Positions 1 to 64,000 of a stretch of DNA of 64,000 nucleotides are shown here, piece by piece (position 1 is the stretch's first letter; every line of letters begins with the position of its first letter). Below the pieces are notes generated by a model. That model worked only from the letters and a program-made list of their open reading frames with translations. It searched no databases and had not been told where the DNA came from. The position numbers were made by a program, and so were the translations under genes. The stretch covers positions 1,245,001-1,309,000 of the forward strand of contig NC_010718.1 in the NCBI RefSeq assembly GCF_000020005.1. Reading direction: 5' to 3'. The stretch comes from Natranaerobius thermophilus JW/NM-WN-LF (GTDB taxonomy: Bacteria > Bacillota > Natranaerobiia > Natranaerobiales > Natranaerobiaceae).

Positions 1-765
1 TCACCTCCACAGAATTGTGACCAAATTGAGTTGAAAGATATAGATATATCAGGATTAAAAGAGGCTTTGGCGTTATTTGAAGAAGAATTGCCAGCTGACT
101 ATGCTCTAGCTGTTCAGGATCATGGATTTGCCCCTGATAGCAGTAATCGGTTATTTAGATTTGGACACTGGGAAAAGTTTTTAAAATCGGGCGGTTATTT
201 AGCGGATCTGATTTATGATGAAAATTCTGTACCAGATTACTTCACCAGAATGCATGCTGTTATGGAAGCTGTGCAAACTCAATCTGTTCGGTCCGGTCAC
301 AAAGTTTGGATAACAGATACAGGAGCAGCTGCAATTTTGGGGGCCTTAGAAGACAATAATGTAAATAGAGAAGTGACGCAAAATAATGGTATGATTGTTA
401 ATATTGGAAATCAACATACCATAGCCTTCTTAGTTGTAGGACAGAGAGTGCTAGGAGTTTTTGAGCACCATACCAAAAAATTAACAGAGGAAAAATTACA
501 ACATCACTTGGATAGATTTGTCCTGGGAGAGCTATCAAACGAAGAAGTGTTAGAAGATAAAGGACATGGTTGCATGCGAGTACCAGAAGCGGATGAGCAT
601 AAATTTAATTTTATAGCAGTCACAGGACCTAGAAGGAATCTTGGTAAAAACTTAGGTTATATGGCAATACCCCATGGGGATATGATGTTATCAGGAGCTT
701 TTGGGCTTGTAAGGGGAGTTAAAAATTACGTTTATAGAAAGGATAATTTAAATGTCAGGAAATAA
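1..765 (+). CDS. DUF1786-like protein, 5' end outside window
   Basis: The frame is open to the first base of the window, so the N-terminus is missing; a TTG at 31 is in frame but has no clear SD. The visible 254 residues contain glycine-rich motifs typical of an actin/ASKHA-like nucleotide-binding fold (ITDTGAAAILGAL, MIVNIGNQHTIAF). I recall this pattern from DUF1786, sometimes labelled a pyruvate formate-lyase activating enzyme-like family, but no radical SAM CxxxCxxC is visible, so that activity is not supported. The 3' end overlaps holA by 14 bases, suggesting co-transcription. The family call is moderate and the function unknown. Confidence 0.55.
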   Translation, partial: SPPQNCDQIELKDIDISGLKEALALFEEELPADYALAVQDHGFAPDSSNRLFRFGHWEKFLKSGGYLADLIYDENSVPDYFTRMHAVMEAVQTQSVRSGHKVWITDTGAAAILGALEDNNVNREVTQNNGMIVNIGNQHTIAFLVVGQRVLGVFEHHTKKLTEEKLQHHLDRFVLGELSNEEVLEDKGHGCMRVPEADEHKFNFIAVTGPRRNLGKNLGYMAIPHGDMMLSGAFGLVRGVKNYVYRKDNLNVRK

Positions 766-1756
766 AATACCCCAGTTAACTGAAGAGCAATTAAAATCTG
801 TTTATTTAATTACAGGAGAATCATATTTTCAAAAACAATTTGGACAAAAAATAAAAGATTTATTGTTAAAAACCGATTTTGACCTTAGCAGTTATGAAAA
901 ATTAGATGGTAAAGAATATAATTTGGCTGATGTAGTTCAAAAAGCTGAATCTTTACCATTTTTTAGTGATAGGCGTTTAGTCATGGTGAGTAATGCTCCT
1001 TATTTTAGTGAACAATTATCAGAAAAAGAGAAACAAATATTTTCAGATTATCTAGACAATCCTGCTCCAACTACTGTACTAGTATTTTTTGCTGATAAGG
1101 TAGATAAACGTCAAAAATTAGTAAAGAACCTCAAAAAAAGAGGTATGCTCTATGAATTTAGCCAATTAAAACCTTGGGAAATAGATAAGTGGATTAGGGA
1201 ATGGGTTAATATGAGAGGAAAAGATATTCAAAGAAACGCCGTTTCTCTTTTAGTTCAGCGTATTGGCAATGAACTGCCTTTATTGGAACAGGAATTAGAA
1301 AAGCTAGATCTCTATACTGCTGGTATCAAAAAAATAGAAGAAAATCATGTGAGACAGGTAGTACCGGAATCTTTAGAGACGAATGTGTTTAAATTGGTCG
1401 ATAAAATTGGGGAAAAACAATCAGGGATTGCCCTTGCATTGGTTCGAAAATTGACATTAAACGAGCCACCAGTTAAGATACTGTTTTTAATAGCTCGCCA
1501 GTTCAGATTACTAATAAAAATAAAAGCTTATCTTGACGACGGTCTGGCTGTTTCAGAAGCGAGCAAGAAACTAGGCATTCCTCCTTTTATTGGAAAAAAA
1601 GTGGCCGCACAGAGTAAAAATTTCAGTTATCAAGAGCTGCAGGATGCTGTTAAAGAGGTACAGCGGATTGATTATGCCATTAAAACAGGTCAACTGGAAG
1701 GTACTTTTGCCCTGGAGCGTTTAATAATGTCATTTGTTGACAAAATTGAAGCATAA
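752..1756 (+). CDS. holA: DNA polymerase III delta subunit
   Basis: The 334-residue product is the usual length for HolA, the clamp-loader subunit that opens the beta sliding clamp during replication. It begins ITGESYFQKQF, the typical delta N-terminus where a P-loop would lie in other AAA+ proteins but is absent. The C-terminal helical domain (residues about 215-330) matches the family collar region. It starts inside the end of the upstream gene and is followed by rpsT on the other strand across a shared terminator, the arrangement common in Firmicutes. Confidence 0.9.
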   Translation: MSGNKIPQLTEEQLKSVYLITGESYFQKQFGQKIKDLLLKTDFDLSSYEKLDGKEYNLADVVQKAESLPFFSDRRLVMVSNAPYFSEQLSEKEKQIFSDYLDNPAPTTVLVFFADKVDKRQKLVKNLKKRGMLYEFSQLKPWEIDKWIREWVNMRGKDIQRNAVSLLVQRIGNELPLLEQELEKLDLYTAGIKKIEENHVRQVVPESLETNVFKLVDKIGEKQSGIALALVRKLTLNEPPVKILFLIARQFRLLIKIKAYLDDGLAVSEASKKLGIPPFIGKKVAAQSKNFSYQELQDAVKEVQRIDYAIKTGQLEGTFALERLIMSFVDKIEA

Positions 1757-1788
1757 AAAAATCTACTCATAAAGAGTAGATTTTTTTT
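1755..1788. terminator. bidirectional terminator holA/rpsT
   Basis: An 8-bp stem ATCTACTC/GAGTAGAT with a 5-base loop is flanked by an A-run on the left and a T-run on the right, so it can stop transcription from both strands. It lies between the convergent holA and rpsT. Confidence 0.85.
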
Positions 1789-2053
1789 AACTAGCTATGT
1801 TATTAAACTTAGCTGTAAGCCTGGATTTTTTCCTAGCCGCATTATTTTTATGGATAACTCCTTTGCTTACGGCTTTATCAATGGTTTTAGTAGCGTTTTT
1901 TAGTTCTTCTCGGGCAGTTTCAACATCTTCGTTTTGTAAAGCTAGTTCAAATTTTTTAATGGCTGTTTTAACCATTGTTTTCACATGCTTGTTGCGTAAA
2001 GTCTTTTTACGAGTAACTCTTACTCTTTTCTTAGCAGATTTGATATTAGGCAA
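1787..2053 (-). CDS. rpsT: 30S ribosomal protein S20
   Basis: The 88-residue basic protein begins MPNIKSAKKRVRV, the classic S20 N-terminus, and binds 16S rRNA in the small subunit. I chose the TTG at 2053 because a perfect AGGAGGTG lies six bases upstream; the in-frame GTG at 2062 overlaps that SD and would add three non-conserved residues. Convergent with holA. A TTG start may contribute to translational control of this protein, as known in other bacteria. Confidence 0.95.
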   Translation of the reverse strand: MPNIKSAKKRVRVTRKKTLRNKHVKTMVKTAIKKFELALQNEDVETAREELKNATKTIDKAVSKGVIHKNNAARKKSRLTAKFNNIAS

Positions 2054-2240
2054 GAGTGTCACCTCCTGTGTTTGTGCTTTTAATAAATTTTAATGAAATA
2101 ATCCGGAAACGATTGAGAACACTGTAAATAGTAACATATAAACTTATATAAATCAAGAGTTTAAATCCACTCCTAGGGCGAATTAATATTTCAAAATTGG
2201 TGCAGGATAATACTGAAGAAAACAAATAGGAGGTTACTAA

Positions 2241-3317
2241 ATGAGCCATGATAAGAAAGATATGAATTCTAATAAGGAAGGTTTAAATTCAAGTATCCGA
2301 ACAGACTTGGCAATTGAAGCTATGGAAATGGTATCTCCTGAAACTGAGAAAGATATTCCAGGAGTAGAAAGTGAAACTTTTCAAGAGGATGGAATAACAG
2401 TTAACCATCTCAGTATCACGTCACCACAAGGTCAGCAAGCTATGAATAAAGCCATGGGGAATTATGTTAATATTGAAGCTCCGGGCCTGCGGGAAAAAAA
2501 TACAGATCTACAAGAAGAGGTTAGCCAGATTGTAGCGAGAGAATTACAAAATATTGCCCAATTTAATGATAGTACTGAATTGATGGTAGTAGGATTGGGG
2601 AATTGGAATGTAACTCCCGATTCTATTGGCCCTAAAGTAGTTGAAGATCTAGTTATCACAAGACATTTAAAACAATTAGTACCAGAACAATTAGGTGAAG
2701 GTTTTCGATCTATATCAGGGGTTGCACCTGGAGTCATGGGTTTAACTGGAGTAGAAACAGGTGAAATAATCAAAGGAATTGTAGAAGAAGCTAAACCTAA
2801 TATGATATTGGCCATTGATGCTTTAGCAGCTCGAAACCTTAGTAGATTAAACACAACAGTTCAAATTGCTGATAACGGCATTCACCCTGGGTCCGGGGTA
2901 GGTAACGATCGAATGGGAATAAATAAAGAGACTATGGGGGTTCCAGTTGTTGCTATGGGAGTACCCACTGTAGTTGATGCAACTACCTTGGTAGGTGATA
3001 CTTTACAAATGGTTAACAATCAAGGTCAGCAAGGTCAAAATGCTCAACAAGGACAGCAACCAACCCAAACTCAATCACAAGGTATGCCAGGACCAGGCAA
3101 TCCAGCTCAAGGATCTCCTGGCGGCAATCAACAAGTTGATCGTAATTTAGTCAATCAAGCACTTCAACCTTATAGTGGTGAAGGACGAACCTTGATGATT
3201 ACTCCTAAGGAAGTAGATCAGTTTGTAGATGATATTTCTGAAGTTTTGGCTGGTGGAATAAATGTGGCAGTTCATCCTCGGGTTGCCCAGGAAAATCCCG
3301 GAAAGTATTTACAATAA
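2241..3317 (+). CDS. gpr: germination protease GPR
   Basis: GPR is the endopeptidase that degrades small acid-soluble spore proteins at germination. The 358-residue product has IRTDLAIEA near residue 20, the region where the zymogen is processed, then GLGNWNVTPDSIGPK (about 118) and HPGSGVGNDRMGI (about 215), all family hallmarks. The ATG follows AGGAGG. A Gln/Gly/Pro-rich stretch at about residues 258-300 looks like a low-complexity insertion between conserved blocks. It sits next to spoIIP, another sporulation gene, and ends in its own terminator. Confidence 0.93.
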   Translation: MSHDKKDMNSNKEGLNSSIRTDLAIEAMEMVSPETEKDIPGVESETFQEDGITVNHLSITSPQGQQAMNKAMGNYVNIEAPGLREKNTDLQEEVSQIVARELQNIAQFNDSTELMVVGLGNWNVTPDSIGPKVVEDLVITRHLKQLVPEQLGEGFRSISGVAPGVMGLTGVETGEIIKGIVEEAKPNMILAIDALAARNLSRLNTTVQIADNGIHPGSGVGNDRMGINKETMGVPVVAMGVPTVVDATTLVGDTLQMVNNQGQQGQNAQQGQQPTQTQSQGMPGPGNPAQGSPGGNQQVDRNLVNQALQPYSGEGRTLMITPKEVDQFVDDISEVLAGGINVAVHPRVAQENPGKYLQ

Positions 3318-3344
3318 GTCGCCAATTCGGCGGCTTATTTTTTT
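3313..3344 (+). terminator. terminator after gpr
   Basis: An 8-bp stem (AAGTCGCC/GGCGGCTT with one G-T pair, loop AATTC) overlaps the gpr stop codon and runs into seven T residues. Confidence 0.85.
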
Positions 3345-3415
3345 AATCAAGTAATAGATCTTCTGCATATAATTAATATTAGCAATTAAACAATGTAATT
3401 GAGGGGGACGAGGCA

Positions 3416-4495
3416 GTGACAAAAAATTTTCACAAGACTGTTAATAACAAGACAGGTAAAAGAAAAAAAAGCTTAAAACAAAGTCTCTTAGTTTGTATTT
3501 CAGTTGTATTTGGAGTTTCTGTGATTATACAATTATTATTATCCATATTAGGAAGTATATTCATTGAAAAACCATATGTATGGTTTTTAGAACAAGAATT
3601 ACCCGGATTTTATGTTATGGAAATTCAAGATCCCCCTATTACTAGCTTAACTGATGCTTTAGACAAACTGTTACTTCATCCATTAGCTGTTGACAGTAAC
3701 TCACCAGAAACAATTTTAGGAACACAGTTTTCTCCAGTTAGGGATTATTCAAAGGAAATCCAAGCCATGGCTGAAGAACAGAAACCAGATCAGAAAAGCT
3801 CTAAAGAAGTAGTCTGGCAAGAAGAAACAGGCTTGGATTTGAGCGAGTTACCAGAGGAACCAATTGAAGATAGTCCACAAATAGTAGCGGAAGGTGAAAA
3901 TCTAGATGGCAAAGTAGGGATTTATCATTCCCACACTACCGAAAGTTTCGTACCAGATAGTGGTGAACCATTTACTGAAAATTTGGATAAAACAGTAGTA
4001 GAGCTAGGTCGGAAGTTGACTGAGGAACTAGCAGATTATAATATAGAAACTGTTCATACCGAGGAAGTCCATGATCTTCCAACTAGGAGAGATAGTTATT
4101 CGAGAAGTTTACCTACAATAGAAAATATGATGGAAGAAAACCCTGAAATTGATGTATTATTAGATATACATAGAGATGGAGTCCCTCGGAATATGACCAC
4201 TACAGAAATAGAAGGGGAACAAGTCGGGAAAATTTTAATACTGGTTGGTTCTGAAGGTAATCCTGATTGGCGGGAAAACTATCGTTTTGCCCTGCAGCTA
4301 CAAAAACAATTAGAAAAAATCCATCCTGACTTATCTCGGGGTATTAGGACAAGGAATTTTTCATATAATCAGGAAGTTCATTCCAGATCATTACTGATAG
4401 AAATTGGAGGTCATGAAAATAGTTTAGAAGAAGCAAAAAATACTATTCCATACCTAGCTGAAGCTCTGAAAAAGGCGGCATTTGCTGGTGATTGA
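3416..4495 (+). CDS. spoIIP: stage II sporulation protein P
   Basis: SpoIIP is the membrane-anchored peptidoglycan amidase/endopeptidase of the SpoIID-SpoIIM-SpoIIP engulfment complex. The 359-residue product has a basic N-terminus, one membrane segment at about 24-46, an acidic linker, and the amidase domain with IYHSHTTESF (about 169) and LLDIHRDG (about 248), holding the His/Glu metal ligands, then LLIEIGGHEN. The GTG start follows GAGGGGGAC. Its placement after gpr is typical of Firmicutes. Confidence 0.9.
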   Translation: MTKNFHKTVNNKTGKRKKSLKQSLLVCISVVFGVSVIIQLLLSILGSIFIEKPYVWFLEQELPGFYVMEIQDPPITSLTDALDKLLLHPLAVDSNSPETILGTQFSPVRDYSKEIQAMAEEQKPDQKSSKEVVWQEETGLDLSELPEEPIEDSPQIVAEGENLDGKVGIYHSHTTESFVPDSGEPFTENLDKTVVELGRKLTEELADYNIETVHTEEVHDLPTRRDSYSRSLPTIENMMEENPEIDVLLDIHRDGVPRNMTTTEIEGEQVGKILILVGSEGNPDWRENYRFALQLQKQLEKIHPDLSRGIRTRNFSYNQEVHSRSLLIEIGGHENSLEEAKNTIPYLAEALKKAAFAGD

Positions 4496-4499
4496 CGAC

Positions 4500-4528
4500 T
4501 TGTCACCCTCATGTCCAGGTGTTATAAT
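4500..4528 (+). promoter_or_regulatory. sigma-A promoter for lepA
   Basis: TTGTCA (4500-4505), a 17-base spacer and a perfect TATAAT (4523-4528) lie 28 bases before the lepA ATG. Transcription would start near 4535. Confidence 0.8.
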
Positions 4529-4555
4529 AAGGTGAGATAAAAGGGGGACCAGAAT

Positions 4556-6355
4556 ATGACACAAGAACGAATTAGAAACTTTTCGATCATTGCACATATC
4601 GATCATGGTAAATCAACACTAGCTGATCGGTTGTTAGAATATACAAAAACCCTAACAGAACGAGAGATGCAGGAACAATTTCTTGACAATATGGATTTGG
4701 AAAGAGAACGAGGTATAACCATTAAACTGCAAGCGGTTACAATGAACTACCAGGCAAAGGATGGGAAAGAATATTATCTTAATGTAATTGACACTCCTGG
4801 TCATGTTGATTTCACCTATGAAGTTTCTCGCAGTTTAAAAGCATGTGAGGGTGTATTATTAGTTGTAGATGCTGCTCAGGGCATTGAAGCTCAAACCCTT
4901 GCGAATATTTATTTAGCTCTTGAACAAAACTTAGAAATTATACCAGTGATTAATAAGATTGATTTACCTAATGCTGATGTAGAAAAAGTTACTAGAGAAT
5001 TGGAAGAAATCGTAGGGATTGACGAAGATGAAGTTATTTTAGCTTCAGCTAAAGATGGTACAGGAATTGAGGACATTTTAGAAGCTATCGTGGAACGAAT
5101 TCCGGCTCCCGATGATAAAGAAGATGACCATTTAAAAGCCCTAATTTTTGATTCTTATTACGACACCTATCGGGGAGTGATCACTTATCTTAGAGTGTTT
5201 TCTGGTCAATTGGTTCCCGGAATGGAAATAAAGATGATGCAAACCGGAAAAAAATTCGAGGCCTCGGAAATTGGCATATTAAATCCGGGCCCTAAAAAAG
5301 TGGATGCCTTAAATGCTGGGGAAGTTGGATTTATGGCTGCCAATATAAAAGATGTAAAGGATAGCCGGGTCGGAGATACTATTACTTCATATAAGAAACC
5401 AGCTCCAGAGCCTTTAGCAGGCTATAAGCAAGTAAAACCAATGGTCTACTGTGGCTTGTTTCCTGCTGACGGAGAAGATTATGAAGATCTAAGGGATGCT
5501 TTGGATAAACTACAGTTAAATGACGCTTCATTAGTATATGAACAAGAAAATTCCGCTGCCTTAGGATTTGGTTTCAGATGTGGATTTTTAGGACTACTTC
5601 ATATGGAGATAATTCAAGAAAGGCTTGAAAGAGAATATGGGATTTCGCTAGTTACAACGGCTCCCAATGTTGTATATAGAGTAGAACTAGTCGAAGGAGA
5701 AGAAATAACAATTGAAAATCCCACGGATCTACCAGAGAGAAACGAAATTAACGCAATCTATGAACCAGTAGTAAGAGCTAATTTTATGGTGCCGCAGGAC
5801 TATATTGGCCCAGTCATGGAATTATGTGAAGAAAAAAGAGGGGAATATGAAACCTTGGAATACTTGGATTCATTGCGGGTACTGCTCAAGTACAAGCTTC
5901 CCTTAAGTGAAATTGTTTTTGATTTCTTTGATCTTCTTAAGAGTAAGACCAGGGGTTATGCTTCCTTTGATTACGAGATCATTGGTTACGAGGGAGCGGA
6001 TTTAGTTAAAGTGGATATCTTGGTGAACAAGGAACCTGTGGATGCATTATCCTTTATAGTTCATCAAGATAAAGCTTATTATAAAGGAAGACAGCTGGCA
6101 GGTAAACTAAGAGAAATGCTGCCAAGACAAATGTTCGATGTTCCAGTACAAGCAGCTATCGGTAATAAGGTAATTGCCAGGGAAACGGTGAAAGCAGTCA
6201 AAAAGAATGTCTTGGCAAAATGTTACGGTGGAGATATCACTCGTAAGAGAAAATTATTAGAAAAACAAAAAGAAGGGAAACAGAGAATGAAACAAGTCGG
6301 GAAGGTAGATATACCTCAAGAAGCCTTTATGGCGGTGTTGAGCATTGATAAATAA
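4556..6355 (+). CDS. lepA: elongation factor 4 (LepA)
   Basis: LepA is the ribosome-associated translational GTPase that back-translocates or remodels stalled ribosomes. The 599-residue protein has G1 [11 protein letters not shown]3 DTPGH and G4 NKIDLP, and the long LepA C-terminal domain ending with the basic region [17 protein letters not shown]. Full family length. SD AGGGGGACC precedes the ATG. The hemW reading frame begins inside its last codons, so the two are likely co-transcribed from the promoter at 4500. Confidence 0.97.
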
Positions 6356-7550
6356 AACGGATTACAAAAAGGGACTGTACATTCATGTCCCTTTTTGTTT
6401 ATCTAAATGTAAATACTGCGATTTTAATAGTAGAGAACTTCAATCCCAGGATGAAATAACAAACTACTTAAAAACAATAAAAAAACAGACTAAGACATTT
6501 TACAGAAAACTTGGCCTTAACCAAGAATCATGGGACAGCATATATATTGGTGGAGGAACTCCTTCTTGTTTAACGGAAGAGGCTTTACACGATTTATTGT
6601 CATTCTATATAGAGAACTCCAATACTAGTTTTGACAACGACGGGCAAAGCAGAGAGATTACTGTGGAAGTGAATCCTAATTCAATCACTAGTGAAAAAGC
6701 GACTATTTTAGCTTCGAAAGTTAATCGCATCAGCATAGGCTTACAGAGTACTCATTCTAAATATTTAAAAAGGTTAGGAAGAATACACACATGGAATGAT
6801 TTTATTCGAGCTTATGAACTCTTGGTATCAAAAGGGATAGACAATATTAATGTTGATTTAATCTATGGCATTCCCGGACAAAGGTTGGAAGATTTAGAAC
6901 AAGATCTGGATCTTCTTACGAATTTAACTCCTTTTCCCCCGAAACATATATCCTTGTATAATCTAACGATAGAAGAAGGAACTCCGTTAATGGAAGAATA
7001 TCAAACAGGAGAACTACCTATCCTTGATGAACAGTCTGAAGTGTCTATGTATAACATGGCCAGGGAAATCCTGCAAGATCGAGGATATAAGCACTACGAA
7101 CTTTCTAATTTTTCTAAAGAAGGATATCAATGCCGACACAATTTAATCTACTGGTTAAGACATAACTATTTGGGTTTAGGACCTGGTGCGCACAGCTTGT
7201 GGAATAGCAAAAGATTTTATTGTACCGAATCCATTACAGACTATTTAAAAGCCAGTCAAGACCAAGACTTGGATGAAAGAACCTTAATTCAAGATTGCTG
7301 GGATGTATCACGAGAAGAAGCTTTATCGGAAAGGATTTTTTTAGGCTTGCGTTTGTTATCAGGTGTTGATTTGGAAGAAATCTCTCAAGAGTTTCAATTA
7401 GATGTAGAGAAAAAATTTGCTAAACAAATTAAAAAATTAATTGATCAAGGATTTTTAACAAAAACAGGTTCTGTTATTAAACTAACCGAAAAGGCATATA
7501 TGCTGTCAAATTATGTTTTTATGGAGTTCCTACCTCATCTTGACAAATAA
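6345..7550 (+). CDS. hemW: radical SAM heme chaperone HemW
   Basis: The radical SAM cluster motif [10 protein letters not shown] puts Cys at about residues 18, 22 and 25, the spacing of HemN/HemW. HemW-like proteins act as heme chaperones rather than oxygen-independent coproporphyrinogen oxidases; the lepA-hemW-hrcA position is the usual HemW context, which is why I prefer that name. The start is a TTG at 6345 overlapping the end of lepA by 11 bases, with no strong SD, so translation is probably coupled. 401 residues. Confidence 0.88.
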
Positions 7551-7568
7551 CTTGGCTAGTGTTATTTT
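7540..7568 (+). promoter_or_regulatory. sigma-A promoter of the hrcA operon
   Basis: TTGACA (7540-7545), 17 bases, then TATTTT (7563-7568). The predicted start site, about 7575, lies just before the CIRCE operator, so bound HrcA would block the promoter exit. The -35 box overlaps the hemW stop region. Confidence 0.7.
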
Positions 7569-7581
7569 TTAACTGGATCAA

Positions 7582-7608
7582 TTAGCACTCTTGTTTTAAG
7601 AGTGCTAA
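7582..7608 (+). promoter_or_regulatory. CIRCE operator (HrcA binding site)
   Basis: A perfect CIRCE inverted repeat TTAGCACTC-N9-GAGTGCTAA. HrcA binds it and represses the operon until heat shock. It lies between the promoter at 7540 and the hrcA SD. Confidence 0.97.
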
Positions 7609-7628
7609 TAACTTTCAGGGGTGATTTG

Positions 7629-8660
7629 ATGAGCCTTAATTGGCGTAAGCAAAAAATTTTAAAGACTATTATTTCAGATTATATTAAACGTGCAGAACCC
7701 GTCGGGTCTAGAACCCTGACAAAAAGATATGAATTTGATTTAAGTCCCGCTACTATCAGAAATGAAATGGCAGACTTAGAAGATATGGGCTTTTTGGAGC
7801 AACCGCATACTTCAGCCGGGCGTATTCCTACGGAAAGAGGATATCGTTTCTTTGTTGATGAGTTGATAACTCGCTGTTTATCAGTTCCACAGCAAGAGTT
7901 GCTCTTAAAAAAATTAACCAAATTCAAGGCTCTAGAAATAAATGAAATAGTGCAAGTAACAGCTCGGGCTCTGGCTGAAATGACAGATTATACTTCTTTA
8001 GTTTTAGGTCCGCAAACAAGTAAAAGTGCTTTTCAGGAAATTCAAGTTTTTCCTATTGATCAACAAAGGGTATTAATGGTTCTAACAACAGATACAGGAA
8101 TTATAGAAAGCAAACCGGTGCCAGTTTCTGGTAACTTATCAAAACAAGAGCTTAGTAACATAGTTCAACATCTAAACAAACGACTGAAAGGTTTAACTAT
8201 AGATGATATCACCCCTAGCCTATTAAAGGAGTTGCGGACAGATTTAATTAAAGAAGTGGATTTAGTGGAAAAAGCCATGCATATCTTGGCTGATTCCTTT
8301 AGACACAGTAGTGCCAACGTGGCTTTAGGCGGGACAAAGAATATTTTAAATCAGCCTGAATTTAATGATCTTAAAAAGGTGAAAGAGTTACTATCATTTT
8401 TTGAGAATGAAGAGGTCTTGGCTGAATTGCTTTCTGAATCGGAAGGCATTGTTGTGCGAATTGGGAAGGAAAACCCCAGGGATGAAGTGAAAGATTGCAG
8501 TCTAGTAACTGCTAGTTACGAATTAAATGGACGCCCCCTGGGTACTATAGGTGTTTTAGGTCCTACCAGGATGGATTACTCCAGGGTGATTGCCATAGTG
8601 GCTCAAATTGCCAATGAACTTACAATGGCATTGGATAAAAAGAAAATTACTGAGGAGTAG
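7629..8660 (+). CDS. hrcA: heat-inducible transcription repressor HrcA
   Basis: HrcA represses class I heat-shock genes by binding CIRCE and is kept folded by GroEL. The N-terminal winged helix includes GSRTLTKRYEFDLSPATIRN and MGFLEQPHTSAGRIP, followed by the dimerisation/insert domain. I use the ATG at 7629 (343 residues) with AGGGGTGA just upstream; an in-frame start at 7602 would overlap CIRCE and has no SD. First gene of hrcA-grpE-dnaK-dnaJ. Confidence 0.95.
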   Translation: MSLNWRKQKILKTIISDYIKRAEPVGSRTLTKRYEFDLSPATIRNEMADLEDMGFLEQPHTSAGRIPTERGYRFFVDELITRCLSVPQQELLLKKLTKFKALEINEIVQVTARALAEMTDYTSLVLGPQTSKSAFQEIQVFPIDQQRVLMVLTTDTGIIESKPVPVSGNLSKQELSNIVQHLNKRLKGLTIDDITPSLLKELRTDLIKEVDLVEKAMHILADSFRHSSANVALGGTKNILNQPEFNDLKKVKELLSFFENEEVLAELLSESEGIVVRIGKENPRDEVKDCSLVTASYELNGRPLGTIGVLGPTRMDYSRVIAIVAQIANELTMALDKKKITEE

Positions 8661-8663
8661 GTG

Positions 8664-9329
8664 ATGATTATGAAAAAAGAAAATAATCAAAATATCACAG
8701 AAGAACAAAAGCAATCGGCCAACCAAAAGAAAGAACAAAATCAAAAAGATACAGAAACAACAAACACACTGGAAAATCACAAAGAGGAAGTAGAAAGCCG
8801 AGAAGAATCAGGTGAAGCAGAAGACTTACAATACCAGGGACAAGGGGAGGAGAATTTGGAGAAAAAAATTGAGGATTTAGAAAACCAGAACGAGCGTTTA
8901 GAGGAGGAAAAACAGAGCTATCTCCAGCAATTGAAACGTTTACAAGCAGATTTTGATAATTATAAAAAGCGTACTGCAAAAGAATGGGAACGCACAAGCA
9001 CAGAAAAAGCAAAAGAATTGGCAGAGGATATATTACCAATTTTGGACAATTTTGAAAGGGCTCTTAACAACATTGACGACGAAAAAGTTGACCCCAATTT
9101 CTATGAAGGGGTTAATATGATTTATGATCAATTATATGAGGTACTAACCAAAAATGGGTTAGAGCGAATTGAAGCAGAAGGCCAAGAATTTGACCCTAAT
9201 TATCACGAAGCGGTTATGCAAGTTGACAGTGAGGAACATGAAAGCAATGTTGTCATTGAGGAGATTCAACCTGGCTTTCTATTTAAAGATCGCCTGCTGA
9301 GAGCAAGTGTAGTAAAAGTTTCCAGATAA
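8664..9329 (+). CDS. grpE: nucleotide exchange factor GrpE
   Basis: GrpE releases ADP from DnaK. The product has a long charged, low-complexity N-terminus (about 1-65), a coiled coil (about 66-110), the core motif ADFDNYKKRTAKE and the C-terminal beta domain including LYEVLTKNGLERI and RLLRASVVKVS. Possible starts are GTG 8661, ATG 8664 and ATG 8670; 8664 gives the best spacing from the GAGGAG that overlaps the hrcA stop. The acidic, Glu/Gln-rich N-terminus is longer than in many GrpEs. Confidence 0.93.
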   Translation: MIMKKENNQNITEEQKQSANQKKEQNQKDTETTNTLENHKEEVESREESGEAEDLQYQGQGEENLEKKIEDLENQNERLEEEKQSYLQQLKRLQADFDNYKKRTAKEWERTSTEKAKELAEDILPILDNFERALNNIDDEKVDPNFYEGVNMIYDQLYEVLTKNGLERIEAEGQEFDPNYHEAVMQVDSEEHESNVVIEEIQPGFLFKDRLLRASVVKVSR

Positions 9330-9397
9330 TAGATAATCTGGATTCAAAATGATTTGAACTATTCTATTCAAAACAAAACTTAAGGGAGGTAATAGTT

Positions 9398-11263
9398 ATG
9401 GGTAAAATAATTGGAATCGATCTGGGAACGACCAATTCATGTATGGCAGTAATGGAAGGTGGAGAAACCAGTATAATTACTAATGTTGAAGGTGATAGAA
9501 CTACCCCTTCCGTGGTAGCTTTCAAAGATGATGGTGAGCGCCTGGTTGGTCAGGTTGCTAAACGCCAAGCTATCACTAATCCTGATAGAACAATCGCTTC
9601 TATTAAACGGCATATGGGGACCAACCATACTGAAAACATAGATAGCAAAAAGTACACTCCTCAAGAAATCAGTGCTATGGTTCTTCAAAAACTTAAAAGA
9701 GATGCAGAAGAATACTTAGGAGAAGAAGTTAGCGAGGCTGTTATTACTGTTCCAGCATATTTTTCAGACAGTCAGAGACAGGCAACAAAGGATGCTGGGA
9801 AAATTGCAGGTTTAGAAGTAAAAAGAATTATTAACGAACCAACTGCAGCTTCTTTGGCATACGGTATAGATAAAGAGGAAGAAGATCAGACAATTTTAGT
9901 TTACGACTTAGGTGGAGGAACTTTTGATGTCTCCTTACTAGAACTGGGAGATGGAGTTTTTGAAGTTAAAGCTACTAGTGGGAATAACAAGCTAGGTGGA
10001 GATGATTTCGATCAGAGAATTGTGGATCACCTGGCAGAAGAATTTAAAAAAGAACATGGAGTTGACCTTAGAGAAGACAATATGAGTCTTCAAAGGCTTA
10101 AGGAAGCGGCAGAGAAAGCAAAAGTAGAATTGTCTAGTGTTTCTCAAACAAATATTAACTTACCCTTTATCACATCTACTGACGAAGGCCCAAAACACTT
10201 GAATATGGACTTGACTAGGGCTAAATTTGAAGAACTTACCAGTGACTTAGTTGATAAAACTATAGAGCCAATGAAGCAAGCCATGAAAGACGCTGGAGTT
10301 TCTGCTGGAGATATTAATAAAGTAATCTTAGTTGGAGGTTCTACACGAATTCCAGCTGTACAAAGAGAAGTTAAAAAAATTACCGGAAAAGATCCTTATA
10401 AAGGAATTAATCCCGATGAGGTTGTAGCTCGAGGAGCAGCTATTCAAGCAGGAGTTCTTAGTGGTGATGTCAAAGATGTATTATTATTGGATGTTACACC
10501 TCTATCTTTAGGAATTGAGACATTGGGTGGTGTATTCACCAAATTAATTGAAAGAAACACAACTATCCCTACAAGTAAGCAACAAGTCTTTTCAACTGCA
10601 GCAGATAATCAAACCAGTGTTGAAATTCATGTCTTGCAGGGCGAGCGTGAGATGGCAAAGGATAATAAATCCTTGGGTAAATTCATACTGGATGGTATAC
10701 CACCGGCTCCAAGGGGAGTACCTCAAATAGAGGTCACCTTTGACATTGATGCCAACGGAATTTTAAATGTAAGTGCTAAAGACAAAGGAACTGGTAAAGA
10801 GCAAAAAATTACAGTAGAACCTTCTAGTGGGTTATCTGAAGAAGATGTAGAAGAAATGGTTAAAGAAGCTCAAGAACATGAAGAAGAAGATAAGAAAAAA
10901 CGTGAAAAAATAGAAGCTCGTAACGAAGCTGATTCACTAGTCTATAATACTGAGAAGACCTTAAACGACTTGGGTGAACAAGTAGACGAATCTAAAAAGA
11001 AAGAAGTGGAAGATGCTATTCAGAAAGTTAAAGATGCCCTAGAAGAAGATGATCTTGATCAAATAAACTCGGCCAAGGAAGAACTAACTAACCACTTCCA
11101 CGAATTAAGCCAAAAGATATATCAAGATGCCCAGGCTCAAACGGGAGAAGCAGGTGCCGATGCAGCAGGAGATCCAGAAAGCCAGGGTCAAGAAGAGGAT
11201 GTAGTCGATGCTGACTATGAAGTTGACAATGAAGAAGACGACGATCAACAGCAAAAAGGCTAA
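9398..11263 (+). CDS. dnaK: chaperone DnaK (Hsp70)
   Basis: The 621-residue protein starts [20 protein letters not shown], the actin-like ATPase signature, and carries [17 protein letters not shown] and [14 protein letters not shown], followed by the substrate-binding beta domain and a helical lid ending in an acidic tail ([16 protein letters not shown]). Full length. AGGGAGG precedes the ATG. It works with the flanking GrpE and DnaJ in the same operon. Confidence 0.98.
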
Positions 11264-11299
11264 TAATTATAAATTTAATTGCACTAAAGGGTGATTGTA

Positions 11300-12442
11300 A
11301 TGGCAAAACGTGATTATTACGAAATTTTAGGTGTGGACCGAAATGCCAGTCAAAATGAAATAAAGAAAGCCTACCGAAAATTGGCGAGGAAATACCATCC
11401 TGATGTTAATCAAGATGATGAACAAGCAGAAGATAAATTTAAAGAAATTCAAGAGGCTTATGAAGTCCTCGGTGATGAACAAAAGCGTACACGCTATGAT
11501 CAATTCGGCCACGCCGGAGTCAATGGTGATGGGCACCAGCAATATGGTGGCTTTGGCGGCCAAGATTTTGGTGGTTTTGGTGGCTTTGAAGATATTTTTG
11601 ATGCCTTTTTTGGGGGCGGTTTTTCAGGCGGCGAAAGACGACGCCGCCCTCGTAAAGGTTCGGATTTAAGATATAAACTGGAAATTGAATTTGAAGAAGC
11701 TGTTTTCGGTGCTGAAAAGGAAGTTCGGATTCCACGGACAGAAAACTGTGAGAAATGTGATGGATCAGGAGCTAAACCAGGAACTCAACCGGAAACTTGT
11801 TCAGCTTGTAATGGTAGTGGCGAGATGCGCCAGGTCAAAGAAACTCCTTTTGGAAGGTTTGTTAATGTAGCTACTTGTAGTAGATGTGGTGGTGAAGGAA
11901 CTGTAATCAAAGAACACTGTCCTGAGTGTCAAGGAGAAGGTAAAGTCGTAAGACGTAGGAAGGTTAAGTTGAACATTCCTGAGGGAGTTGATAATGGTAC
12001 CAGATTGAGAGTAAGAGGGGAAGGCCAAGCTGGAACTTATGGTGGCCCCCCAGGTGACTTGTATGTAGATATTTCTGTTAAACCTCATGATACTTTTAAA
12101 CGTGATGGTACCACTGTTTATTCTGAAATAAATGTGAGTTTTGTTGAAGCTATTTTGGGAACTGAAATTGAAGTTCCTACTTTAGATGGCAAGTCAAAAT
12201 TAAAGATTCCCGCAGGCACACAACCGAAAACTGAGTTCACTTTAAAAGGAAAAGGAGTACCACATTTCAAACGAAAAGGACGAGGAGATCAAATCGTCAT
12301 AGTAAATGTAGATATTCCTAAAAAACTTACACAAAAGCAAAAACAACTTGTCAGAGAGTTGGCCTTATCTATGGGGAAAAACATCTCATCTGACGAAAGT
12401 TTTTTAAACAGGGTTAAAAAAGCCCTGGGAGGAAATGAATGA
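11300..12442 (+). CDS. dnaJ: chaperone DnaJ (Hsp40)
   Basis: A class I DnaJ: J domain with the HPD motif ([10 protein letters not shown], about 30-40), Gly/Phe-rich linker, four zinc-finger repeats ([32 protein letters not shown]) and the C-terminal client-binding domains. The ATG at 11300 is chosen because AAGGGTGAT lies at correct distance; the GTG at 11291 sits inside that SD. 380 residues. Confidence 0.97.
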
Positions 12443-12470
12443 TTCCAAAATAATGAAAAGGGGCGAGAAC

Positions 12471-13409
12471 ATGAAGTGGGCCGAATTGACACTCACCACA
12501 GAGAGGGAAGCCATGGAAGCTGTTTCTAATTTATTTCACGAATCGGGAGCAGGTGGAGTTGTAATTAAAGATCCCAAAATAGTACCCCAATTAGATGAAG
12601 ATGAGTTATGGCAAGACCCACAAAAGTTAGAAAAACATGCGGAACACAGTTTGATTGACAGAGTATATGTTATGGCATATTTACCCTGGGATGAAGAACT
12701 ATCTAACAAACTAAGTACTATTAGAGAAAGAATCAGTGACATGGAGAATTATGGTTTGAATGTCTCTGCTAATGATCTCAATGTTAGTAAAGTAGATGAA
12801 GACGATTGGTCGGAAGCGTGGAAAGAGTACTATCAACCTGTAAACGTTAATGGAATTACTGTCCGGCCCACTTGGACTTCCCCGGATAATAATGAGCAAA
12901 CTACAATTTGGTTGGATCCAGGAATGGCTTTTGGGACGGGAACTCATCCCACTACTATTATGTGTATTTCCTTTTTAAAACAATATCTACAGGGAAATGA
13001 AAAAGTTATTGACTTAGGATGTGGTTCAGGGATTCTGTCAATAGCTGCTGCTAAGTTAGGAGTTGAAAAAGTTTTTGCTTATGATATTGATTCGGTAGCC
13101 TGTAGGGTAGCTGGTCAAAATGCTAACTTGAATGAAGTTAGAGATTTAATAGACATTAAACGGGGAGATGTTAAAAAACAAGTAGTTGAAGAAAAGGCAG
13201 ATGTAGTTGTCGGTAATTTGATTTCGGATATAATTATTTCTTTAGTACCAAATATAAAATATATGATGAAGGAAAATGCAATTTTCATTGGATCGGGTAT
13301 TGCTGTAAACAAAAAAGAAGCTGTTATTGATGAATTTAATAGTCATGGTATGGAAATTGTTGCAGAGGAAACCTCAGGGGAGTGGATAGCCCTGGTGGTT
13401 CGCAATTAG
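12471..13409 (+). CDS. prmA: ribosomal protein L11 methyltransferase
   Basis: PrmA trimethylates ribosomal protein L11. The product begins MKWAELTLTTEREA, then a variable N-terminal domain, the family motif WLDPGMAFGTGTHPTT and SAM motif I DLGCGSGILSIAA. Start at 12471 follows AAAAGGGGCG at six bases; an upstream ATG at 12435 overlapping the dnaJ stop would add 12 non-conserved residues. 312 residues, normal length. The dnaJ-prmA-rsmE order is common in Firmicutes. Confidence 0.95.
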   Translation: MKWAELTLTTEREAMEAVSNLFHESGAGGVVIKDPKIVPQLDEDELWQDPQKLEKHAEHSLIDRVYVMAYLPWDEELSNKLSTIRERISDMENYGLNVSANDLNVSKVDEDDWSEAWKEYYQPVNVNGITVRPTWTSPDNNEQTTIWLDPGMAFGTGTHPTTIMCISFLKQYLQGNEKVIDLGCGSGILSIAAAKLGVEKVFAYDIDSVACRVAGQNANLNEVRDLIDIKRGDVKKQVVEEKADVVVGNLISDIIISLVPNIKYMMKENAIFIGSGIAVNKKEAVIDEFNSHGMEIVAEETSGEWIALVVRN

Positions 13410-13416
13410 TGGTCAA

Positions 13417-14226
13417 ATACCAAGAATTTTTTTAGAAGAAAATTCATTAACTGAAGTTAGTGCAGGCCAGAAAATAACAGGTTCCCGAGAAGATTACCAC
13501 TATTTGACACGTGTGTTACGTTTGAAAATTGGTGATCGAGTAATTTTGCTAGATGGTAAAGGAGGAGCCTGTTTTAGTTTTATAAATAGATTAGGAGAAG
13601 GCCAAATTGAATTTGAATTAGAAGAACCATTAATTGATAATAAAGAAGCGCCTATACGAATAACCTTGGCCCAATCATTGATTAAAAAAGACAACTTTGA
13701 ATTTGTACTCCAAAAAGGTACCGAATTGGGAGCGACTGAATTTTATCCCCTGATAAGTCAACGTACAGAAGTGAATTTATTAAATAAATCAGACAAAAAA
13801 GTCTCCAAAAAGCTAACTCGCTGGCGAGAAATAGTTAAAAACGCTGCAGAGCAATGTCAGAGGCAAGTACTACCTCTAATTCATTACCCCGTCAATTTTG
13901 AAAAGTATCTAAAAAATAACAATGAGAATTCGAACAATAATGGTTCGAGATTAAAAATAATGTGTCATGAACAAGAAAACACCCCCTTAAAAAAGGTCCT
14001 GAAAACTATCGAGACTCCACCGTCTTCTGCTATAATATTGATAGGGCCAGAAGGGGGTTTTTCCCATAATGAAGTGGATTTAGCTCGGGAACAAGGTTTT
14101 TCTTCTGTGAGTATGGGTCCTAGAATACTAAGAGCTGAAACTGCAGGTATAGTTGCCGTCTCAGCAATTCTATACGAATTAGCAGATTTGGGAGGAACTG
14201 AGCAATGTCAGACGTACCAAGGGTGA
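13417..14226 (+). CDS. rsmE: 16S rRNA m3U1498 methyltransferase, anomalous start
   Basis: RsmE methylates U1498 of 16S rRNA. SPOUT-knot motifs are clear: IRITLAQSLIKKDNFEF, EPLIDNKEAP, IILIGPEGGFSHNEV and RILRAETAG. The conserved PUA-like N-terminus IPRIFLEENSLTEV is encoded from 13417, but there is no ATG, GTG or TTG in frame before the TTG at 13504, which would delete about 29 conserved residues. In-frame candidates are ATA 13417 or ATT 13405. Alternatively, a GTG overlapping the prmA stop (13409) would give MVKIPRIFL if one extra A were present near 13414-13417. True start is unresolved; the gene identity is firm. Confidence 0.88.
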   Translation: MPRIFLEENSLTEVSAGQKITGSREDYHYLTRVLRLKIGDRVILLDGKGGACFSFINRLGEGQIEFELEEPLIDNKEAPIRITLAQSLIKKDNFEFVLQKGTELGATEFYPLISQRTEVNLLNKSDKKVSKKLTRWREIVKNAAEQCQRQVLPLIHYPVNFEKYLKNNNENSNNNGSRLKIMCHEQENTPLKKVLKTIETPPSSAIILIGPEGGFSHNEVDLAREQGFSSVSMGPRILRAETAGIVAVSAILYELADLGGTEQCQTYQG

Positions 14227-15545
14227 AATTCATTACTTTTGGATGTAAAGTTAATCAGTATGATTCAGAAGCCCTGAAAGAATTATTCCAGGACAGGGGA
14301 TTTGAGATAAGTGATTGGAATCCTCAGGAATTGGATAATATTGATGTGGCTATTATTAACACATGTACAGTTACACATTTAGCCGATCGCAAGGCTCGAC
14401 AGCATATCAGAAAACTCAAGAGGCGAAACCCAAATTGTGTTATAGCGGTTACTGGCTGTTATCCTCAGACTGATCCTCAAACAGTTAAAGCTTTAGAAGG
14501 CGTGGATATTGTCCATGGAATTGAAGATAGATCAGGTTTAGTTGAACTGGTAGAGCAGGCTTTATCTAAGGAAAACATCTGGCAGGGAGCTATACATCTA
14601 CATGACTCAAGACCAAAGGGAGAATTTGAAAACTTAAAGATCAAAAACTTTAAAAAACATGATAGAACAAGACATTTCTTAAAAATACAAGAAGGTTGTG
14701 ACCAATTTTGTTCTTATTGTATTATCCCTTATGCCAGAGGACATTTGCGAAGTCGCCCGCCAGAAGATGTTATTTCTGAGATTAAACAGGCAGTTAGTAA
14801 TGGATTTAAAGAAATAGTACTAACAGGTATAAATCTAGGAGCTTATGGCCGTGAAAATTCAAATTTACCCAATTTGGCAACCTTGCTGGATAAAATCATT
14901 CACCTAAAGGGGGATTACAGAATAAGATTGAGCTCTTGTGAACCTCAAGAAATTACTATTGGGTTATTAGAGCTGGTTACTAATTCTGAAAAAATCTGTA
15001 AACATCTTCATATACCTCTCCAAAGTGGGGATAATGAAATTTTAAAAGCAATGAATAGAGATTATTCAAAAGAAGATTATAGAAAAATAGTCATGGCTGC
15101 TAGGGAAAAGTCTCCTTCCATAGCAATAACCACTGATATAATCGTAGGCTTTCCGGGTGAATCTGCGAATCACTTTCGAAATACTAAGGAATTTGTCAAA
15201 AAGATAGGTTTTTCTGATATTCATATTTTCCAATATTCACCGAGAAAAAATACACCAGCCCAAGAATTTTCAGACCAAGTGCATAGTAAAGAAAAAAAAG
15301 CTCGTAGCCAAGAATTAATTGAGATTTCTCGAGATCTTAGCAGAGTTTATCACGAACAGTTTATTGATAAAACTGTTCCTGTATTAGTTGAAAAACATGA
15401 AGAGGATGTTGCTTCTGGGGTCAGTGATACCTATTTAAAAGTAACATTCAATGTGGAATCCGAGATTAATTTATATAACAAAATTTGTCAGGTACAAATA
15501 AATAGTGCCGATGAAGAAATGGTTTATGGAGAATTACCTGAATAA
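14205..15545 (+). CDS. mtaB: tRNA t6A37 methylthiotransferase MtaB
   Basis: MtaB adds a methylthio group to t6A37 in tRNAs reading ANN codons. The 446-residue protein has the N-terminal UPF0004 domain with three cluster Cys (FGCKVNQYDSE, NTCTVTH, VTGCYPQ), the radical SAM motif CDQFCSYCIIPYARG (about 162-176), and a C-terminal TRAM-like region. It overlaps rsmE by 22 bases. Last gene of the heat-shock/modification operon. Confidence 0.93.
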   Translation: MSDVPRVKFITFGCKVNQYDSEALKELFQDRGFEISDWNPQELDNIDVAIINTCTVTHLADRKARQHIRKLKRRNPNCVIAVTGCYPQTDPQTVKALEGVDIVHGIEDRSGLVELVEQALSKENIWQGAIHLHDSRPKGEFENLKIKNFKKHDRTRHFLKIQEGCDQFCSYCIIPYARGHLRSRPPEDVISEIKQAVSNGFKEIVLTGINLGAYGRENSNLPNLATLLDKIIHLKGDYRIRLSSCEPQEITIGLLELVTNSEKICKHLHIPLQSGDNEILKAMNRDYSKEDYRKIVMAAREKSPSIAITTDIIVGFPGESANHFRNTKEFVKKIGFSDIHIFQYSPRKNTPAQEFSDQVHSKEKKARSQELIEISRDLSRVYHEQFIDKTVPVLVEKHEEDVASGVSDTYLKVTFNVESEINLYNKICQVQINSADEEMVYGELPE

Positions 15546-15594
15546 ACAGGTGGTTGATAAGCAGGGGCAGGTAAATTGAAATGAGTTAGTAATA

Positions 15595-15647
15595 AATCAC
15601 CTATCTTGGGCATAAGTTTAAGTGAGTATTGCTCAAGGTAGGTGATT
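15595..15647 (+). terminator. 17-bp hairpin covering the next gene's SD
   Basis: Arms 15595-15611 and 15631-15647 pair over 17 positions with only G-T wobble and one or two imperfect pairs, loop 19 bases, followed by TTTTG. It could terminate the mtaB operon. Its 3' arm contains the SD GGTAGGTG of the next gene, so it could also occlude translation. Confidence 0.55.
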
Positions 15648-16175
15648 TTGTTGAGTAAGGTGATAGTATTTGAGTTAAAACGTTTAATACCATTTATATT
15701 ATTACTTGTCTTGCTATCAGGTTTATCCCTTTATGATCAAATTACTCCGGAACCAAAGAAAACTGGGGTGTTAACAGAAAAGGTAGAGGGTGAACGAGCC
15801 TTGGAAGAGTTGGAGTTTTCTACAAAAGATGAAGGCTATCGTGTTGAGCCTGCTTCTTTTATAATTGTAGAAAGCAATAATGAGTGGGTACAAATTATTG
15901 AAGAAAAAGATTTAGGTCTGTCTCCTGATGCCTTTAATGAGCAAAGAGAAATAGGTGTATTTACTTTTCATTGTGAAATAGAACAAATACGATTACTTGA
16001 AGGAGACAATCAAAAACAAGTTGAAGTAATTGTAAGTCCTGAAAATGATTTTTATCATGTAGCTGTCATGGATCAAAAACAATTAGGAATTGGAGACACA
16101 GGTGCAGATCTAATAAATTGGCACTTTGTAGATGTTGATGGTGAAAGACTTTATCAAATCACTCAGGACCCTTAG
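15648..16175 (+). CDS. membrane-anchored protein of unknown function
   Basis: I do not recognise this protein of about 175 residues. It has a basic start and one hydrophobic segment near residues 10-28 (FILLLVLLSGLSLY), then a soluble, Glu-rich, probably extracytoplasmic domain predicted from its pattern to be mostly beta (VEVIVSPENDFYHVAVM). The start is one of GTG 15642, TTG 15648 or TTG 15651; GGTAGGTG favours the TTGs. It is a single gene after the mtaB operon and ends before a 245-base stretch in which I see no gene. Confidence 0.6.
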   Translation: MLSKVIVFELKRLIPFILLLVLLSGLSLYDQITPEPKKTGVLTEKVEGERALEELEFSTKDEGYRVEPASFIIVESNNEWVQIIEEKDLGLSPDAFNEQREIGVFTFHCEIEQIRLLEGDNQKQVEVIVSPENDFYHVAVMDQKQLGIGDTGADLINWHFVDVDGERLYQITQDP

Positions 16176-16419
16176 TTAATTAAAATCGGTTTTCGTGAGT
16201 TTCGTCAATATGTATAGATATTTTAATACTTGGAAAAATATAGATACAAACTATAACTTTATAGAATTAATTGTGCTTTATGCAGGAATTGTTAACTTAA
16301 AAAGCGAAATATTTAGCTACAAAGCATATAAGAAATTTAATTTATTTATTGATGTAAATTTTGTTCATGCTAGTAAGTATACTTTTTGTAAGGTTAAGAA
16401 GTAAGGGGGTGAACAGAGA

Positions 16420-16764
16420 GTGTCGGACTGCATATTCTGCAAAATAGCCAATAAAGAGATGGATAGTGAAATAGTATATGAGGATGAAAATATTATTGCA
16501 TTTAAAGATGTGAATCCTCAAGCACCAGTCCACTTGCTGATTATTCCCAAAAAGCATATTGAGTCAGTTATGGATTTTGAAGATAAAGATTCAGAACTTA
16601 TTTCAAAAATCTTTTTTGTAGCTCAAAAACTGGCTCAAGAGTTTGATGTTCATGAATCAGGTTTTAGAATTGTAAATAATTGCGGGAAAGAAGGTGGACA
16701 GACTGTTAACCATGTTCACTTTCATTTGTTAGGCAAACGCAGCTTGACCTGGCCACCAGGTTAA
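16420..16764 (+). CDS. HIT family protein (HinT-like hydrolase)
   Basis: A 114-residue histidine-triad protein: CIFCKIANKEMDSEIVYED at the N-terminus and the catalytic HVHFHLL triad (about 98-104). HinT-type enzymes hydrolyse adenosine phosphoramidates. The start is a GTG following AAGGGGGTGAACAG. B. subtilis keeps a related gene elsewhere; here it precedes rpsU and yqeY. Confidence 0.93.
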   Translation: MSDCIFCKIANKEMDSEIVYEDENIIAFKDVNPQAPVHLLIIPKKHIESVMDFEDKDSELISKIFFVAQKLAQEFDVHESGFRIVNNCGKEGGQTVNHVHFHLLGKRSLTWPPG

Positions 16765-16773
16765 AAAAGGATT

Positions 16774-16806
16774 ATCATTTATTTTACTTACATATAAATA
16801 AATGAT
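16774..16806. terminator. AT-only 11-bp hairpin between HIT gene and rpsU
   Basis: ATCATTTATTT (16774-16784) and AAATAAATGAT (16796-16806) are perfectly complementary with an 11-base loop. There is no T-run after it, so terminator function is doubtful; a protein-binding site is possible. Confidence 0.4.
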
Positions 16807-16857
16807 ATGATATTAAATGTATAGAATTGTTTGTTGTGAAAGAGGGGAGGGAAATAC

Positions 16858-17031
16858 GTGGCTGAGATTAAAGTTGGTAAAAACGAGACATTAGATAGCG
16901 CTTTGCGACGTTTTAAAAAACAATGCTCCAAAAGTGGTGTTTTAAGTGAAGCCAAAAAACGTAAACATTATGAAAAACCCAGTGAAAAGCGCAAACGAAA
17001 AGCTACTGAAAAGCGTAATAGCAGAAAATAA
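16858..17031 (+). CDS. rpsU: 30S ribosomal protein S21
   Basis: The 57-residue basic protein ([19 protein letters not shown], then [15 protein letters not shown]) is a typical S21 of the small ribosomal subunit. The start is GTG after GAGGGGAGGG. It is followed at 21 bases by yqeY, the conserved rpsU-yqeY pair of Firmicutes. Confidence 0.95.
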
Positions 17032-17052
17032 GTACGGTAGGAGGAGTAAGAT

Positions 17053-17499
17053 ATGGGAATTGCTGATCAATTACAAGAAGATATGAAAAAAGCAATGAAA
17101 GAAAAAGATAAATTCCGCTTGTCAGTTATTAGAATGATGCGCTCTGAGATTAAGAATAGAGAAATTTCTCAATCAGAGTCGCTTTCGGAAGACGAAGCTA
17201 TAGAACTAATTGCTAAAGAAAAGAAAAAACGACAGGATTCTCTTGAAGAATATCAGCAAGCCGGTAAAACCGATGTAGTTGAGGATTTAAAACGAGAGAT
17301 AGAAATCTTGGACGAGTACCTTCCAGAACAATTATCTCAAGAAGAGCTGAAAAAAATTATTGAAGAGGCAATTTCCAATGTTAAGGCGGAATCTCCCAGT
17401 GATATGGGTGAAGTCATGAAAGAAGTTATGCCTAAAGTTAAAGGAAAAGCAGATGGTAAAATTGTTAATCAGTTGGTAAAAGAGTTATTAACAAGTTAA
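17053..17499 (+). CDS. yqeY: GatB/YqeY domain protein
   Basis: A 148-residue helical protein of the YqeY family, related to the C-terminal tRNA-binding domain of the amidotransferase GatB. Recognisable segments are DMKKAMKEKDKFRLSVIRM and the Glu-rich EYLPEQLSQEELKKII, ending with KADGKIVNQLVKELL. Its exact role is unknown. SD TAGGAGGAG. Followed by a strong terminator. Confidence 0.93.
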   Translation: MGIADQLQEDMKKAMKEKDKFRLSVIRMMRSEIKNREISQSESLSEDEAIELIAKEKKKRQDSLEEYQQAGKTDVVEDLKREIEILDEYLPEQLSQEELKKIIEEAISNVKAESPSDMGEVMKEVMPKVKGKADGKIVNQLVKELLTS

Positions 17500-17511
17500 T
17501 AGATGAAAATT

Positions 17512-17536
17512 AAAGGGCCGTAAGGCCCTTTTTTAT
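17512..17536 (+). terminator. terminator after yqeY
   Basis: AAAGGGCC-GTAA-GGCCCTTT hairpin followed by TTTTA. Confidence 0.9.
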
Positions 17537-17664
17537 TAGCACAAAGCCAAATAAACGTAAAAATGTTTGGAATTTAAAGTAAAATTGTCGTATAATGAGT
17601 ATAATAGCAAAAATTTTTTTTAGTCCTGGTTCTTGAGTGAATCTTCCGGAGGAAGGTGATTTTG

Positions 17665-19038
17665 GTGCGTAAAAACTTTAATATTTTCTGTTCATTCATA
17701 TGTGTTTTACTGATTTTCAGTGGTTTATTTATTCACTTTGAAGAGGTTCAGGCACAGTCATTAGCTGATACCGGAGAAAAAACTGTTTACCAAGTTCCTG
17801 TAGAAGGCAATATAGAACGAGGATTATCTGCCTTTTTGAACAGAGCTTTTGAAAGTGCCCAAGAAGAAAATGCAGATCTAATTGTTTTAGATATAAATAC
17901 TCCTGGAGGGGCATTAGATGCTTCTTTTGAGATTAAAGATTTAATAGTCAATGAAGAAATACCAGTTTATGCTTTTGTTAATTCCCAGGCAATATCAGCT
18001 GGTTCATACCTTGCCTTAGCTTCTGATGAAATTTACATGAGACCAACTGGTACCATGGGTGCTGCTGAAGCGCGTATGGGGACTGAAGTAGCCGATGAGA
18101 AAGTGATGAGTGTATGGGAAACGGAAATGAGAACTGTGGCCAAGGAAAGGGACCGTGATCCTGACATAGCTGCAGCCATGGTTCGGCGTGAAATGGAGAT
18201 AGAAGGTCTGGTATCAGAAAATCAACTATTAACTTTAAGTGCGGAAGAAGCCAAGGAACATGGTATGGCAGAAGGAATTGTAAATAATTACGACGAATTA
18301 CTGGAAAAAACCGGTTACGAAGGTGCAAATATAGTGGAATATCCCATGGAATGGGCTGAACGAATGGCTCGGTTTTTTACCTCACCTGCTGTGGCTTCAA
18401 TTTTATTAACTTTAGGAATGGCCGGACTTGTTATTGAACTATCTTCACCAGGATTAGGATTGCCTGGATTGGTTGGACTTCTATGTTTTGGGTTGTTCTT
18501 TGGAGGACATATCTTTGCAGGTTTGGCTGGTTATGAAGTACTGCTATTCTTTATAGTGGGAATAATTTTATTATTAATAGAAGCCATTGCTGCTGGGTTT
18601 GGTGTTATGGGGCTTGCAGGGATTGTATCATTCGGTTTTGCCATAGTAATATCGGCAGAAAGTACAGAACAAGGCTTAATGATGTTACTGTATAGTTTAC
18701 TGGGTACTATTATAGTTCTAGTGATTGCCTTTAGGTATTTTGTTAGAAGTAGATTTTGGGATAGAATTATATTAAACCATTCTGAAAGTAAAGACCAGGG
18801 TTATGTAGGTACGAATACTGAATATAAAAATTTAGTAGGTGAATCAGGTGTTACGGAAGGACCTTTAAGGCCGGCTGGAACAGCCCAAATCTCGGGTGAA
18901 AGAATAGATGTAATCAGTGAAGGGGGGTATATACCAGAAGGGACTCCTGTACAAGTGTCTAAAGTTGAAGGCTCAAGAGTGATTGTCAAAGAAATCAAAT
19001 CAGAAGAAAGTGATCAGAAGGAGGAGGATACTGAATGA
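17665..19038 (+). CDS. NfeD-like membrane-bound serine protease
   Basis: A ClpP-class/NfeD protein that usually works with the flotillin-like partner FloA, encoded immediately downstream. It has an N-terminal signal segment ([18 protein letters not shown]), the protease domain with IDTPGG-like [12 protein letters not shown] and [17 protein letters not shown], where the Ser of SAGS is the likely nucleophile, then four or five membrane helices (about 245-365) and a C-terminal OB-fold NfeD domain. Start is among GTG 17656, TTG 17662 and GTG 17665. Overlaps floA by 4 bases. Confidence 0.9.
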
Positions 19039-20072
19039 TTGATGGTTCTCTCGTAACATTATTAATTCTAGTAGCGTTAGTAATCGTATTTTTATCGATC
19101 TTGTTTAGTTTTATCCCGATAGGATTATGGATTTCTGCACAAGCTGCTGGAGTAAAGATCGGTATATTTACTTTAGTAGGGATGCGGCTTAGAAGAGTAA
19201 TTCCGGCTCAGGTTGTAAAACCTTTAATCAAAGCAAACAAAGCTGGCTTAAATTTAAGTGTAAATAAATTAGAAGGACATTATCTTGCAGGTGGTAATGT
19301 AGACAGAGTAGTAAATGCGTTAATTGCTGCCCAGCGCGCTGAGATTCCCTTGGAATTTGAAAGGGCTTCAGCTATTGACCTGGCAGGCAGAGATGTGTTG
19401 CAAGCAGTTCAGATGAGTGTTAATCCTAAAGTGATTGAAACTCCGGTAGTAGCCGCTGTGGCTAAAGATGGAATTGAAGTTAAGGCAAAAGCCCGGGTTA
19501 CCGTTCGAGCAAATATTGATAGACTTGTTGGTGGTGCAGGTGAAGACACAATTATTGCACGTGTAGGTGAAGGTATAGTTACTACTATTGGTTCTTCTGA
19601 AAACCATAAAAAAGTTCTAGAAAACCCAGATAACATGTCCCATAATGTTTTAAATAAGGGATTAGATGCCGGTACAGCCTTTGAAATCTTGAGTATTGAT
19701 ATAGCCGACGTTGATGTGGGCAAAAATATTGGTGCTCAGTTACAAATGGATCAGGCTGATGCTGATAAGAGAATTGCTCAGGCCAAAGCAGAAGAACGTC
19801 GTGCAATGGCTATTGCTCATGAACAAGAAATGAGAGCAACGGTTCAAGAAAATCGAGCAAAAGTTGTAGAAGCCGAAGCTCAAGTACCCTTGGCCATGGC
19901 TGAGGCTCTTAGAGAAGGAAGACTAGGCGTAATGGATTATTATCAGATGAAAAACATTCAGGCGGATACTGATATGAGAAATTATATTTCTCAAGGAGAT
20001 CAATCTACTGACAGTGATACACCTAACTATCAAAGACCAGTAGATAATGGTGATGAAGATGACAACGAATAA
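19035..20072 (+). CDS. floA: flotillin-like protein FloA
   Basis: A 345-residue YqfA/FloA family protein with an N-terminal membrane segment ([21 protein letters not shown]), a PHB-like domain and a C-terminal helical region rich in Ala, Glu and Gln ([20 protein letters not shown]). These scaffold proteins organise membrane microdomains. SD AGGAGGAGG and a 4-base ATGA overlap with the nfeD-like gene show translational coupling. Confidence 0.95.
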
Positions 20073-20119
20073 ACAATTCGACTTAGCAAGCATTTTGTTA
20101 CAAAAAAGGGGGCCTTGAG

Positions 20120-20635
20120 ATGGAGACTATCATTATAATCATAATTATTTTAGTAATCTCAGCAATTCGAAATGCTGCTAGTCCTGGTCATAGGCCCAGG
20201 AGGGATTTTCCTAAGCCAACTGATGAACAGGAAATTCCTCATTCACAACCTAAAAGAGAAAGTGAACAAGAAGGGGGATTTCCAGAAATCCCGACCCCAG
20301 AAGAATTACCAGGTATTCCCGGATTTGAGGACCAAGATAAAGATAAAGAAAAAGAAATTAGACCCCGTGAAATCTCGTCTCATGCAGAAGATGTAGAAAT
20401 GTATAAAGAAGATGGTCGCTTTATTGATGAGAAATTGAAGAATTACCGGACAAAGAAGCAAAAGAAATCTCAAAAACACTCCAAAAAAGTTGAAAACTTG
20501 TATCGAGTAAACAAGTATAGATCCTCATCTAAAAGCGCAGATGTTTCAAGTCTACTAGACAGTAGAAATGATTTGAAAAAAGCAATTTTATTAACAGAAA
20601 TTCTAGGTCCACCCAAGAGCAAAAGACCACATTGA
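20120..20635 (+). CDS. small membrane-anchored hypothetical protein
   Basis: I do not recognise this 171-residue protein. It has an Ile-rich N-terminal membrane segment (IIIIIIILVISAI), a Pro/Glu-rich disordered middle (EIPTPEELPGIPGF) and a basic C-terminal part with KKQKKSQKHSKKVENL. The final segment SLLDSRNDLKKAILLTEILGP could be a short helix that binds a partner; similar tails occur in proteins encoded after floA. AAAGGGGG precedes the ATG. Probably the last gene of the nfeD-floA operon. Confidence 0.7.
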   Translation: METIIIIIIILVISAIRNAASPGHRPRRDFPKPTDEQEIPHSQPKRESEQEGGFPEIPTPEELPGIPGFEDQDKDKEKEIRPREISSHAEDVEMYKEDGRFIDEKLKNYRTKKQKKSQKHSKKVENLYRVNKYRSSSKSADVSSLLDSRNDLKKAILLTEILGPPKSKRPH

Positions 20636-20665
20636 GATTTTAATTTAAAAGGATAGATTTTTAGA

Positions 20666-20699
20666 AGATGGGTTGAATTTTTCAATCCATCTTTTTTTT
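20666..20699 (+). terminator. strong terminator after the floA operon
   Basis: A 12-bp stem with arms AGATGGGTTGAA and TTCAATCCATCT and a three-T loop, followed by seven T. Confidence 0.92.
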
Positions 20700-20868
20700 G
20701 TTGTATTAAATCTAATTTTTTGTTTGTCTTTAAGATGTGCTGGCAAACCTCCGTAATCCGTTAAATTGATATTTTACAGTATCAACAAAAATCATAGCTT
20801 TTTACACGTAAGTTTAATATTGGGATGCAATAGCTCATATTTTTATCTTAGGGAGAGGGGGAAAGGAA

Positions 20869-21144
20869 ATGAAGGATCATAATAATTTCAAAGAGTTATT
20901 TACAGATTTTTTTGATTTACCCAAGGATATAGTTTTGAATTTACCAAGAATTATTATAATCGGCAATACTCAATTCTACGTGGAGAATCATAGAGGCATT
21001 TCTGAATACTCTGAGGATACTATTCGGATTAAAATTACAGGTGGGGAATTAAAAGTTATAGGGACTAATCTGGTTGTCCGCAATATTTTCGAAGAAGAAA
21101 TTTTAATCGAGGGCGATATTGAAAAGATAGAATTTCAAGAATAG
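20869..21144 (+). CDS. yqfC: sporulation protein YqfC
   Basis: A 91-residue YabP/YqfC family protein: FFDLPKDIVLNLPRIIIIG, then ENHRGISEYSEDTIRIKITGGELKVIG in two blocks. The family is made in the mother cell under SigE. SD GAGAGGGGGAAAGG. It is directly followed by yqfD, as in Bacillus. No clear SigE promoter was found by eye in the 170 bases between the terminator at 20699 and this gene. Confidence 0.92.
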   Translation: MKDHNNFKELFTDFFDLPKDIVLNLPRIIIIGNTQFYVENHRGISEYSEDTIRIKITGGELKVIGTNLVVRNIFEEEILIEGDIEKIEFQE

Positions 21145-21158
21145 TGGAGGGGAATTTG

Positions 21159-22379
21159 GTGATTTTGAAAAAAGTATGGTATTATATCATCGGTTATTTA
21201 GAAGTTACCGTATTGGGGATAGCTGTAGAAAAATTTTTAAATTTGGCCTTACAAGAAAATATTTTAATTTGGGATGTGAAAAAATATCCCAGAGGATTAA
21301 AAGTTAAGATTGGTGTCAAAGATTTTGCTAAAGTAAGGAAAGTAGTAAAAAATAGTGGTTGTAGGGTAAAAATAGTTAGAAAACGTGGGCTGCCCTTTTA
21401 TGTTAAAAAATTAAAAGAACGGAAGTTACTGACAGGTGGTATAATATTTACATTAGTTGTGCTATCTTATCTTTCTTCATATATTTGGTTTATTGATATT
21501 ACTGGAAACGATCGGGTTAATGATGAGGAAATACATGAAATTTTAGCAAAACACGATTTGCAACAGGGTGTTAAACGCTCAGCTGTTGATATTCATGAAA
21601 TAGAGGACGATATTATAGCTACCCACGATGAAATTTTGTGGGCAGGAATTAACATAAGAGGGACCCGGGCTGAAGTCAATATAAACGAGAAGGAAGAAGA
21701 GCCAGAACAGATAGAAGGTCCTTCAAATATAATAGCAAAAACGGATGCCTATATTGTTGACACAATGGTTTATTCAGGGTATCCTGCGGTTGAACCTGGT
21801 GATGCTGTTAGGAAAGATGATGTGTTAATATATGGTAGAGTTGTTCCAAGCGGAACTGAGCTGGGAGAGCTAGAAGAAGAGGAATTGACTGAATATCCCG
21901 GAACTCAAGCCCGTGGAATTGTAAAAGGCAGAGTTCACTATAAAGGTTACAGTGAAAAAGGTTTAACAGAAGTAAAAAAAGAAAGAACTGGTGATAAGTT
22001 TACAAGATATGGCTTGTATTTTAATGGCGAAACCAGGTATTTGGACTTGAAAGAAATACCTTATGTAGAGTATGATAAGAAGAAGACCATGAGAAAGTTA
22101 TCTTTAAATTATCCGCCATGGGAAATAGCCTTGATTAGAGAAGAGTTGTATGAAATATCAAGCCAAGAGATTCATCTAGATCGAAGTGAAGCAAAGGAGC
22201 TTGCCAAGAAGGAAGCCTATGATGAAGCCCAAGATAAGATTGAAGATATTAAAGATCAAGACATCGAGATCATCGGTGTTGATTATCGTGAATTAGACAA
22301 TCAAGATGAAGATGTAGTTCAAATAAAAGCTGTATTATCAGTAGAAAAGAACATTGGTGAAGAGATTGAAGTAGAATAA
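21159..22379 (+). CDS. yqfD: sporulation protein YqfD
   Basis: A sporulation membrane protein of about 406 residues with one hydrophobic segment at about 90-112 (LLTGGIIFTLVVLSYLSSYI) and a large outer domain with VEPGDAVRKDDVLIYG and YPPWEIALI. The start is taken as GTG 21159, six bases after GGAGGGG; a GTG at 21144 overlaps the yqfC stop but lies upstream of that SD. It is needed for spore formation in Bacillus, with an unclear biochemical role. Confidence 0.9.
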   Translation: MILKKVWYYIIGYLEVTVLGIAVEKFLNLALQENILIWDVKKYPRGLKVKIGVKDFAKVRKVVKNSGCRVKIVRKRGLPFYVKKLKERKLLTGGIIFTLVVLSYLSSYIWFIDITGNDRVNDEEIHEILAKHDLQQGVKRSAVDIHEIEDDIIATHDEILWAGINIRGTRAEVNINEKEEEPEQIEGPSNIIAKTDAYIVDTMVYSGYPAVEPGDAVRKDDVLIYGRVVPSGTELGELEEEELTEYPGTQARGIVKGRVHYKGYSEKGLTEVKKERTGDKFTRYGLYFNGETRYLDLKEIPYVEYDKKKTMRKLSLNYPPWEIALIREELYEISSQEIHLDRSEAKELAKKEAYDEAQDKIEDIKDQDIEIIGVDYRELDNQDEDVVQIKAVLSVEKNIGEEIEVE

Positions 22380-22399
22380 ATTTATTGGGAGGTGTCTGG

Positions 22400-23446
22400 T
22401 TGGACGGACAGTTTGATGCAGAAATAACTAAAACAATTAAAATGTCCAATGAAGAAGAGGTATTAAACTTACTTGGAAAGTTTGATGAAAATCTCGAAAC
22501 CATTGAAAATTGCTTTCCTGTGACATTAATACCAAAAAGCCAAGAAATAAAAATTAAAGGTGATAAACAAAATGTGGAACTAGTTGAAGCTTTAATTAAT
22601 GAACTATCACAAACAGCTAGAGATGGCAAACAAATTTCAGCTTTTGATATAAACTATGCGGCCGATCTAGTCAAGAAAGGTGAAGAGTCAAAGATTAAAG
22701 ATATGTTTGAAGAATTAGTATTTACGACTTACAGAGGAAAGAAAATTAAGCCCAAAACAGTTGGCCAAAAGAATTATTTGAAAGCAATCAAAAACAATGA
22801 TATAGTCTTTGGAATTGGTCCAGCTGGTACTGGTAAGACATTTTTAGCCATAGCTATGGCTGTTGCCAGCTTAAAACGCCAAGAAGTGAATAGATTGATT
22901 TTAACTAGACCTGCTGTTGAAGCGGGCGAAAAATTAGGATTTTTGCCTGGCGATTTACAAGAAAAAGTTGATCCATACCTGCGTCCCATATATGATTCTT
23001 TATTTGATTTACTGGGAATGGACAAGGTGCATAAATACATGGAAAAGAGAATAATTGAAATTGCACCCTTAGCTTATATGAGAGGACGTACTCTAGACGA
23101 TTCTTTTATTATTTTGGATGAAGCTCAAAATACAACTTCGGAGCAGATGAAAATGTTCCTTACCAGGATTGGATTAAATTCAAAAGCAGTTATCACAGGG
23201 GATATTACCCAAGTAGATTTACCTTCGGGTAAATATTCAGGCTTAACTGAAGTGACTAATATTCTCCATGGTATTTCTGGTTTGGCATTTGTTTACTTAA
23301 CAGAGAAAGATGTGGTTAGGCATGAACTCGTTCAAAAAATTATCATGGCTTATGAAAATCATGAAAAAGAATTAGAGTTGAAGAAAGACACTGAAAATCA
23401 AGTTACTGAATATAATGGGGAAGCTGATGATGGTAAGGATAGTTAG
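22400..23446 (+). CDS. phoH: PhoH-like ATPase
   Basis: A 348-residue PhoH family ATPase with an N-terminal KH-like region and a helicase-like ATPase core: Walker A GPAGTGKTFLA and Walker B-like FIILDEAQNT. The TTG at 22400 is preceded by GGGAGGTG at five bases; the upstream TTG at 22385 overlaps that SD. It lies in the usual yqfD-phoH-pgpH-ybeY order, which links it to RNA metabolism around YbeY. Confidence 0.93.
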   Translation: MDGQFDAEITKTIKMSNEEEVLNLLGKFDENLETIENCFPVTLIPKSQEIKIKGDKQNVELVEALINELSQTARDGKQISAFDINYAADLVKKGEESKIKDMFEELVFTTYRGKKIKPKTVGQKNYLKAIKNNDIVFGIGPAGTGKTFLAIAMAVASLKRQEVNRLILTRPAVEAGEKLGFLPGDLQEKVDPYLRPIYDSLFDLLGMDKVHKYMEKRIIEIAPLAYMRGRTLDDSFIILDEAQNTTSEQMKMFLTRIGLNSKAVITGDITQVDLPSGKYSGLTEVTNILHGISGLAFVYLTEKDVVRHELVQKIIMAYENHEKELELKKDTENQVTEYNGEADDGKDS

Positions 23447-23457
23447 GAGGAGTTGTC

Positions 23458-25713
23458 ATGTTTTTTAAAAAAGGCGCTCAATCAAAAACTACAAATCAAA
23501 ATCAAAGGGGTATCAGTCCGCTTTGGCAAAGAGTGATAATTGCCCTATTGGTTTTTTTGAGCGTCTTTGGAGTGATGAGTATTGGGTTTTTACCCGATAC
23601 TCTTGAAGTTGGACAAGTAAGTCCAAAAAATTATTATGCACCCAGAGAAGTTGAAGACAGTTATACCACGGAACAACGAAGGCAAGAAGCAGCTAAAGAA
23701 GTTCCGGAAGTCTATGATTTAGATCCGAGTGTAAAGGAAAAATCTTTGGATACTATCGATGAAGTTTATGACATAATGATTACTTTTAACAGAGAAATGA
23801 ATGATGCTATGGAAGAAGCTAGTCAAGGTGAAAATAATCATGAAGGCTGGAATGAAGAGGAGTATCGCCAGGAGTTGATAGCTGAATTTAATGAAGAAGT
23901 ACCCCTTGATTTAGAGGAGTTAGAAATCCCTCTGGGCTATGTAGAAACAGATGATTTAAAAAATATTCAAGAAGATGCAAAAACCATTTTAGTAGGTTTT
24001 ATGGACCAAGGAGTTAAACCCGATGGTATCGAAAATGTACAAGAGCAAATAGAACAGCGAGTGGAGATTCTACCCTATTCTAATGAGATGAACGAATTTA
24101 CTTTCCATGTTTTAAAAGAAGCTTTAGTACCCAATATGACATATAATGAAGAAGCCACTGAACAAAGGCGTCAAGAAGCAAGAGAAGAAGTGGAGCCGGT
24201 TACAATAATGGAAGGCGAAGTGATTGTACGGGAAGGGGAACGTTTAACTGACCGACATTTAATGATTCTCGAAGATTTAGGTTTAAAGCGTGCTCACGGT
24301 GACTATTTTATGCTGGTGGGCTTATCAATTTTAATCCTGGCCATACTAGCTTTGATTGGGATGTATTTGTATTTCTATCAAAAAGAAGTATTTTTCAGTA
24401 ATAACAAATTAAGCTTATTAGGACTGATTATTGTAGGAACACTATTGATTGCGCGTATTTTAATACCTTTTTCGGGATATCTGATTCCCACTGCAATGGC
24501 TGCAATTTTAATCACAGTCTTATTCGGCTCTAGATTTGCAATGATTATAATTGCTGTTATGAGTTTATTGATTGGCATAATGGCGGACAATGATATTAAT
24601 ATTGCAATTTTATCAATGGTATCTGGTTTTGTGGGCACTTATTCAGTAGCGAAATTGCAGCAACGAGGCGATCTGACTCGATCGGGTTTATATGTGGCAG
24701 GAGCTAATGCTTTGGTTATTGTTGCTTTACTTTTAATTGAAGAAGGCTTTCAGGTCGATCCAGATGTTGTTATTAATATTTTAATTAAAGTTTTTTATGG
24801 AATTCTAAATGGATTTTTGTCAGCAATATTGGCGATTGGATTTTTACCTTTTTTAGAAAGCGGATTCGGCCTTACTACTTCGGTAAAATTGCTAGAATTA
24901 GCGAATCCTAATCACCCTTTATTGAAAAAGTTGCTTTTAGAAGCTCCAGGTACTTACCATCATAGTGTGATTGTGGCAAATTTAGCGGAAACTGCAGCTG
25001 ATGAGGTAGGAGCTAATTCAATTTTATCTAGAGTTGGAGCTTATTATCACGATATTGGTAAAGTAGCTAGACCATACTTTTTCATAGAAAACCAAGTTGC
25101 CAAGGATAATCCCCACGACAAAATTTCACCAACTCTAAGTTCATTAATTATTACATCTCATATAAAAGATGGTGTGGAATTAGCTAAGAAATACAAGTTA
25201 CCACAAGCAATATTAGATATAATTAAAGAACATCATGGTACTAAATTGTGTAGTTATTTTTATCAAAAGGCCTGTGAATCTCAACAGAAAGCGGAAGATA
25301 TTAAGGAAGAAGACTTTAGATATGCGGGGCCAAAACCCCAATCTCGTGAATCTGCAATCATCTTACTTGCTGATGCCGTGGAAGCAGCTGTTAGAACTAT
25401 TTCTTCACCCAATCCGGGTAAGATTAAAGGCCTTGTAAGAAAATTAGTGAAACAGCATTTATCCGAGGGACAGTTAGATGAATGTGATTTGACATTAAGA
25501 GATTTGAATAAAATTTCAGATTCTTTTGTGCAGGTTCTGTCGGGCATCTTCCATAGCAGAGTGGAGTACCCTGAAAATTTCCCTGAAAGGAGTACTGTGA
25601 ATGGAACTACTAATCAACAATCAAACTCAAATGACCCTCAAGGAAGAACAGAAAAAGATGTTAACCAAGATTGTGGAAACAACGCTTCAAAAGGTGAAGA
25701 AAGAAATAGCTAA
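23458..25713 (+). CDS. pgpH: 7TM-HD cyclic-di-AMP phosphodiesterase (PgpH/YqfF-like)
   Basis: The 751-residue protein has one N-terminal membrane segment (about 23-45), a large extracytoplasmic domain (about 46-285), a seven-helix membrane block (about 290-480) and a cytoplasmic HD domain with TYHHSVIVANLAE and AYYHDIGKVARPY. Members hydrolyse the second messenger c-di-AMP. The last 38 residues are polar, Asn/Gln-rich and overlap ybeY by 113 bases in another frame. SD AGGAGGAG. Confidence 0.93.
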   Translation: MFFKKGAQSKTTNQNQRGISPLWQRVIIALLVFLSVFGVMSIGFLPDTLEVGQVSPKNYYAPREVEDSYTTEQRRQEAAKEVPEVYDLDPSVKEKSLDTIDEVYDIMITFNREMNDAMEEASQGENNHEGWNEEEYRQELIAEFNEEVPLDLEELEIPLGYVETDDLKNIQEDAKTILVGFMDQGVKPDGIENVQEQIEQRVEILPYSNEMNEFTFHVLKEALVPNMTYNEEATEQRRQEAREEVEPVTIMEGEVIVREGERLTDRHLMILEDLGLKRAHGDYFMLVGLSILILAILALIGMYLYFYQKEVFFSNNKLSLLGLIIVGTLLIARILIPFSGYLIPTAMAAILITVLFGSRFAMIIIAVMSLLIGIMADNDINIAILSMVSGFVGTYSVAKLQQRGDLTRSGLYVAGANALVIVALLLIEEGFQVDPDVVINILIKVFYGILNGFLSAILAIGFLPFLESGFGLTTSVKLLELANPNHPLLKKLLLEAPGTYHHSVIVANLAETAADEVGANSILSRVGAYYHDIGKVARPYFFIENQVAKDNPHDKISPTLSSLIITSHIKDGVELAKKYKLPQAILDIIKEHHGTKLCSYFYQKACESQQKAEDIKEEDFRYAGPKPQSRESAIILLADAVEAAVRTISSPNPGKIKGLVRKLVKQHLSEGQLDECDLTLRDLNKISDSFVQVLSGIFHSRVEYPENFPERSTVNGTTNQQSNSNDPQGRTEKDVNQDCGNNASKGEERNS

Positions 25714-26083
25714 CAGCCCCGGGGAAGTTGGATTGATGATAGTAGATGCTGAAACTATTAAAGAGTTAAATAGAGATTATCGTAATCAGTATAAGTCCAC
25801 TGATGTTTTGTCTTTTCCCCAATACCAAGAAGATGATTTAGTTGAACGAGATTCCGATGATTATTTATTACTAGGAGATATTGTAATTTCGGAATCGGCG
25901 GTCTTAGACCAAGCTGATAAATACGGCCATTCTATTGAAAGGGAATTAGCATTTCTGTTTTTACACGGATTGCTTCATCTATTAGGATACGATCATGAAA
26001 AAGAGGAAGCACAAAGCGAGGAAGAATCAATGTTCGTTCTTCAAGAGGAAATATTATCAAGTTTAGGAATAACCAGACAATAA
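25601..26083 (+). CDS. ybeY: endoribonuclease YbeY
   Basis: YbeY is the single-strand-specific metallo-RNase of 16S rRNA maturation and ribosome quality control. The zinc-binding HGLLHLLGYDH motif is near residue 125, preceded by STDVLSFPQ. The ATG at 25601 has its own GAAAGGAG SD and gives the conserved MELLINNQ start, so the 113-base overlap with the pgpH tail appears real. 160 residues, normal length. Confidence 0.95.
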   Translation: MELLINNQTQMTLKEEQKKMLTKIVETTLQKVKKEIANSPGEVGLMIVDAETIKELNRDYRNQYKSTDVLSFPQYQEDDLVERDSDDYLLLGDIVISESAVLDQADKYGHSIERELAFLFLHGLLHLLGYDHEKEEAQSEEESMFVLQEEILSSLGITRQ

Positions 26084-26213
26084 ATCAGAAATCAGGATTT
26101 TACTAATAAATTATCAAGGAATTTAAATCAGGATTTGATAAAGCTAGTAAACCCTTAGTCCCTCTTTAATGTATAAGATAGAACCTACAAGGTTCTTTAT
26201 GGAGGCTATTTCC

Positions 26214-26903
26214 ATGGAGCGACGTAATTTATTGGAAAGTTTCTATTTTGCTATTCGAGGAATTGCATATACATTATTAACTCAACCAAATATGCGCTAT
26301 CATCTGGTGGCTGCAATCCTGGCCTTTAGTTTGGGATTGTTCTTGGAAATTAATATAATTAAACTTTTACTGGTTGTGTTTGCCATTTTTTTAGTTTTGA
26401 TTACTGAAATGATTAATACGGCAGTTGAAAGTACTGTTGATTTATATACTAGGGAAAAAAAACAACTAGCAGCTATCGCCAAGGATGTTGCAGCCGGGGC
26501 GGTATTACTAGCGGCTATTAATGCAATTATCTTAGGTTATATAGTTTTTTTTGAACCCGTAAATATTTTACTGTTAACCTGGACGGAATTCCTAGTTTCT
26601 GATAATACCTTAAATACTTTGTTATTATTTATTTTTGGTTTCATGATAGTAATCGGTGTTTTCACATATCTAAAAGGTAATAATGTCAAATTTATAACAG
26701 CTTGTGTCAGCTTTATCCTGGGCACTATTATCGTATTAATGTTTAACTATTTAGAACATATTCTACTGGCCATGACAATTGGACTTGGGTTTTACCTGCT
26801 CATTCTGTTATACTTGCGAAATAGAAGACAACTTCAGTTACAACTTAATTTTATTTGGGCATTAATAGGTTTGATTTTTGGTTTGTTAGTATTAATTTTT
26901 TGA
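26214..26903 (+). CDS. dgkA: undecaprenol/diacylglycerol kinase with extra membrane domain
   Basis: Residues 1-115 match the small DgkA kinases: ESFYFAIRGIAYTLLTQPNMRYH, the catalytic EMINTAVESTVDLYT block and KDVAAGAVLLAAINA. A further 110 residues contain about four predicted membrane helices with no PAP2 phosphatase motif, making the 229-residue protein twice usual size. The ATG at 26214 follows GGAGG at eight bases; a small hairpin (26180-26196) lies just before. It fits the phoH-ybeY-dgkA order. Confidence 0.88.
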   Translation: MERRNLLESFYFAIRGIAYTLLTQPNMRYHLVAAILAFSLGLFLEINIIKLLLVVFAIFLVLITEMINTAVESTVDLYTREKKQLAAIAKDVAAGAVLLAAINAIILGYIVFFEPVNILLLTWTEFLVSDNTLNTLLLFIFGFMIVIGVFTYLKGNNVKFITACVSFILGTIIVLMFNYLEHILLAMTIGLGFYLLILLYLRNRRQLQLQLNFIWALIGLIFGLLVLIF

Positions 26904-26931
26904 ACGTTGTTATTCATTGAGGGTGAGAACT

Positions 26932-27591
26932 ATGGCGCGAACTGTATTAAAGAAGGTGCGGAATTATTTTATAGCTGGAATAATTGTACTGCTACCTATT
27001 GTTACTAGCATCTATCTATTTTGGGTGCTGTTTAATTGGCTGGATAGCTTGGTAGGATGGCCTTTAAAAGTTGTCCCATCGGATTTACCTGGTGCTGGTA
27101 TTGTATCTGCTATTATAATCATATTTTTGACTGGTCTTTTGGCAACCAATATAGTAGGTAAGAAAATTCTGAGTCTAATGGATTTAATTTTTAGCAGGGT
27201 CCCCTTTGTGAGAAATATATATATAGCAGTCAAGCAACTCTTGGATACATTTTCTCAAAATAGTAAAACTTCTTTTAAAAAAGTGGTTATGGTTGAATAT
27301 CCGAGAAAGGGTATTTATGCTATGGGCTTTGCTACTGGTGATGCAAAAGGTGAGCCTCAGAAACGTACTAGTTCAAATCTGTTAAGTATTTTTATACCGA
27401 CTACTCCTAATCCTACATCTGGAATGTTAATAATGGTTCCCAAGGAAAATGTGACCTTTTTAGATATGAGTATCGAAGAGGGATTAAAATTTGTGATTTC
27501 AGGTGGGGTAGTAGCACCTCCTGTCGCGGACATGCATGATAAAACTTACATAAAGGAGGGACAAGGGGAATATGAAGAAAAAAGAAATTAA
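26932..27591 (+). CDS. DUF502 membrane protein
   Basis: A 219-residue protein with two membrane helices (YFIAGIIVLLPIVTSIYLFW and a second near 50-72) and a conserved outer region with IYIAVKQLLDTFS, VMVEYPRKGIYAMGF and FIPTTPNPTSGMLIMVP, the DUF502 hallmarks. Function is unknown. The ATG at 26932 follows GAGGGTGAG; a TTG at 26917 precedes that SD. Overlaps cdd by 20 bases. Confidence 0.85.
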   Translation: MARTVLKKVRNYFIAGIIVLLPIVTSIYLFWVLFNWLDSLVGWPLKVVPSDLPGAGIVSAIIIIFLTGLLATNIVGKKILSLMDLIFSRVPFVRNIYIAVKQLLDTFSQNSKTSFKKVVMVEYPRKGIYAMGFATGDAKGEPQKRTSSNLLSIFIPTTPNPTSGMLIMVPKENVTFLDMSIEEGLKFVISGGVVAPPVADMHDKTYIKEGQGEYEEKRN

Positions 27592-27988
27592 AGAAGAATT
27601 AATTCGTAATTTGTTAAGCCAAGCAGAACAAGCACTACAAAATGCCTATGTGCCTTATTCAAATTACCCAGTTGGAGCTGCAATGAAAACTAAAGATGGA
27701 GAAACTTTTACTGGCTGCAATGTAGAAAATGCCTCATATGGATTGACGAATTGTGCAGAAAGGACAGCTATATTTAAAGCTGTTAGCCACGGTTATAGAG
27801 ATATCCAAGTGATGGCGGTGGTCTCAAACTCCGAAAGACATGCTTCACCCTGTGGTGCTTGTCGACAAGTGATCTCAGAGTTTAGTGATGATGCTATATT
27901 AATTCTTGCCAATAAAGATGGTGATTATCAGATTGTGAAAGCAAGTGAACTGTTGCCGGGGGCTTTTACGGCACAGGAATTAGAGTAA
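27572..27988 (+). CDS. cdd: cytidine deaminase
   Basis: Cdd deaminates cytidine and deoxycytidine for pyrimidine salvage. The 138-residue protein has NVENASYGLTNCAERTA with the catalytic Cys-Ala-Glu, and SPCGACRQV with the two remaining zinc Cys. SD AAGGAGGGACAAGGGG lies within the upstream gene. The cdd-era-recO neighbourhood is typical of Bacillales and Clostridia, although here a racemase gene separates cdd from era. Confidence 0.96.
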   Translation: MKKKEIKEELIRNLLSQAEQALQNAYVPYSNYPVGAAMKTKDGETFTGCNVENASYGLTNCAERTAIFKAVSHGYRDIQVMAVVSNSERHASPCGACRQVISEFSDDAILILANKDGDYQIVKASELLPGAFTAQELE

Positions 27989-28080
27989 GAGGTAAAATCT
28001 ATGAAACATCTATTTGTAATAAGAGGAATCTAAAAATCTTTAAATGAGTGAAAAAATATTAAAAGAGAGGAGAATGCTAT

Positions 28081-29163
28081 ATGGAAATAAGATCTCCCAG
28101 AGTAGAGATTTATGCTGACCGCATTGCATACAATGTGGAGTATTTGCAAAAACAAGCTGCTAAAAATAATATCTCTCTAGTAGGAGTAACTAAAGGGGTT
28201 CTTGCAGATCATCAGATTTTAGACGCTTACTTAAAAGGTGGTTTAGATTATTTGGGTGACGCTAGAATCCAAAATCTTAAAAGGGTTCGAGACTATGGAT
28301 TTAGTGGAAAAACTTTGTTATTAAGAGCTCCCATGTACAGTGAAATTTCCCAGGTAATAAATTTTGCCAATGTGAGTTTAAATAGTGAACTTGATACATT
28401 AAAACTGTTAGATGAAGAATCAAAAAAGCAGGGAAAAACACATGGTTATATAATAATGGTAGATGTAGGTGACCGGCGAGAAGGTGTGTTGCCTGAAGAT
28501 GTTAAGTCCTTTGTCAAAGAAGCTATCAAACTTGAAAATGTTAAGTTTGAAGGTTTGGGTTTAAATGTCGGTTGTTTTGGGGGTGTACTACCAACTACAG
28601 AAAATGCTCAAATCTTGATTGATCTAAAATCAGAACTTGAACAAGAAGGGATTGAAGTACCTACAATATCTGGTGGGAGCACATGTGGATTGAATATTAT
28701 GTTCCATAATCAGTTACCGGAGGGAATTAATCAGTTACGAGTAGGTGAGGCTTTCCTAATTGGGAATGATAGTGTGCGGGAAACTCCAATACCTGGCACT
28801 TATCAAGATACTTTCCGTCTGGTCACTGAAATAATTGAAATTAAAGATCGTCCCTCACAACCCGAAGGAGAGATAGGTAAAGATCCTTTTGGTAATGTTC
28901 CGGAATTCCCTGATAGAGGAATTAGGAAACGTGCTATAGCTGCTATTGGTAAACAAGATGTGGCAATAGGCTCCTTGCTTCCCGAGGATGAACAAGTAAC
29001 AATTGAAGGAGCAAGTAGTGATCATTTGATTTTAGACATAACTGATAGCGATCATAACTATAAAATAGGAGATGAAATAACTTTTGATATGGAATATGGT
29101 GCTGTGTTATTTACTATGACTTCTCCATATGTGCAAAAGGAATATATTTGGGATTCAATTTAA
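28081..29163 (+). CDS. alanine/ornithine racemase family PLP enzyme
   Basis: A 360-residue fold-type III PLP protein. The PLP lysine is in LVGVTKGVLAD (about residue 39), and YLGDARIQNLKRV, VDVGDRREGVL and TISGGSTCGLNIM match the clade that includes clostridial ornithine racemase. Substrate cannot be decided from sequence; alanine, ornithine or another amino acid is possible. SD GAGAGGAG. It is inserted between cdd and era, which are usually adjacent. Confidence 0.8.
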   Translation: MEIRSPRVEIYADRIAYNVEYLQKQAAKNNISLVGVTKGVLADHQILDAYLKGGLDYLGDARIQNLKRVRDYGFSGKTLLLRAPMYSEISQVINFANVSLNSELDTLKLLDEESKKQGKTHGYIIMVDVGDRREGVLPEDVKSFVKEAIKLENVKFEGLGLNVGCFGGVLPTTENAQILIDLKSELEQEGIEVPTISGGSTCGLNIMFHNQLPEGINQLRVGEAFLIGNDSVRETPIPGTYQDTFRLVTEIIEIKDRPSQPEGEIGKDPFGNVPEFPDRGIRKRAIAAIGKQDVAIGSLLPEDEQVTIEGASSDHLILDITDSDHNYKIGDEITFDMEYGAVLFTMTSPYVQKEYIWDSI

Positions 29164-29226
29164 ATAAACTTTGATTAAATAGGGTAATGTATTTAATAAT
29201 ATGAATTTTAAGGGGTGAACCAAAAT

Positions 29227-30120
29227 ATGGAGGAGGAAATTTTCTATTCTGGCTTTGTCTCAGTTATCGGAAGACCAAATGCCGGCAAGTCAACTTTGAT
29301 CAATTATATATTAGGTGAAAAAGTAGTAATTACAAGTGACAAGCCCCAGACAACCAGAAATAAAATTCAATGTGTTTATAATGGTGAAAACAGTCAAATC
29401 ATATTTCTTGATACGCCAGGGATGCACAAACCCAAGCATAAATTGGGAGAAAAAATGGTAAAAGCAGTTGATGAAAGTCTGAACGAAATGGATGCCATTT
29501 TATTTGTAATTGATGTATCCGTTCCCTTTGGAAAGGGAGAAACTATGTTAGTTGAAAGACTAGCGCGTCTATCAACTCCAGTTATTTTAGTAATGAATAA
29601 AATGGATCTGGTTGATGAAGACTTGGCCAGGGAAAAGACAGAGAAAATTAAGGAAAAATTGTCTCCTGAAAGTATTCACTATATATCTGCACTGTATGGG
29701 AACAATTTAGTTGACTTATTAGGAGAGCTTGAGAATTTAATGCCAGAAGGCCCGAAATACTATCCGGAAGATCAACTTATAGACCAGCCTGAGAGATTTG
29801 TAGTTTCCGAATTAATCAGGGAAAAACTTTTAAACTATACACAAGAAGAGATACCCCATTCTGTAGCTGTAGAAATTATGTTGATGGAAAATCGGGAAGA
29901 TCAGGATTTAATAGATATAGAAGCGGTAATATATGTGGAACGTGAATCACAAAAAAAGATAGTTATCGGACGAAGAGGAAAATTACTAAAAAAGGTTGGT
30001 CAAGAAGCTCGACGCGATATTGAGAATTTATTAGGTTCTCAGATATACTTAGATTTATGGGTTAAAAATCAAAAAGATTGGCGAAACAGAGAAAGATTTT
30101 TAAGAGAGTTGGGGTATTAA
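29227..30120 (+). CDS. era: GTPase Era
   Basis: Era is the ribosome assembly GTPase that binds the 3' end of 16S rRNA. GTPase motifs are GRPNAGKSTL (G1), DTPGMHKP (G3) and NKMD (G4), and the C-terminal KH domain includes VIGRRGKLLKKVGQEAR. The ATG at 29227 is chosen since AAGGGGTGA precedes it; a GTG at 29215 lies within that SD. 297 residues. Confidence 0.97.
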   Translation: MEEEIFYSGFVSVIGRPNAGKSTLINYILGEKVVITSDKPQTTRNKIQCVYNGENSQIIFLDTPGMHKPKHKLGEKMVKAVDESLNEMDAILFVIDVSVPFGKGETMLVERLARLSTPVILVMNKMDLVDEDLAREKTEKIKEKLSPESIHYISALYGNNLVDLLGELENLMPEGPKYYPEDQLIDQPERFVVSELIREKLLNYTQEEIPHSVAVEIMLMENREDQDLIDIEAVIYVERESQKKIVIGRRGKLLKKVGQEARRDIENLLGSQIYLDLWVKNQKDWRNRERFLRELGY

Positions 30121-30122
30121 AG

Positions 30123-30896
30123 ATGTGTGCTCTGTATAATTCGGATGCGGTGGTTATTAGAAGCCGTGATTATAGAGATTATGACAAGATAATAAATCTG
30201 TTCACCCCTTATTATGGAAGAGTGTCTGCAGTTGTGAAAGGTGTTAAAAAACCTAAAAGCAAATTAGCAGGTATTGTACAAAGTTTTACTTACGGAAATT
30301 ATCAACTTTACTCAGGAAAAAGCCTTGGTCGGCTAGTTCAAGGAAAGGTATTACATGGGTTTCAAGAATTGAGAACAGACCTAGTATTAATGAGTGCAGG
30401 TATGTGTATTTTAGAACTAATTGATAAAGCAATTCCAGAAGGTGAGGAGTACCCGGCTTTATTTGGAGTGACATTAAGTTGTTTTCATCTATTAGAAAAA
30501 AGTTACCCTCCTTCCCTGGTATTACGTATATTTGAAGCTAAATTGATACATAATTTAGGAGTGAGTCCAGAATTATCAGGATGTATCAATCATGGCAGTA
30601 TTACCCAAGGGAATTTGTATTTTGATCCTGAAACTGGAGGATTGATTTGTGAAACCTGTTTTGAACAGTTAACAGAGAACCGGGGACCAGGGAGAGCCTT
30701 TCCTGTAGAAAAAGGAAGTATTAATATAATAAAACGTATGTTTGAATTTCCTGTATATAAACTGCGAACACTAAAACCGACTCAATTACAGTATGATACT
30801 TTGGAGAAAATGTTAACAAGCATGCTCGAAGTTCATTTTGGGATTGTATGTAAAACTAAGCCTTTTTTTAAGACCAATCTACAGAGAAATAGTTAA
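30123..30896 (+). CDS. recO: DNA repair protein RecO
   Basis: RecO loads RecA on SSB-coated DNA in the RecFOR pathway. The N-terminal OB fold has AVVIRSRDYRDYDKIINLFT and RVSAVVKGVKK; the C-terminal part holds a Cys set (SGCINHG and CETCF) consistent with its zinc-binding domain. It follows era by two bases. The ATG at 30123 gives a standard 257-residue protein. Confidence 0.93.
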   Translation: MCALYNSDAVVIRSRDYRDYDKIINLFTPYYGRVSAVVKGVKKPKSKLAGIVQSFTYGNYQLYSGKSLGRLVQGKVLHGFQELRTDLVLMSAGMCILELIDKAIPEGEEYPALFGVTLSCFHLLEKSYPPSLVLRIFEAKLIHNLGVSPELSGCINHGSITQGNLYFDPETGGLICETCFEQLTENRGPGRAFPVEKGSINIIKRMFEFPVYKLRTLKPTQLQYDTLEKMLTSMLEVHFGIVCKTKPFFKTNLQRNS

Positions 30897-30945
30897 ACAT
30901 ATGATGGATGATTTGATAAAATAAGGAATACTTTAACAGTTTTAG

Positions 30946-30974
30946 TTGACATGACCTGGGGTTTTTGCTATATT
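30946..30974 (+). promoter_or_regulatory. sigma-A promoter of glyQS
   Basis: TTGACA (30946-30951), 17 bases, TATATT (30969-30974). Start site expected near 30981, at the head of the T-box leader. Confidence 0.85.
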
Positions 30975-30980
30975 TTCCTT

Positions 30981-31200
30981 ATAGTATAAAAAATAATAGA
31001 AATGGCGATGAAGAAAAGTAGTAGCTACCCAATATCTTAGCAGCGATTCGGGGACAGTGGGAGCTCGAAAAGATATGGTAGTGAAGGCGTTTCCGAGCCA
31101 TAGTCACCTGAGTGGACTCTCCTTAAATGGAGGGTTAAATAGGGTGGAACCGCGGGAGAATCCCTCTCGTCCCTAGTATACGGGCGTAGAGGGTTTTTGT
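30981..31200 (+). promoter_or_regulatory. glycyl T-box riboswitch
   Basis: The leader senses uncharged tRNA-Gly. It contains a stem I element (CTACC...ATATCTT pairing AAGATAT.GGTAG around 31024-31080), a candidate GGC specifier at about 31086-31088, the T-box sequence GGGTGGAACCGCGGG (31142-31156), and a terminator hairpin whose arms include CCCTCT and AGAGGG followed by TTTTT at 31193. The gene it controls is glyQ, so glycine specificity rests on context plus the specifier. Confidence 0.93.
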
Positions 31201-31269
31201 ATTTTGTGACACTTGCACAAATTAAAGTATTCAATAATAATAACTCCAAGACTATGGAGGTGGGAGTAA

Positions 31270-32154
31270 TTGAATTTTCAAGACTTAATGTTTTCTTTAT
31301 TAAATTACTGGAAAGATCAAGAATGTTTGGTATGGCAACCCTATGATATTGAAAAGGGTGCGGGCACAATGAATCCTGCAACTTTTTTGAGGGCTTTAGG
31401 TCCAGAACCTTGGAATGTGGCATATTTAGAGCCTTCTAGAAGGCCTACAGATGGCCGTTATGGAGAAAACCCCAATAGATTATACCAACACCATCAAATT
31501 CAAGTAATTATGAAGCCAACTCCTGACGATATCCAGGAACGTTATCTGGAAAGTCTGCAAGCGCTGGGAATAAATCCTTTAGAACATGACATTCGTTTCG
31601 TTGAGGATAACTGGGAATCTCCGACCCTAGGAGCTTGGGGATTAGGATGGGAAGTTTGGTTAGATGGTATGGAAATTACCCAGTTTACCTACTTTCAACA
31701 AGTGGGAGGTATTGACGTAGATAAAGTGTCTTGTGAAATAACTTACGGATTAGAGCGTATCGCTATGTATCTTCAAGGTGTAGAAAATGTTTTTGATATC
31801 AAATGGAACGATCAGGTTACATATGGTGAACTGTTTAAACATGCTGAATACGAGCATTCAAAATTTTCCTTTGAGGATTCAGACACTGAAGTGCTATTCA
31901 AAGAATTTGAACTCTACGAAAAAGAAGCCAAACGCCTTCTTAACCAAGGATTAGTACTTCCTGGTTATGATTATGTTTTAAAGTGTTCACACACCTTTAA
32001 TTTATTGGATGCCAGGGGTGCAATTAGTGTAACGGAGAGAACCGGTTATATCGGCAGAGTTCGTGATTTGGCCAGAATATGTGCAAAGGCTTTTTTAAGC
32101 CAACGGGAAGAACTCAATTATCCTCTTTTGAAGGAGGGTATCAGCTATGCATAA
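31270..32154 (+). CDS. glyQ: glycyl-tRNA synthetase alpha subunit
   Basis: The catalytic subunit of the bacterial tetrameric glycyl-tRNA synthetase. The 294-residue product has [32 protein letters not shown] and [10 protein letters not shown], all signature segments of the class II active site. The start is TTG at 31270 with GGAGGTGGGAG before it. It overlaps glyS by 8 bases and is controlled by the T-box. Confidence 0.97.
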
Positions 32155-34228
32155 TACATTACTATTCGAACTAGGAACTGAAGAATTACCAGCCAGATTT
32201 ATTCCTGGTCTTATTAAACAGCTAGAAGAAAATTCCGCTAATTTGCTCACAGAATACAGAATTGAATATGAAAACATAAAAGTAATGGCTACTCCCAGGA
32301 GATTAACCTTGCTTGTTAACGGGTTAGCGGACAAACAGCAAAGCAGTACCACAATGAAAAGGGGACCTGCTAAAGAGATTGCCTTTGATGAAAATGGTGA
32401 ACCAACCAAGGCTGCTATAGGTTTTGCCAGGGGTCAAAATATCGATCCAAAAGACTTGGAGATTAGAGAAGATAATGGGAAAGAGTATGTATATGCTGTA
32501 GCTGAAATTGTAGGTGAAAATTGCCAGGATGTATTGCCAAAATTACTAGACGAGTTGATTACTAAATTTAATTTACCGGTTAAAATGTTTTGGAATAACA
32601 AACAGGATAAATTTCTACGACCAGTTAGATGGTTGGTTTGCTTGTTTAATGATCAAGTGTTACCTTTAAACTTCGGAACTGTAGAGGCATCTAATATAAG
32701 CCGGGGACATCGGTTTCTATCCCAAGGTGATGTGATTATCAATTCAGCTGAAAATTATGAGGAAGTAATGCGTGATTCATGGGTGATGGTTGATCACAAT
32801 GTAAGAGAGGAAACCATCAAAGCTCAGATTGAAGAACTGGCAGACCAAATGAATGCTAGTCCGGAAATGCCCCATGACTTATTGGAAGAAGTGAATTTTT
32901 TAGTTGAGTGGCCAACAGCTCTACTCGGGAATTTTGCAGAAGAGTTTTTAGAAATACCCAAAGAGGCATTAATAACAAGCATGCAAGAACATCAAAAATA
33001 TTTTGCCCTAGTAGACAAAGAGGATTCTTCAAAATTACTTCCCTATTTTGTTGCAGTTAGAAATGGAGATGACCATGGGATCGATAAAGTAAAGGCAGGT
33101 AACGAGCGAGTTCTCAGGGCTCGTCTTTCAGATGCCAGGTTCTTTTTTGAAGAAGATACAAAAACTTCTCTTGAATCAAAACGGGAACAGCTAAAATCTA
33201 TAATTTACAAAGAACAGCTAGGAAGTGTTGACCAGAAAGTCACCCGCATGGAAGAGTTGGGTAAAACTCTATTAGACATCTTGGAATTATCAGAACCTGT
33301 ACGATCTCTAACTTTGCGGGCAATTGCTCTATCTAAAGCGGATTTACCTACTAACATGGTATCAGAATTTCCTCATCTACAAGGGATTATGGGAGAGAAA
33401 TATGCTAGGATACATGGAGAAGATGAAAAAGTATGTCTAGGTATTTCGGAGCACTATCTTCCAAGACATACTGGTGATAAATTACCCCAAACAATGGTTG
33501 GGACTATTACCAGTATAGTTGATAAAGTTGATAATATTGCCAGTAGTTTTGCTATCGGAGAACGCCCCTCGGGTAGCCAAGACCCTTATGCTTTGAGGCG
33601 ACAAGCGCTAGGAATTGTCCATATAATTCTTGAAACAGAATTGGCTTTCTCACTAGAACAACTATTCCACAGGGCTTTATCTCTCATACCCGAAAGTGCT
33701 TTAGTGGCACCAATTTCTAATATTCTTGATGATATTTTGGATTTCGTTAAATTAAGAAGTAGAACAATTTTTAATGAACAGGGACTACCAATAGATATTA
33801 TTGATAGCACTTTAGAGGTTGATAAAGCAAATGTTTATAAAGCATATTTGAGAGCCAAAGTACTTAAAGATTACCGAGATTCTCAAGAATTAGAAGATGT
33901 TAGGACTGCCTATACTAGAGTTAAAAACCTAGCAAACAAAGCAAAGGGCGAAGATGTATATACTGAATTATTACAAGATGAAACAGAAAAAATGTTATAT
34001 CACAAATATCTGAATACCGAAGATAAATTATTATCTGATTTAGAACAGGATGAAATATCATCAGCGATTTCGGAACTGGCTGGTTTTAAAGATTATATTG
34101 ATCAGTTTTTTGATGAAGTAATGGTTATGGTCGACGATAAACATTTACAAAACAATCGACTTAACCTGATTTACCACATAAAAGAAATGTATAGACAACT
34201 TGCTGATTTTTCAATTATCCAGGATTAA
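32147..34228 (+). CDS. glyS: glycyl-tRNA synthetase beta subunit
   Basis: The 693-residue beta subunit, needed for tRNA recognition. It opens [17 protein letters not shown] and has [26 protein letters not shown] and the HD-like region with [19 protein letters not shown]. Full length. SD GAAGGAGGG lies at the end of glyQ. Followed by a terminator. Confidence 0.97.
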
Positions 34229-34239
34229 TTAAAGTTTTA

Positions 34240-34272
34240 AAAAGAGGCCAAATTTTTTGGTCTCTTTTTTTT
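34240..34272 (+). terminator. terminator after glyS
   Basis: AAAGAGGCCAAA pairs with TTTGGTCTCTTT (one G-T), three-base loop, then a T-run. Confidence 0.9.
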
Positions 34273-34365
34273 AAAATTAGCAGGAAAAATTAAATATAAA
34301 TAGTATATAATATATTGGCGTTTATTTTGATATAGTATAACATATTTAAGAAAAATTAGGTGGTG

Positions 34366-35001
34366 ATGAACATCCGGCTATCTAAAAGACAAAATGAAAT
34401 AGTAAAAATAGTACGTGAAAAGGGTCCTATCAGTGGTGAAGAGATCGCATCTTATCTGAATTTAGCTCGGGCCACTTTAAGGCCGGATTTAAGTTTCCTT
34501 ACCATGTCGGGTTTGTTAGAAGCAAGGCCTAAAGTAGGGTATTATTATACTGGTAAAAGTATCGAAAATGCCCTTGGGGACATATTAAAACAAAATAAAG
34601 TTAGTGACATTAAGGGACTACCTGTAGCGGTATCTGAGGAAACTAGTGTTTATGATGCTATTGTAACACTGTTTTTAGAAGATGTGGGAACAATATTTGT
34701 GGTTGATGAAAATAACTATCTCAAAGGAGTAGCTTCAAGGAAAGATTTTCTTAAGATTACCCTGGGAGATAATGATTTGGGAAAAATGCCTGTAGGTATT
34801 GTTATGACACGCTGGCCCAATATAGTTACTTTGCGGGATGAAGATACAGCTTTGAGTGCTGCCAAAAAAGTTGAAGAATTTCAGGTGGATTGTATACCCG
34901 TAATCAGTGATGACAATGTAGAAGAACAGGCCGAGCTTACTGGTAGAGTTAGTAAAACTCATTTGGTTAAATTATTAGCTGAAATTGATGAACAGAGGTG
35001 A
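34366..35001 (+). CDS. ccpN: CcpN-type transcriptional repressor with CBS domains
   Basis: An N-terminal helix-turn-helix (KRQNEIVKIVREKGPISGEE, then RATLRPDLSFLTMSG) is followed by two CBS domains (about 75-205), the architecture of CcpN/YqzB, which represses gluconeogenic genes in Bacillus when glycolytic intermediates or ATP are high. Start is uncertain among GTG 34360, GTG 34363 and ATG 34366. It sits before ppsR and ppdK, so those are natural targets. Confidence 0.88.
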   Translation: MNIRLSKRQNEIVKIVREKGPISGEEIASYLNLARATLRPDLSFLTMSGLLEARPKVGYYYTGKSIENALGDILKQNKVSDIKGLPVAVSEETSVYDAIVTLFLEDVGTIFVVDENNYLKGVASRKDFLKITLGDNDLGKMPVGIVMTRWPNIVTLRDEDTALSAAKKVEEFQVDCIPVISDDNVEEQAELTGRVSKTHLVKLLAEIDEQR

Positions 35002-35063
35002 AAAATGAGTTATATTATTAGTTTATAAAAGAATATATTTATTTCTAGAGAGGAGGTACATTT

Positions 35064-35900
35064 TTGACTGAACAAAAGCTAACTCCTATCTGTTATGTGG
35101 TTTCCGATTCTATAGGTGAGACCGCAGAATTAGTAGTAAAAGCTACTTCAAGCCAATTTAATTCCGGGAATTGTGAATTAAGACGAGTCCCTTATGTCAG
35201 TGATAAGGAAACTATTAAAGAAGTGATTGAAGAAGCAGTAAATTTTAATTGCATGGTTGCTTACACCTTGGTAGATCCTGATTTGAGGTCTTTTATGGAA
35301 AAAATCACCCAGGAATATCAAGTGGAAGCAGTAGACATTATGGGACCTATGTTAGATTCCTTTGAAAAAGTTATGCAAAGAGAACCTAGGTTACAACCAG
35401 GTCTTGTTCGCAAATTGGATGAATCTTATTTTAAAAGGGTGGATTCCATCGAATTTGCAGTTAAATACGACGATGGTAAGGATCCTAGAGGGATTTTAAA
35501 GGCAGATGTGACATTACTAGGAGTATCTAGAACTTCTAAGACTCCTTTGAGTATGTATCTTGCCAATAAGCGTTTAAAAGTTGCCAATTTACCTCTGGTC
35601 CCAGAAGTGAAACCTCCAAAGGAGTTATATCAAATTCCTAGTCATAAAGTGATTGGATTAGTAATCAATCCATATAAACTAAATGAAATTAGAAAGGAGC
35701 GTCTGAAAACTTTAGGCTTAAAATCTCAAGCAAACTATGCAAATATGGATAGGATTTTAACTGAGCTGGATTATGCTGAAGAAATAATGAAAAAAATTGG
35801 TTGTCCTACCATTGACGTTAGTAATCGGGCTGTGGAGGAAACGGCCCAAAAAATACTAGACATGATTAGAGGGGGTAAAGATAATGACTTCGATGGATAA
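35064..35900 (+). CDS. PPDK regulatory protein (kinase/pyrophosphorylase)
   Basis: A DUF299/PpsR family protein of 278 residues that inactivates and reactivates pyruvate phosphate dikinase by phosphorylating a Thr next to its catalytic His. Motifs include YVVSDSIGETAELVVKA at the N-terminus and the P-loop-like LLGVSRTSKTPLSMYLANK. The TTG start follows GAGGAGGT. Its overlap with the ppdK gene by 17 bases supports the substrate assignment. Confidence 0.93.
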   Translation: MTEQKLTPICYVVSDSIGETAELVVKATSSQFNSGNCELRRVPYVSDKETIKEVIEEAVNFNCMVAYTLVDPDLRSFMEKITQEYQVEAVDIMGPMLDSFEKVMQREPRLQPGLVRKLDESYFKRVDSIEFAVKYDDGKDPRGILKADVTLLGVSRTSKTPLSMYLANKRLKVANLPLVPEVKPPKELYQIPSHKVIGLVINPYKLNEIRKERLKTLGLKSQANYANMDRILTELDYAEEIMKKIGCPTIDVSNRAVEETAQKILDMIRGGKDNDFDG

Positions 35901-38532
35901 ACTAGTTTATAAGTTTTCAGAAGGCAGCAGAGATATGAAGCCTTTTTTAGGGGGAAAGGGTGCCAATCTTGCCGAAATGACGAAAATCGGTCTACCGGTT
36001 CCACCAGGATTTACAGTTTCCACTGATGCTTGTAATGAATACTTTAAAAATAATGGGATATTAACAGAACAATTGCGGGAGCAAATCTTCACTGCTCTTT
36101 CGGAAATTGAAAATGCAACTAATAAAAAATTTGGTGATCCTTCTAATCCTTTATTAGTATCAGTGCGCTCTGGAGCAGTAATTTCCATGCCAGGGATGAT
36201 GGACACAGTTTTGAATCTAGGATTGAATGATGAAACAGTACAAGGTCTGGCCCGTCAAACTTCCAATGATAGATTTGCTTATGATTCCTACAGACGTTTT
36301 ATTCAAATGTTCAGTGATGTAGTTATGGGAATAGGAAATTATATGTTTGAAAATGAAATGTCCCGCTTAAAAGAAGAATATCAGGTAACTGAAGATACTC
36401 AACTTAACAGTCAGGCATTACAGGACCTGATCACAAGGTATAAGCAGGTATATAACAGAGAAACCGGTGAGGAATTCCCCCAGGACCCAAAAGACCAATT
36501 GATTATGGCAGTCAAAGCGGTTTTTAATTCCTGGAATAATCAAAGAGCCAAAGTTTATAGAGAAATTCATAATATCTCTCACGAACTAGGTACTGCTGTT
36601 AACGTACAGACCATGGTATTTGGAAATATGGGGAATGATAGTGGAACAGGTGTGGCTTTTACGCGAAACCCGTCAACTGGTGAGAAAAATATATATGGAG
36701 AATTTCTACTAAATGCCCAAGGAGAAGATGTGGTAGCAGGGATTAGAACACCAAAAGCGATTAAAGATCTGGAGGATGAATTTCCTGAAGTTTATAATCA
36801 GTTTCTAGAAGTCAGTCAACTTCTAGAAAACCATTATTGCGATATGCAAGATATTGAATTTACAGTTGAAAATAAAAAGCTCTATTTATTGCAAACTAGA
36901 AATGGAAAGAGAACAGCAGCTGCTGCTGTAAAAATTGCAGTGGATATGGTTGAAGAGGGAGTAATATCGAAAGAAACTGCATTACAAAGAGTAGAACCAG
37001 AACAAATTGCCCATTTATTGCACCCACAAATTGATCCCGATCAGGACTTTGAAATGTTGACCAGTGGTTTACCTGCTTCGCCCGGTGCTGCTACTGGCAA
37101 TGTGGTCTTTGATGCCAATGAAGCTGAGGAGTTAAAAAACATTGGTAAAAATGTCATCCTAGCTAGACCAGAAACTACCCCTGACGATATACATGGGATA
37201 GTTGCAGCAGAAGGAATACTAACAAGTCGTGGTGGCATGACTAGTCATGCAGCTGTTGTGGCTAGAGGTATGGGTATTCCAGCCGTTTGTGGTTGTGATG
37301 AAATAAGTATTGATCTTGAGAATGAGAGAATGATCATTAACGGCCAAAACATAAATAAGGGTGAGTTAATTTCCATTGATGGTGGTAGTGGTAAAGTAAT
37401 CTCTGGAGCTGTAAAATTAACGGACCCTGGACTAAATGAAGAAAGTCAAAAATTACTTGATTGGGCAGAAAATATCAAACAATTAGGTGTGAGAGCTAAT
37501 GCAGACACACCATCTGATGCCGCAAAAGCAAGAGAGTTTGGGGCCAAAGGGATTGGTCTTTGTAGAACTGAACACATGTTTATGGGTTCAGAGCGCTTAC
37601 CTAAGGTTCAGGAAATGATTATTTCAGAGTCTGAAAGCCAAAGGAAAGAAGCTTTAGATAAATTGGTCCCATATCAAGAACAAGATTTTTATGAAATCTT
37701 AAAAATTATGGATGGATATCCTACCACTGTAAGATTATTGGATCCGCCACTCCATGAATTTTTGCCCGACAGAGAAAAACTTGAACAAGAATTGAATAAC
37801 TTATCGAAAGATGAGATTGATGAAGAGGCCTTAGAAGAGAAAAAACAACTTCTTGATAAAGTTAAAGCCCTAGAAGAATCTAATCCTATGCTAGGATTTA
37901 GGGGCTGTCGTTTAGGATTAATATACCCAGAAATTTATAATATGCAGGTGGAAGCCCTGGTCAAAGCAACTAAAAAGCTATTGGCTGAAGGATACTCACC
38001 GCAACCAGAGATTATGGTACCTTTAGTAGGACATGAAACAGAAATGGAGTTATTAAAAGATAGCATTCATGAAATAATAGACTTACATGTAGAAGCACCA
38101 GAAGAAAAAGAAATCTTCCATGTTGGGACCATGATCGAATTACCCAGAGCTTGTATGACAGCTGATGAAATTGCCAATCATGTTCAATTCTTTTCTTTTG
38201 GTACTAATGATCTTACACAAACAACTTTAGGATATAGTAGAGATGATGCAGAAGGAAAGTTCTTAGCTCATTATATGCAAAATGACATTATTCCTGAAAA
38301 CCCTTTTATGATTTTAGACCAGGCAGGAGTGGGTGAACTAGTTAAAATAGCAGTTGAAAAATCAAAACAGGTCAATCCAGATTTAACTAGAGGTATTTGT
38401 GGTGAACACGGAGGCGATCCTGATTCTATTAAATTCTTCCATAAGATTGGACTACACTATGTTAGTTGTTCTCCTTTTAGGGTTCCTGTAGCAAGGTTGG
38501 CTGCAGCACAATCTGTTTTAAATTCAGAATAA
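35884..38532 (+). CDS. ppdK: pyruvate, phosphate dikinase
   Basis: PPDK interconverts pyruvate, ATP and Pi with PEP, AMP and PPi. The 882-residue protein has the ATP-grasp domain, the phosphohistidine segment GGMTSHAAVVARGMGIP (Thr beside the His is the regulatory site for the upstream protein) and the C-terminal PEP/pyruvate domain with GICGEHGGDP. SD GAGGGGG. The ccpN-ppsR-ppdK cluster is a compact gluconeogenesis or PPi-glycolysis control unit. Confidence 0.97.
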   Translation: MTSMDKLVYKFSEGSRDMKPFLGGKGANLAEMTKIGLPVPPGFTVSTDACNEYFKNNGILTEQLREQIFTALSEIENATNKKFGDPSNPLLVSVRSGAVISMPGMMDTVLNLGLNDETVQGLARQTSNDRFAYDSYRRFIQMFSDVVMGIGNYMFENEMSRLKEEYQVTEDTQLNSQALQDLITRYKQVYNRETGEEFPQDPKDQLIMAVKAVFNSWNNQRAKVYREIHNISHELGTAVNVQTMVFGNMGNDSGTGVAFTRNPSTGEKNIYGEFLLNAQGEDVVAGIRTPKAIKDLEDEFPEVYNQFLEVSQLLENHYCDMQDIEFTVENKKLYLLQTRNGKRTAAAAVKIAVDMVEEGVISKETALQRVEPEQIAHLLHPQIDPDQDFEMLTSGLPASPGAATGNVVFDANEAEELKNIGKNVILARPETTPDDIHGIVAAEGILTSRGGMTSHAAVVARGMGIPAVCGCDEISIDLENERMIINGQNINKGELISIDGGSGKVISGAVKLTDPGLNEESQKLLDWAENIKQLGVRANADTPSDAAKAREFGAKGIGLCRTEHMFMGSERLPKVQEMIISESESQRKEALDKLVPYQEQDFYEILKIMDGYPTTVRLLDPPLHEFLPDREKLEQELNNLSKDEIDEEALEEKKQLLDKVKALEESNPMLGFRGCRLGLIYPEIYNMQVEALVKATKKLLAEGYSPQPEIMVPLVGHETEMELLKDSIHEIIDLHVEAPEEKEIFHVGTMIELPRACMTADEIANHVQFFSFGTNDLTQTTLGYSRDDAEGKFLAHYMQNDIIPENPFMILDQAGVGELVKIAVEKSKQVNPDLTRGICGEHGGDPDSIKFFHKIGLHYVSCSPFRVPVARLAAAQSVLNSE

Positions 38533-38595
38533 GTATAATTTCTTTTTTCTTTGTTATGTATTTATTTTGGTTTACACATTACAAGTAATGTAAAA

Positions 38596-38655
38596 ATGCT
38601 CCCCTTTAGGTACAGATTTGTTTTTAACTGCAACCTTAAGGGGAGCATATCTTTT
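38596..38655. terminator. terminator between convergent ppdK and dacF
   Basis: ATGCTCCCCTTTAGGT pairs with an AACCTTAAGGGGAGCAT arm over about 15 bp with one mismatch and a roughly 20-base loop, then ATCTTTTTAA. It may serve both genes. Confidence 0.75.
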
Positions 38656-38701
38656 TAACTCAAATTTAAGCTGGTAATTTAACAAATATTACAACATAAA
38701 T

Positions 38702-39928
38702 TTAATCATCGCCAAAAATAAAGTCGACTATACTATCTTTTATACTCTCAAATGTGTTGGATATTGCATCACTAATTGTTCTAGCAATTCTACCAAAAAA
38801 ACCAAGTTCTTCTACTTCATCTTGAGCAATTCCGGGGATAGAAGCTATTTCTTTTCCGTCTTCAATGACTAATAACTCACCTAAATATTCACCTTTTTGG
38901 ATTGGGGCTCTAAGTTCTTCATCTTTTGGTTGAAATACAAATTCAAGTTCTTGATCATTGTCAAACTTGGTAGTTACATTTGCTTCAGTTTCTGATATTG
39001 CCATTGTTTGGCGTTCTGAGCCATCTTTAACATCTACTTGTTCCAATTCGTCACCTTCATCAAATAACTTTATTTTTTGATACTCCGAGAATCCGTGATC
39101 AAAAAGTTGGCGAGTAATATTAAATCTTTCAGTTTGTTCTTCAGCACCTAAAACAACTGCAATTAGTCTCATATCGTCGCGTTGGGCAGTACCCACAAAG
39201 TTATAACCTGCTTCTTCGATTTGACCAGTTTTCAAACCATCCGTTCCTTCATAGGAATATCTTGTGGTTTGGGGGTGGTCAGGTAACATTAAATTTCTAT
39301 TATATTGGGTGCTTTCAATATTGAATTGAAATCCAGTTATACTTTCTAATTCTAAAATTTTAGGCGTTTCATTAACGGCATACTGGGATAGTCGAGCTAC
39401 ATCACGAGCGTTCATATACTGCCCATCAGAAGCTAAACCATGAGGGTCTTTAAAATTAGTGTTTTCTAATCCTATTTCTTCTGCCTTTTCATTCATGCGA
39501 TTGACAAAATTATTTACTGAACCTTCCATATGTTCTGCTAGAGCAACACAACCGTCATTAGCAGAAACTACAGCGATTCCAGTCAGGAGATCTTCAATGG
39601 TAACTTCTTGATTTTCTCTGAGAAACATCTGACTGCCGCCCGTTTGATTGGCCTTGGCACTAACTCTGGTTGTTTCTTCAAGTTCTAGCTCACCTTCATT
39701 TAGAGCTTCTAAACCAATTACAAGAGTCATTACTTTGGTCAAACTAGCTGGTGGCCAACTTTTCTCGGCATTATTTTCGTAAATGGTTCTCCCTGTTTCA
39801 GCTTCGATTAATATAACTGATTCTGCATCAAAGTCAAATTCTTCGGCTGAAACTGATGGTGATAACAGGGGATTAACAATCATTAAAAATAATAAGGGTA
39901 TAATAATGTAGATATTGTTAAACTTCAC
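38702..39928 (-). CDS. dacF: D-alanyl-D-alanine carboxypeptidase (DacF-like PBP)
   Basis: A low-molecular-weight penicillin-binding protein that trims peptidoglycan stem peptides. It has a signal peptide (IIPLLFLMIVNPLLSPSVSAEE), the serine motif SLTK (about 62-65), SAN (about 120) and KTG (about 220), then a beta-rich C-terminal PBP5-like domain and an amphipathic C-terminal helix that would anchor it to the membrane. GTG start after AGGAGG. DacF in Bacillus is spore-specific; general DacA-like function is an alternative. Confidence 0.9.
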   Translation of the reverse strand: MKFNNIYIIIPLLFLMIVNPLLSPSVSAEEFDFDAESVILIEAETGRTIYENNAEKSWPPASLTKVMTLVIGLEALNEGELELEETTRVSAKANQTGGSQMFLRENQEVTIEDLLTGIAVVSANDGCVALAEHMEGSVNNFVNRMNEKAEEIGLENTNFKDPHGLASDGQYMNARDVARLSQYAVNETPKILELESITGFQFNIESTQYNRNLMLPDHPQTTRYSYEGTDGLKTGQIEEAGYNFVGTAQRDDMRLIAVVLGAEEQTERFNITRQLFDHGFSEYQKIKLFDEGDELEQVDVKDGSERQTMAISETEANVTTKFDNDQELEFVFQPKDEELRAPIQKGEYLGELLVIEDGKEIASIPGIAQDEVEELGFFGRIARTISDAISNTFESIKDSIVDFIFGDD

Positions 39929-40114
39929 TGGCTTTTCCTCCTTGTTTTTGCGTAATAATATTGTTGGCCTTAGTTTTTCCTCTTATACAAGGTGCTGTTA
40001 CATTTCACTATTAATAAATGTAAACTTTCGATTGAAATTGGTATTTCCAGTTATCAACACTCAACTTTTGAAACAGTTTTATACAAAATACCTTAGTGAT
40101 TAAGCAGGAAAATC

Positions 40115-40185
40115 CTTGACCAAAATAGTATATCACATAGTACGACACAAATTTATTTTAGCTCTAATTATCTCATTTGGTCAAG
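40115..40185. repeat. 10-bp inverted repeat in dacF-dgt intergenic region
   Basis: CTTGACCAAA (40115-40124) and TTTGGTCAAG (40176-40185) are perfect inverted copies separated by 51 bases, just before the dgt SD. The rest of the 280-base divergent intergenic region shows no gene. Confidence 0.6.
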
Positions 40186-40208
40186 ACTTTAATTAAGGAG
40201 ATTTTTAA

Positions 40209-41225
40209 ATGGTAAGTTTTCGTGAAAAACTGGAAAAATTAGAAACAGAGACATTGTCACAAAAAGCCACATTTTCCCAAAACACACGTGGTAGATTGTC
40301 TCCGGAAACAGAATGTAAAGTTAGAACTGCATTCCAAAAAGATAGGGATAGAATTTTACACAGTAAAGCATTTAGAAGACTTAAGCATAAAACCCAAGTT
40401 TTTATTTCACCCGAAGGTGATCATTATAGAACCAGACTGACTCATACTTTAGAAGTTGCACAAATTGCTAGAACAGTAGCTAAAGCATTATTTTTAAACG
40501 AAGATTTGACAGAAGCGATAGCACTGGGACATGATTTAGGCCATACTCCTTTTGGTCATGCTGGTGAAATGGTGTTAAATGAATTGGTTAATGACGGGGG
40601 TTTTCAGCACAATAATCAAAGCTTACGAGTTGTGGATTTTTTAGAACGCCCCGGCGGGCTTAATCTTACTCAAGAGGTCCGAGACGGAATTAAAAATCAT
40701 ACTGGTGATATTACCCCTGTCAGTTTAGAAGGGCAAATAGTGAAAATATGTGATCGGATAGCTTATATTAATCATGATATTGATGATGCTCTGAGAGGAG
40801 AGATAATATCCCAAAAACAATTACCTGAAAGTTCGGGTAATGTATTAGGTAATACATCTAATTCACGTATCGACACTATGGTGTGTGACTTGATAGAAAC
40901 CAGCTATAAAAATGGGGAAGTTTCAATGAGTACTCGAGTAAAAACTGCCATGGAAGAATTGAGGGAGTTTTTATTTCAAAATGTATATGTAGGTTCTAAG
41001 GCCAAAGAAGAAGAAAGTAAGGCGGAATATGTAATTAAGGCAGTTTATGATTATTTCTATAATGAGCCTGAAAAGTTGCCAAATGATGTGTATAGTATGA
41101 TAGATCAAGTTGGTAGGGAAAGGTTAGTTTGTGATTATGTAGCGGGTATGACAGACAGGTATATTTTAGATCTTTATCGAGATATATTTTTACCGAAGCC
41201 ATGGCGATTTAACAGAGAAGAATAA
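40209..41225 (+). CDS. dgt: dGTP triphosphohydrolase-like HD protein
   Basis: A 338-residue HD-domain phosphohydrolase. HAFRRLKHKTQVF-like SKAFRRLKHKTQVF, RTRLTHTLEVAQIAR and ALGHDLGHTPFGHAGE provide the metal ligands; KICDRIAYINHDIDDA is also typical. The family hydrolyses dNTPs to deoxynucleoside plus triphosphate. TAAGGAG precedes the ATG. It lies directly upstream of dnaG-sigA, as in several Firmicutes. Confidence 0.93.
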   Translation: MVSFREKLEKLETETLSQKATFSQNTRGRLSPETECKVRTAFQKDRDRILHSKAFRRLKHKTQVFISPEGDHYRTRLTHTLEVAQIARTVAKALFLNEDLTEAIALGHDLGHTPFGHAGEMVLNELVNDGGFQHNNQSLRVVDFLERPGGLNLTQEVRDGIKNHTGDITPVSLEGQIVKICDRIAYINHDIDDALRGEIISQKQLPESSGNVLGNTSNSRIDTMVCDLIETSYKNGEVSMSTRVKTAMEELREFLFQNVYVGSKAKEEESKAEYVIKAVYDYFYNEPEKLPNDVYSMIDQVGRERLVCDYVAGMTDRYILDLYRDIFLPKPWRFNREE

Positions 41226-41488
41226 AAGTAGCCTTTATCGGAAATTATAGTGAATAATTAAAGGCGAATATATGTTTGGTATTTGCTAATCCTTAGAAGG
41301 AAATTTTAATTTTTTCGTCGAATATGTCTTACGTAAACCTAACTAAAGTATTAAAGGCATTATTAACTTAAAAAATTTGCTTAAATAGATTTTATTTTTT
41401 AGCAGGATTTTTTTTAATGTTAGAGAAATGAATATACTTGTCGTTTCATGATGATTTATGTAGAAGGTTATCTGAGGGGGATATCCAT

Positions 41489-43369
41489 ATGACAATCCGA
41501 ATACCCCAGGAAATTATAGAACGAATTCAAGCTGAAGCCGACTTAGTAGAAATTGCATCAAGGTATGTGAACTTAAAAAAACAAGGTAAGTATTACTGGG
41601 GTCTATGTCCCTTTCATAGCGAAAAAACTCCGTCATTTCATATTTCACCTGAAAAGCAATTGTACTATTGTTTTGGTTGTCAAGCAGGAGGGAATGTTTT
41701 TAAATTTCTCGAATCTATTGAACAACTAAACTTTGTTGAGGTTTGTCAAAAGTTGGGTGAAGAACTAGGAATTGAGTTGCCAGCGGATTCCCAAGACAGT
41801 CAAGAGTTATCCCAGGAAATGCAGGAACGAGAAATTATTAAAAAAGCCAATAAATATGCAGCAAACTTTTTTAGATACGTACTAATGAATACCGAAACTG
41901 GGAAATCTGGGAGAAAATACTTGGCTGATAGAAAAATTGACAAGCAGACGATGGCGGACTTTTTTATTGGATACGCTCCCGATAACTGGACTGGTCTGAG
42001 TGATTTCTTAAAGAAAAAAGGTTTCACTGAGGAATTACTAGTTAAAGCTGGTCTAAGTAATCGTAGGAAATATCGTGAGGGGGTATACGACAGATTTAGA
42101 GGAAGGGTAATTTTTCCTATTTATAACCAAAGAGGCGAAGTGATCGGTTTCGGTGGAAGGCTATTAGAGGAGAGTGAAAAGCAACCTAAGTATTTAAATT
42201 CTCCTGAAACTCCTGTTTTTAATAAAAGATTAAGTTTATATGGTTTAAACTTAGCTTTTAAAACAATTCGAAAAGAAAATCATGCCTTGGTGATGGAAGG
42301 TTATACTGATGTGATCACTGCTCATCAATTTGGTGTGAATACGGCAGTAGCGTCTTTAGGAACTTCTTTAACTGAAGAACAAGCTAAACTAATTAGAAAT
42401 AATGCTAGCAAGGCTTATATAGCCTTTGACGCAGATGCTGCAGGAGAGACTGCCACTCTCCGTGGATTAGAAATTTTGCAAAGTAAAGGCTTGGATGTCT
42501 TGATTTGTCAGCTTCCAGAGTCTTATGACCCTGATGAGTATTTAAAAAACTATGGACTAGAAAATTTTCAAAAGAAAATTTTAGACACGGCTTTGCCACT
42601 AACTGAATATCAAATAAGACAAGCTGCTAAAAACAAAAATTTGTCAACAATAGAAGGAAAAAAGCAATACGTAACAGAAATAATCCCTATAATTTCAAAA
42701 ATCGATAATGCAGTGGAGCGCGAGGAATATCTGAATCAAGTATCAGAGCAGTTAGGAATTTCTCAAGAAGCACTCAATTCTGAACTCATGAAATATTTTA
42801 GAAAAAATTACAGAAATAAAAATTATCGCAAAATGGATAAAACTGGAGTAAACAGGAAGAATAAAAGAAAAAATAATGGAAGTGAAACTGTGAAATTTGC
42901 TGACAAAAGGACACCACGCGAAAAAGCAGAAGAAGGATTGGTGGCTCTAATGTTGCATTTTCCTGAATATACTGAAGAAGTGAATAAATTTTTGTACCCT
43001 GAAGATTTTTCTAGTGATACTTTAGCTCTTATTGTTCATAAACTGTATCAGTTGAAGAATCACGACATTGAACTAGATCTGTCGAATCTCACCCAGGAAT
43101 TAAGAGATCACCCAGATGCAGAAAATATCATTACTAAACTTGGTATGAAGGATTTTCCGCAGCCAAAGGATATAGAAAAGTTTGTAAAGGACTGTGTATT
43201 TAGAATTAAGGAAAGCAGAATTAAGAGTCAAAGAGAAGAGCTACAAAAGGAGCTTTCTCAAATAAATCCTGATCATGAACCAGATAGATATAGAGAAATT
43301 CTGAGAAAGTTGCAAGATTGCTTGTATATAGAAAAAACAAAACAGTGGACCTTGGAGGAAGGGGGGTAA
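41489..43369 (+). CDS. dnaG: DNA primase
   Basis: DnaG synthesises RNA primers. The 626-residue protein has the CHC2 zinc finger ([11 protein letters not shown] and [10 protein letters not shown]), the Toprim core with [13 protein letters not shown] and [14 protein letters not shown], and a C-terminal helicase-binding region. I start at ATG 41489, preceded by GAGGGGGATAT; an upstream ATG at 41438 lacks an SD. Followed by sigA at 4 bases. Confidence 0.96.
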
Positions 43370-43373
43370 AATT

Positions 43374-44456
43374 ATGGCAGAGAAAAATCAAAACCAAAAA
43401 TTAGAACAAATTAAAGATGAACTGTTAAAAGTGGGAAAAGAACGAGGATTTCTCACCTATAAAGAAATTATGGATCAGTTGTCAGAATTCCAGCTTTCCA
43501 GCGACCAAATAGATGAATTTTATGAAGTACTGACTCAGGCCGGTATAGATGTGGTGGATGCTATTGGAGAGGTGGATCCAGATGACCCCACAAAAGCGGA
43601 GCTGGACTTATCACTTCCTGAAGGGGTAGAAGTAAGTGATCCGGTACGTATGTACTTAAAAGAGATCGGAAAAATCCCCCTTCTATCTCCCGACGACGAA
43701 ATAGAACTTGCCAAGAAAATTGAAGAGGGAGATGAAGGAGCTAAAAGAAAATTGGCTGAAGCCAATTTACGCTTAGTGGTCAGTATTGCTAAAAAATACG
43801 TTGGTCGCGGGATGTTATTTCTGGACTTGATTCAAGAAGGTAATTTGGGACTGATAAAAGCAGTAGAAAAATTTGATTACCGAAAAGGTTACAAGTTTAG
43901 TACTTATGCTACATGGTGGATACGTCAAGCAATTACAAGGGCCATAGCAGATCAAGCTAGGACTATTAGAATACCTGTCCATATGGTGGAAACTATCAAT
44001 AAATTGATTAGAGTTTCGCGTCAACTCGTACAGGAACTGGGTAGGGAACCTTTACCTGAAGAAATTGCAGAACAAATGGATATGAGTGAAGACAAGGTCA
44101 GGGAAATCTTAAAAATTGCCCAGGAACCCGTAAGTTTAGAGACTCCTATAGGAGAAGAGGATGACAGTCACTTAGGAGACTTTATAGAAGACCAGGATGC
44201 TAAACCACCTGCAGATGCTGCTGCTTTTGAACTTCTTAAAGGACAATTAGAAGAAGTATTGGATAGTTTAACACCCCGTGAGCAAAAAGTATTGAGACTT
44301 AGATTTGGATTAGATGACGGAAAAACTCGAACTCTAGAAGAGGTGGGTAAACACTTTGGTGTCACTAGGGAAAGGATTAGACAAATAGAAGCTAAAGCCT
44401 TGCGTAAATTACGTCACCCTATGAGAAGTAAACGCCTTAAGGATTACTTAGATTAA
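43374..44456 (+). CDS. sigA: RNA polymerase primary sigma factor SigA
   Basis: The 360-residue housekeeping sigma factor has region 1.1, region 1.2 ([17 protein letters not shown]), region 2 ([20 protein letters not shown] with AITRAIADQ) and region 4.2 ([20 protein letters not shown]). SD GGAAGGGGGG. It forms the dnaG-sigA pair seen across Firmicutes (macromolecular synthesis operon without rpsU, which is elsewhere in this window). Confidence 0.98.
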
Positions 44457-44572
44457 ATAAAATTTAAATTTACTCTTTACAAAAGACGTTTTTTTTGGTA
44501 TAAATTATTGTGGGCGGCGGAAATGGCTCGACGACAGCGACAGATTTTCAAACAAAAAATTTAAAAAACCTG

Positions 44573-44601
44573 TTGACTTCGCTGCTAAACTTAAGTATAA
44601 T
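44573..44601 (+). promoter_or_regulatory. promoter of the tRNA cluster
   Basis: TTGACT (44573-44578), 17 bases, perfect TATAAT (44596-44601). Start near 44608, twelve bases before tRNA-Asn. The 115 bases between sigA and this promoter show nothing clear. Confidence 0.85.
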
Positions 44602-44619
44602 AAATCATGTCGAAAGAGT

Positions 44620-44694
44620 TCCTCAGTAGCTCAGCGGTAGAGCGACCGGCTGTTAACCGGTAGGTCGCAGGTTCAAATCCTGCCTGGGGAGCCA
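44620..44694 (+). tRNA. tRNA-Asn (GTT)
   Basis: Acceptor TCCTCAG/CTGGGGA, anticodon GTT in the loop CTGTTAA, T-arm GGTTCAAATCC, encoded CCA. Confidence 0.96.
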
Positions 44695-44699
44695 TTTTT

Positions 44700-44775
44700 G
44701 GGCCCATAGCTCAGTTGGAAGAGCAACCGGCTCATAACCGGTTGGTCCCTGGTTCGAGCCCAGGTGGGCCCACCA
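44700..44775 (+). tRNA. tRNA with CAT anticodon (Met, possibly Ile2)
   Basis: Acceptor GGGCCCA/TGGGCCC, anticodon CAT, T-arm GGTTCGAGCC, encoded CCA. It is not an initiator by its paired first acceptor position. A tRNA-Ile2 with lysidine-modified CAU cannot be excluded by eye. Confidence 0.9.
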
Positions 44776-44800
44776 TCCAACTGATATTTATAACAATCAT

Positions 44801-44875
44801 GGCCCCTTGGTCAAGTGGTTAAGACATCGGCCTTTCACGCCGAAGTCAGGGGTTCGAATCCCCTAGGGGTCACCA
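44801..44875 (+). tRNA. tRNA-Glu (TTC)
   Basis: Acceptor GGCCCCT/AGGGGTC, anticodon TTC in CTTTCAC, T-arm GGTTCGAATCC, encoded CCA. Confidence 0.95.
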
Positions 44876-44878
44876 CAT

Positions 44879-44954
44879 GGGCGGATAGCTCAGCTGGGAG
44901 AGCACCTGCCTTACAAGCAGGGGGTCACAGGTTCGAGCCCTGTTCCGCCCACCA
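44879..44954 (+). tRNA. tRNA-Val (TAC), copy 1
   Basis: Acceptor GGGCGGA/TCCGCCC, anticodon TAC in CTTACAA, T-arm GGTTCGAGCCC, encoded CCA. Identical over all 76 bases to the copy at 55636. Confidence 0.96.
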
Positions 44955-44956
44955 CT

Positions 44957-44987
44957 AAAAACCTTCTCTTATTGAGAAGGTTTTTTT
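44957..44987 (+). terminator. terminator of the tRNA cluster
   Basis: AAAAACCTTCTC pairs with GAGAAGGTTTTT, loop TTATT, then more T. Confidence 0.92.
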
Positions 44988-45021
44988 ACTTTACTGTGGA
45001 ATATTATTTGGAGGAACGCAA

Positions 45022-45738
45022 ATGATTTCTAAACGCTTAACTGCTATTAAAAACATGATTAGCAATTCAGAACTAGTATTGGATGTTGGTACCGATCACG
45101 CCTTATTACCCATTTCTTTGATTAAAGAAGATAGAGTGAAAAAAGTTATAGCTTCAGACATATCTAAAGCTACAGTTGATGAAGCCAGAGCACAAGTGAA
45201 TAAACATGATTTAATAAATTATATTGATCTAAGAATTGGAGACGGATTAGAGGTTCTCGCTAGCAATGAAACCCCAGATATTATAATCCTTGCAGGTATA
45301 GGTGGAATAACCATAAAAAATATTTTAATGGATAATGAGGATAAATGGCTTTTCAAATCAAACTTAATCCTACAACCTCAGACTGATCATGCTGATATCA
45401 GAAAATACTTGATTTCCAAAGGATATTTCTTTAAAAGAGAAGAACTAGTTAAAGATAAAGGATTTTTTTATCAAGTGATTAACGCAGTACCTGATGTAAA
45501 TAAAATTGATGCAAATAGCTTAAGTGAACTCGAAATGGAAATGGGTCCAAAAATCCTAGCGAATCCAAATGAAGTTTTGATAGAATATTTAAATAGAGAA
45601 TTAGTAAAAACTAAATCAGTAATAGATGAACTTCAACAAGCTAAAACTGAGAGGGCAAGAGCAAAACTGCAGGAAATGAGAACTAGAGCCGATGCTATTT
45701 CGGAGGTGTTAAATAATCATGACAACACGACCAGCTAA
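45022..45738 (+). CDS. trmK: tRNA m1A22 methyltransferase TrmK
   Basis: TrmK methylates N1 of A22 in tRNA. The 238-residue protein starts ISKRLTAIKNMI, with SAM motif LVLDVGTDHALLPI, GDGLEVL and ILAGIGGITI, followed by a C-terminal coiled coil. SD TTTGGAGG. It overlaps the next gene by 20 bases; sigA-trmK-yqfO order is conserved in Firmicutes. Confidence 0.93.
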   Translation: MISKRLTAIKNMISNSELVLDVGTDHALLPISLIKEDRVKKVIASDISKATVDEARAQVNKHDLINYIDLRIGDGLEVLASNETPDIIILAGIGGITIKNILMDNEDKWLFKSNLILQPQTDHADIRKYLISKGYFFKREELVKDKGFFYQVINAVPDVNKIDANSLSELEMEMGPKILANPNEVLIEYLNRELVKTKSVIDELQQAKTERARAKLQEMRTRADAISEVLNNHDNTTS

Positions 45739-46840
45739 AAAGACCTTGATTAATCTTTTAGAAAAATTTGCTCCAAAATACTTAGCTGTTGAAGGGGATA
45801 ATCCTGGATTACAGCTTGGAAGTGTTAATGATAAAGTTTCTAAGTGTTTAGTAGCCCTTGATCCATCAAAACAAGTCATTGAACAGGCAATAAAAATGAA
45901 AGCGGAGTTAATTATTACACATCATCCTTTATTCATGCCCCCCTTACATGTAGTTACTGATGAAAAAATAGGAGATGTAACAAAAAGGGCCATTAAAAAT
46001 GACATATCCATTTATACAAGTCATACAAATTTGGATGCTGCTCTTGAAATTGGAGTTAATCATGCACTTCTTGAAACACTAAATATCAACTTAATTGACG
46101 AAAGGCCTTTGACTACAACATATAAAGAAAAATATTCAAAAATAGTTGTTTTTATGCCTCAAGGGTATGAAGATGAAGTGAGAACGGCATTGAGTAGTGC
46201 AGGTGCTGGCTCTTTAGGGCATTATTGTGACGTTAGTTTCCAATCTCAAGGTATAGGCACTTTTAAACCCCTGGCTGGAACTGATCCCTTTATCGGAGAG
46301 CAGGGAAGAATTTCTCGCACTGAAGAGGTTAAGCTTGAAACCATTGTTCCTAATTCCAAAATTAATCAAGTAATTCAAGAAATGAGAGCTGTTCATCCTT
46401 ACGAAGAGCCTGCATATGATATTTATCAACTGGAATATCCTGACAAAAAATATGGAATCGGATTGGTAGGAGAGTTAAGTTCACCCATTAGAAGTGAGAC
46501 TTTGATTGAAACAATTGAACAAAGATTACATACCCAAGTGAGACTTGCCGGGCCAAGGCCCGAAAATATAAATAGTGTGGCAGTTTGTGGAGGAAGTGGA
46601 GGTAAAATGGTTGAAAAAGCCTTAAAACTAGGAGTAGATGCTTTTATTACAGGAGATATAAAATATCACGATGCTCTGAGAGCTGAACAAGAAGGACTTT
46701 TTCTAATTGATGCAGGTCATAGAGAAACAGAATTACCTGTTGTAGACAAAGTTACAAAGTTTTTAGATGAACAGTTAAGTGATGATTACAACCTAGAAAT
46801 AAAATCTTTTCATAATGACGAATATGTGTTTTACAGGTAG
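45719..46840 (+). CDS. Nif3-like dinuclear metal protein (YqfO type)
   Basis: A 373-residue Nif3/YqfO protein with metal ligands in IITHHPLFMPPLH, SHTNLDAA and DAGHRETE, and the central PII-like insertion (about 135-235, including VRAVHPYEEPAYDIY-type AVHPYEEPAYDI) that distinguishes long members. Often mislabelled GTP cyclohydrolase I type 2; the true activity is unclear. Confidence 0.92.
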   Translation: MTTRPAKKTLINLLEKFAPKYLAVEGDNPGLQLGSVNDKVSKCLVALDPSKQVIEQAIKMKAELIITHHPLFMPPLHVVTDEKIGDVTKRAIKNDISIYTSHTNLDAALEIGVNHALLETLNINLIDERPLTTTYKEKYSKIVVFMPQGYEDEVRTALSSAGAGSLGHYCDVSFQSQGIGTFKPLAGTDPFIGEQGRISRTEEVKLETIVPNSKINQVIQEMRAVHPYEEPAYDIYQLEYPDKKYGIGLVGELSSPIRSETLIETIEQRLHTQVRLAGPRPENINSVAVCGGSGGKMVEKALKLGVDAFITGDIKYHDALRAEQEGLFLIDAGHRETELPVVDKVTKFLDEQLSDDYNLEIKSFHNDEYVFYR

Positions 46841-46875
46841 AGTGACAGGATACTGTTATCTCTACCTGTTTTTTA
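46833..46875 (+). terminator. terminator after the Nif3-like gene
   Basis: ACAGGTAGAG (including the stop codon) pairs with CTCTACCTGT, followed by TTTTTT. The next 200 bases to 47080 hold no gene I can support. Confidence 0.88.
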
Positions 46876-47080
46876 TTAATTATCTATTTTAATATAAGGG
46901 CTGTTATATTGAGTTGTTAATACTGTAAAATTATCAATTGAACGGATTATGCGGGTTTGACAGTACATTTTAACAAGTGAACAGGAGAATTAGATGTACC
47001 AAATCTAAGCATTTTTAAGTAAAATTGAAATTTTACGATTATCAACATTCAAGTTTGCCAAAAGACTAGGAGGTGCAGTG

Positions 47081-47794
47081 TTGCAAGAACAAAAATTAAT
47101 TGAGCAATTATTTACCTTAGACAGGAAACTGACTGAGTTAAGAAGTGAACTAAAGGTTTTAAAAGACAGTCATGAGCCAGAACGCTTAGAACAACAACTA
47201 AATAATCTAGAAAAAACTATTGAAAACCAGGAAGAAAGCTTAACAGAAAAGCGGCGACTGATGAAAACACGGGAACTTGAAAGCGAACAGTATCATCAAG
47301 AAAAGAAGCAACTCGAAGACGAAATGTATTCCGGAAAGGTCACAGCCAGTAAAGAATTAAATGATCTATCTGAAAAAATAAAAGACTTGCACCAGAAAGA
47401 ACAACAATCTTTTGAGGGCTATTGTGAGTTAACTGAAGAGATTGACAATGAAGAAAAGAACTTAGAACAGAATCAGAATAAGTTTCAAGATATTAAAAAA
47501 GAGTTGGATAAAAAAAGCAATGAAATAGCTGATAATAAAGTAGATGTAACCGAAAAAATAGAGGAACTAAAATCAAAGAGAGAAGAATTAAAACAGCAAA
47601 TGCCAGAACGATTATTAACAAAATATAACTCTTTGGTCAATAAATTTCCAAGAGATGCAGTAGTGAAATTATTCGAACAAGAAGTGACTTGTGCATGTGG
47701 TTTAGAATTATCAACTGAGAGATACAGTCGTTTGCAAGTTGAAGGAATGGTGTCTTGTGATAGCTGTGATCGTATTGTGATTTTGACTAAGTAA
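47081..47794 (+). CDS. coiled-coil protein with C4 zinc ribbon
   Basis: A 237-residue protein, nearly all coiled coil (about 5-175, Glu/Lys/Gln-rich), ending in a zinc ribbon with CACGLELS and CDSCDRIV. This matches the zf-RING_7/DUF164 family found beside Nif3-like genes in many Firmicutes; its role is unknown, perhaps nucleic-acid related. TTG 47081 lies five bases after AGGAGGTG; GTG 47078 is too near. Confidence 0.88.
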   Translation: MQEQKLIEQLFTLDRKLTELRSELKVLKDSHEPERLEQQLNNLEKTIENQEESLTEKRRLMKTRELESEQYHQEKKQLEDEMYSGKVTASKELNDLSEKIKDLHQKEQQSFEGYCELTEEIDNEEKNLEQNQNKFQDIKKELDKKSNEIADNKVDVTEKIEELKSKREELKQQMPERLLTKYNSLVNKFPRDAVVKLFEQEVTCACGLELSTERYSRLQVEGMVSCDSCDRIVILTK

Positions 47795-47822
47795 GTAGTA
47801 TGTGTTATACTTATAAATCCGG

Positions 47823-47852
47823 AAACGGAGAGAAAATAAATATCCGTTTTTT
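47823..47852 (+). terminator. probable terminator before rnpB
   Basis: AAACGGA/TCCGTTT stem with a 13-base loop followed by TTT. Confidence 0.55.
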
Positions 47853-47871
47853 CATTAACTGCCGGGATGAT

Positions 47872-48231
47872 TACAAGTAAGTCGGGTAGTCGCGAGGACA
47901 GTAAACTGTCTTCGAGGAAAGTCCGAGCTCCGTAGGGCAGGGTGCTGGGTAACACCCAGTGGGGGCGACCCCCAGGAAAGTGCCACAGAAACAAACCGCC
48001 AGGCTTCAATCTGGTAAGGGTGAAAAGGTGCGGTAAGAGCGCACCAGCGGCCAGGTGACTGGTCGGCTAGGTAAACCCCACCCGGAGCAAGACCAAATAG
48101 GGAAGGGATGAAGTGGCCCGCTGACCTTCCGGGTTTGGTCGCTTGAGGTGTCAGGCGACTGGCACCCTAGATAGATGACTGCCACTCCCTCTAGGGGGAG
48201 GACAGAACTCGGCTTACAGACTTGCTTGTAA
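47872..48231 (+). ncRNA. rnpB: RNase P RNA (class A)
   Basis: The catalytic RNA that matures tRNA 5' ends. Conserved blocks are GAGGAAAGTCCGAGCTC (P4 5' side), ACAGAAACAAACCGCC, and ACAGAACTCGGCTTAC (P4 3' side). The CAAGTAAGTC and GACTTGCTTG ends can pair as P1. Exact ends are approximate. Confidence 0.95.
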
Positions 48232-48252
48232 ATATCCTGGCAGTTTAATGTT

Positions 48253-48290
48253 AAAAAGGCTGTTGCCCTATGTGGGGCAACAGCCTTTTT
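48253..48290. terminator. bidirectional terminator rnpB / CofE-like gene
   Basis: AAAAAGGCTGTTGCCC pairs perfectly with GGGCAACAGCCTTTTT, loop TATGTG; serves both convergent transcripts. Confidence 0.92.
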
Positions 48291-48307
48291 AGTAGGTAAT
48301 ACCTTTA

Positions 48308-49858
48308 TTATAGATGTTTAAAACCTCTGACTAAGACAATTGGTGTTCCGGCATCTGCAGAGCCCGTGATCAAATCTGCCATGGTACCCAATATACTTGT
48401 TACACTTCTGGGGGTAGTACCAAGATTTTCTGCAGTTTTATCACTATCGTCGGATAAAATATCTTTAATCTGATCTTTTGAATATCCCTGTCGGAACAAA
48501 GTGTCAACCTGTAGTTTTAGTTTTGAACCTTCTCTTAAAGAAGCACTTCGCAAATTATAACTGGCTCCAATTGCTGGATGAGGATCGGCCAGTTCGTAAA
48601 TACCTGTATCCGGATCTTTATAAGCACCATCACCGAAAATCAAAACTTCAACATCTTTAGTTGTAATTTCTTTAATTTTATCTTTAATGTTATCGGCAGT
48701 TTTGTGAGGATTATCGGGAAGTAGTTTTAAAATTCCCTTATCCATATCTGATACGTTAGAACCAATCAATCCCCAGGGATTACTACCGATATCTTCAATT
48801 GTAATTATTGGAACTTTCGCTCCAAAAGAACTAAATAATTCCTTTAGTTTGTATCGTTCGTGTACTGCTCCAACGCATATACCATCTATAAAACCCATTT
48901 CGTAAACTTTTACAGGGTTATCTGTAAATATAATGGAAGCTTGAGCTCCGGCATCTTCAATTATTTCTGAATAAAGATGACGATAGTCATGCTTAGTGAT
49001 AGGATGAGGGAAAGTATGATTTTCTATCTCATTGGTATAGATTACTTCTGGATCGTAATAACTATCCACCTGGTTTCCGTAATTAATAGTGGAAACTTTT
49101 GGATTATCACTATATAGATAGTCGTTGGCATCCACAATTGTGATACTATTATGTTCTAAGCTCACAGCTATACTTAGCGCAACTTCCGCTTCAGGCACAT
49201 CCTTCTTTACTCCTATGGCTTTTTTTGCGGTTTTGGCTAAGTCCTCAAAAGTAACTTCGGCAACTGCAGTTTTCCCCTCAGGGGTTTTTAAAGTCAAATC
49301 AGCAATGCCTTTTCCGGTAATTTTACGAATGCTTTCAATTCCGTATCCTAATTCTTGTAGTTTTAAGGCAGCTAAAATTTCTCTTATTAAGACATTCAGC
49401 TGTGGAGTGCTTCCCCTTGTTTCTCTAAGACTTTGGAGTGTCTTTTTTAACCTGAGTCTGGTATATGCAAAATTCTCGTCAATAACTTGATTACCTACTT
49501 CATCAAAGGGAATAGGAAATTGAACAATAACTTTACCCCCACGAGTGGCTAAAGCTAGAGCCCTTAAAATCAATGAAAACCTGTTGCGGCTTGCAATAGG
49601 ACTGATAACTCCTATAGTGCTTTGTTCTTTTAAATTTAGTTTTTCTCGAATTTCTTCGGCCAAACTTTCACAAGAAACATATTGGTTTTGAGATCTAGCC
49701 ACAACTGCCTCTGTAACGCAAATTATATCATTATCTTCGGTAATATCTTTGACGGTATTGGCAGTTATTTCCGCGATATCATCGTGAGGGACAATTAGAT
49801 CAGTTTTAAGACCAATAGCTGCAACTCCTGCACTGTCTGGAAGATTCAAACTGTTCAT
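48308..49858 (-). CDS. CofE-like (F420-0:gamma-glutamyl ligase family) protein
   Basis: A 516-residue protein with the CofE-type N-terminal segment GLKTDLIVPHDDIAEI and DIICVTEAVVARSQ, and FGDGAYKDPDTGIYELADP further on. CofE adds glutamate to coenzyme F420, but no other F420 gene is seen here and the protein is about twice archaeal CofE length, so another ligation is likely. The ATG at 49858 follows AAGGAGTG; an ATG-proximal extension to 49891 is unlikely. Monocistronic between rnpB and the two-component genes. Confidence 0.78.
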   Translation of the reverse strand: MNSLNLPDSAGVAAIGLKTDLIVPHDDIAEITANTVKDITEDNDIICVTEAVVARSQNQYVSCESLAEEIREKLNLKEQSTIGVISPIASRNRFSLILRALALATRGGKVIVQFPIPFDEVGNQVIDENFAYTRLRLKKTLQSLRETRGSTPQLNVLIREILAALKLQELGYGIESIRKITGKGIADLTLKTPEGKTAVAEVTFEDLAKTAKKAIGVKKDVPEAEVALSIAVSLEHNSITIVDANDYLYSDNPKVSTINYGNQVDSYYDPEVIYTNEIENHTFPHPITKHDYRHLYSEIIEDAGAQASIIFTDNPVKVYEMGFIDGICVGAVHERYKLKELFSSFGAKVPIITIEDIGSNPWGLIGSNVSDMDKGILKLLPDNPHKTADNIKDKIKEITTKDVEVLIFGDGAYKDPDTGIYELADPHPAIGASYNLRSASLREGSKLKLQVDTLFRQGYSKDQIKDILSDDSDKTAENLGTTPRSVTSILGTMADLITGSADAGTPIVLVRGFKHL

Positions 49859-50016
49859 AGCACCACACTCCTTGTATAATATAACTTTCACACATCTTTT
49901 TATTATAACATTTTTAATGAAAATTTGCCTATTAGCAGGAAATTATTTATTAAGAGCAAAATATTAGATTAGACTTAGATAATGTTTAATTTTGAATTAA
50001 ATTGGAGGTGGGTTTG

Positions 50017-50718
50017 ATGCCTGATCAACAAGTACTAATAGTAGACGATGATAAAGATTTATGTAATATGGTTAAACTGACCCTGGAACACGAAGGGTTT
50101 TCTGTTGATATGGCTTATGATGGTAAGACAGGTTATGAATATGTTGAAAAATATAACTATAATACTGTGATTTTAGATATTATGCTACCGGAAATGGATG
50201 GCTGGGAAGTTTGCCATAAAATAAGAAATTCAATAAACAATAGTAAGGTACCAATCATAATGTTAACTGCCAAAGTAGAAGAAGATGATAAAATTATGGG
50301 ACTAAAACTGGGAGCTGATGATTATGTTATAAAACCTTTCAGTCCACGTGAATTAGTAGCCCGGGTACGTGCTCTGATAAGAAGAGATCAGGATTTCAAG
50401 GATAAAGATAAAATTCTTGAAAAAGGCGATCTAACTGTAGATGCACACAGTTATAAAGTCTTTGTTAAAGATAATGAAGTTGATTTACCACCAAAAGAAT
50501 TTGAATTATTATATTTACTCATTAAAAATCCCGAACGAGTATTTACCAGAGAAGAAATTCTGGAGAAAATTTGGGGATTTTCTTTTGCTGGTGGGACACG
50601 GACAGTAGATGAACATGTAAAACGAATTAGAAAAAAGCTAGAACCTGAAAGTGGTTTTGATAGTTTGATCCAGACGGTTTGGGGCGTTGGCTACAAATTT
50701 GAGGTGAAAAATGAATGA
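50017..50718 (+). CDS. OmpR/PhoB-family response regulator
   Basis: The receiver domain has acidic DDDKD near residue 9, the phosphoacceptor in VILDIMLPEMDGWE (about 53), Thr in IMLTAK and Lys in VIKPFSPREL; the C-terminal winged helix has RTVDEHVKRIRKKLE and VWGVGYKF. ATG 50017 follows TTGGAGGTGG. It overlaps its cognate kinase by 4 bases. Target genes are not evident. Confidence 0.95.
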   Translation: MPDQQVLIVDDDKDLCNMVKLTLEHEGFSVDMAYDGKTGYEYVEKYNYNTVILDIMLPEMDGWEVCHKIRNSINNSKVPIIMLTAKVEEDDKIMGLKLGADDYVIKPFSPRELVARVRALIRRDQDFKDKDKILEKGDLTVDAHSYKVFVKDNEVDLPPKEFELLYLLIKNPERVFTREEILEKIWGFSFAGGTRTVDEHVKRIRKKLEPESGFDSLIQTVWGVGYKFEVKNE

Positions 50719-52292
50719 TTAAAAAATTTAAGCCCAAGACCTTATTTTTAAAACTGATGCTGAGTTATTTGGTTGTCATACTAGTAACTTTGCTAGTATT
50801 AAGTGGCATTATGTCCTATTTAGTAGAAGAATATTTTTATGGTGCCAGAGAATGGGAAGTGAATACTCAAGCCCGTGAAGTTGCTAGTATGTTACAAGAG
50901 CCTATCCAAAATAGTGAATTACAGGATATTATGCAAAAAGCTCAAACTCTTTCACGTTCATTTGAAGCAGAAATAGCAGTTTTTGACGAAAATGGAAGAA
51001 ATATTACAATCGCAAATTACTATTCCGATGAAGATACCGGGACAGTAGAATTTGAAAATCATGAGCTTGACCATGTATTAGAAGGTAATTCCCTTACGAA
51101 AAAACTAGTCGGTCCACAAGCGGAGCGATTATTGATTGCCATACCAGTATATGAAAAAGAAGAAGAGAATGATGAAAAACAGAACACAGATGAAACTAGA
51201 GAGAGTGATAATGAAAGTGAAAGTAATCAGCAGGAAGATGATCAAAATGAAGAAGAACAAAAAGAAGTTATAGGTGTAGTAAGTTTAAATGTGCCTTTAG
51301 CAGGTATTGAGGACACTTTGGCTAATATTAGTCGGTTGACTTTAATTTCAGGAGGAATTGCAATTCTTGTAGCAAGTGCCTTTGCCCTGTCTCTTTCAAA
51401 GAATATTACTAGACCGTTGAGTTCAATCAATGAGTCTGCACAAGCCCTGGCTAAAGGTGAATTTACCCAGAAAATTGGTCGCGAGGTGCTTGAGGAAACC
51501 GATGATGAATTGGGTAAAGTTTCCCGCACTTTTCATTTAGCTGCCCAGGAAATTGAAAACAATATTGAAGAACAAAAAAGGTTAGCTGTTTTTAGAAAAA
51601 ATTTAGTAGATAATGCATCCCACGAATTCCGGGCTCCCTTAAGTGCCATAAGGGGTTATAGCGAATTGATTATTGATGGTATTGTTCCTGAACAAGATCA
51701 AACCCACTATTTGAACCTAATATGGAAACATGCCGTTGAATTAAATGAAATGGTCGATACGTTATTAGACCTGTCGAGTTTAGAAACGGGTACTATAAAC
51801 TTAAACAAAGAGAAGATGACAGCCAAGGAAGTTTTAATTGATGCCATGGATATGGTATTACCTGATGCTGAAAAGAAAAATCAAACTATAACCATAGATA
51901 AGAGTGAAAGTAAAACATTCTTTAAAGGAGACCCTCCGAGGGTAAAACAGATTATTGTTAATTTGTTAAAGAATGCTATCCAGTATACTTCTGAAAAAGG
52001 TACAATAAGGTTAAGGGCATTTGATACAGAACAATACGTTGCCTTGCAAGTGGTTGATAACGGCATTGGCATCCCAAAATCAGAGCTTGATAGTATTTTC
52101 CAAAGGTTTTACAAGGTAGATAAAGCAAGAAATCAAAATAAAAAAAGCGGAAGCTCTGGATTAGGTTTGGCTATTGTCAATGAATTAGTAAAAATTCATA
52201 ACGGCAAAATAGAAGTGGATAGTGAAGAAGGAAAGGGCAGTACATTTACTGTTTATTTTCCGAGATCTTATAATGTTGATGGAACTGAATAA
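50715..52292 (+). CDS. sensor histidine kinase
   Basis: A 525-residue kinase: TM1 (about 14-36), an extracytoplasmic domain (about 37-205), TM2 (about 207-228), HAMP, HisKA with NASHEFRAPLSAIRGY (His phosphoacceptor), N box VNLLKNAIQYT, G1 VVDNGIGI and G2 GLGLAIVNELVKIHNG. The outer domain contains an extraordinarily acidic Asp/Glu/Gln/Asn tract (about 150-188) just before TM2. Pairs with the overlapping response regulator; signal unknown. Confidence 0.95.
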   Translation: MIKKFKPKTLFLKLMLSYLVVILVTLLVLSGIMSYLVEEYFYGAREWEVNTQAREVASMLQEPIQNSELQDIMQKAQTLSRSFEAEIAVFDENGRNITIANYYSDEDTGTVEFENHELDHVLEGNSLTKKLVGPQAERLLIAIPVYEKEEENDEKQNTDETRESDNESESNQQEDDQNEEEQKEVIGVVSLNVPLAGIEDTLANISRLTLISGGIAILVASAFALSLSKNITRPLSSINESAQALAKGEFTQKIGREVLEETDDELGKVSRTFHLAAQEIENNIEEQKRLAVFRKNLVDNASHEFRAPLSAIRGYSELIIDGIVPEQDQTHYLNLIWKHAVELNEMVDTLLDLSSLETGTINLNKEKMTAKEVLIDAMDMVLPDAEKKNQTITIDKSESKTFFKGDPPRVKQIIVNLLKNAIQYTSEKGTIRLRAFDTEQYVALQVVDNGIGIPKSELDSIFQRFYKVDKARNQNKKSGSSGLGLAIVNELVKIHNGKIEVDSEEGKGSTFTVYFPRSYNVDGTE

Positions 52293-52304
52293 TTGAGAAA
52301 TAAT

Positions 52305-52338
52305 AATAACCCACGGCTATAGTCGTGGGTTATTTATA
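52305..52338. terminator. bidirectional terminator kinase / yjbQ
   Basis: AATAACCCACG pairs perfectly with CGTGGGTTATT, loop GCTATAGT. Confidence 0.88.
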
Positions 52339-52364
52339 CTTAAAAATGTAAGATGTTAAAGAAG

Positions 52365-52751
52365 TTAATATAGGATTTTTACTTTCCTTCTGCGGGGACC
52401 ATCAAATTCGCAAAAAATTATACCCTGCCACCTGCCTAAATCTAATGTGTTTTTCCTAATAGGTACCATGATATCAGGCCCTACTAGAGAAGATAAAAAA
52501 TGAGCTGGACTATTACCTTCAAGATGTTGGTAAGAAATGTCTGGTATTATTTTTTGACAGGCGTTTTCTAGATCGAAGCAGACATCTGGATCTGCAGTCT
52601 CATTAACTGTAATAGCAGCTGTTGTATGTGGAATAAATAAATGAACTTTGTTATTACCCTGGGGAAGTTCCATTTGAGACAGTGCTTTTTTAACCTCCTC
52701 AGTAATATTAATAAACTCTATTTTCTTGGAAGTTGTTACTGTTATTTCCAT
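52365..52751 (-). CDS. yjbQ: YjbQ (UPF0047) family protein
   Basis: A 128-residue UPF0047 protein with HLFIPHTTAAITVNE, NSPAHFLSSLVGP and LGRWQGIIFCEFDGPR, the family's conserved blocks. Members have weak thiamin phosphate synthase activity; physiological role is unclear. ATG 52751 has AGGAGGTGATGTA upstream; an ATG at 52775 lies before that SD. Confidence 0.92.
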   Translation of the reverse strand: MEITVTTSKKIEFINITEEVKKALSQMELPQGNNKVHLFIPHTTAAITVNETADPDVCFDLENACQKIIPDISYQHLEGNSPAHFLSSLVGPDIMVPIRKNTLDLGRWQGIIFCEFDGPRRRKVKILY

Positions 52752-52797
52752 TACATCACCTCCTATCCAAGTCACAATGTATTATTGTTGCAATGTA

Positions 52798-53511
52798 TTA
52801 ATTAAAGATTTCTACGGGCTTGGAAAATAGGTTTACTATTTCTTTAAGTTTATCATAGGGGATATTTTGAGCATCAGGTTCTGTTGTGGCACGACTCACT
52901 GTATTTAAATGAATTTTAGTTACATTTAAATCGTTAACAAAATTAGCCAATTTTTCTATCTCTTCATAAGAGTCATTGACTTCAGAGACAAGTAAAATTT
53001 CTAGATAGATTTTTCCTGTGTATTCTTGACAGAAAGTTTTGATACCATTTACTATAAGTGAGCTATTAATTTCTTCATGAGGACGATTTATGTCAGTGAA
53101 ACTTTTTTCGGTTATAGCATCGATTGAAGGAACTACCAAGTCTGATTTTTGTAGATCATTTCTTACATCTTCACGGTATAATAAAGAGGAGTTAGTTAAC
53201 ACAGCTACAGCGTTGTCAGTTTGAGACTTTATTTCTGTAATAATTTTTCCTAACTCGGAGTGAAGAGTGGGTTCGCCCGACCCAGAAAAAGTGATATAAT
53301 CTAGACGGGGGTGGTTGTTGGCTTGTGTGACGATTTCGTTAATGACTGTCTCGGTAGGACTATATTCACTTCTAGTAATTGTTAAAGTTTTTGTGGCGCA
53401 GGCTTCTTCACAATAGATACAATCAAAGCTACATATTCTATCAGGAGTTATATCTACTCCTAATGATAAACCCAGTCTTCTTGACTTAACGGGACCGTAA
53501 ACAAAACTCAT
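52798..53511 (-). CDS. radical SAM protein (COG0731-like)
   Basis: A 237-residue radical SAM protein with CSFDCIYCEE (CxxxCxxC, about 28-35) and FSGSGEPTLHSELG, the pattern of the short Fe-S oxidoreductase family COG0731 related to wybutosine enzyme TYW1 but lacking its flavodoxin part. Substrate unknown. ATG after GGAGGTGAAATAATAC. Together with yjbQ it forms a short minus-strand group, divergent from trmI. Confidence 0.88.
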   Translation of the reverse strand: MSFVYGPVKSRRLGLSLGVDITPDRICSFDCIYCEEACATKTLTITRSEYSPTETVINEIVTQANNHPRLDYITFSGSGEPTLHSELGKIITEIKSQTDNAVAVLTNSSLLYREDVRNDLQKSDLVVPSIDAITEKSFTDINRPHEEINSSLIVNGIKTFCQEYTGKIYLEILLVSEVNDSYEEIEKLANFVNDLNVTKIHLNTVSRATTEPDAQNIPYDKLKEIVNLFSKPVEIFN

Positions 53512-53598
53512 GTATTATTTCACCTCCTGGAATTATTATAATAAATTTTGATTGAAGTTAAAATATAAATCAAAGTTTTTATGTAAGGAGTGATAGAA

Positions 53599-54402
53599 AT
53601 GTCCACAGGATTAGACAGTAAAAGAATGATAACAGATGGAAACAAATTCAAAAAGGTAGTTGATCTGAAAGCTGATAGTGTCCAATTACCAACGGGGATT
53701 CTAACAGGTGAAAAGTTGCGACAGTTATCTCCAGGTTCGGAATTTTATTTAAACGAAAAAAAATACTTTATATTTGAATGTACATTAGCTGATTTTCTTG
53801 AAAAAAAATTAGAGAGAAAGACTCAAATTATGTATCCTAAAGAAATCAGTTTTATGATTTATAAACTTGATATTTCACCAGGTGATAGTGTAGGCGAAGC
53901 GGGTACTGGTTCTGGTGCCATGACACTGTCCTTGTCTCGTACAGTAGGTCCCCAAGGGAGTGTATACACTTATGAAAGGAGATCAGACTTCAGTAAATTA
54001 GTAAATAAAAACTATTCTAGGGGAAGAAAATTTGATAATGTAACCTTTTACAATCAATCAATAGAAGAAGGAATTTTTGAAACCGACTTAGATGCGTTTG
54101 TACTAGATGTGAGAGAGCCCTGGGAAGTACTAGACAAAATAAGTCATTCTTTAAAACCTTCGGGAAATTTAGGTGTATTAGTACCCACATATAATCAGAT
54201 TAGTGCTACGCTTCCAGAATTAAAAGATAATAGTTTCTTTGTAACAGACATTGTTGAATTGTTATTGAGAAGATATAAACATAACCCAGAACGTATGCGA
54301 CCTGAAGATACAATGATAGGGCATACAGGTTATTTGATAATTGCCAAAAAATTAACAGGTGAAACTAAAAGTTTAGAAGAAATTTCTGAATGTGAGGAAT
54401 GA
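53599..54402 (+). CDS. trmI: tRNA m1A58 methyltransferase TrmI
   Basis: TrmI methylates N1 of A58 in the T-loop. The 267-residue protein has a small N-terminal beta domain, then YPKEISFMIYKLDI, SAM motif VGEAGTGSGAMTLSLSR, and VLDVREPWEVLDK (motif IV-like). TAAGGAGTGATAGAA precedes the ATG at 53599. Confidence 0.93.
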   Translation: MSTGLDSKRMITDGNKFKKVVDLKADSVQLPTGILTGEKLRQLSPGSEFYLNEKKYFIFECTLADFLEKKLERKTQIMYPKEISFMIYKLDISPGDSVGEAGTGSGAMTLSLSRTVGPQGSVYTYERRSDFSKLVNKNYSRGRKFDNVTFYNQSIEEGIFETDLDAFVLDVREPWEVLDKISHSLKPSGNLGVLVPTYNQISATLPELKDNSFFVTDIVELLLRRYKHNPERMRPEDTMIGHTGYLIIAKKLTGETKSLEEISECEE

Positions 54403-54516
54403 TTCTCTCTTTTATTGTGTTTTGGCTTGTAATGTAATATAATAACATAAAAGACATAATAAGAATTGTATCAGGGATTGTTAATCTAATAACAAAAGTG
54501 TGGGAGGAGGTAAAAA

Positions 54517-54753
54517 ATGTTTGGTAGAATTGGGCTTCCTGAAATTTTGTTGATTCTGGCTATTGCATTAATTATTTTTGGACCTAAAAAATTACCTGAA
54601 CTAGGGAAAGCTTTGGGCAGTAGTTTGAGAGAGTTTAAGAGTGCCACTAAGGAATTAAGAGAAGAAGTTAACGAAGTAGAAGAGGAAGTTAAAGAAAATA
54701 AATCAAGTGATGTAAAAGAAAACGAAGATAACAAAACTGAAAAATCAACCTAA
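54517..54753 (+). CDS. tatA: twin-arginine translocase TatA
   Basis: A 78-residue Tat[22 protein letters not shown] (membrane helix), hinge [11 protein letters not shown] and amphipathic helix, then an acidic/basic charged tail. It forms the Tat pore with TatC encoded 95 bases on. SD GGGAGGAGG. Confidence 0.95.
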
Positions 54754-54847
54754 TTGACTACCTTATATTTATTAGAGATAACACTTTAAACACTGATCAG
54801 TTATACTCTATTATATGCACTTTTTGACTAGAAGTGGGTGAAGGCCA

Positions 54848-55576
54848 ATGTCAGAACAACGTGATAAAATGAGTTTCACAGATCATCTCGGTGAATTAAG
54901 ACAGAGGTTAATCTGGATAGTACTAGCGTTTTTAATTGCCACAGGAATTGCCTTTTATTTTTCAGAGACATTGTTGGACATAATCACTGTGCCAGCAGAC
55001 AATTTGCATTATATTTCACCTGCAGAAGCCTTTCTTAGTCAACTGAAGCTGGCTATTATTGCAGGTCTAGTGTTCAGTTTACCAGTAACACTTTATCAAC
55101 TAATCGCTTTTGTATTACCTGCTTTGGAGCCTGGAGAAAAAAAGTATTTATTTATATTCTTGCCTTTAGCTTTGATATTATTTGTTTTGGGAGTATTGTT
55201 TGCATATTTTGTAATATTACCTTTAGCTTATAGATTTTTTATTAATTTTGCCCGGGAAGATTTACTTCCAATGATCACGGTGAGAAGTTATGTCTCTTTT
55301 GCTTTAGGTTTATTGTTACCCTTTGGCTTGGTGTTTCAATTGCCACTCATTGTAACAATTTTATCAAATTTAGAATTAATAACTCCTGAATTTTTACGAA
55401 CAAATAGAAAAATAGCAGTGTTGATCACTTTTGTAATTGGTTCTTTTTTAACACCCCCTGATTTAATATCACAGGGGTTACTTGCTGGTCCTTTGATTAT
55501 CTTATATGAATCAAGTATTATGGTATCTAAGTTTATTTATAGGCGAAAGAACAAACATACTGGACAAGCAGCTTAA
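54848..55576 (+). CDS. tatC: twin-arginine translocase TatC
   Basis: The 242-residue TatC binds twin-arginine signals. It has KMSFTDHLGELRQRLIW, six membrane helices and FLTPPDLISQ in the family position. ATG follows GGTGAAGGCCA, a weak SD. Minimal TatAC system, as in many Gram-positives. Confidence 0.96.
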   Translation: MSEQRDKMSFTDHLGELRQRLIWIVLAFLIATGIAFYFSETLLDIITVPADNLHYISPAEAFLSQLKLAIIAGLVFSLPVTLYQLIAFVLPALEPGEKKYLFIFLPLALILFVLGVLFAYFVILPLAYRFFINFAREDLLPMITVRSYVSFALGLLLPFGLVFQLPLIVTILSNLELITPEFLRTNRKIAVLITFVIGSFLTPPDLISQGLLAGPLIILYESSIMVSKFIYRRKNKHTGQAA

Positions 55577-55593
55577 TTTTTAAAAAGGAAACC

Positions 55594-55622
55594 TTGACAA
55601 AATTAAATACATGAAGTAAACT
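55594..55622 (+). promoter_or_regulatory. promoter of tRNA-Val copy 2
   Basis: TTGACA (55594-55599), 17 bases, TAAACT (55617-55622); 14 bases before the tRNA. Confidence 0.6.
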
Positions 55623-55635
55623 ATATATTGGTAGC

Positions 55636-55711
55636 GGGCGGATAGCTCAGCTGGGAGAGCACCTGCCTTACAAGCAGGGGGTCACAGGTTCGAGCCCTGT
55701 TCCGCCCACCA
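55636..55711 (+). tRNA. tRNA-Val (TAC), copy 2, likely integration site
   Basis: Identical to the tRNA at 44879 including CCA. The integrase gene begins 120 bases downstream, so the 3' half is the probable attL core; the matching attR would be beyond 64000. Confidence 0.95.
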
Positions 55712-55780
55712 GTACGATTACTACAAGGTTTAAGACAATTAGCGAATAAAGTAGTCAATCTTTAACCCGATTCAAACTAT

Positions 55781-55833
55781 AAAAACCACTTTCTTTTAGT
55801 CCAAATAATGGACAAAAGGAGAGTGGTTTTTTT
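55781..55833 (+). terminator. 22-bp hairpin enclosing the integrase SD
   Basis: Arms 55781-55802 and 55810-55831 pair with one mismatch and two G-T pairs, loop AAATAAT, followed by TT. It looks like the tRNA-Val terminator, but its 3' arm contains AAAGGAG, the SD of the integrase. Confidence 0.8.
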
Positions 55834-56749
55834 GTTGTTGAAGTTTGCTATCCAAGATTTTATTGAGGACAGGGAGTTTAAGAACCTTACTCAAAAAACA
55901 ATTTCAGGTTACAGTGCTACACTAAAAGAGTTTCAAGAATTTATTTCAGAACAGGAAGTTGTTAATGCAAATGATGTAACTCAATCTCACATTAAATCTT
56001 ATCTACTTCACTGTAAAAAGAATAAAAACAATAATCCAACTTCTATTAATCACAAACTTCATAATCTCAAAATTTTCTTTAACTACCTACAAGACATTGA
56101 AGTAATAAGTGAAAAGCAAAATCCAGCTAAAAAAATTAACTATGTTAAAGAGGATATTAAAATTGAGGTTTTTAATGATTATCAGATAAAGCAGATGCTA
56201 GACTACTACAGAAGAATAAAGCGAAGGGAGAAAGGATTTTACGCTTATAGAAATTACACCATTATAGTTTTCCTTTTAGGTACTGGTAGTAGATTAGGTG
56301 AATTAATCAATTTGCGTTGGGATGATATTGATTTTATTAACAACACTATTGTCTTTTATGGCAAAAAGCGGGAATATTCATCAATTCCAATGACGGAAAA
56401 ATTAAAGAAAGAATTAATGGAATACAAAACTTATTGTGAACAGACTTTTGAAAGTTTATCTGAATATGTGTTTACTAATAGAAAAAATGAAAAGCTCACT
56501 GATAATGCAGTAAAATGTATTTTTAAAAGATTAAAGAAGGTCATGAATTTTAAAAATGTAAGAGTATCTTGCCATACCTTCAGACACACCTTTGCAGTAA
56601 ACATGATAAAAAACAACTGTGATATATTCACTCTTCAAAAGATGTTAAGACATAAAGATTTATCTATGTGTAGAAGGTATGTAAACTTTGGTACTGCTCT
56701 AAAGGAACAGAATGATAAGTTTAATCCGCTTAATGAAATTGATGTTTAG
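55832..56749 (+). CDS. tyrosine recombinase / integrase
   Basis: A 305-residue site-specific recombinase. The N-terminal SAM-like core-binding domain (about 5-90) precedes a catalytic domain with all six key positions: Arg in GTGSRLGELINLRW, Lys in FYGKKREYSS, HTFRHTF (His-x-x-Arg), His in LRHKDLSM and Tyr in CRRYVNF. The start is one of three TTGs at 55832-55840 after AAAGGAG; an ATG at 55808 lies in the hairpin loop with no SD. It probably inserted the element at tRNA-Val. Confidence 0.93.
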   Translation: MLLKFAIQDFIEDREFKNLTQKTISGYSATLKEFQEFISEQEVVNANDVTQSHIKSYLLHCKKNKNNNPTSINHKLHNLKIFFNYLQDIEVISEKQNPAKKINYVKEDIKIEVFNDYQIKQMLDYYRRIKRREKGFYAYRNYTIIVFLLGTGSRLGELINLRWDDIDFINNTIVFYGKKREYSSIPMTEKLKKELMEYKTYCEQTFESLSEYVFTNRKNEKLTDNAVKCIFKRLKKVMNFKNVRVSCHTFRHTFAVNMIKNNCDIFTLQKMLRHKDLSMCRRYVNFGTALKEQNDKFNPLNEIDV

Positions 56750-56774
56750 AATCAGAAAATAGATATTTATTTTT

Positions 56775-56804
56775 AACCTGCCTTTTATGGGCAGGTTTTT
56801 TATT
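56775..56804 (+). terminator. terminator after integrase
   Basis: AACCTGCC pairs with GGCAGGTT, loop TTTTATG, then a T-run. Confidence 0.88.
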
Positions 56805-56822
56805 TAGAAGGAGGTATTGAAC

Positions 56823-58136
56823 TTGACTACTTTACAAGATTACATTGAAGAAAATTATAATGATAGAGAAACTTTCTTTAAAGAAGAAGTTAACAGAATG
56901 GATAATGTGAAAAGGGTTAATGAGATAATTGATATAAAGGAATTTCTTGAAGGTAAGAATCATTCAATATTGAACAGTCAAACAGAAGAATATAAAGGCA
57001 AAACTTATTATCCTGCTACTATAGTTTTGAATTATGCTAAAACAATCTGTAATTTTCAGACTAATTTTCTATTAAAGAATCCAGTTAGTTTAACTTGTAG
57101 TAATGAGGGCTTGTTGAATAGGGTGAAAGAGGTTTATGATATTGGGAATTATGACAGGATAGATTTTGATATACTTGACAAAGTTGTTAAATACGGAAAC
57201 GCTTATGAATACCCGTATATTTCAGAAGATGGATACATTTACAGTAAAATCATTCCCCCAGAAGATGGCTATCCTATCTTTTCAGAGTTTGGTAATGAAT
57301 ATATAGGATTTATTGAAAGTTATACAGTTGATAATGTAACATTCTGGGTTGTTTTTACAGAGGATAAAGTAGAAGAGTATAGCAACAAAGGTGGTAAGAT
57401 ACACAAAATAGGGGAGTATGAAAATGTTTCAGGATTGCCTTGTATCTACAAAAGTGATAATGAATTAGATGAAAACTTTGGCAGATCAGATGTGTTACGG
57501 TTTGGTGAAATCATTGAAGAAATGGAAAGATTGATTTCAAGGTCTTGCGATGGTTTATATAAATACATGGATGGGCTGCCTATTATGTCAGGTCAGCAAT
57601 TAGAGGGAGAAGAAGGGGTTAATCCTAAAATAGCAGGAGAAGGATTAAACCTTGAAGATGGAGCAGAATTTTACTTTGCCAATAATGAAATAAACGAGAG
57701 AGCATTTAAGGAAATTTATAATACACTTAAACAGGCGTTACTGGATATTTCCCAAACTCCTGCAGTTGCCTTTAACCAAACTGATATTTCTAACCTTTCA
57801 GAAGTTAGTATTAGAATGATGTACACATTAGCTAGTATGAAAGGTTCACTAAATGAAAAGTTTATGAGAGAAGGGTTTGAACAGAGGTTTGATAGGTTTA
57901 AGCGGTTGTTGGATTATAAAGGAGAGAATTATGAAGGGTGGGAGACATTAGACGCTGTGTTTCATCCTGCACTTCCAAGAAATGATAATGAAGTTATTGA
58001 TAACTTACAGAAGTTAGATGATATGGGAGCAATTAGTCTGGATACGTTGTTAGACAAGAATCCATACGTTAACGATAAAAACTTTGAAAAGAAAAGATTA
58101 GAAGAAAGCAATGATAATGGGAATAGTGAAGAATAG
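56823..58136 (+). CDS. phage portal protein, SPP1 gp6-like
   Basis: The portal is the dodecameric DNA gate at one capsid vertex. The 437-residue product has the family pattern: helical N-terminus, ATIVLNYAKTICNFQTNFLL, a central DYGNAYEY-like KYGNAYEYPYISEDG, and the clip/stem region with EIIEEMERLISR and LLDISQTPAVAFNQTDISNLS, the usual portal crown motif. TTG 56823 has AGAAGGAGG eight bases upstream; TTG 56817 is too close. No terminase gene precedes it. Confidence 0.88.
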   Translation: MTTLQDYIEENYNDRETFFKEEVNRMDNVKRVNEIIDIKEFLEGKNHSILNSQTEEYKGKTYYPATIVLNYAKTICNFQTNFLLKNPVSLTCSNEGLLNRVKEVYDIGNYDRIDFDILDKVVKYGNAYEYPYISEDGYIYSKIIPPEDGYPIFSEFGNEYIGFIESYTVDNVTFWVVFTEDKVEEYSNKGGKIHKIGEYENVSGLPCIYKSDNELDENFGRSDVLRFGEIIEEMERLISRSCDGLYKYMDGLPIMSGQQLEGEEGVNPKIAGEGLNLEDGAEFYFANNEINERAFKEIYNTLKQALLDISQTPAVAFNQTDISNLSEVSIRMMYTLASMKGSLNEKFMREGFEQRFDRFKRLLDYKGENYEGWETLDAVFHPALPRNDNEVIDNLQKLDDMGAISLDTLLDKNPYVNDKNFEKKRLEESNDNGNSEE

Positions 58137-58266
58137 CAAAATAAGAGTTTTTGGTATATGTTAAGAAAACATAACATTACTTCAAATATGCTTTGAATAC
58201 TGTCATTAAAGGAAAGTTACCAAAAAGATAATAAGTGGGAGATTTTCGCCTGTTAAGGAATAATAC

Positions 58267-58297
58267 TTGACAAAAAACAACACTTTAATTGTATAAA
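58267..58297 (+). promoter_or_regulatory. candidate promoter inside element
   Basis: TTGACA (58267-58272) and TATAAA (58292-58297) with TG directly before the -10, but a long 19-base spacer. It would start a leader or RNA of about 620 bases ahead of the gene at 58929. Confidence 0.5.
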
Positions 58298-58721
58298 ATA
58301 ATAACACAATTTTAAAAACTACAGGATTTTACTGAAATTATTAACATAACGTAACTTATAGGACGTTTAACAGATTAATGAGTTAAAACAATCCTTTGAT
58401 GGCAAGGTTTATGAGACTTGAACATCTTAATAAAATTTTCATTTTATCCAGTTTTGGAAGTGATTGATAATATTCCTTATCAGTCATTCCTGAAAAACGG
58501 CAATAATTTTCCTAAAAAATGGAAAAATCTTGGATACCCCTCGAACAGGCGTTCGCCTCCTACAGACTGACTTTTTTTCGCAGGAAAAAATTTTATGCAA
58601 ACCTCACCGCCCTGTTTCGGGGCGGTATTCTAAACATTCAAGATGAATGTTTTTCCCACTATCCTGTTTGGGGAGTAGATTTAACCGACACCCTGTTTCG
58701 GGGTAGTGTTTCCCGACAGTG

Positions 58722-58899
58722 AGAAAGGGACATCTTGTCACTTTCTAATTATTCATTTTGAACATTTAGAATTGGACATTGTGTCCATTTCTAAATCTTG
58801 AAATCCAAGTTTTCTTCAAGTAAGTTGTGTTTTACAACTTTCTAAATTTAATGGTGAAATTTTTTCACTATTTTAGAAACCGACATTTTGTCGGATTCT
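58722..58899 (+). repeat. series of five three-base-loop hairpins
   Basis: Hairpins at 58722-58746 (inner GACA-TCT-TGTC), 58764-58796 (TGGACA-TTG-TGTCCA), 58822-58840 (AAGTTGTG-TTT-TACAACTT), 58850-58872 (GGTGAAA-TTT-TTTCACT) and 58875-58899 (CCGACA-TTT-TGTCGG). Most have an outer stem, a one-base mismatch and an inner stem; copies of TTTCTAAAT or TTAGAAA separate them. Stem sequences differ while pairing is kept. Confidence 0.75.
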
Positions 58900-58928
58900 C
58901 AAACCTCCCACTAGAAAGGAGTTTTAGC

Positions 58929-59273
58929 ATGACTAACCTAGAACGCTTAAAAATGGAAATTAAAGATATAGAAGTCCACGAACAAGAACTTAAAGTCTAT
59001 TTAGAAGAAAATCAGCTTAAACCCGATGAAGAATACAAAACAGATTCCCCAATTAATAAACGCAGAATTTACCAAACAGCTTTATCAATCCTTGAATCCT
59101 TAGCAAACTCACCTACAACAATGAAAAGATACACTCACGAAGATATGACAGTCTCACAGTTTGCTGAAAACCTACAAAACAGAATTGACCAGCTAGAACG
59201 GACTATAAGACAGCTATCAGTTTCAGACAGTCACAACAAGAAGAGTAGTACCTTCATGTTGTTTAAGGAGTGA
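58929..59273 (+). CDS. small helical phage structural protein, connector-like
   Basis: A 114-residue, mostly helical protein (MTNLERLKMEIKDIEVHEQE; IYQTALSILESLANSPTTMK; LQNRIDQLERTIRQLS). Size, composition and position after a portal suggest a head-tail connector, but I do not recognise a specific family. ATG after AGAAAGGAG. It ends 5 bases before the next start, so the two genes are coupled. Confidence 0.65.
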   Translation: MTNLERLKMEIKDIEVHEQELKVYLEENQLKPDEEYKTDSPINKRRIYQTALSILESLANSPTTMKRYTHEDMTVSQFAENLQNRIDQLERTIRQLSVSDSHNKKSSTFMLFKE

Positions 59274-59278
59274 TTATT

Positions 59279-60088
59279 TTGATTGAGAATGATTTCAAGT
59301 TTCTACTTAATCAGATAGGCAAACCTGTAAAGATAGATGATGGAGAAAAGACCACAAGAACTAAAGCAATCATCTCAACACATCAAAACAATTTTTACAA
59401 AAGAATAATATCAACACTCTATCCTATAGAATCGGGTAATATAATCGAATTTGACAATCAAAAGTTTATGATAACTGAACCTACCTATCCAAAGGTGGAT
59501 TTTAAATACAAAGCAGTTATTGAACCTATGTTTTATCAAATTGCTATATTTGACCATGATACAGATTTATTCTTCTTTACAGATGCAATTATTAAATCTT
59601 TTGATATGGGCATGGAAGATACAGACCAATTCATTGTACCAACAGATGAATTTAAGGTTATCCTACAAAGAAATGATGCAACAGATCTGATTGTTGAAAA
59701 TGACTATTTCTATTTATTTGATTTTAAATGGGTAGTTATGGGAATTGATAAAACTACCCCAGGGGTTATCAAATTAACAGTTGAACAAGATGAAAAGCAA
59801 GACGTTAAACTACCTTCCGAAGATGATACTTATATCTTAATATCGGGAGAAACAAGCGTACACGAAGATTCTACATATCAATATCAAGCCATAGCATATC
59901 AAGGGGTGGAAGAACTTGATAAGGAAATTAAATTTTCTATTGCTAATGATGTTGATAGTGAAATTACAGAAGATGGTGAGCTTACAGTTAAGGATACTGT
60001 TGGTACAACTATTGAAATTAAAGCAGAACTAGAAAAAGATTCGGATATTTATAGGATTTTAGAAGTTTCGGTTGCTGATTTATGGTAA
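59279..60088 (+). CDS. phage head-closure-like protein with C-terminal Ig-like domain
   Basis: A 269-residue protein. The first 90 residues (MIENDFKFLLNQIGKPVKI, then IESGNIIEFDNQKFMIT) resemble head-closure or stopper proteins of clostridial phages. A second beta-rich part follows (about 90-180), then a C-terminal Ig-like domain (ISGETSVHEDSTYQYQAIA to TIEIKAELE). TTG 59279 lies six bases after AAGGAGTG. Ends in Asp-Leu-Trp, as does the 134-residue protein encoded at 61263. Confidence 0.65.
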   Translation: MIENDFKFLLNQIGKPVKIDDGEKTTRTKAIISTHQNNFYKRIISTLYPIESGNIIEFDNQKFMITEPTYPKVDFKYKAVIEPMFYQIAIFDHDTDLFFFTDAIIKSFDMGMEDTDQFIVPTDEFKVILQRNDATDLIVENDYFYLFDFKWVVMGIDKTTPGVIKLTVEQDEKQDVKLPSEDDTYILISGETSVHEDSTYQYQAIAYQGVEELDKEIKFSIANDVDSEITEDGELTVKDTVGTTIEIKAELEKDSDIYRILEVSVADLW

Positions 60089-60108
60089 TTAATTAGGAGG
60101 AAGATATT

Positions 60109-60468
60109 ATGAAAGAAAACAGAGAAAAGGAGCTGAAGGGCGAAATTGATAACCTAAAAGAAATAACACAAGCAATTCAAGAATGGAAAAGTGCAGATGA
60201 ACAAAAAACAGAAAATGTGATGGACACATTAACTAGTTTATCCAATGAAATGGCAGAATTAAGGAAAGATGTGAATGAAGTGAAAATTAATCTTCCTACA
60301 TACTATGTTACAAAAGAGCAACACTCACAAGATAAGCAAGAGTTAACTCAACAGATTAGACAAGTAGAGTATAACTATAAAAAGGATATGTGGAAGTTAG
60401 CAGGTTTGTTTTTAACTGGTGCAGGGATTATGTTTGCTTTAATTCAGCTTTTTGTTACTTCAATTTGA
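60109..60468 (+). CDS. coiled-coil protein with C-terminal membrane helix (XhlA-like)
   Basis: A 119-residue protein with a coiled coil (about 1-60, including TLTSLSNEMAELRKDVNEVK) and one C-terminal membrane segment (LAGLFLTGAGIMFALIQLFV). This layout resembles XhlA/holin-associated proteins of phage lysis modules, yet here it lies among head genes with no endolysin nearby. SD TTAGGAGG. A membrane-tethering role is another option. Confidence 0.6.
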   Translation: MKENREKELKGEIDNLKEITQAIQEWKSADEQKTENVMDTLTSLSNEMAELRKDVNEVKINLPTYYVTKEQHSQDKQELTQQIRQVEYNYKKDMWKLAGLFLTGAGIMFALIQLFVTSI

Positions 60469-60628
60469 AGTTTGGCAGGGGATGGATTTTTTCCATATTG
60501 TAAACAATGCAATAAATAGTTGTTGGAAAATCACTTCATTTTAATCCAAAAAATTTGTTATTATTAGTGAGGGATAATTTTCGTAAGAAATCACTTTATT
60601 TTACCCTAAAAATTTTGTTATTATTAGT

Positions 60629-60739
60629 GAAGCCAAGTGTAGTAAGTGTGGCGAGGTTAAGTTAGCAAAAGATAAATATTTTAGTAAAAATAAATCTAGT
60701 CCAGATGGTTTAAATACCATTTGCAAAAAATGTAGATAA
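60629..60739 (+). CDS. zinc-ribbon mini-ORF 1 (36 codons, no standard start)
   Basis: The frame reads EAKCSKCGEVKLAKDKYF, then SKNKSSPDGLNTICKKCR and a TAA. Two CxxC pairs 25 residues apart match the small zinc ribbon at the N-terminus of phage HNH proteins. The frame is open upstream into repeat copy 2 but has no ATG, GTG or TTG; a GTG at 60627 is one base out of frame. It may start at ATT, need a frameshift, or be a remnant. Confidence 0.45.
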   Translation, partial: EAKCSKCGEVKLAKDKYFSKNKSSPDGLNTICKKCR

Positions 60740-60789
60740 TTTTGTGCAAAATCACTTCATTTTAACCTAAAAAATTTGTTATTATTAGT

Positions 60790-60900
60790 GAAGCCAAGTG
60801 TAGTAAGTGTGGTGAAGTTAAGTTAGCTAAAGATAAATATTTTAGAAAAGATTCTAAAGGGAAATATGGATTAAAAGGAATTTGTAAAAAATGTGATTAA
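60790..60900 (+). CDS. zinc-ribbon mini-ORF 2 (36 codons, no standard start)
   Basis: The frame reads EAKCSKCGEVKLAKDKYF, then RKDSKGKYGLKGICKKCD and a TAA at the same position as in mini-ORF 1. In the shared first 18 codons the two copies differ at three bases, all synonymous, while the middle segment has diverged around a kept Gly-Leu and the final CxxC. It follows repeat copy 3 and has the same start problem. Confidence 0.45.
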   Translation, partial: EAKCSKCGEVKLAKDKYFRKDSKGKYGLKGICKKCD

Positions 60901-61193
60901 TATTCGACAAAATCACTTGTATTTAATCCAAAAAATTTGTTATTACTAGTGAGGGATAATTTTCGTGGAAATCACTTCATTTTAACCCAAAAAATTTGTT
61001 ATTATATATGAAGGGGAGAACAATTACGTCAAAATTACTTTATTTTAACTCTAAAATTTTGTTATTATATATGAAGCAAGGTGAGAAAAATCACTTCATT
61101 TTAACCCAAAAAATTTGTTATTATATATGAAGGAGTTTTTTATTCATACTTAAAACTTACTTTGGCTAATTCAACAGGTTGTTTTTTATCTTT

Positions 61194-61229
61194 AAAGAGA
61201 GCTACATTTCCGTAGCTCTCTTTTCTTTT
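61194..61229 (+). terminator. terminator after the repeat array
   Basis: A perfect 12-bp stem AAAGAGAGCTAC/GTAGCTCTCTTT with loop ATTTCC, then TCTTTT. It places the repeat array in the 3' part of the upstream transcript. Confidence 0.88.
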
Positions 61230-61262
61230 GCTTTTTTATTCTAATTTTATAGGAGTGATAAC

Positions 61263-61667
61263 ATGAGTGATTATTTAAAAATAAAATTTGCTGAAACAGA
61301 TGAAGAAGTCTCCCAAGAGGGAGAATTTGATAATGCAATTATATTTAAGTTAAAAGCAGACGAAGAAGAAAAGGATTCTGAAAGATTGTATATTGAAGCT
61401 GATGAAGATTATCACTTGGAAGATGTTGTTATCAAGATTGAAGGAGATACAGCAGAAAAGTGGGCATTAGCACCTGATGATGATGGTGAAGAAGGTGAAT
61501 ATAAAGATTGGGGCGAGAGTTTAGATTTAGGAGATATTGATGCTGAAGATACAAAACACTTTTGGGTAAAGGCAAAAGCGGAAGAAAATGAAGATTTGGG
61601 GCAATATGATGATGTTCTTATTACTGTTGAAGGTCTTGCAGAAGAAACAGGCGGGGATTTGTGGTAG
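61263..61667 (+). CDS. highly acidic phage-element protein, unknown
   Basis: A 134-residue protein with about 46 Asp/Glu and 12 Lys/Arg. Alternating hydrophobic segments (DVVIKIEG, KHFWVKAKA, DVLITVEGL) suggest a beta sandwich. It could be a capsid decoration or adaptor protein; the strong charge also allows a DNA-mimic role. SD TAGGAGTGATAAC. Ends Gly-Gly-Asp-Leu-Trp. I do not recognise a family. Confidence 0.65.
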   Translation: MSDYLKIKFAETDEEVSQEGEFDNAIIFKLKADEEEKDSERLYIEADEDYHLEDVVIKIEGDTAEKWALAPDDDGEEGEYKDWGESLDLGDIDAEDTKHFWVKAKAEENEDLGQYDDVLITVEGLAEETGGDLW

Positions 61668-61682
61668 TTAGGAGTGATTTAG

Positions 61683-62426
61683 ATGCCCGAAGAATTTGCA
61701 GTTGATTTACAGACTGAAAGAATATTAACAGATGATGATACAGACTTTTTTAGCATTAATTTTCAGACAGGAAGGGAATTATCAAACCCTGAAGAATTTA
61801 CAGTTTCACTTCAAAGCGGTAGTGAATTAGTTGGAAAAGTAAAATCAAAATTACAGACTGGTAGAGAACTGTTTAGTGATTTTAAAGTTAAATTACAAAC
61901 TGAAAGATTGGTTGATAGTTTAGGAACAGAATCTTTTTCAGTAGGATTGCAAGCTGCTAGGAATATTTACGGTACTGTGATTAAAAAACTTCAAACTTTA
62001 AGAAATATGGAAGATGAAACACTAAAACATGAAGTTTTTGAAACTGCTATGTTACCTCTTGATTATCAAGCTAGTTATATTGACTTTCAAAATAGGAAGT
62101 GGTTTAGCATGATGTATAGTGATGAAATGATTGAGTTTTATAAAGGTGAAAAGAGAAATTTAGGGTTGGAAGTTGAGAGAACAATATACAAATATACAGG
62201 TTTTGAGATTGATTCTGTTGATGTTGAGATTAGGAAACTAGATAACGACCATACCCTAGTTGATGAGGGCGAAGGTAAGATTGATGGAAATAAAGTTTGG
62301 TATCTAGTGGATACGACCAAAGAAGATTTTGAGACAGATCAGAGTTATTATATTTATTTTAAAATCAATATTGATAATTCTGATAAGGTAATTATTGATA
62401 GACTTGAATTTGAAATTATTGAATAG
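61683..62426 (+). CDS. LQT-repeat protein, unknown, possible particle fibre
   Basis: A 247-residue protein with seven short repeats in its first 110 residues, each close to a hydrophobic-x-Leu-Gln-Thr-x-Arg-x-Leu pattern (VDLQTERIL, INFQTGREL, VSLQSGSEL, SKLQTGREL, VKLQTERLV, VGLQAARNI, KKLQTLRNM), spaced 14-18 residues. The C-terminal half is a separate beta-rich domain. The repeats suggest a beta-strand stack or fibre. SD TTAGGAGTG at 61669, 15 bases after the previous gene. Confidence 0.65.
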   Translation: MPEEFAVDLQTERILTDDDTDFFSINFQTGRELSNPEEFTVSLQSGSELVGKVKSKLQTGRELFSDFKVKLQTERLVDSLGTESFSVGLQAARNIYGTVIKKLQTLRNMEDETLKHEVFETAMLPLDYQASYIDFQNRKWFSMMYSDEMIEFYKGEKRNLGLEVERTIYKYTGFEIDSVDVEIRKLDNDHTLVDEGEGKIDGNKVWYLVDTTKEDFETDQSYYIYFKINIDNSDKVIIDRLEFEIIE

Positions 62427-62468
62427 TTAGCTGACACAAACTTTATTTGTATTGGTCAAATAAAACTG

Positions 62469-62521
62469 AGGACTGTGAGTGTTTAGGACTTCTTTTTGAA
62501 GGACTAACACAAAACAGGACT
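62469..62521 (+). repeat. four AGGACT direct repeats before scaffold gene
   Basis: AGGACT occurs at 62469, 62485, 62500 and 62516, spacing 16, 15, 16. The second and third lie on the two arms of an imperfect hairpin (GTGTTTAG...CTTC, TTTTT, GAAG...CTAACAC). The scaffold SD AAAAGGAGG follows directly. Confidence 0.75.
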
Positions 62522-62540
62522 CAAAAGGAGGATTCTAAAC

Positions 62541-62996
62541 ATGAAATTTGAATGGACAGATGATTTAAAACAACAGTTTGATGAAGAACAGCAAAAAACA
62601 GTTGAAAAATTGGTACAATCTCACGAAGATAAAATTAGAACAGAATACAGTCAAAAATTAAATGATATGGAGAGTAAAATACAGGAACTAGAACAATACA
62701 AGCCAGAAGAAAAATCAGAAGAACAGAAAAAGATTGAAGAAAAGGAAAATGAGTTATGGCAGAAACAGGTTGATTTAACACTTAAAGAAAATGGCTTAGA
62801 TGGTTTTGAGGGTTTAATAACTGCTAAAGATGAAGAAGATTTGAATAACAAGGTAGAACAGTTAAATAACGTCTTAAAGAAAAAGAAGGTTAATAATAGT
62901 TATGTTCCTAGAGAACATGGTTCAACAGATAAGTACTCACAAGCTAAACAAGAAGGTAATCCAAAAGAGATGATAAAATCTTTAATCAACAAATAA
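62541..62996 (+). CDS. phage capsid scaffolding protein (DUF4355-like)
   Basis: A 151-residue, highly charged coiled-coil protein (residues about 10-75 Glu/Gln/Lys-rich, then LTLKENGLDGFEGLI) directly before the major capsid gene. Size, composition and position match DUF4355-type scaffolds, which guide capsid assembly. SD AAAAGGAGG. Confidence 0.8.
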   Translation: MKFEWTDDLKQQFDEEQQKTVEKLVQSHEDKIRTEYSQKLNDMESKIQELEQYKPEEKSEEQKKIEEKENELWQKQVDLTLKENGLDGFEGLITAKDEEDLNNKVEQLNNVLKKKKVNNSYVPREHGSTDKYSQAKQEGNPKEMIKSLINK

Positions 62997-63028
62997 AGCA
63001 TACTATATAATTACAGGAGTGATTGAAT

Positions 63029-63898
63029 ATGTTTACACATAATAACTTTTTACAATATGAAAGTATTGATATGAGTGGAGTTTTAGAAGTTACTAACGTA
63101 CCACAAACTCCTATTACATCTTTGTTGATGGTAAGGCAGGTTCAAGCACAAGCTCCACAGGTACATTGGGTAGAAGTTGAGATAGATGAATCTTCGGCTG
63201 TTACTCAAGGAGAAGGTGATGATGCTCCAGAACATAAAACTGATAACAGAGAACTTAAAGAAAACTACCTTGAGATTTTTGGAGCAACAGCAAAGGTCTC
63301 AAATACTGCACAGTATTCAACTAGTGAAACTGTGAATGACTTACTAGCACATGAAGTAGAGTTGAAAACTCAATCCATTCGTAACAGAATGGAAAACAAG
63401 TTTATTAATGGTAATAAAAACTTTGCTGATGGTGTTTATGAAACTGATGGTATTCTTAACTTGATTAATTCTGAAAACCAAAAAACAGAAGATGAATTTA
63501 ATGAAAATGTTTTCTTAGATACTTTACAAAAGCTATACGATGCGAATGTACACGATAATATGATTGTTTTCCTTAGACCAGAAGAGAAGATTAAGATTAA
63601 CCAAGAGTTTAATAACGTAGTTAAATATACTGATACTTTAGATCGAGTAGCAGGATTCGATGCAGAGCAATACATATCTCCTTTTGGTATTGTAAGATTT
63701 GCACTTGCACCAAAGTTACCTGCTAATACAATGTTTGTAATTAATCCTGCTTATCTTGAAATGCCAACACTAATTCCATTCACAGCTAGACCACAGAATC
63801 CTAGTGGTTCTAAACAGGAAGTATACCTAGAAACACAAGCAGGAGTTAAGCTATTAAACAGTTATGCTGGTTCTACTTTAGAAATTTCTACTGCATAG
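63029..63898 (+). CDS. phage major capsid protein (HK97-type, DUF5309/SU10-like)
   Basis: The 289-residue protein has LEVTNVPQTPITSLL, HWVEVEIDESSAVTQGEGDD and FGATAKVSNTAQYS near the N-terminus, a central helix-rich section and a C-terminal FTARPQNPSGSKQEVYLETQAGV, the pattern I associate with SU10-like capsid proteins of the HK97 fold. AGGAGTGATTGAAT precedes the ATG. Scaffold plus MCP strongly support a particle-forming element. Followed by a terminator. Confidence 0.8.
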   Translation: MFTHNNFLQYESIDMSGVLEVTNVPQTPITSLLMVRQVQAQAPQVHWVEVEIDESSAVTQGEGDDAPEHKTDNRELKENYLEIFGATAKVSNTAQYSTSETVNDLLAHEVELKTQSIRNRMENKFINGNKNFADGVYETDGILNLINSENQKTEDEFNENVFLDTLQKLYDANVHDNMIVFLRPEEKIKINQEFNNVVKYTDTLDRVAGFDAEQYISPFGIVRFALAPKLPANTMFVINPAYLEMPTLIPFTARPQNPSGSKQEVYLETQAGVKLLNSYAGSTLEISTA

Positions 63899-63905
63899 TA
63901 ATTTT

Positions 63906-63940
63906 AAGGGGCTAGATTTTAATTCTAGCCCCTTCTTATT
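63906..63940 (+). terminator. hairpin after major capsid gene
   Basis: A perfect 11-bp stem AAGGGGCTAGA/TCTAGCCCCTT with a 7-base loop; the following T-run is weak (CTTATT). Confidence 0.75.
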
Positions 63941-63982
63941 AAAAAAATATAATTCAACATTTAGAAACAAAGGAGGAGACAA

Positions 63983-64000
63983 ATGAAATGGTTACCCAAG
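63983..64000 (+). CDS. start of a further gene, cut by window end
   Basis: AAAGGAGGAGACAA is followed by ATG and MKWLPK, then the window ends. The strong SD makes it a real start; product unknown. Confidence 0.65.

Follow-up and report, generated by a model that had tools for sequence, protein, structure and literature searches.

A tandem repeat array upstream of the capsid genes of a satellite-like element in Natranaerobius thermophilus, a candidate for a captured late-operon site of a helper phage

The 14.8-kb element and its repeats

The window, that is the whole stretch of DNA analysed, comprises 64,000 nucleotides of contig NC_010718.1 (positions 1,245,001 to 1,309,000) of Natranaerobius thermophilus JW/NM-WN-LF. 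The repeat array described here sits in a 14.8-kb element located between two complete tRNA-Val copies, at 55636-55711 and at ~70419-70494 in window numbering, the second of which falls beyond the window end. The features are the following.

55636-55711, forward strand: tRNA-Val(TAC), attL; Rfam tRNA match, exact repeats of 40+ nt with the second copy
55808-56749, forward strand: tyrosine integrase (phrog_1, E 7.6e-51)
56817-58136, forward strand: portal protein, SPP1 type (PF05133, E 5e-59; phrog_64)
58827-59273, forward strand: ORF of the head-gene region; similar protein after the portal gene in L073, L104 and L078, no phrog match
60109-60468, forward strand: small ORF with coiled coil and membrane segment, directly upstream of the array; weak matches only
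60528-60571, forward strand: repeat 1, empty unit, ...TTATTATTAGTGA followed by GGGATAATTTTCG
60588-60631, forward strand: repeat 2
60617-60739, forward strand: zinc-ribbon frame 1, start-less, VIISEAKCSKCGEVKLAKDKYFSKNKSSPDGLNTICKKCR and stop; corresponds to a phage gene 3' end of phrog_5767 type
60749-60792, forward strand: repeat 3
60778-60900, forward strand: zinc-ribbon frame 2, start-less, VIISEAKCSKCGEVKLAKDKYFRKDSKGKYGLKGICKKCD and stop; closest DNA match the 3' end of an L021 gene (78.6% over 70 nt)
60910-60953, forward strand: repeat 4, empty unit
60969-61012, forward strand: repeat 5, TTATTATATATGA followed by AGGGGAG
61032-61075, forward strand: repeat 6
61088-61131, forward strand: repeat 7
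61194-61223, forward strand: terminator-like hairpin of 12 pairs, between the array and the capsid operon
61263-61667, forward strand: capsid operon ORF 1, possibly an accessory structural protein (phrog_23562, E 5e-6, unknown function)
62541-62996, forward strand: scaffolding protein (phrog_233, E 4e-4), which precedes the coat gene in relatives
63023-63898, forward strand: major capsid protein, SU10_MCP family (PF17236, E 1.7e-59; phrog_1328)

The element also encodes a large terminase, an AEP primase (PF22548, E 4e-10) and proteins with replication-initiation matches. A scan of the ORFs of 90 aa or longer gave no convincing match to tail or lysis genes, the only candidate being a weak phrog_238 match (E 0.005) in the ORF at 59270. 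The gene and sequence features expected of a cfPICI-type element are present: an integrase with att duplication, terminase, portal, scaffold and capsid genes, and a primase, with no recognised tail genes. By its gene content the element resembles a capsid-encoding, tailless satellite.

Seven copies of a repeat of ~44 bp, arranged head-to-tail on one strand, occupy positions 60528-61131. The copies start (ATCACTT or ATTACTT) at 60530, 60590, 60751, 60912, 60971, 61034 and 61090, with start-to-start distances of 60, 161, 161, 59, 63 and 56 nt. The seven 44-bp repeats and the two distance classes (about 60 nt, and 161 nt twice) recorded in the first-pass annotation were thus confirmed, as was its observation that the short spacer of the empty units matches the tail of the full unit (GATAATTTT). 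The dyad symmetry that it ascribed to the repeats proved weak, the folding of single repeats being no better than that of shuffles (z -0.8 to +1.3). An Rfam search of the array returned nothing above chance, and a sigma-70 scan found no standard promoter within the repeats.

The array is the sole site of the repeat in the 3.19-Mb genome: a 32-nt IUPAC pattern gave 7 matches (0-2 mismatches), all inside the array, and the reversed control pattern gave 0. This genome-wide search, which had been proposed as a check, speaks against a dispersed MITE, and a MITE was rejected on the basis of the single locus and the weak dyad. A CRISPR array was rejected because spacings vary from 56 to 161 nt and the inserts are homologous rather than unique spacers. 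We agree with the earlier view that neither CRISPR, nor attC sites, nor coding repeats fit.

Zinc-ribbon frames in the 161-nt units

Each of the two 161-nt units carries a zinc-ribbon frame of the form ...KCSKCGEVKLAKDKYF..GL..ICKKC(R/D) ended by a stop. No in-frame ATG, GTG or TTG lies upstream of the ribbon in either window frame, and a start codon is also absent from the ribbons of most relatives. In the well-conserved first half and in the cysteines, all differences between the two copies are synonymous (GGC/GGT, GAG/GAA, GCA/GCT, TGC/TGT), and the loop between the conserved parts is divergent; therefore, the window ribbon frame derives from genuine coding DNA. Both frames match the C-terminus of phrog_5767 (profile positions 356-390 of 393; E 2e-9 and 2e-11), a family also matched by the ribbon of a relative in genome G038 (E 2e-13). 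At the DNA level, the window ribbon matches the 3' ends of phage genes in L021 (1e-9), in a Staphylococcus SPbeta-like phage (7e-7) and in Geobacillus virus E3 (2e-6). The name 'sigma factor' given to phrog_5767 is a PHROG label, to which a Pfam search and a PDB profile search gave no support. The order in the window is ribbon, stop and repeat, the same as in E3 and phi127. Since phages present this same order of gene end and site, and since the ribbon DNA matches those very gene ends, the start-less frames are, judging from these comparisons, the ends of phage phrog_5767 genes carried along with the site and not small genes.

Hence, of the zinc-ribbon mini-ORFs claimed in the first-pass annotation, the two frames are present, but they have no start codon and correspond to phage gene 3' ends. 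The proposal that a segment of about 104 bases had been inserted or removed holds in part. The 'empty' units of relatives retain 3' remnants of the ribbon, for example VCKTCR and a stop in L169 and TGTAGATAATATTG in L148, so that an empty unit looks like a full unit minus an internal segment; mobility of that segment is unnecessary, as tandem duplication and internal deletion explain both unit sizes without mobile 104-bp segments. Likewise, the small-gene cassette array that had been suggested is a modular array within a phage-like element, but its segments are not genes.

Other candidate explanations were rejected. An integron cassette array implies complete small ORFs, and the frames are start-less. 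Programmed frameshifting from the ATG or GTG of box 2 (defined below) would require a shift that varies among copies, and one copy has no ATG. Recoding of TGA as tryptophan explains why starts seem to be missing from some rumen phage contigs only, and does not apply to the window. Switching of a zinc-ribbon cassette into an intact gene finds no partner, as the genome holds no other such ribbon gene. In the rumen phage contigs L018-L024, the phrog_5767-like genes are read through only if TGA encodes tryptophan. A start-less ribbon of the same type is also found in Macrococcus carouselicus (L105, 7425-7550), in another prophage region with no obvious array, near an antirepressor-like remnant.

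Related arrays and the single site of large phages

A search with the coat protein recovered at least about 69 relatives among viral contigs, mostly of 11-19 kb. Coat identity across diverged family members is 25-61%, and the architecture and place of the array are alike. In 31 of the 49 relatives with enough sequence upstream of the coat gene, a long non-coding gap in that position contains repeated 14-mers in excess of all 100 shuffles. The same kind of array occurs in the related element of genome G038 (L002/L004/L073), and in Lysinibacillus sphaericus 2362 (L104) a start-less ribbon upstream of the scaffold and coat genes is enclosed by two identical 45-nt repeats. The units of L148, L169 and L162 (60-70 nt) have two boxes in common with the window units: box 1, which is A-rich, and box 2, which reads roughly TTAT.(A/T)(A/G)TGA(A/G)GG. 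When a box-2 matrix built from known units was applied to 45 further loci outside the training set, 59 occurrences were on the capsid-ward strand versus 8 on the other (10.6 per strand in shuffled sequences). Many family members have no recognisable box-2 array.

Arrays of other composition were also seen. L166 contains, in that gap ahead of the capsid genes (1034-1320), a second kind of repeat, six copies of the 22-nt iteron-like TATTTATCAGAATGGATACACA, which possibly form a replication origin. L094 (reverse strand, 8080-9130), L095 (7700-9100) and L078 (340-1400) hold arrays with another zinc-knuckle fragment (KYCxxCxK..), whose repeats are of type TTTAGAAAACCCTTATATATCAACG plus ATAATGGTCTATGAAGG; these likely reflect a different type of helper. 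In G038, one and the same IstB-type insertion sequence interrupts or borders the arrays of both L074 (9500-12600) and L073 (5585-8400).

A matching site is found once in large phages. It is single in the E3 genome (141 kb), where gp4 belongs to the phrog_5767 family (E 6e-121), ends in a zinc ribbon and has its stop codon within a stretch that is almost the same as the L148 unit; it is likewise single in the 159-kb Bacillus-type phage contig L193. All L148 units match the E3 site, the best with 82.6% over 69 nt (E 3e-13). By BLAST, the arrays of L148, L127, L137, L139, L147 and L125 match the E3 genome only at 5600-5698, and at E<1e-4 the sole match elsewhere in its 141 kb falls in a coding region and comes from a single stretch further downstream in L144. 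The arrays of L162, L169, L171, L192, L194 and L158 match the late site of L193, and those of L171 and L194 also match the site of Bacillus phage FADO. In all, twelve arrays are specifically matched by the late-operon site that E3 or L193 has in one copy. For the 44-bp unit of the window, BLAST found no counterpart among known phage sites, the ribbon DNA being the only part of the window array that matched, and no helper phage with the exact unit was found; anatomy and box 2 are what the unit has in common with the phage site. A DNA search of the phage collection with the L169 and L104 arrays gave no match at the thresholds used.

The surroundings of the phage site are informative. In L193 and FADO the next genes after it are a small-terminase-like gene with a zinc ribbon, TerL and portal, and in E3 it precedes HU ... 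TerL and portal, more than 6 kb from TerL. Mammaliicoccus phi127 and a Staphylococcus SPbeta-like phage present the phrog_5767 gene end, a box-2-like motif and the HU gene. As in the window, most of the phages examined have a hairpin 3' of their single site. In L208 (FADO, 3880-3950), L207 (3910-3980) and L193 (2600-2640) this hairpin has a CTCCC loop; the loop might base-pair to the GAGGGG that immediately follows box 2, which suggests a structured leader RNA.

Interpretation and comparison with known systems

With moderate confidence, we propose that the array represents the captured and multiplied late-operon start site of a large helper phage of the SPbeta/E3 type together with the adjoining gene end, the site being most likely a late promoter. 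At the family level, capture and multiplication of a phage site is well supported by the sequence comparisons; that each repeat copy is a late promoter is what we infer from position and orientation. The satellite would have captured the late-operon site of its helper with the 3' end of the adjacent upstream phrog_5767 gene, the site would then have been multiplied into a tandem array, and internal deletion of the dispensable gene-end segment would have given the empty units. The late promoter within each copy would consist of an AT-rich -10-like box followed by TGAGGGG. On helper infection, the late transcription apparatus of the helper would fire the array, so that the satellite capsid operon is expressed in step with the helper late genes, the several satellite copies competing with the single one of the helper. 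As a terminator-like hairpin lies between the array and the capsid genes, transcription would have to pass it by antitermination or with a terminator-insensitive polymerase. In SPbeta a single start close to yonO, the polymerase gene, serves all late genes as one operon (PMC5467207), and the E3-type site has a comparable location. In SPBc2 (L209, 59140-60850, reverse strand), the yonN-yonK interval contains TTTATGA[AG]GG motifs (TTCATTTATGAAGG and GTCATTTATGAGGG); the YonO late start has been mapped to this interval, at position 2225998 of B. subtilis 168 (PMC5467207).

The main alternative would be that the site is the packaging start (pac/cos) of the phage, multiplied by the satellite for packaging by, or titration of, the helper terminase. 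One copy per phage genome and, in L193 and FADO, a position immediately ahead of the small-terminase-like gene are consistent with it, and the SPbeta pac, mapped roughly near yonR-yonP, is not far from the equivalent region (PMC8270828). However, the E3 site is more than 6 kb away from TerL, and in the satellites it is the capsid operon that the array accompanies, with the copies uniformly oriented towards the capsid genes and the element's own terminase kilobases away. We consider the packaging reading unlikely. A late promoter is favoured over it because the site is single in phages and heads the late operon, its distance to the terminase varies and the arrays are oriented capsid-ward. A decoy or operator array, titrating the helper regulator of the late site and inhibiting the helper with no direct promoter role, would profit from seven or more copies versus one in the phage, and the L193 site has a palindrome, AGTGCTTTGTAAAGCACT, beside a -10-like box; for such a decoy, neither the constant place ahead of the capsid genes nor the constant orientation would be needed, and we regard it as quite improbable.

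Real mini-genes with unusual starts or frameshifting, for which the repeats would be regulatory sequences, are very unlikely. Conservation of the ribbon at the protein level and the SD-ATG-led zinc-knuckle frame of L078 (1062-1229) point in that direction, but no near-cognate start is common to the copies, the Macrococcus copy begins directly after a stop (TAA TTA GAA GCG TTA AAA TGT), the needed frame shift varies between copies, the segment has been lost from most units, and capture of a gene end accounts for the absent starts. As for an ordinary degenerate repeat or MITE in a decaying prophage, the AT-richness and the degeneration of several copies would agree with it; the uniqueness of the sequence in the genome, the like architecture and place in elements as diverged as 25-61% coat identity, and the specific matches of the relatives to phage sites make it hardly credible.

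To our knowledge, satellites recognised in genome sequences can seldom be assigned a helper. Should the array be a copy of a late site, sequence comparison alone would pair a satellite with its helper; six of the elements would belong with a phage of the E3 type and another six with one of the L193/FADO type. Such copying would also constitute a new form of regulation theft, in which the single switch of the victim is multiplied rather than a regulator encoded, and such arrays might let parasites switch on their shell genes when the bigger phage attacks. Literature searches returned nothing relevant on arrays of helper late promoters in satellites, nor a description of the late promoters of SPbeta-like and E3-type phages, to which the arrays would point. 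As a tentative generalization, tailless capsid satellites may repeatedly capture the unique late site of the helper with its gene end by recombination and amplify it to outcompete the helper, the arrays keeping a record of the helper.

The late promoter used by SPbeta YonO, whose sequence was stated as undetermined, is alike in being the single start of a long late operon near a phage transcription gene and HU/yonK (PMC5467207), although YonO stands where E3-type phages have the phrog_5767 gene; a search of the SPbeta region with the arrays gave no BLAST match. The phrog_5767 proteins of E3 and SPbeta-like phages belong to the same C-terminal ribbon family, whereas the array has only the start-less 3' end of the gene. 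Integron/attC arrays also consist of modular repeats with and without short frames, but the present array has neither start codons nor an integron integrase and its repeats are explained by phage sites. cfPICIs are integrated elements of ~14-17 kb with integrase, replication genes, terminase, portal and capsid, and no tail genes. The element is alike in size and gene set, and differs by its SU10-type coat, its SPP1-type portal and the tandem array of a presumed helper late-operon site. In P4/P2 and SaPI/LtrC, the late genes of the satellite are under the late control of the helper, via activator-dependent promoters or regulatory proteins. The same control of late genes by the helper is proposed here, with the difference that the element would achieve it with tandem copies of the helper's own site and a flanking piece of gene.
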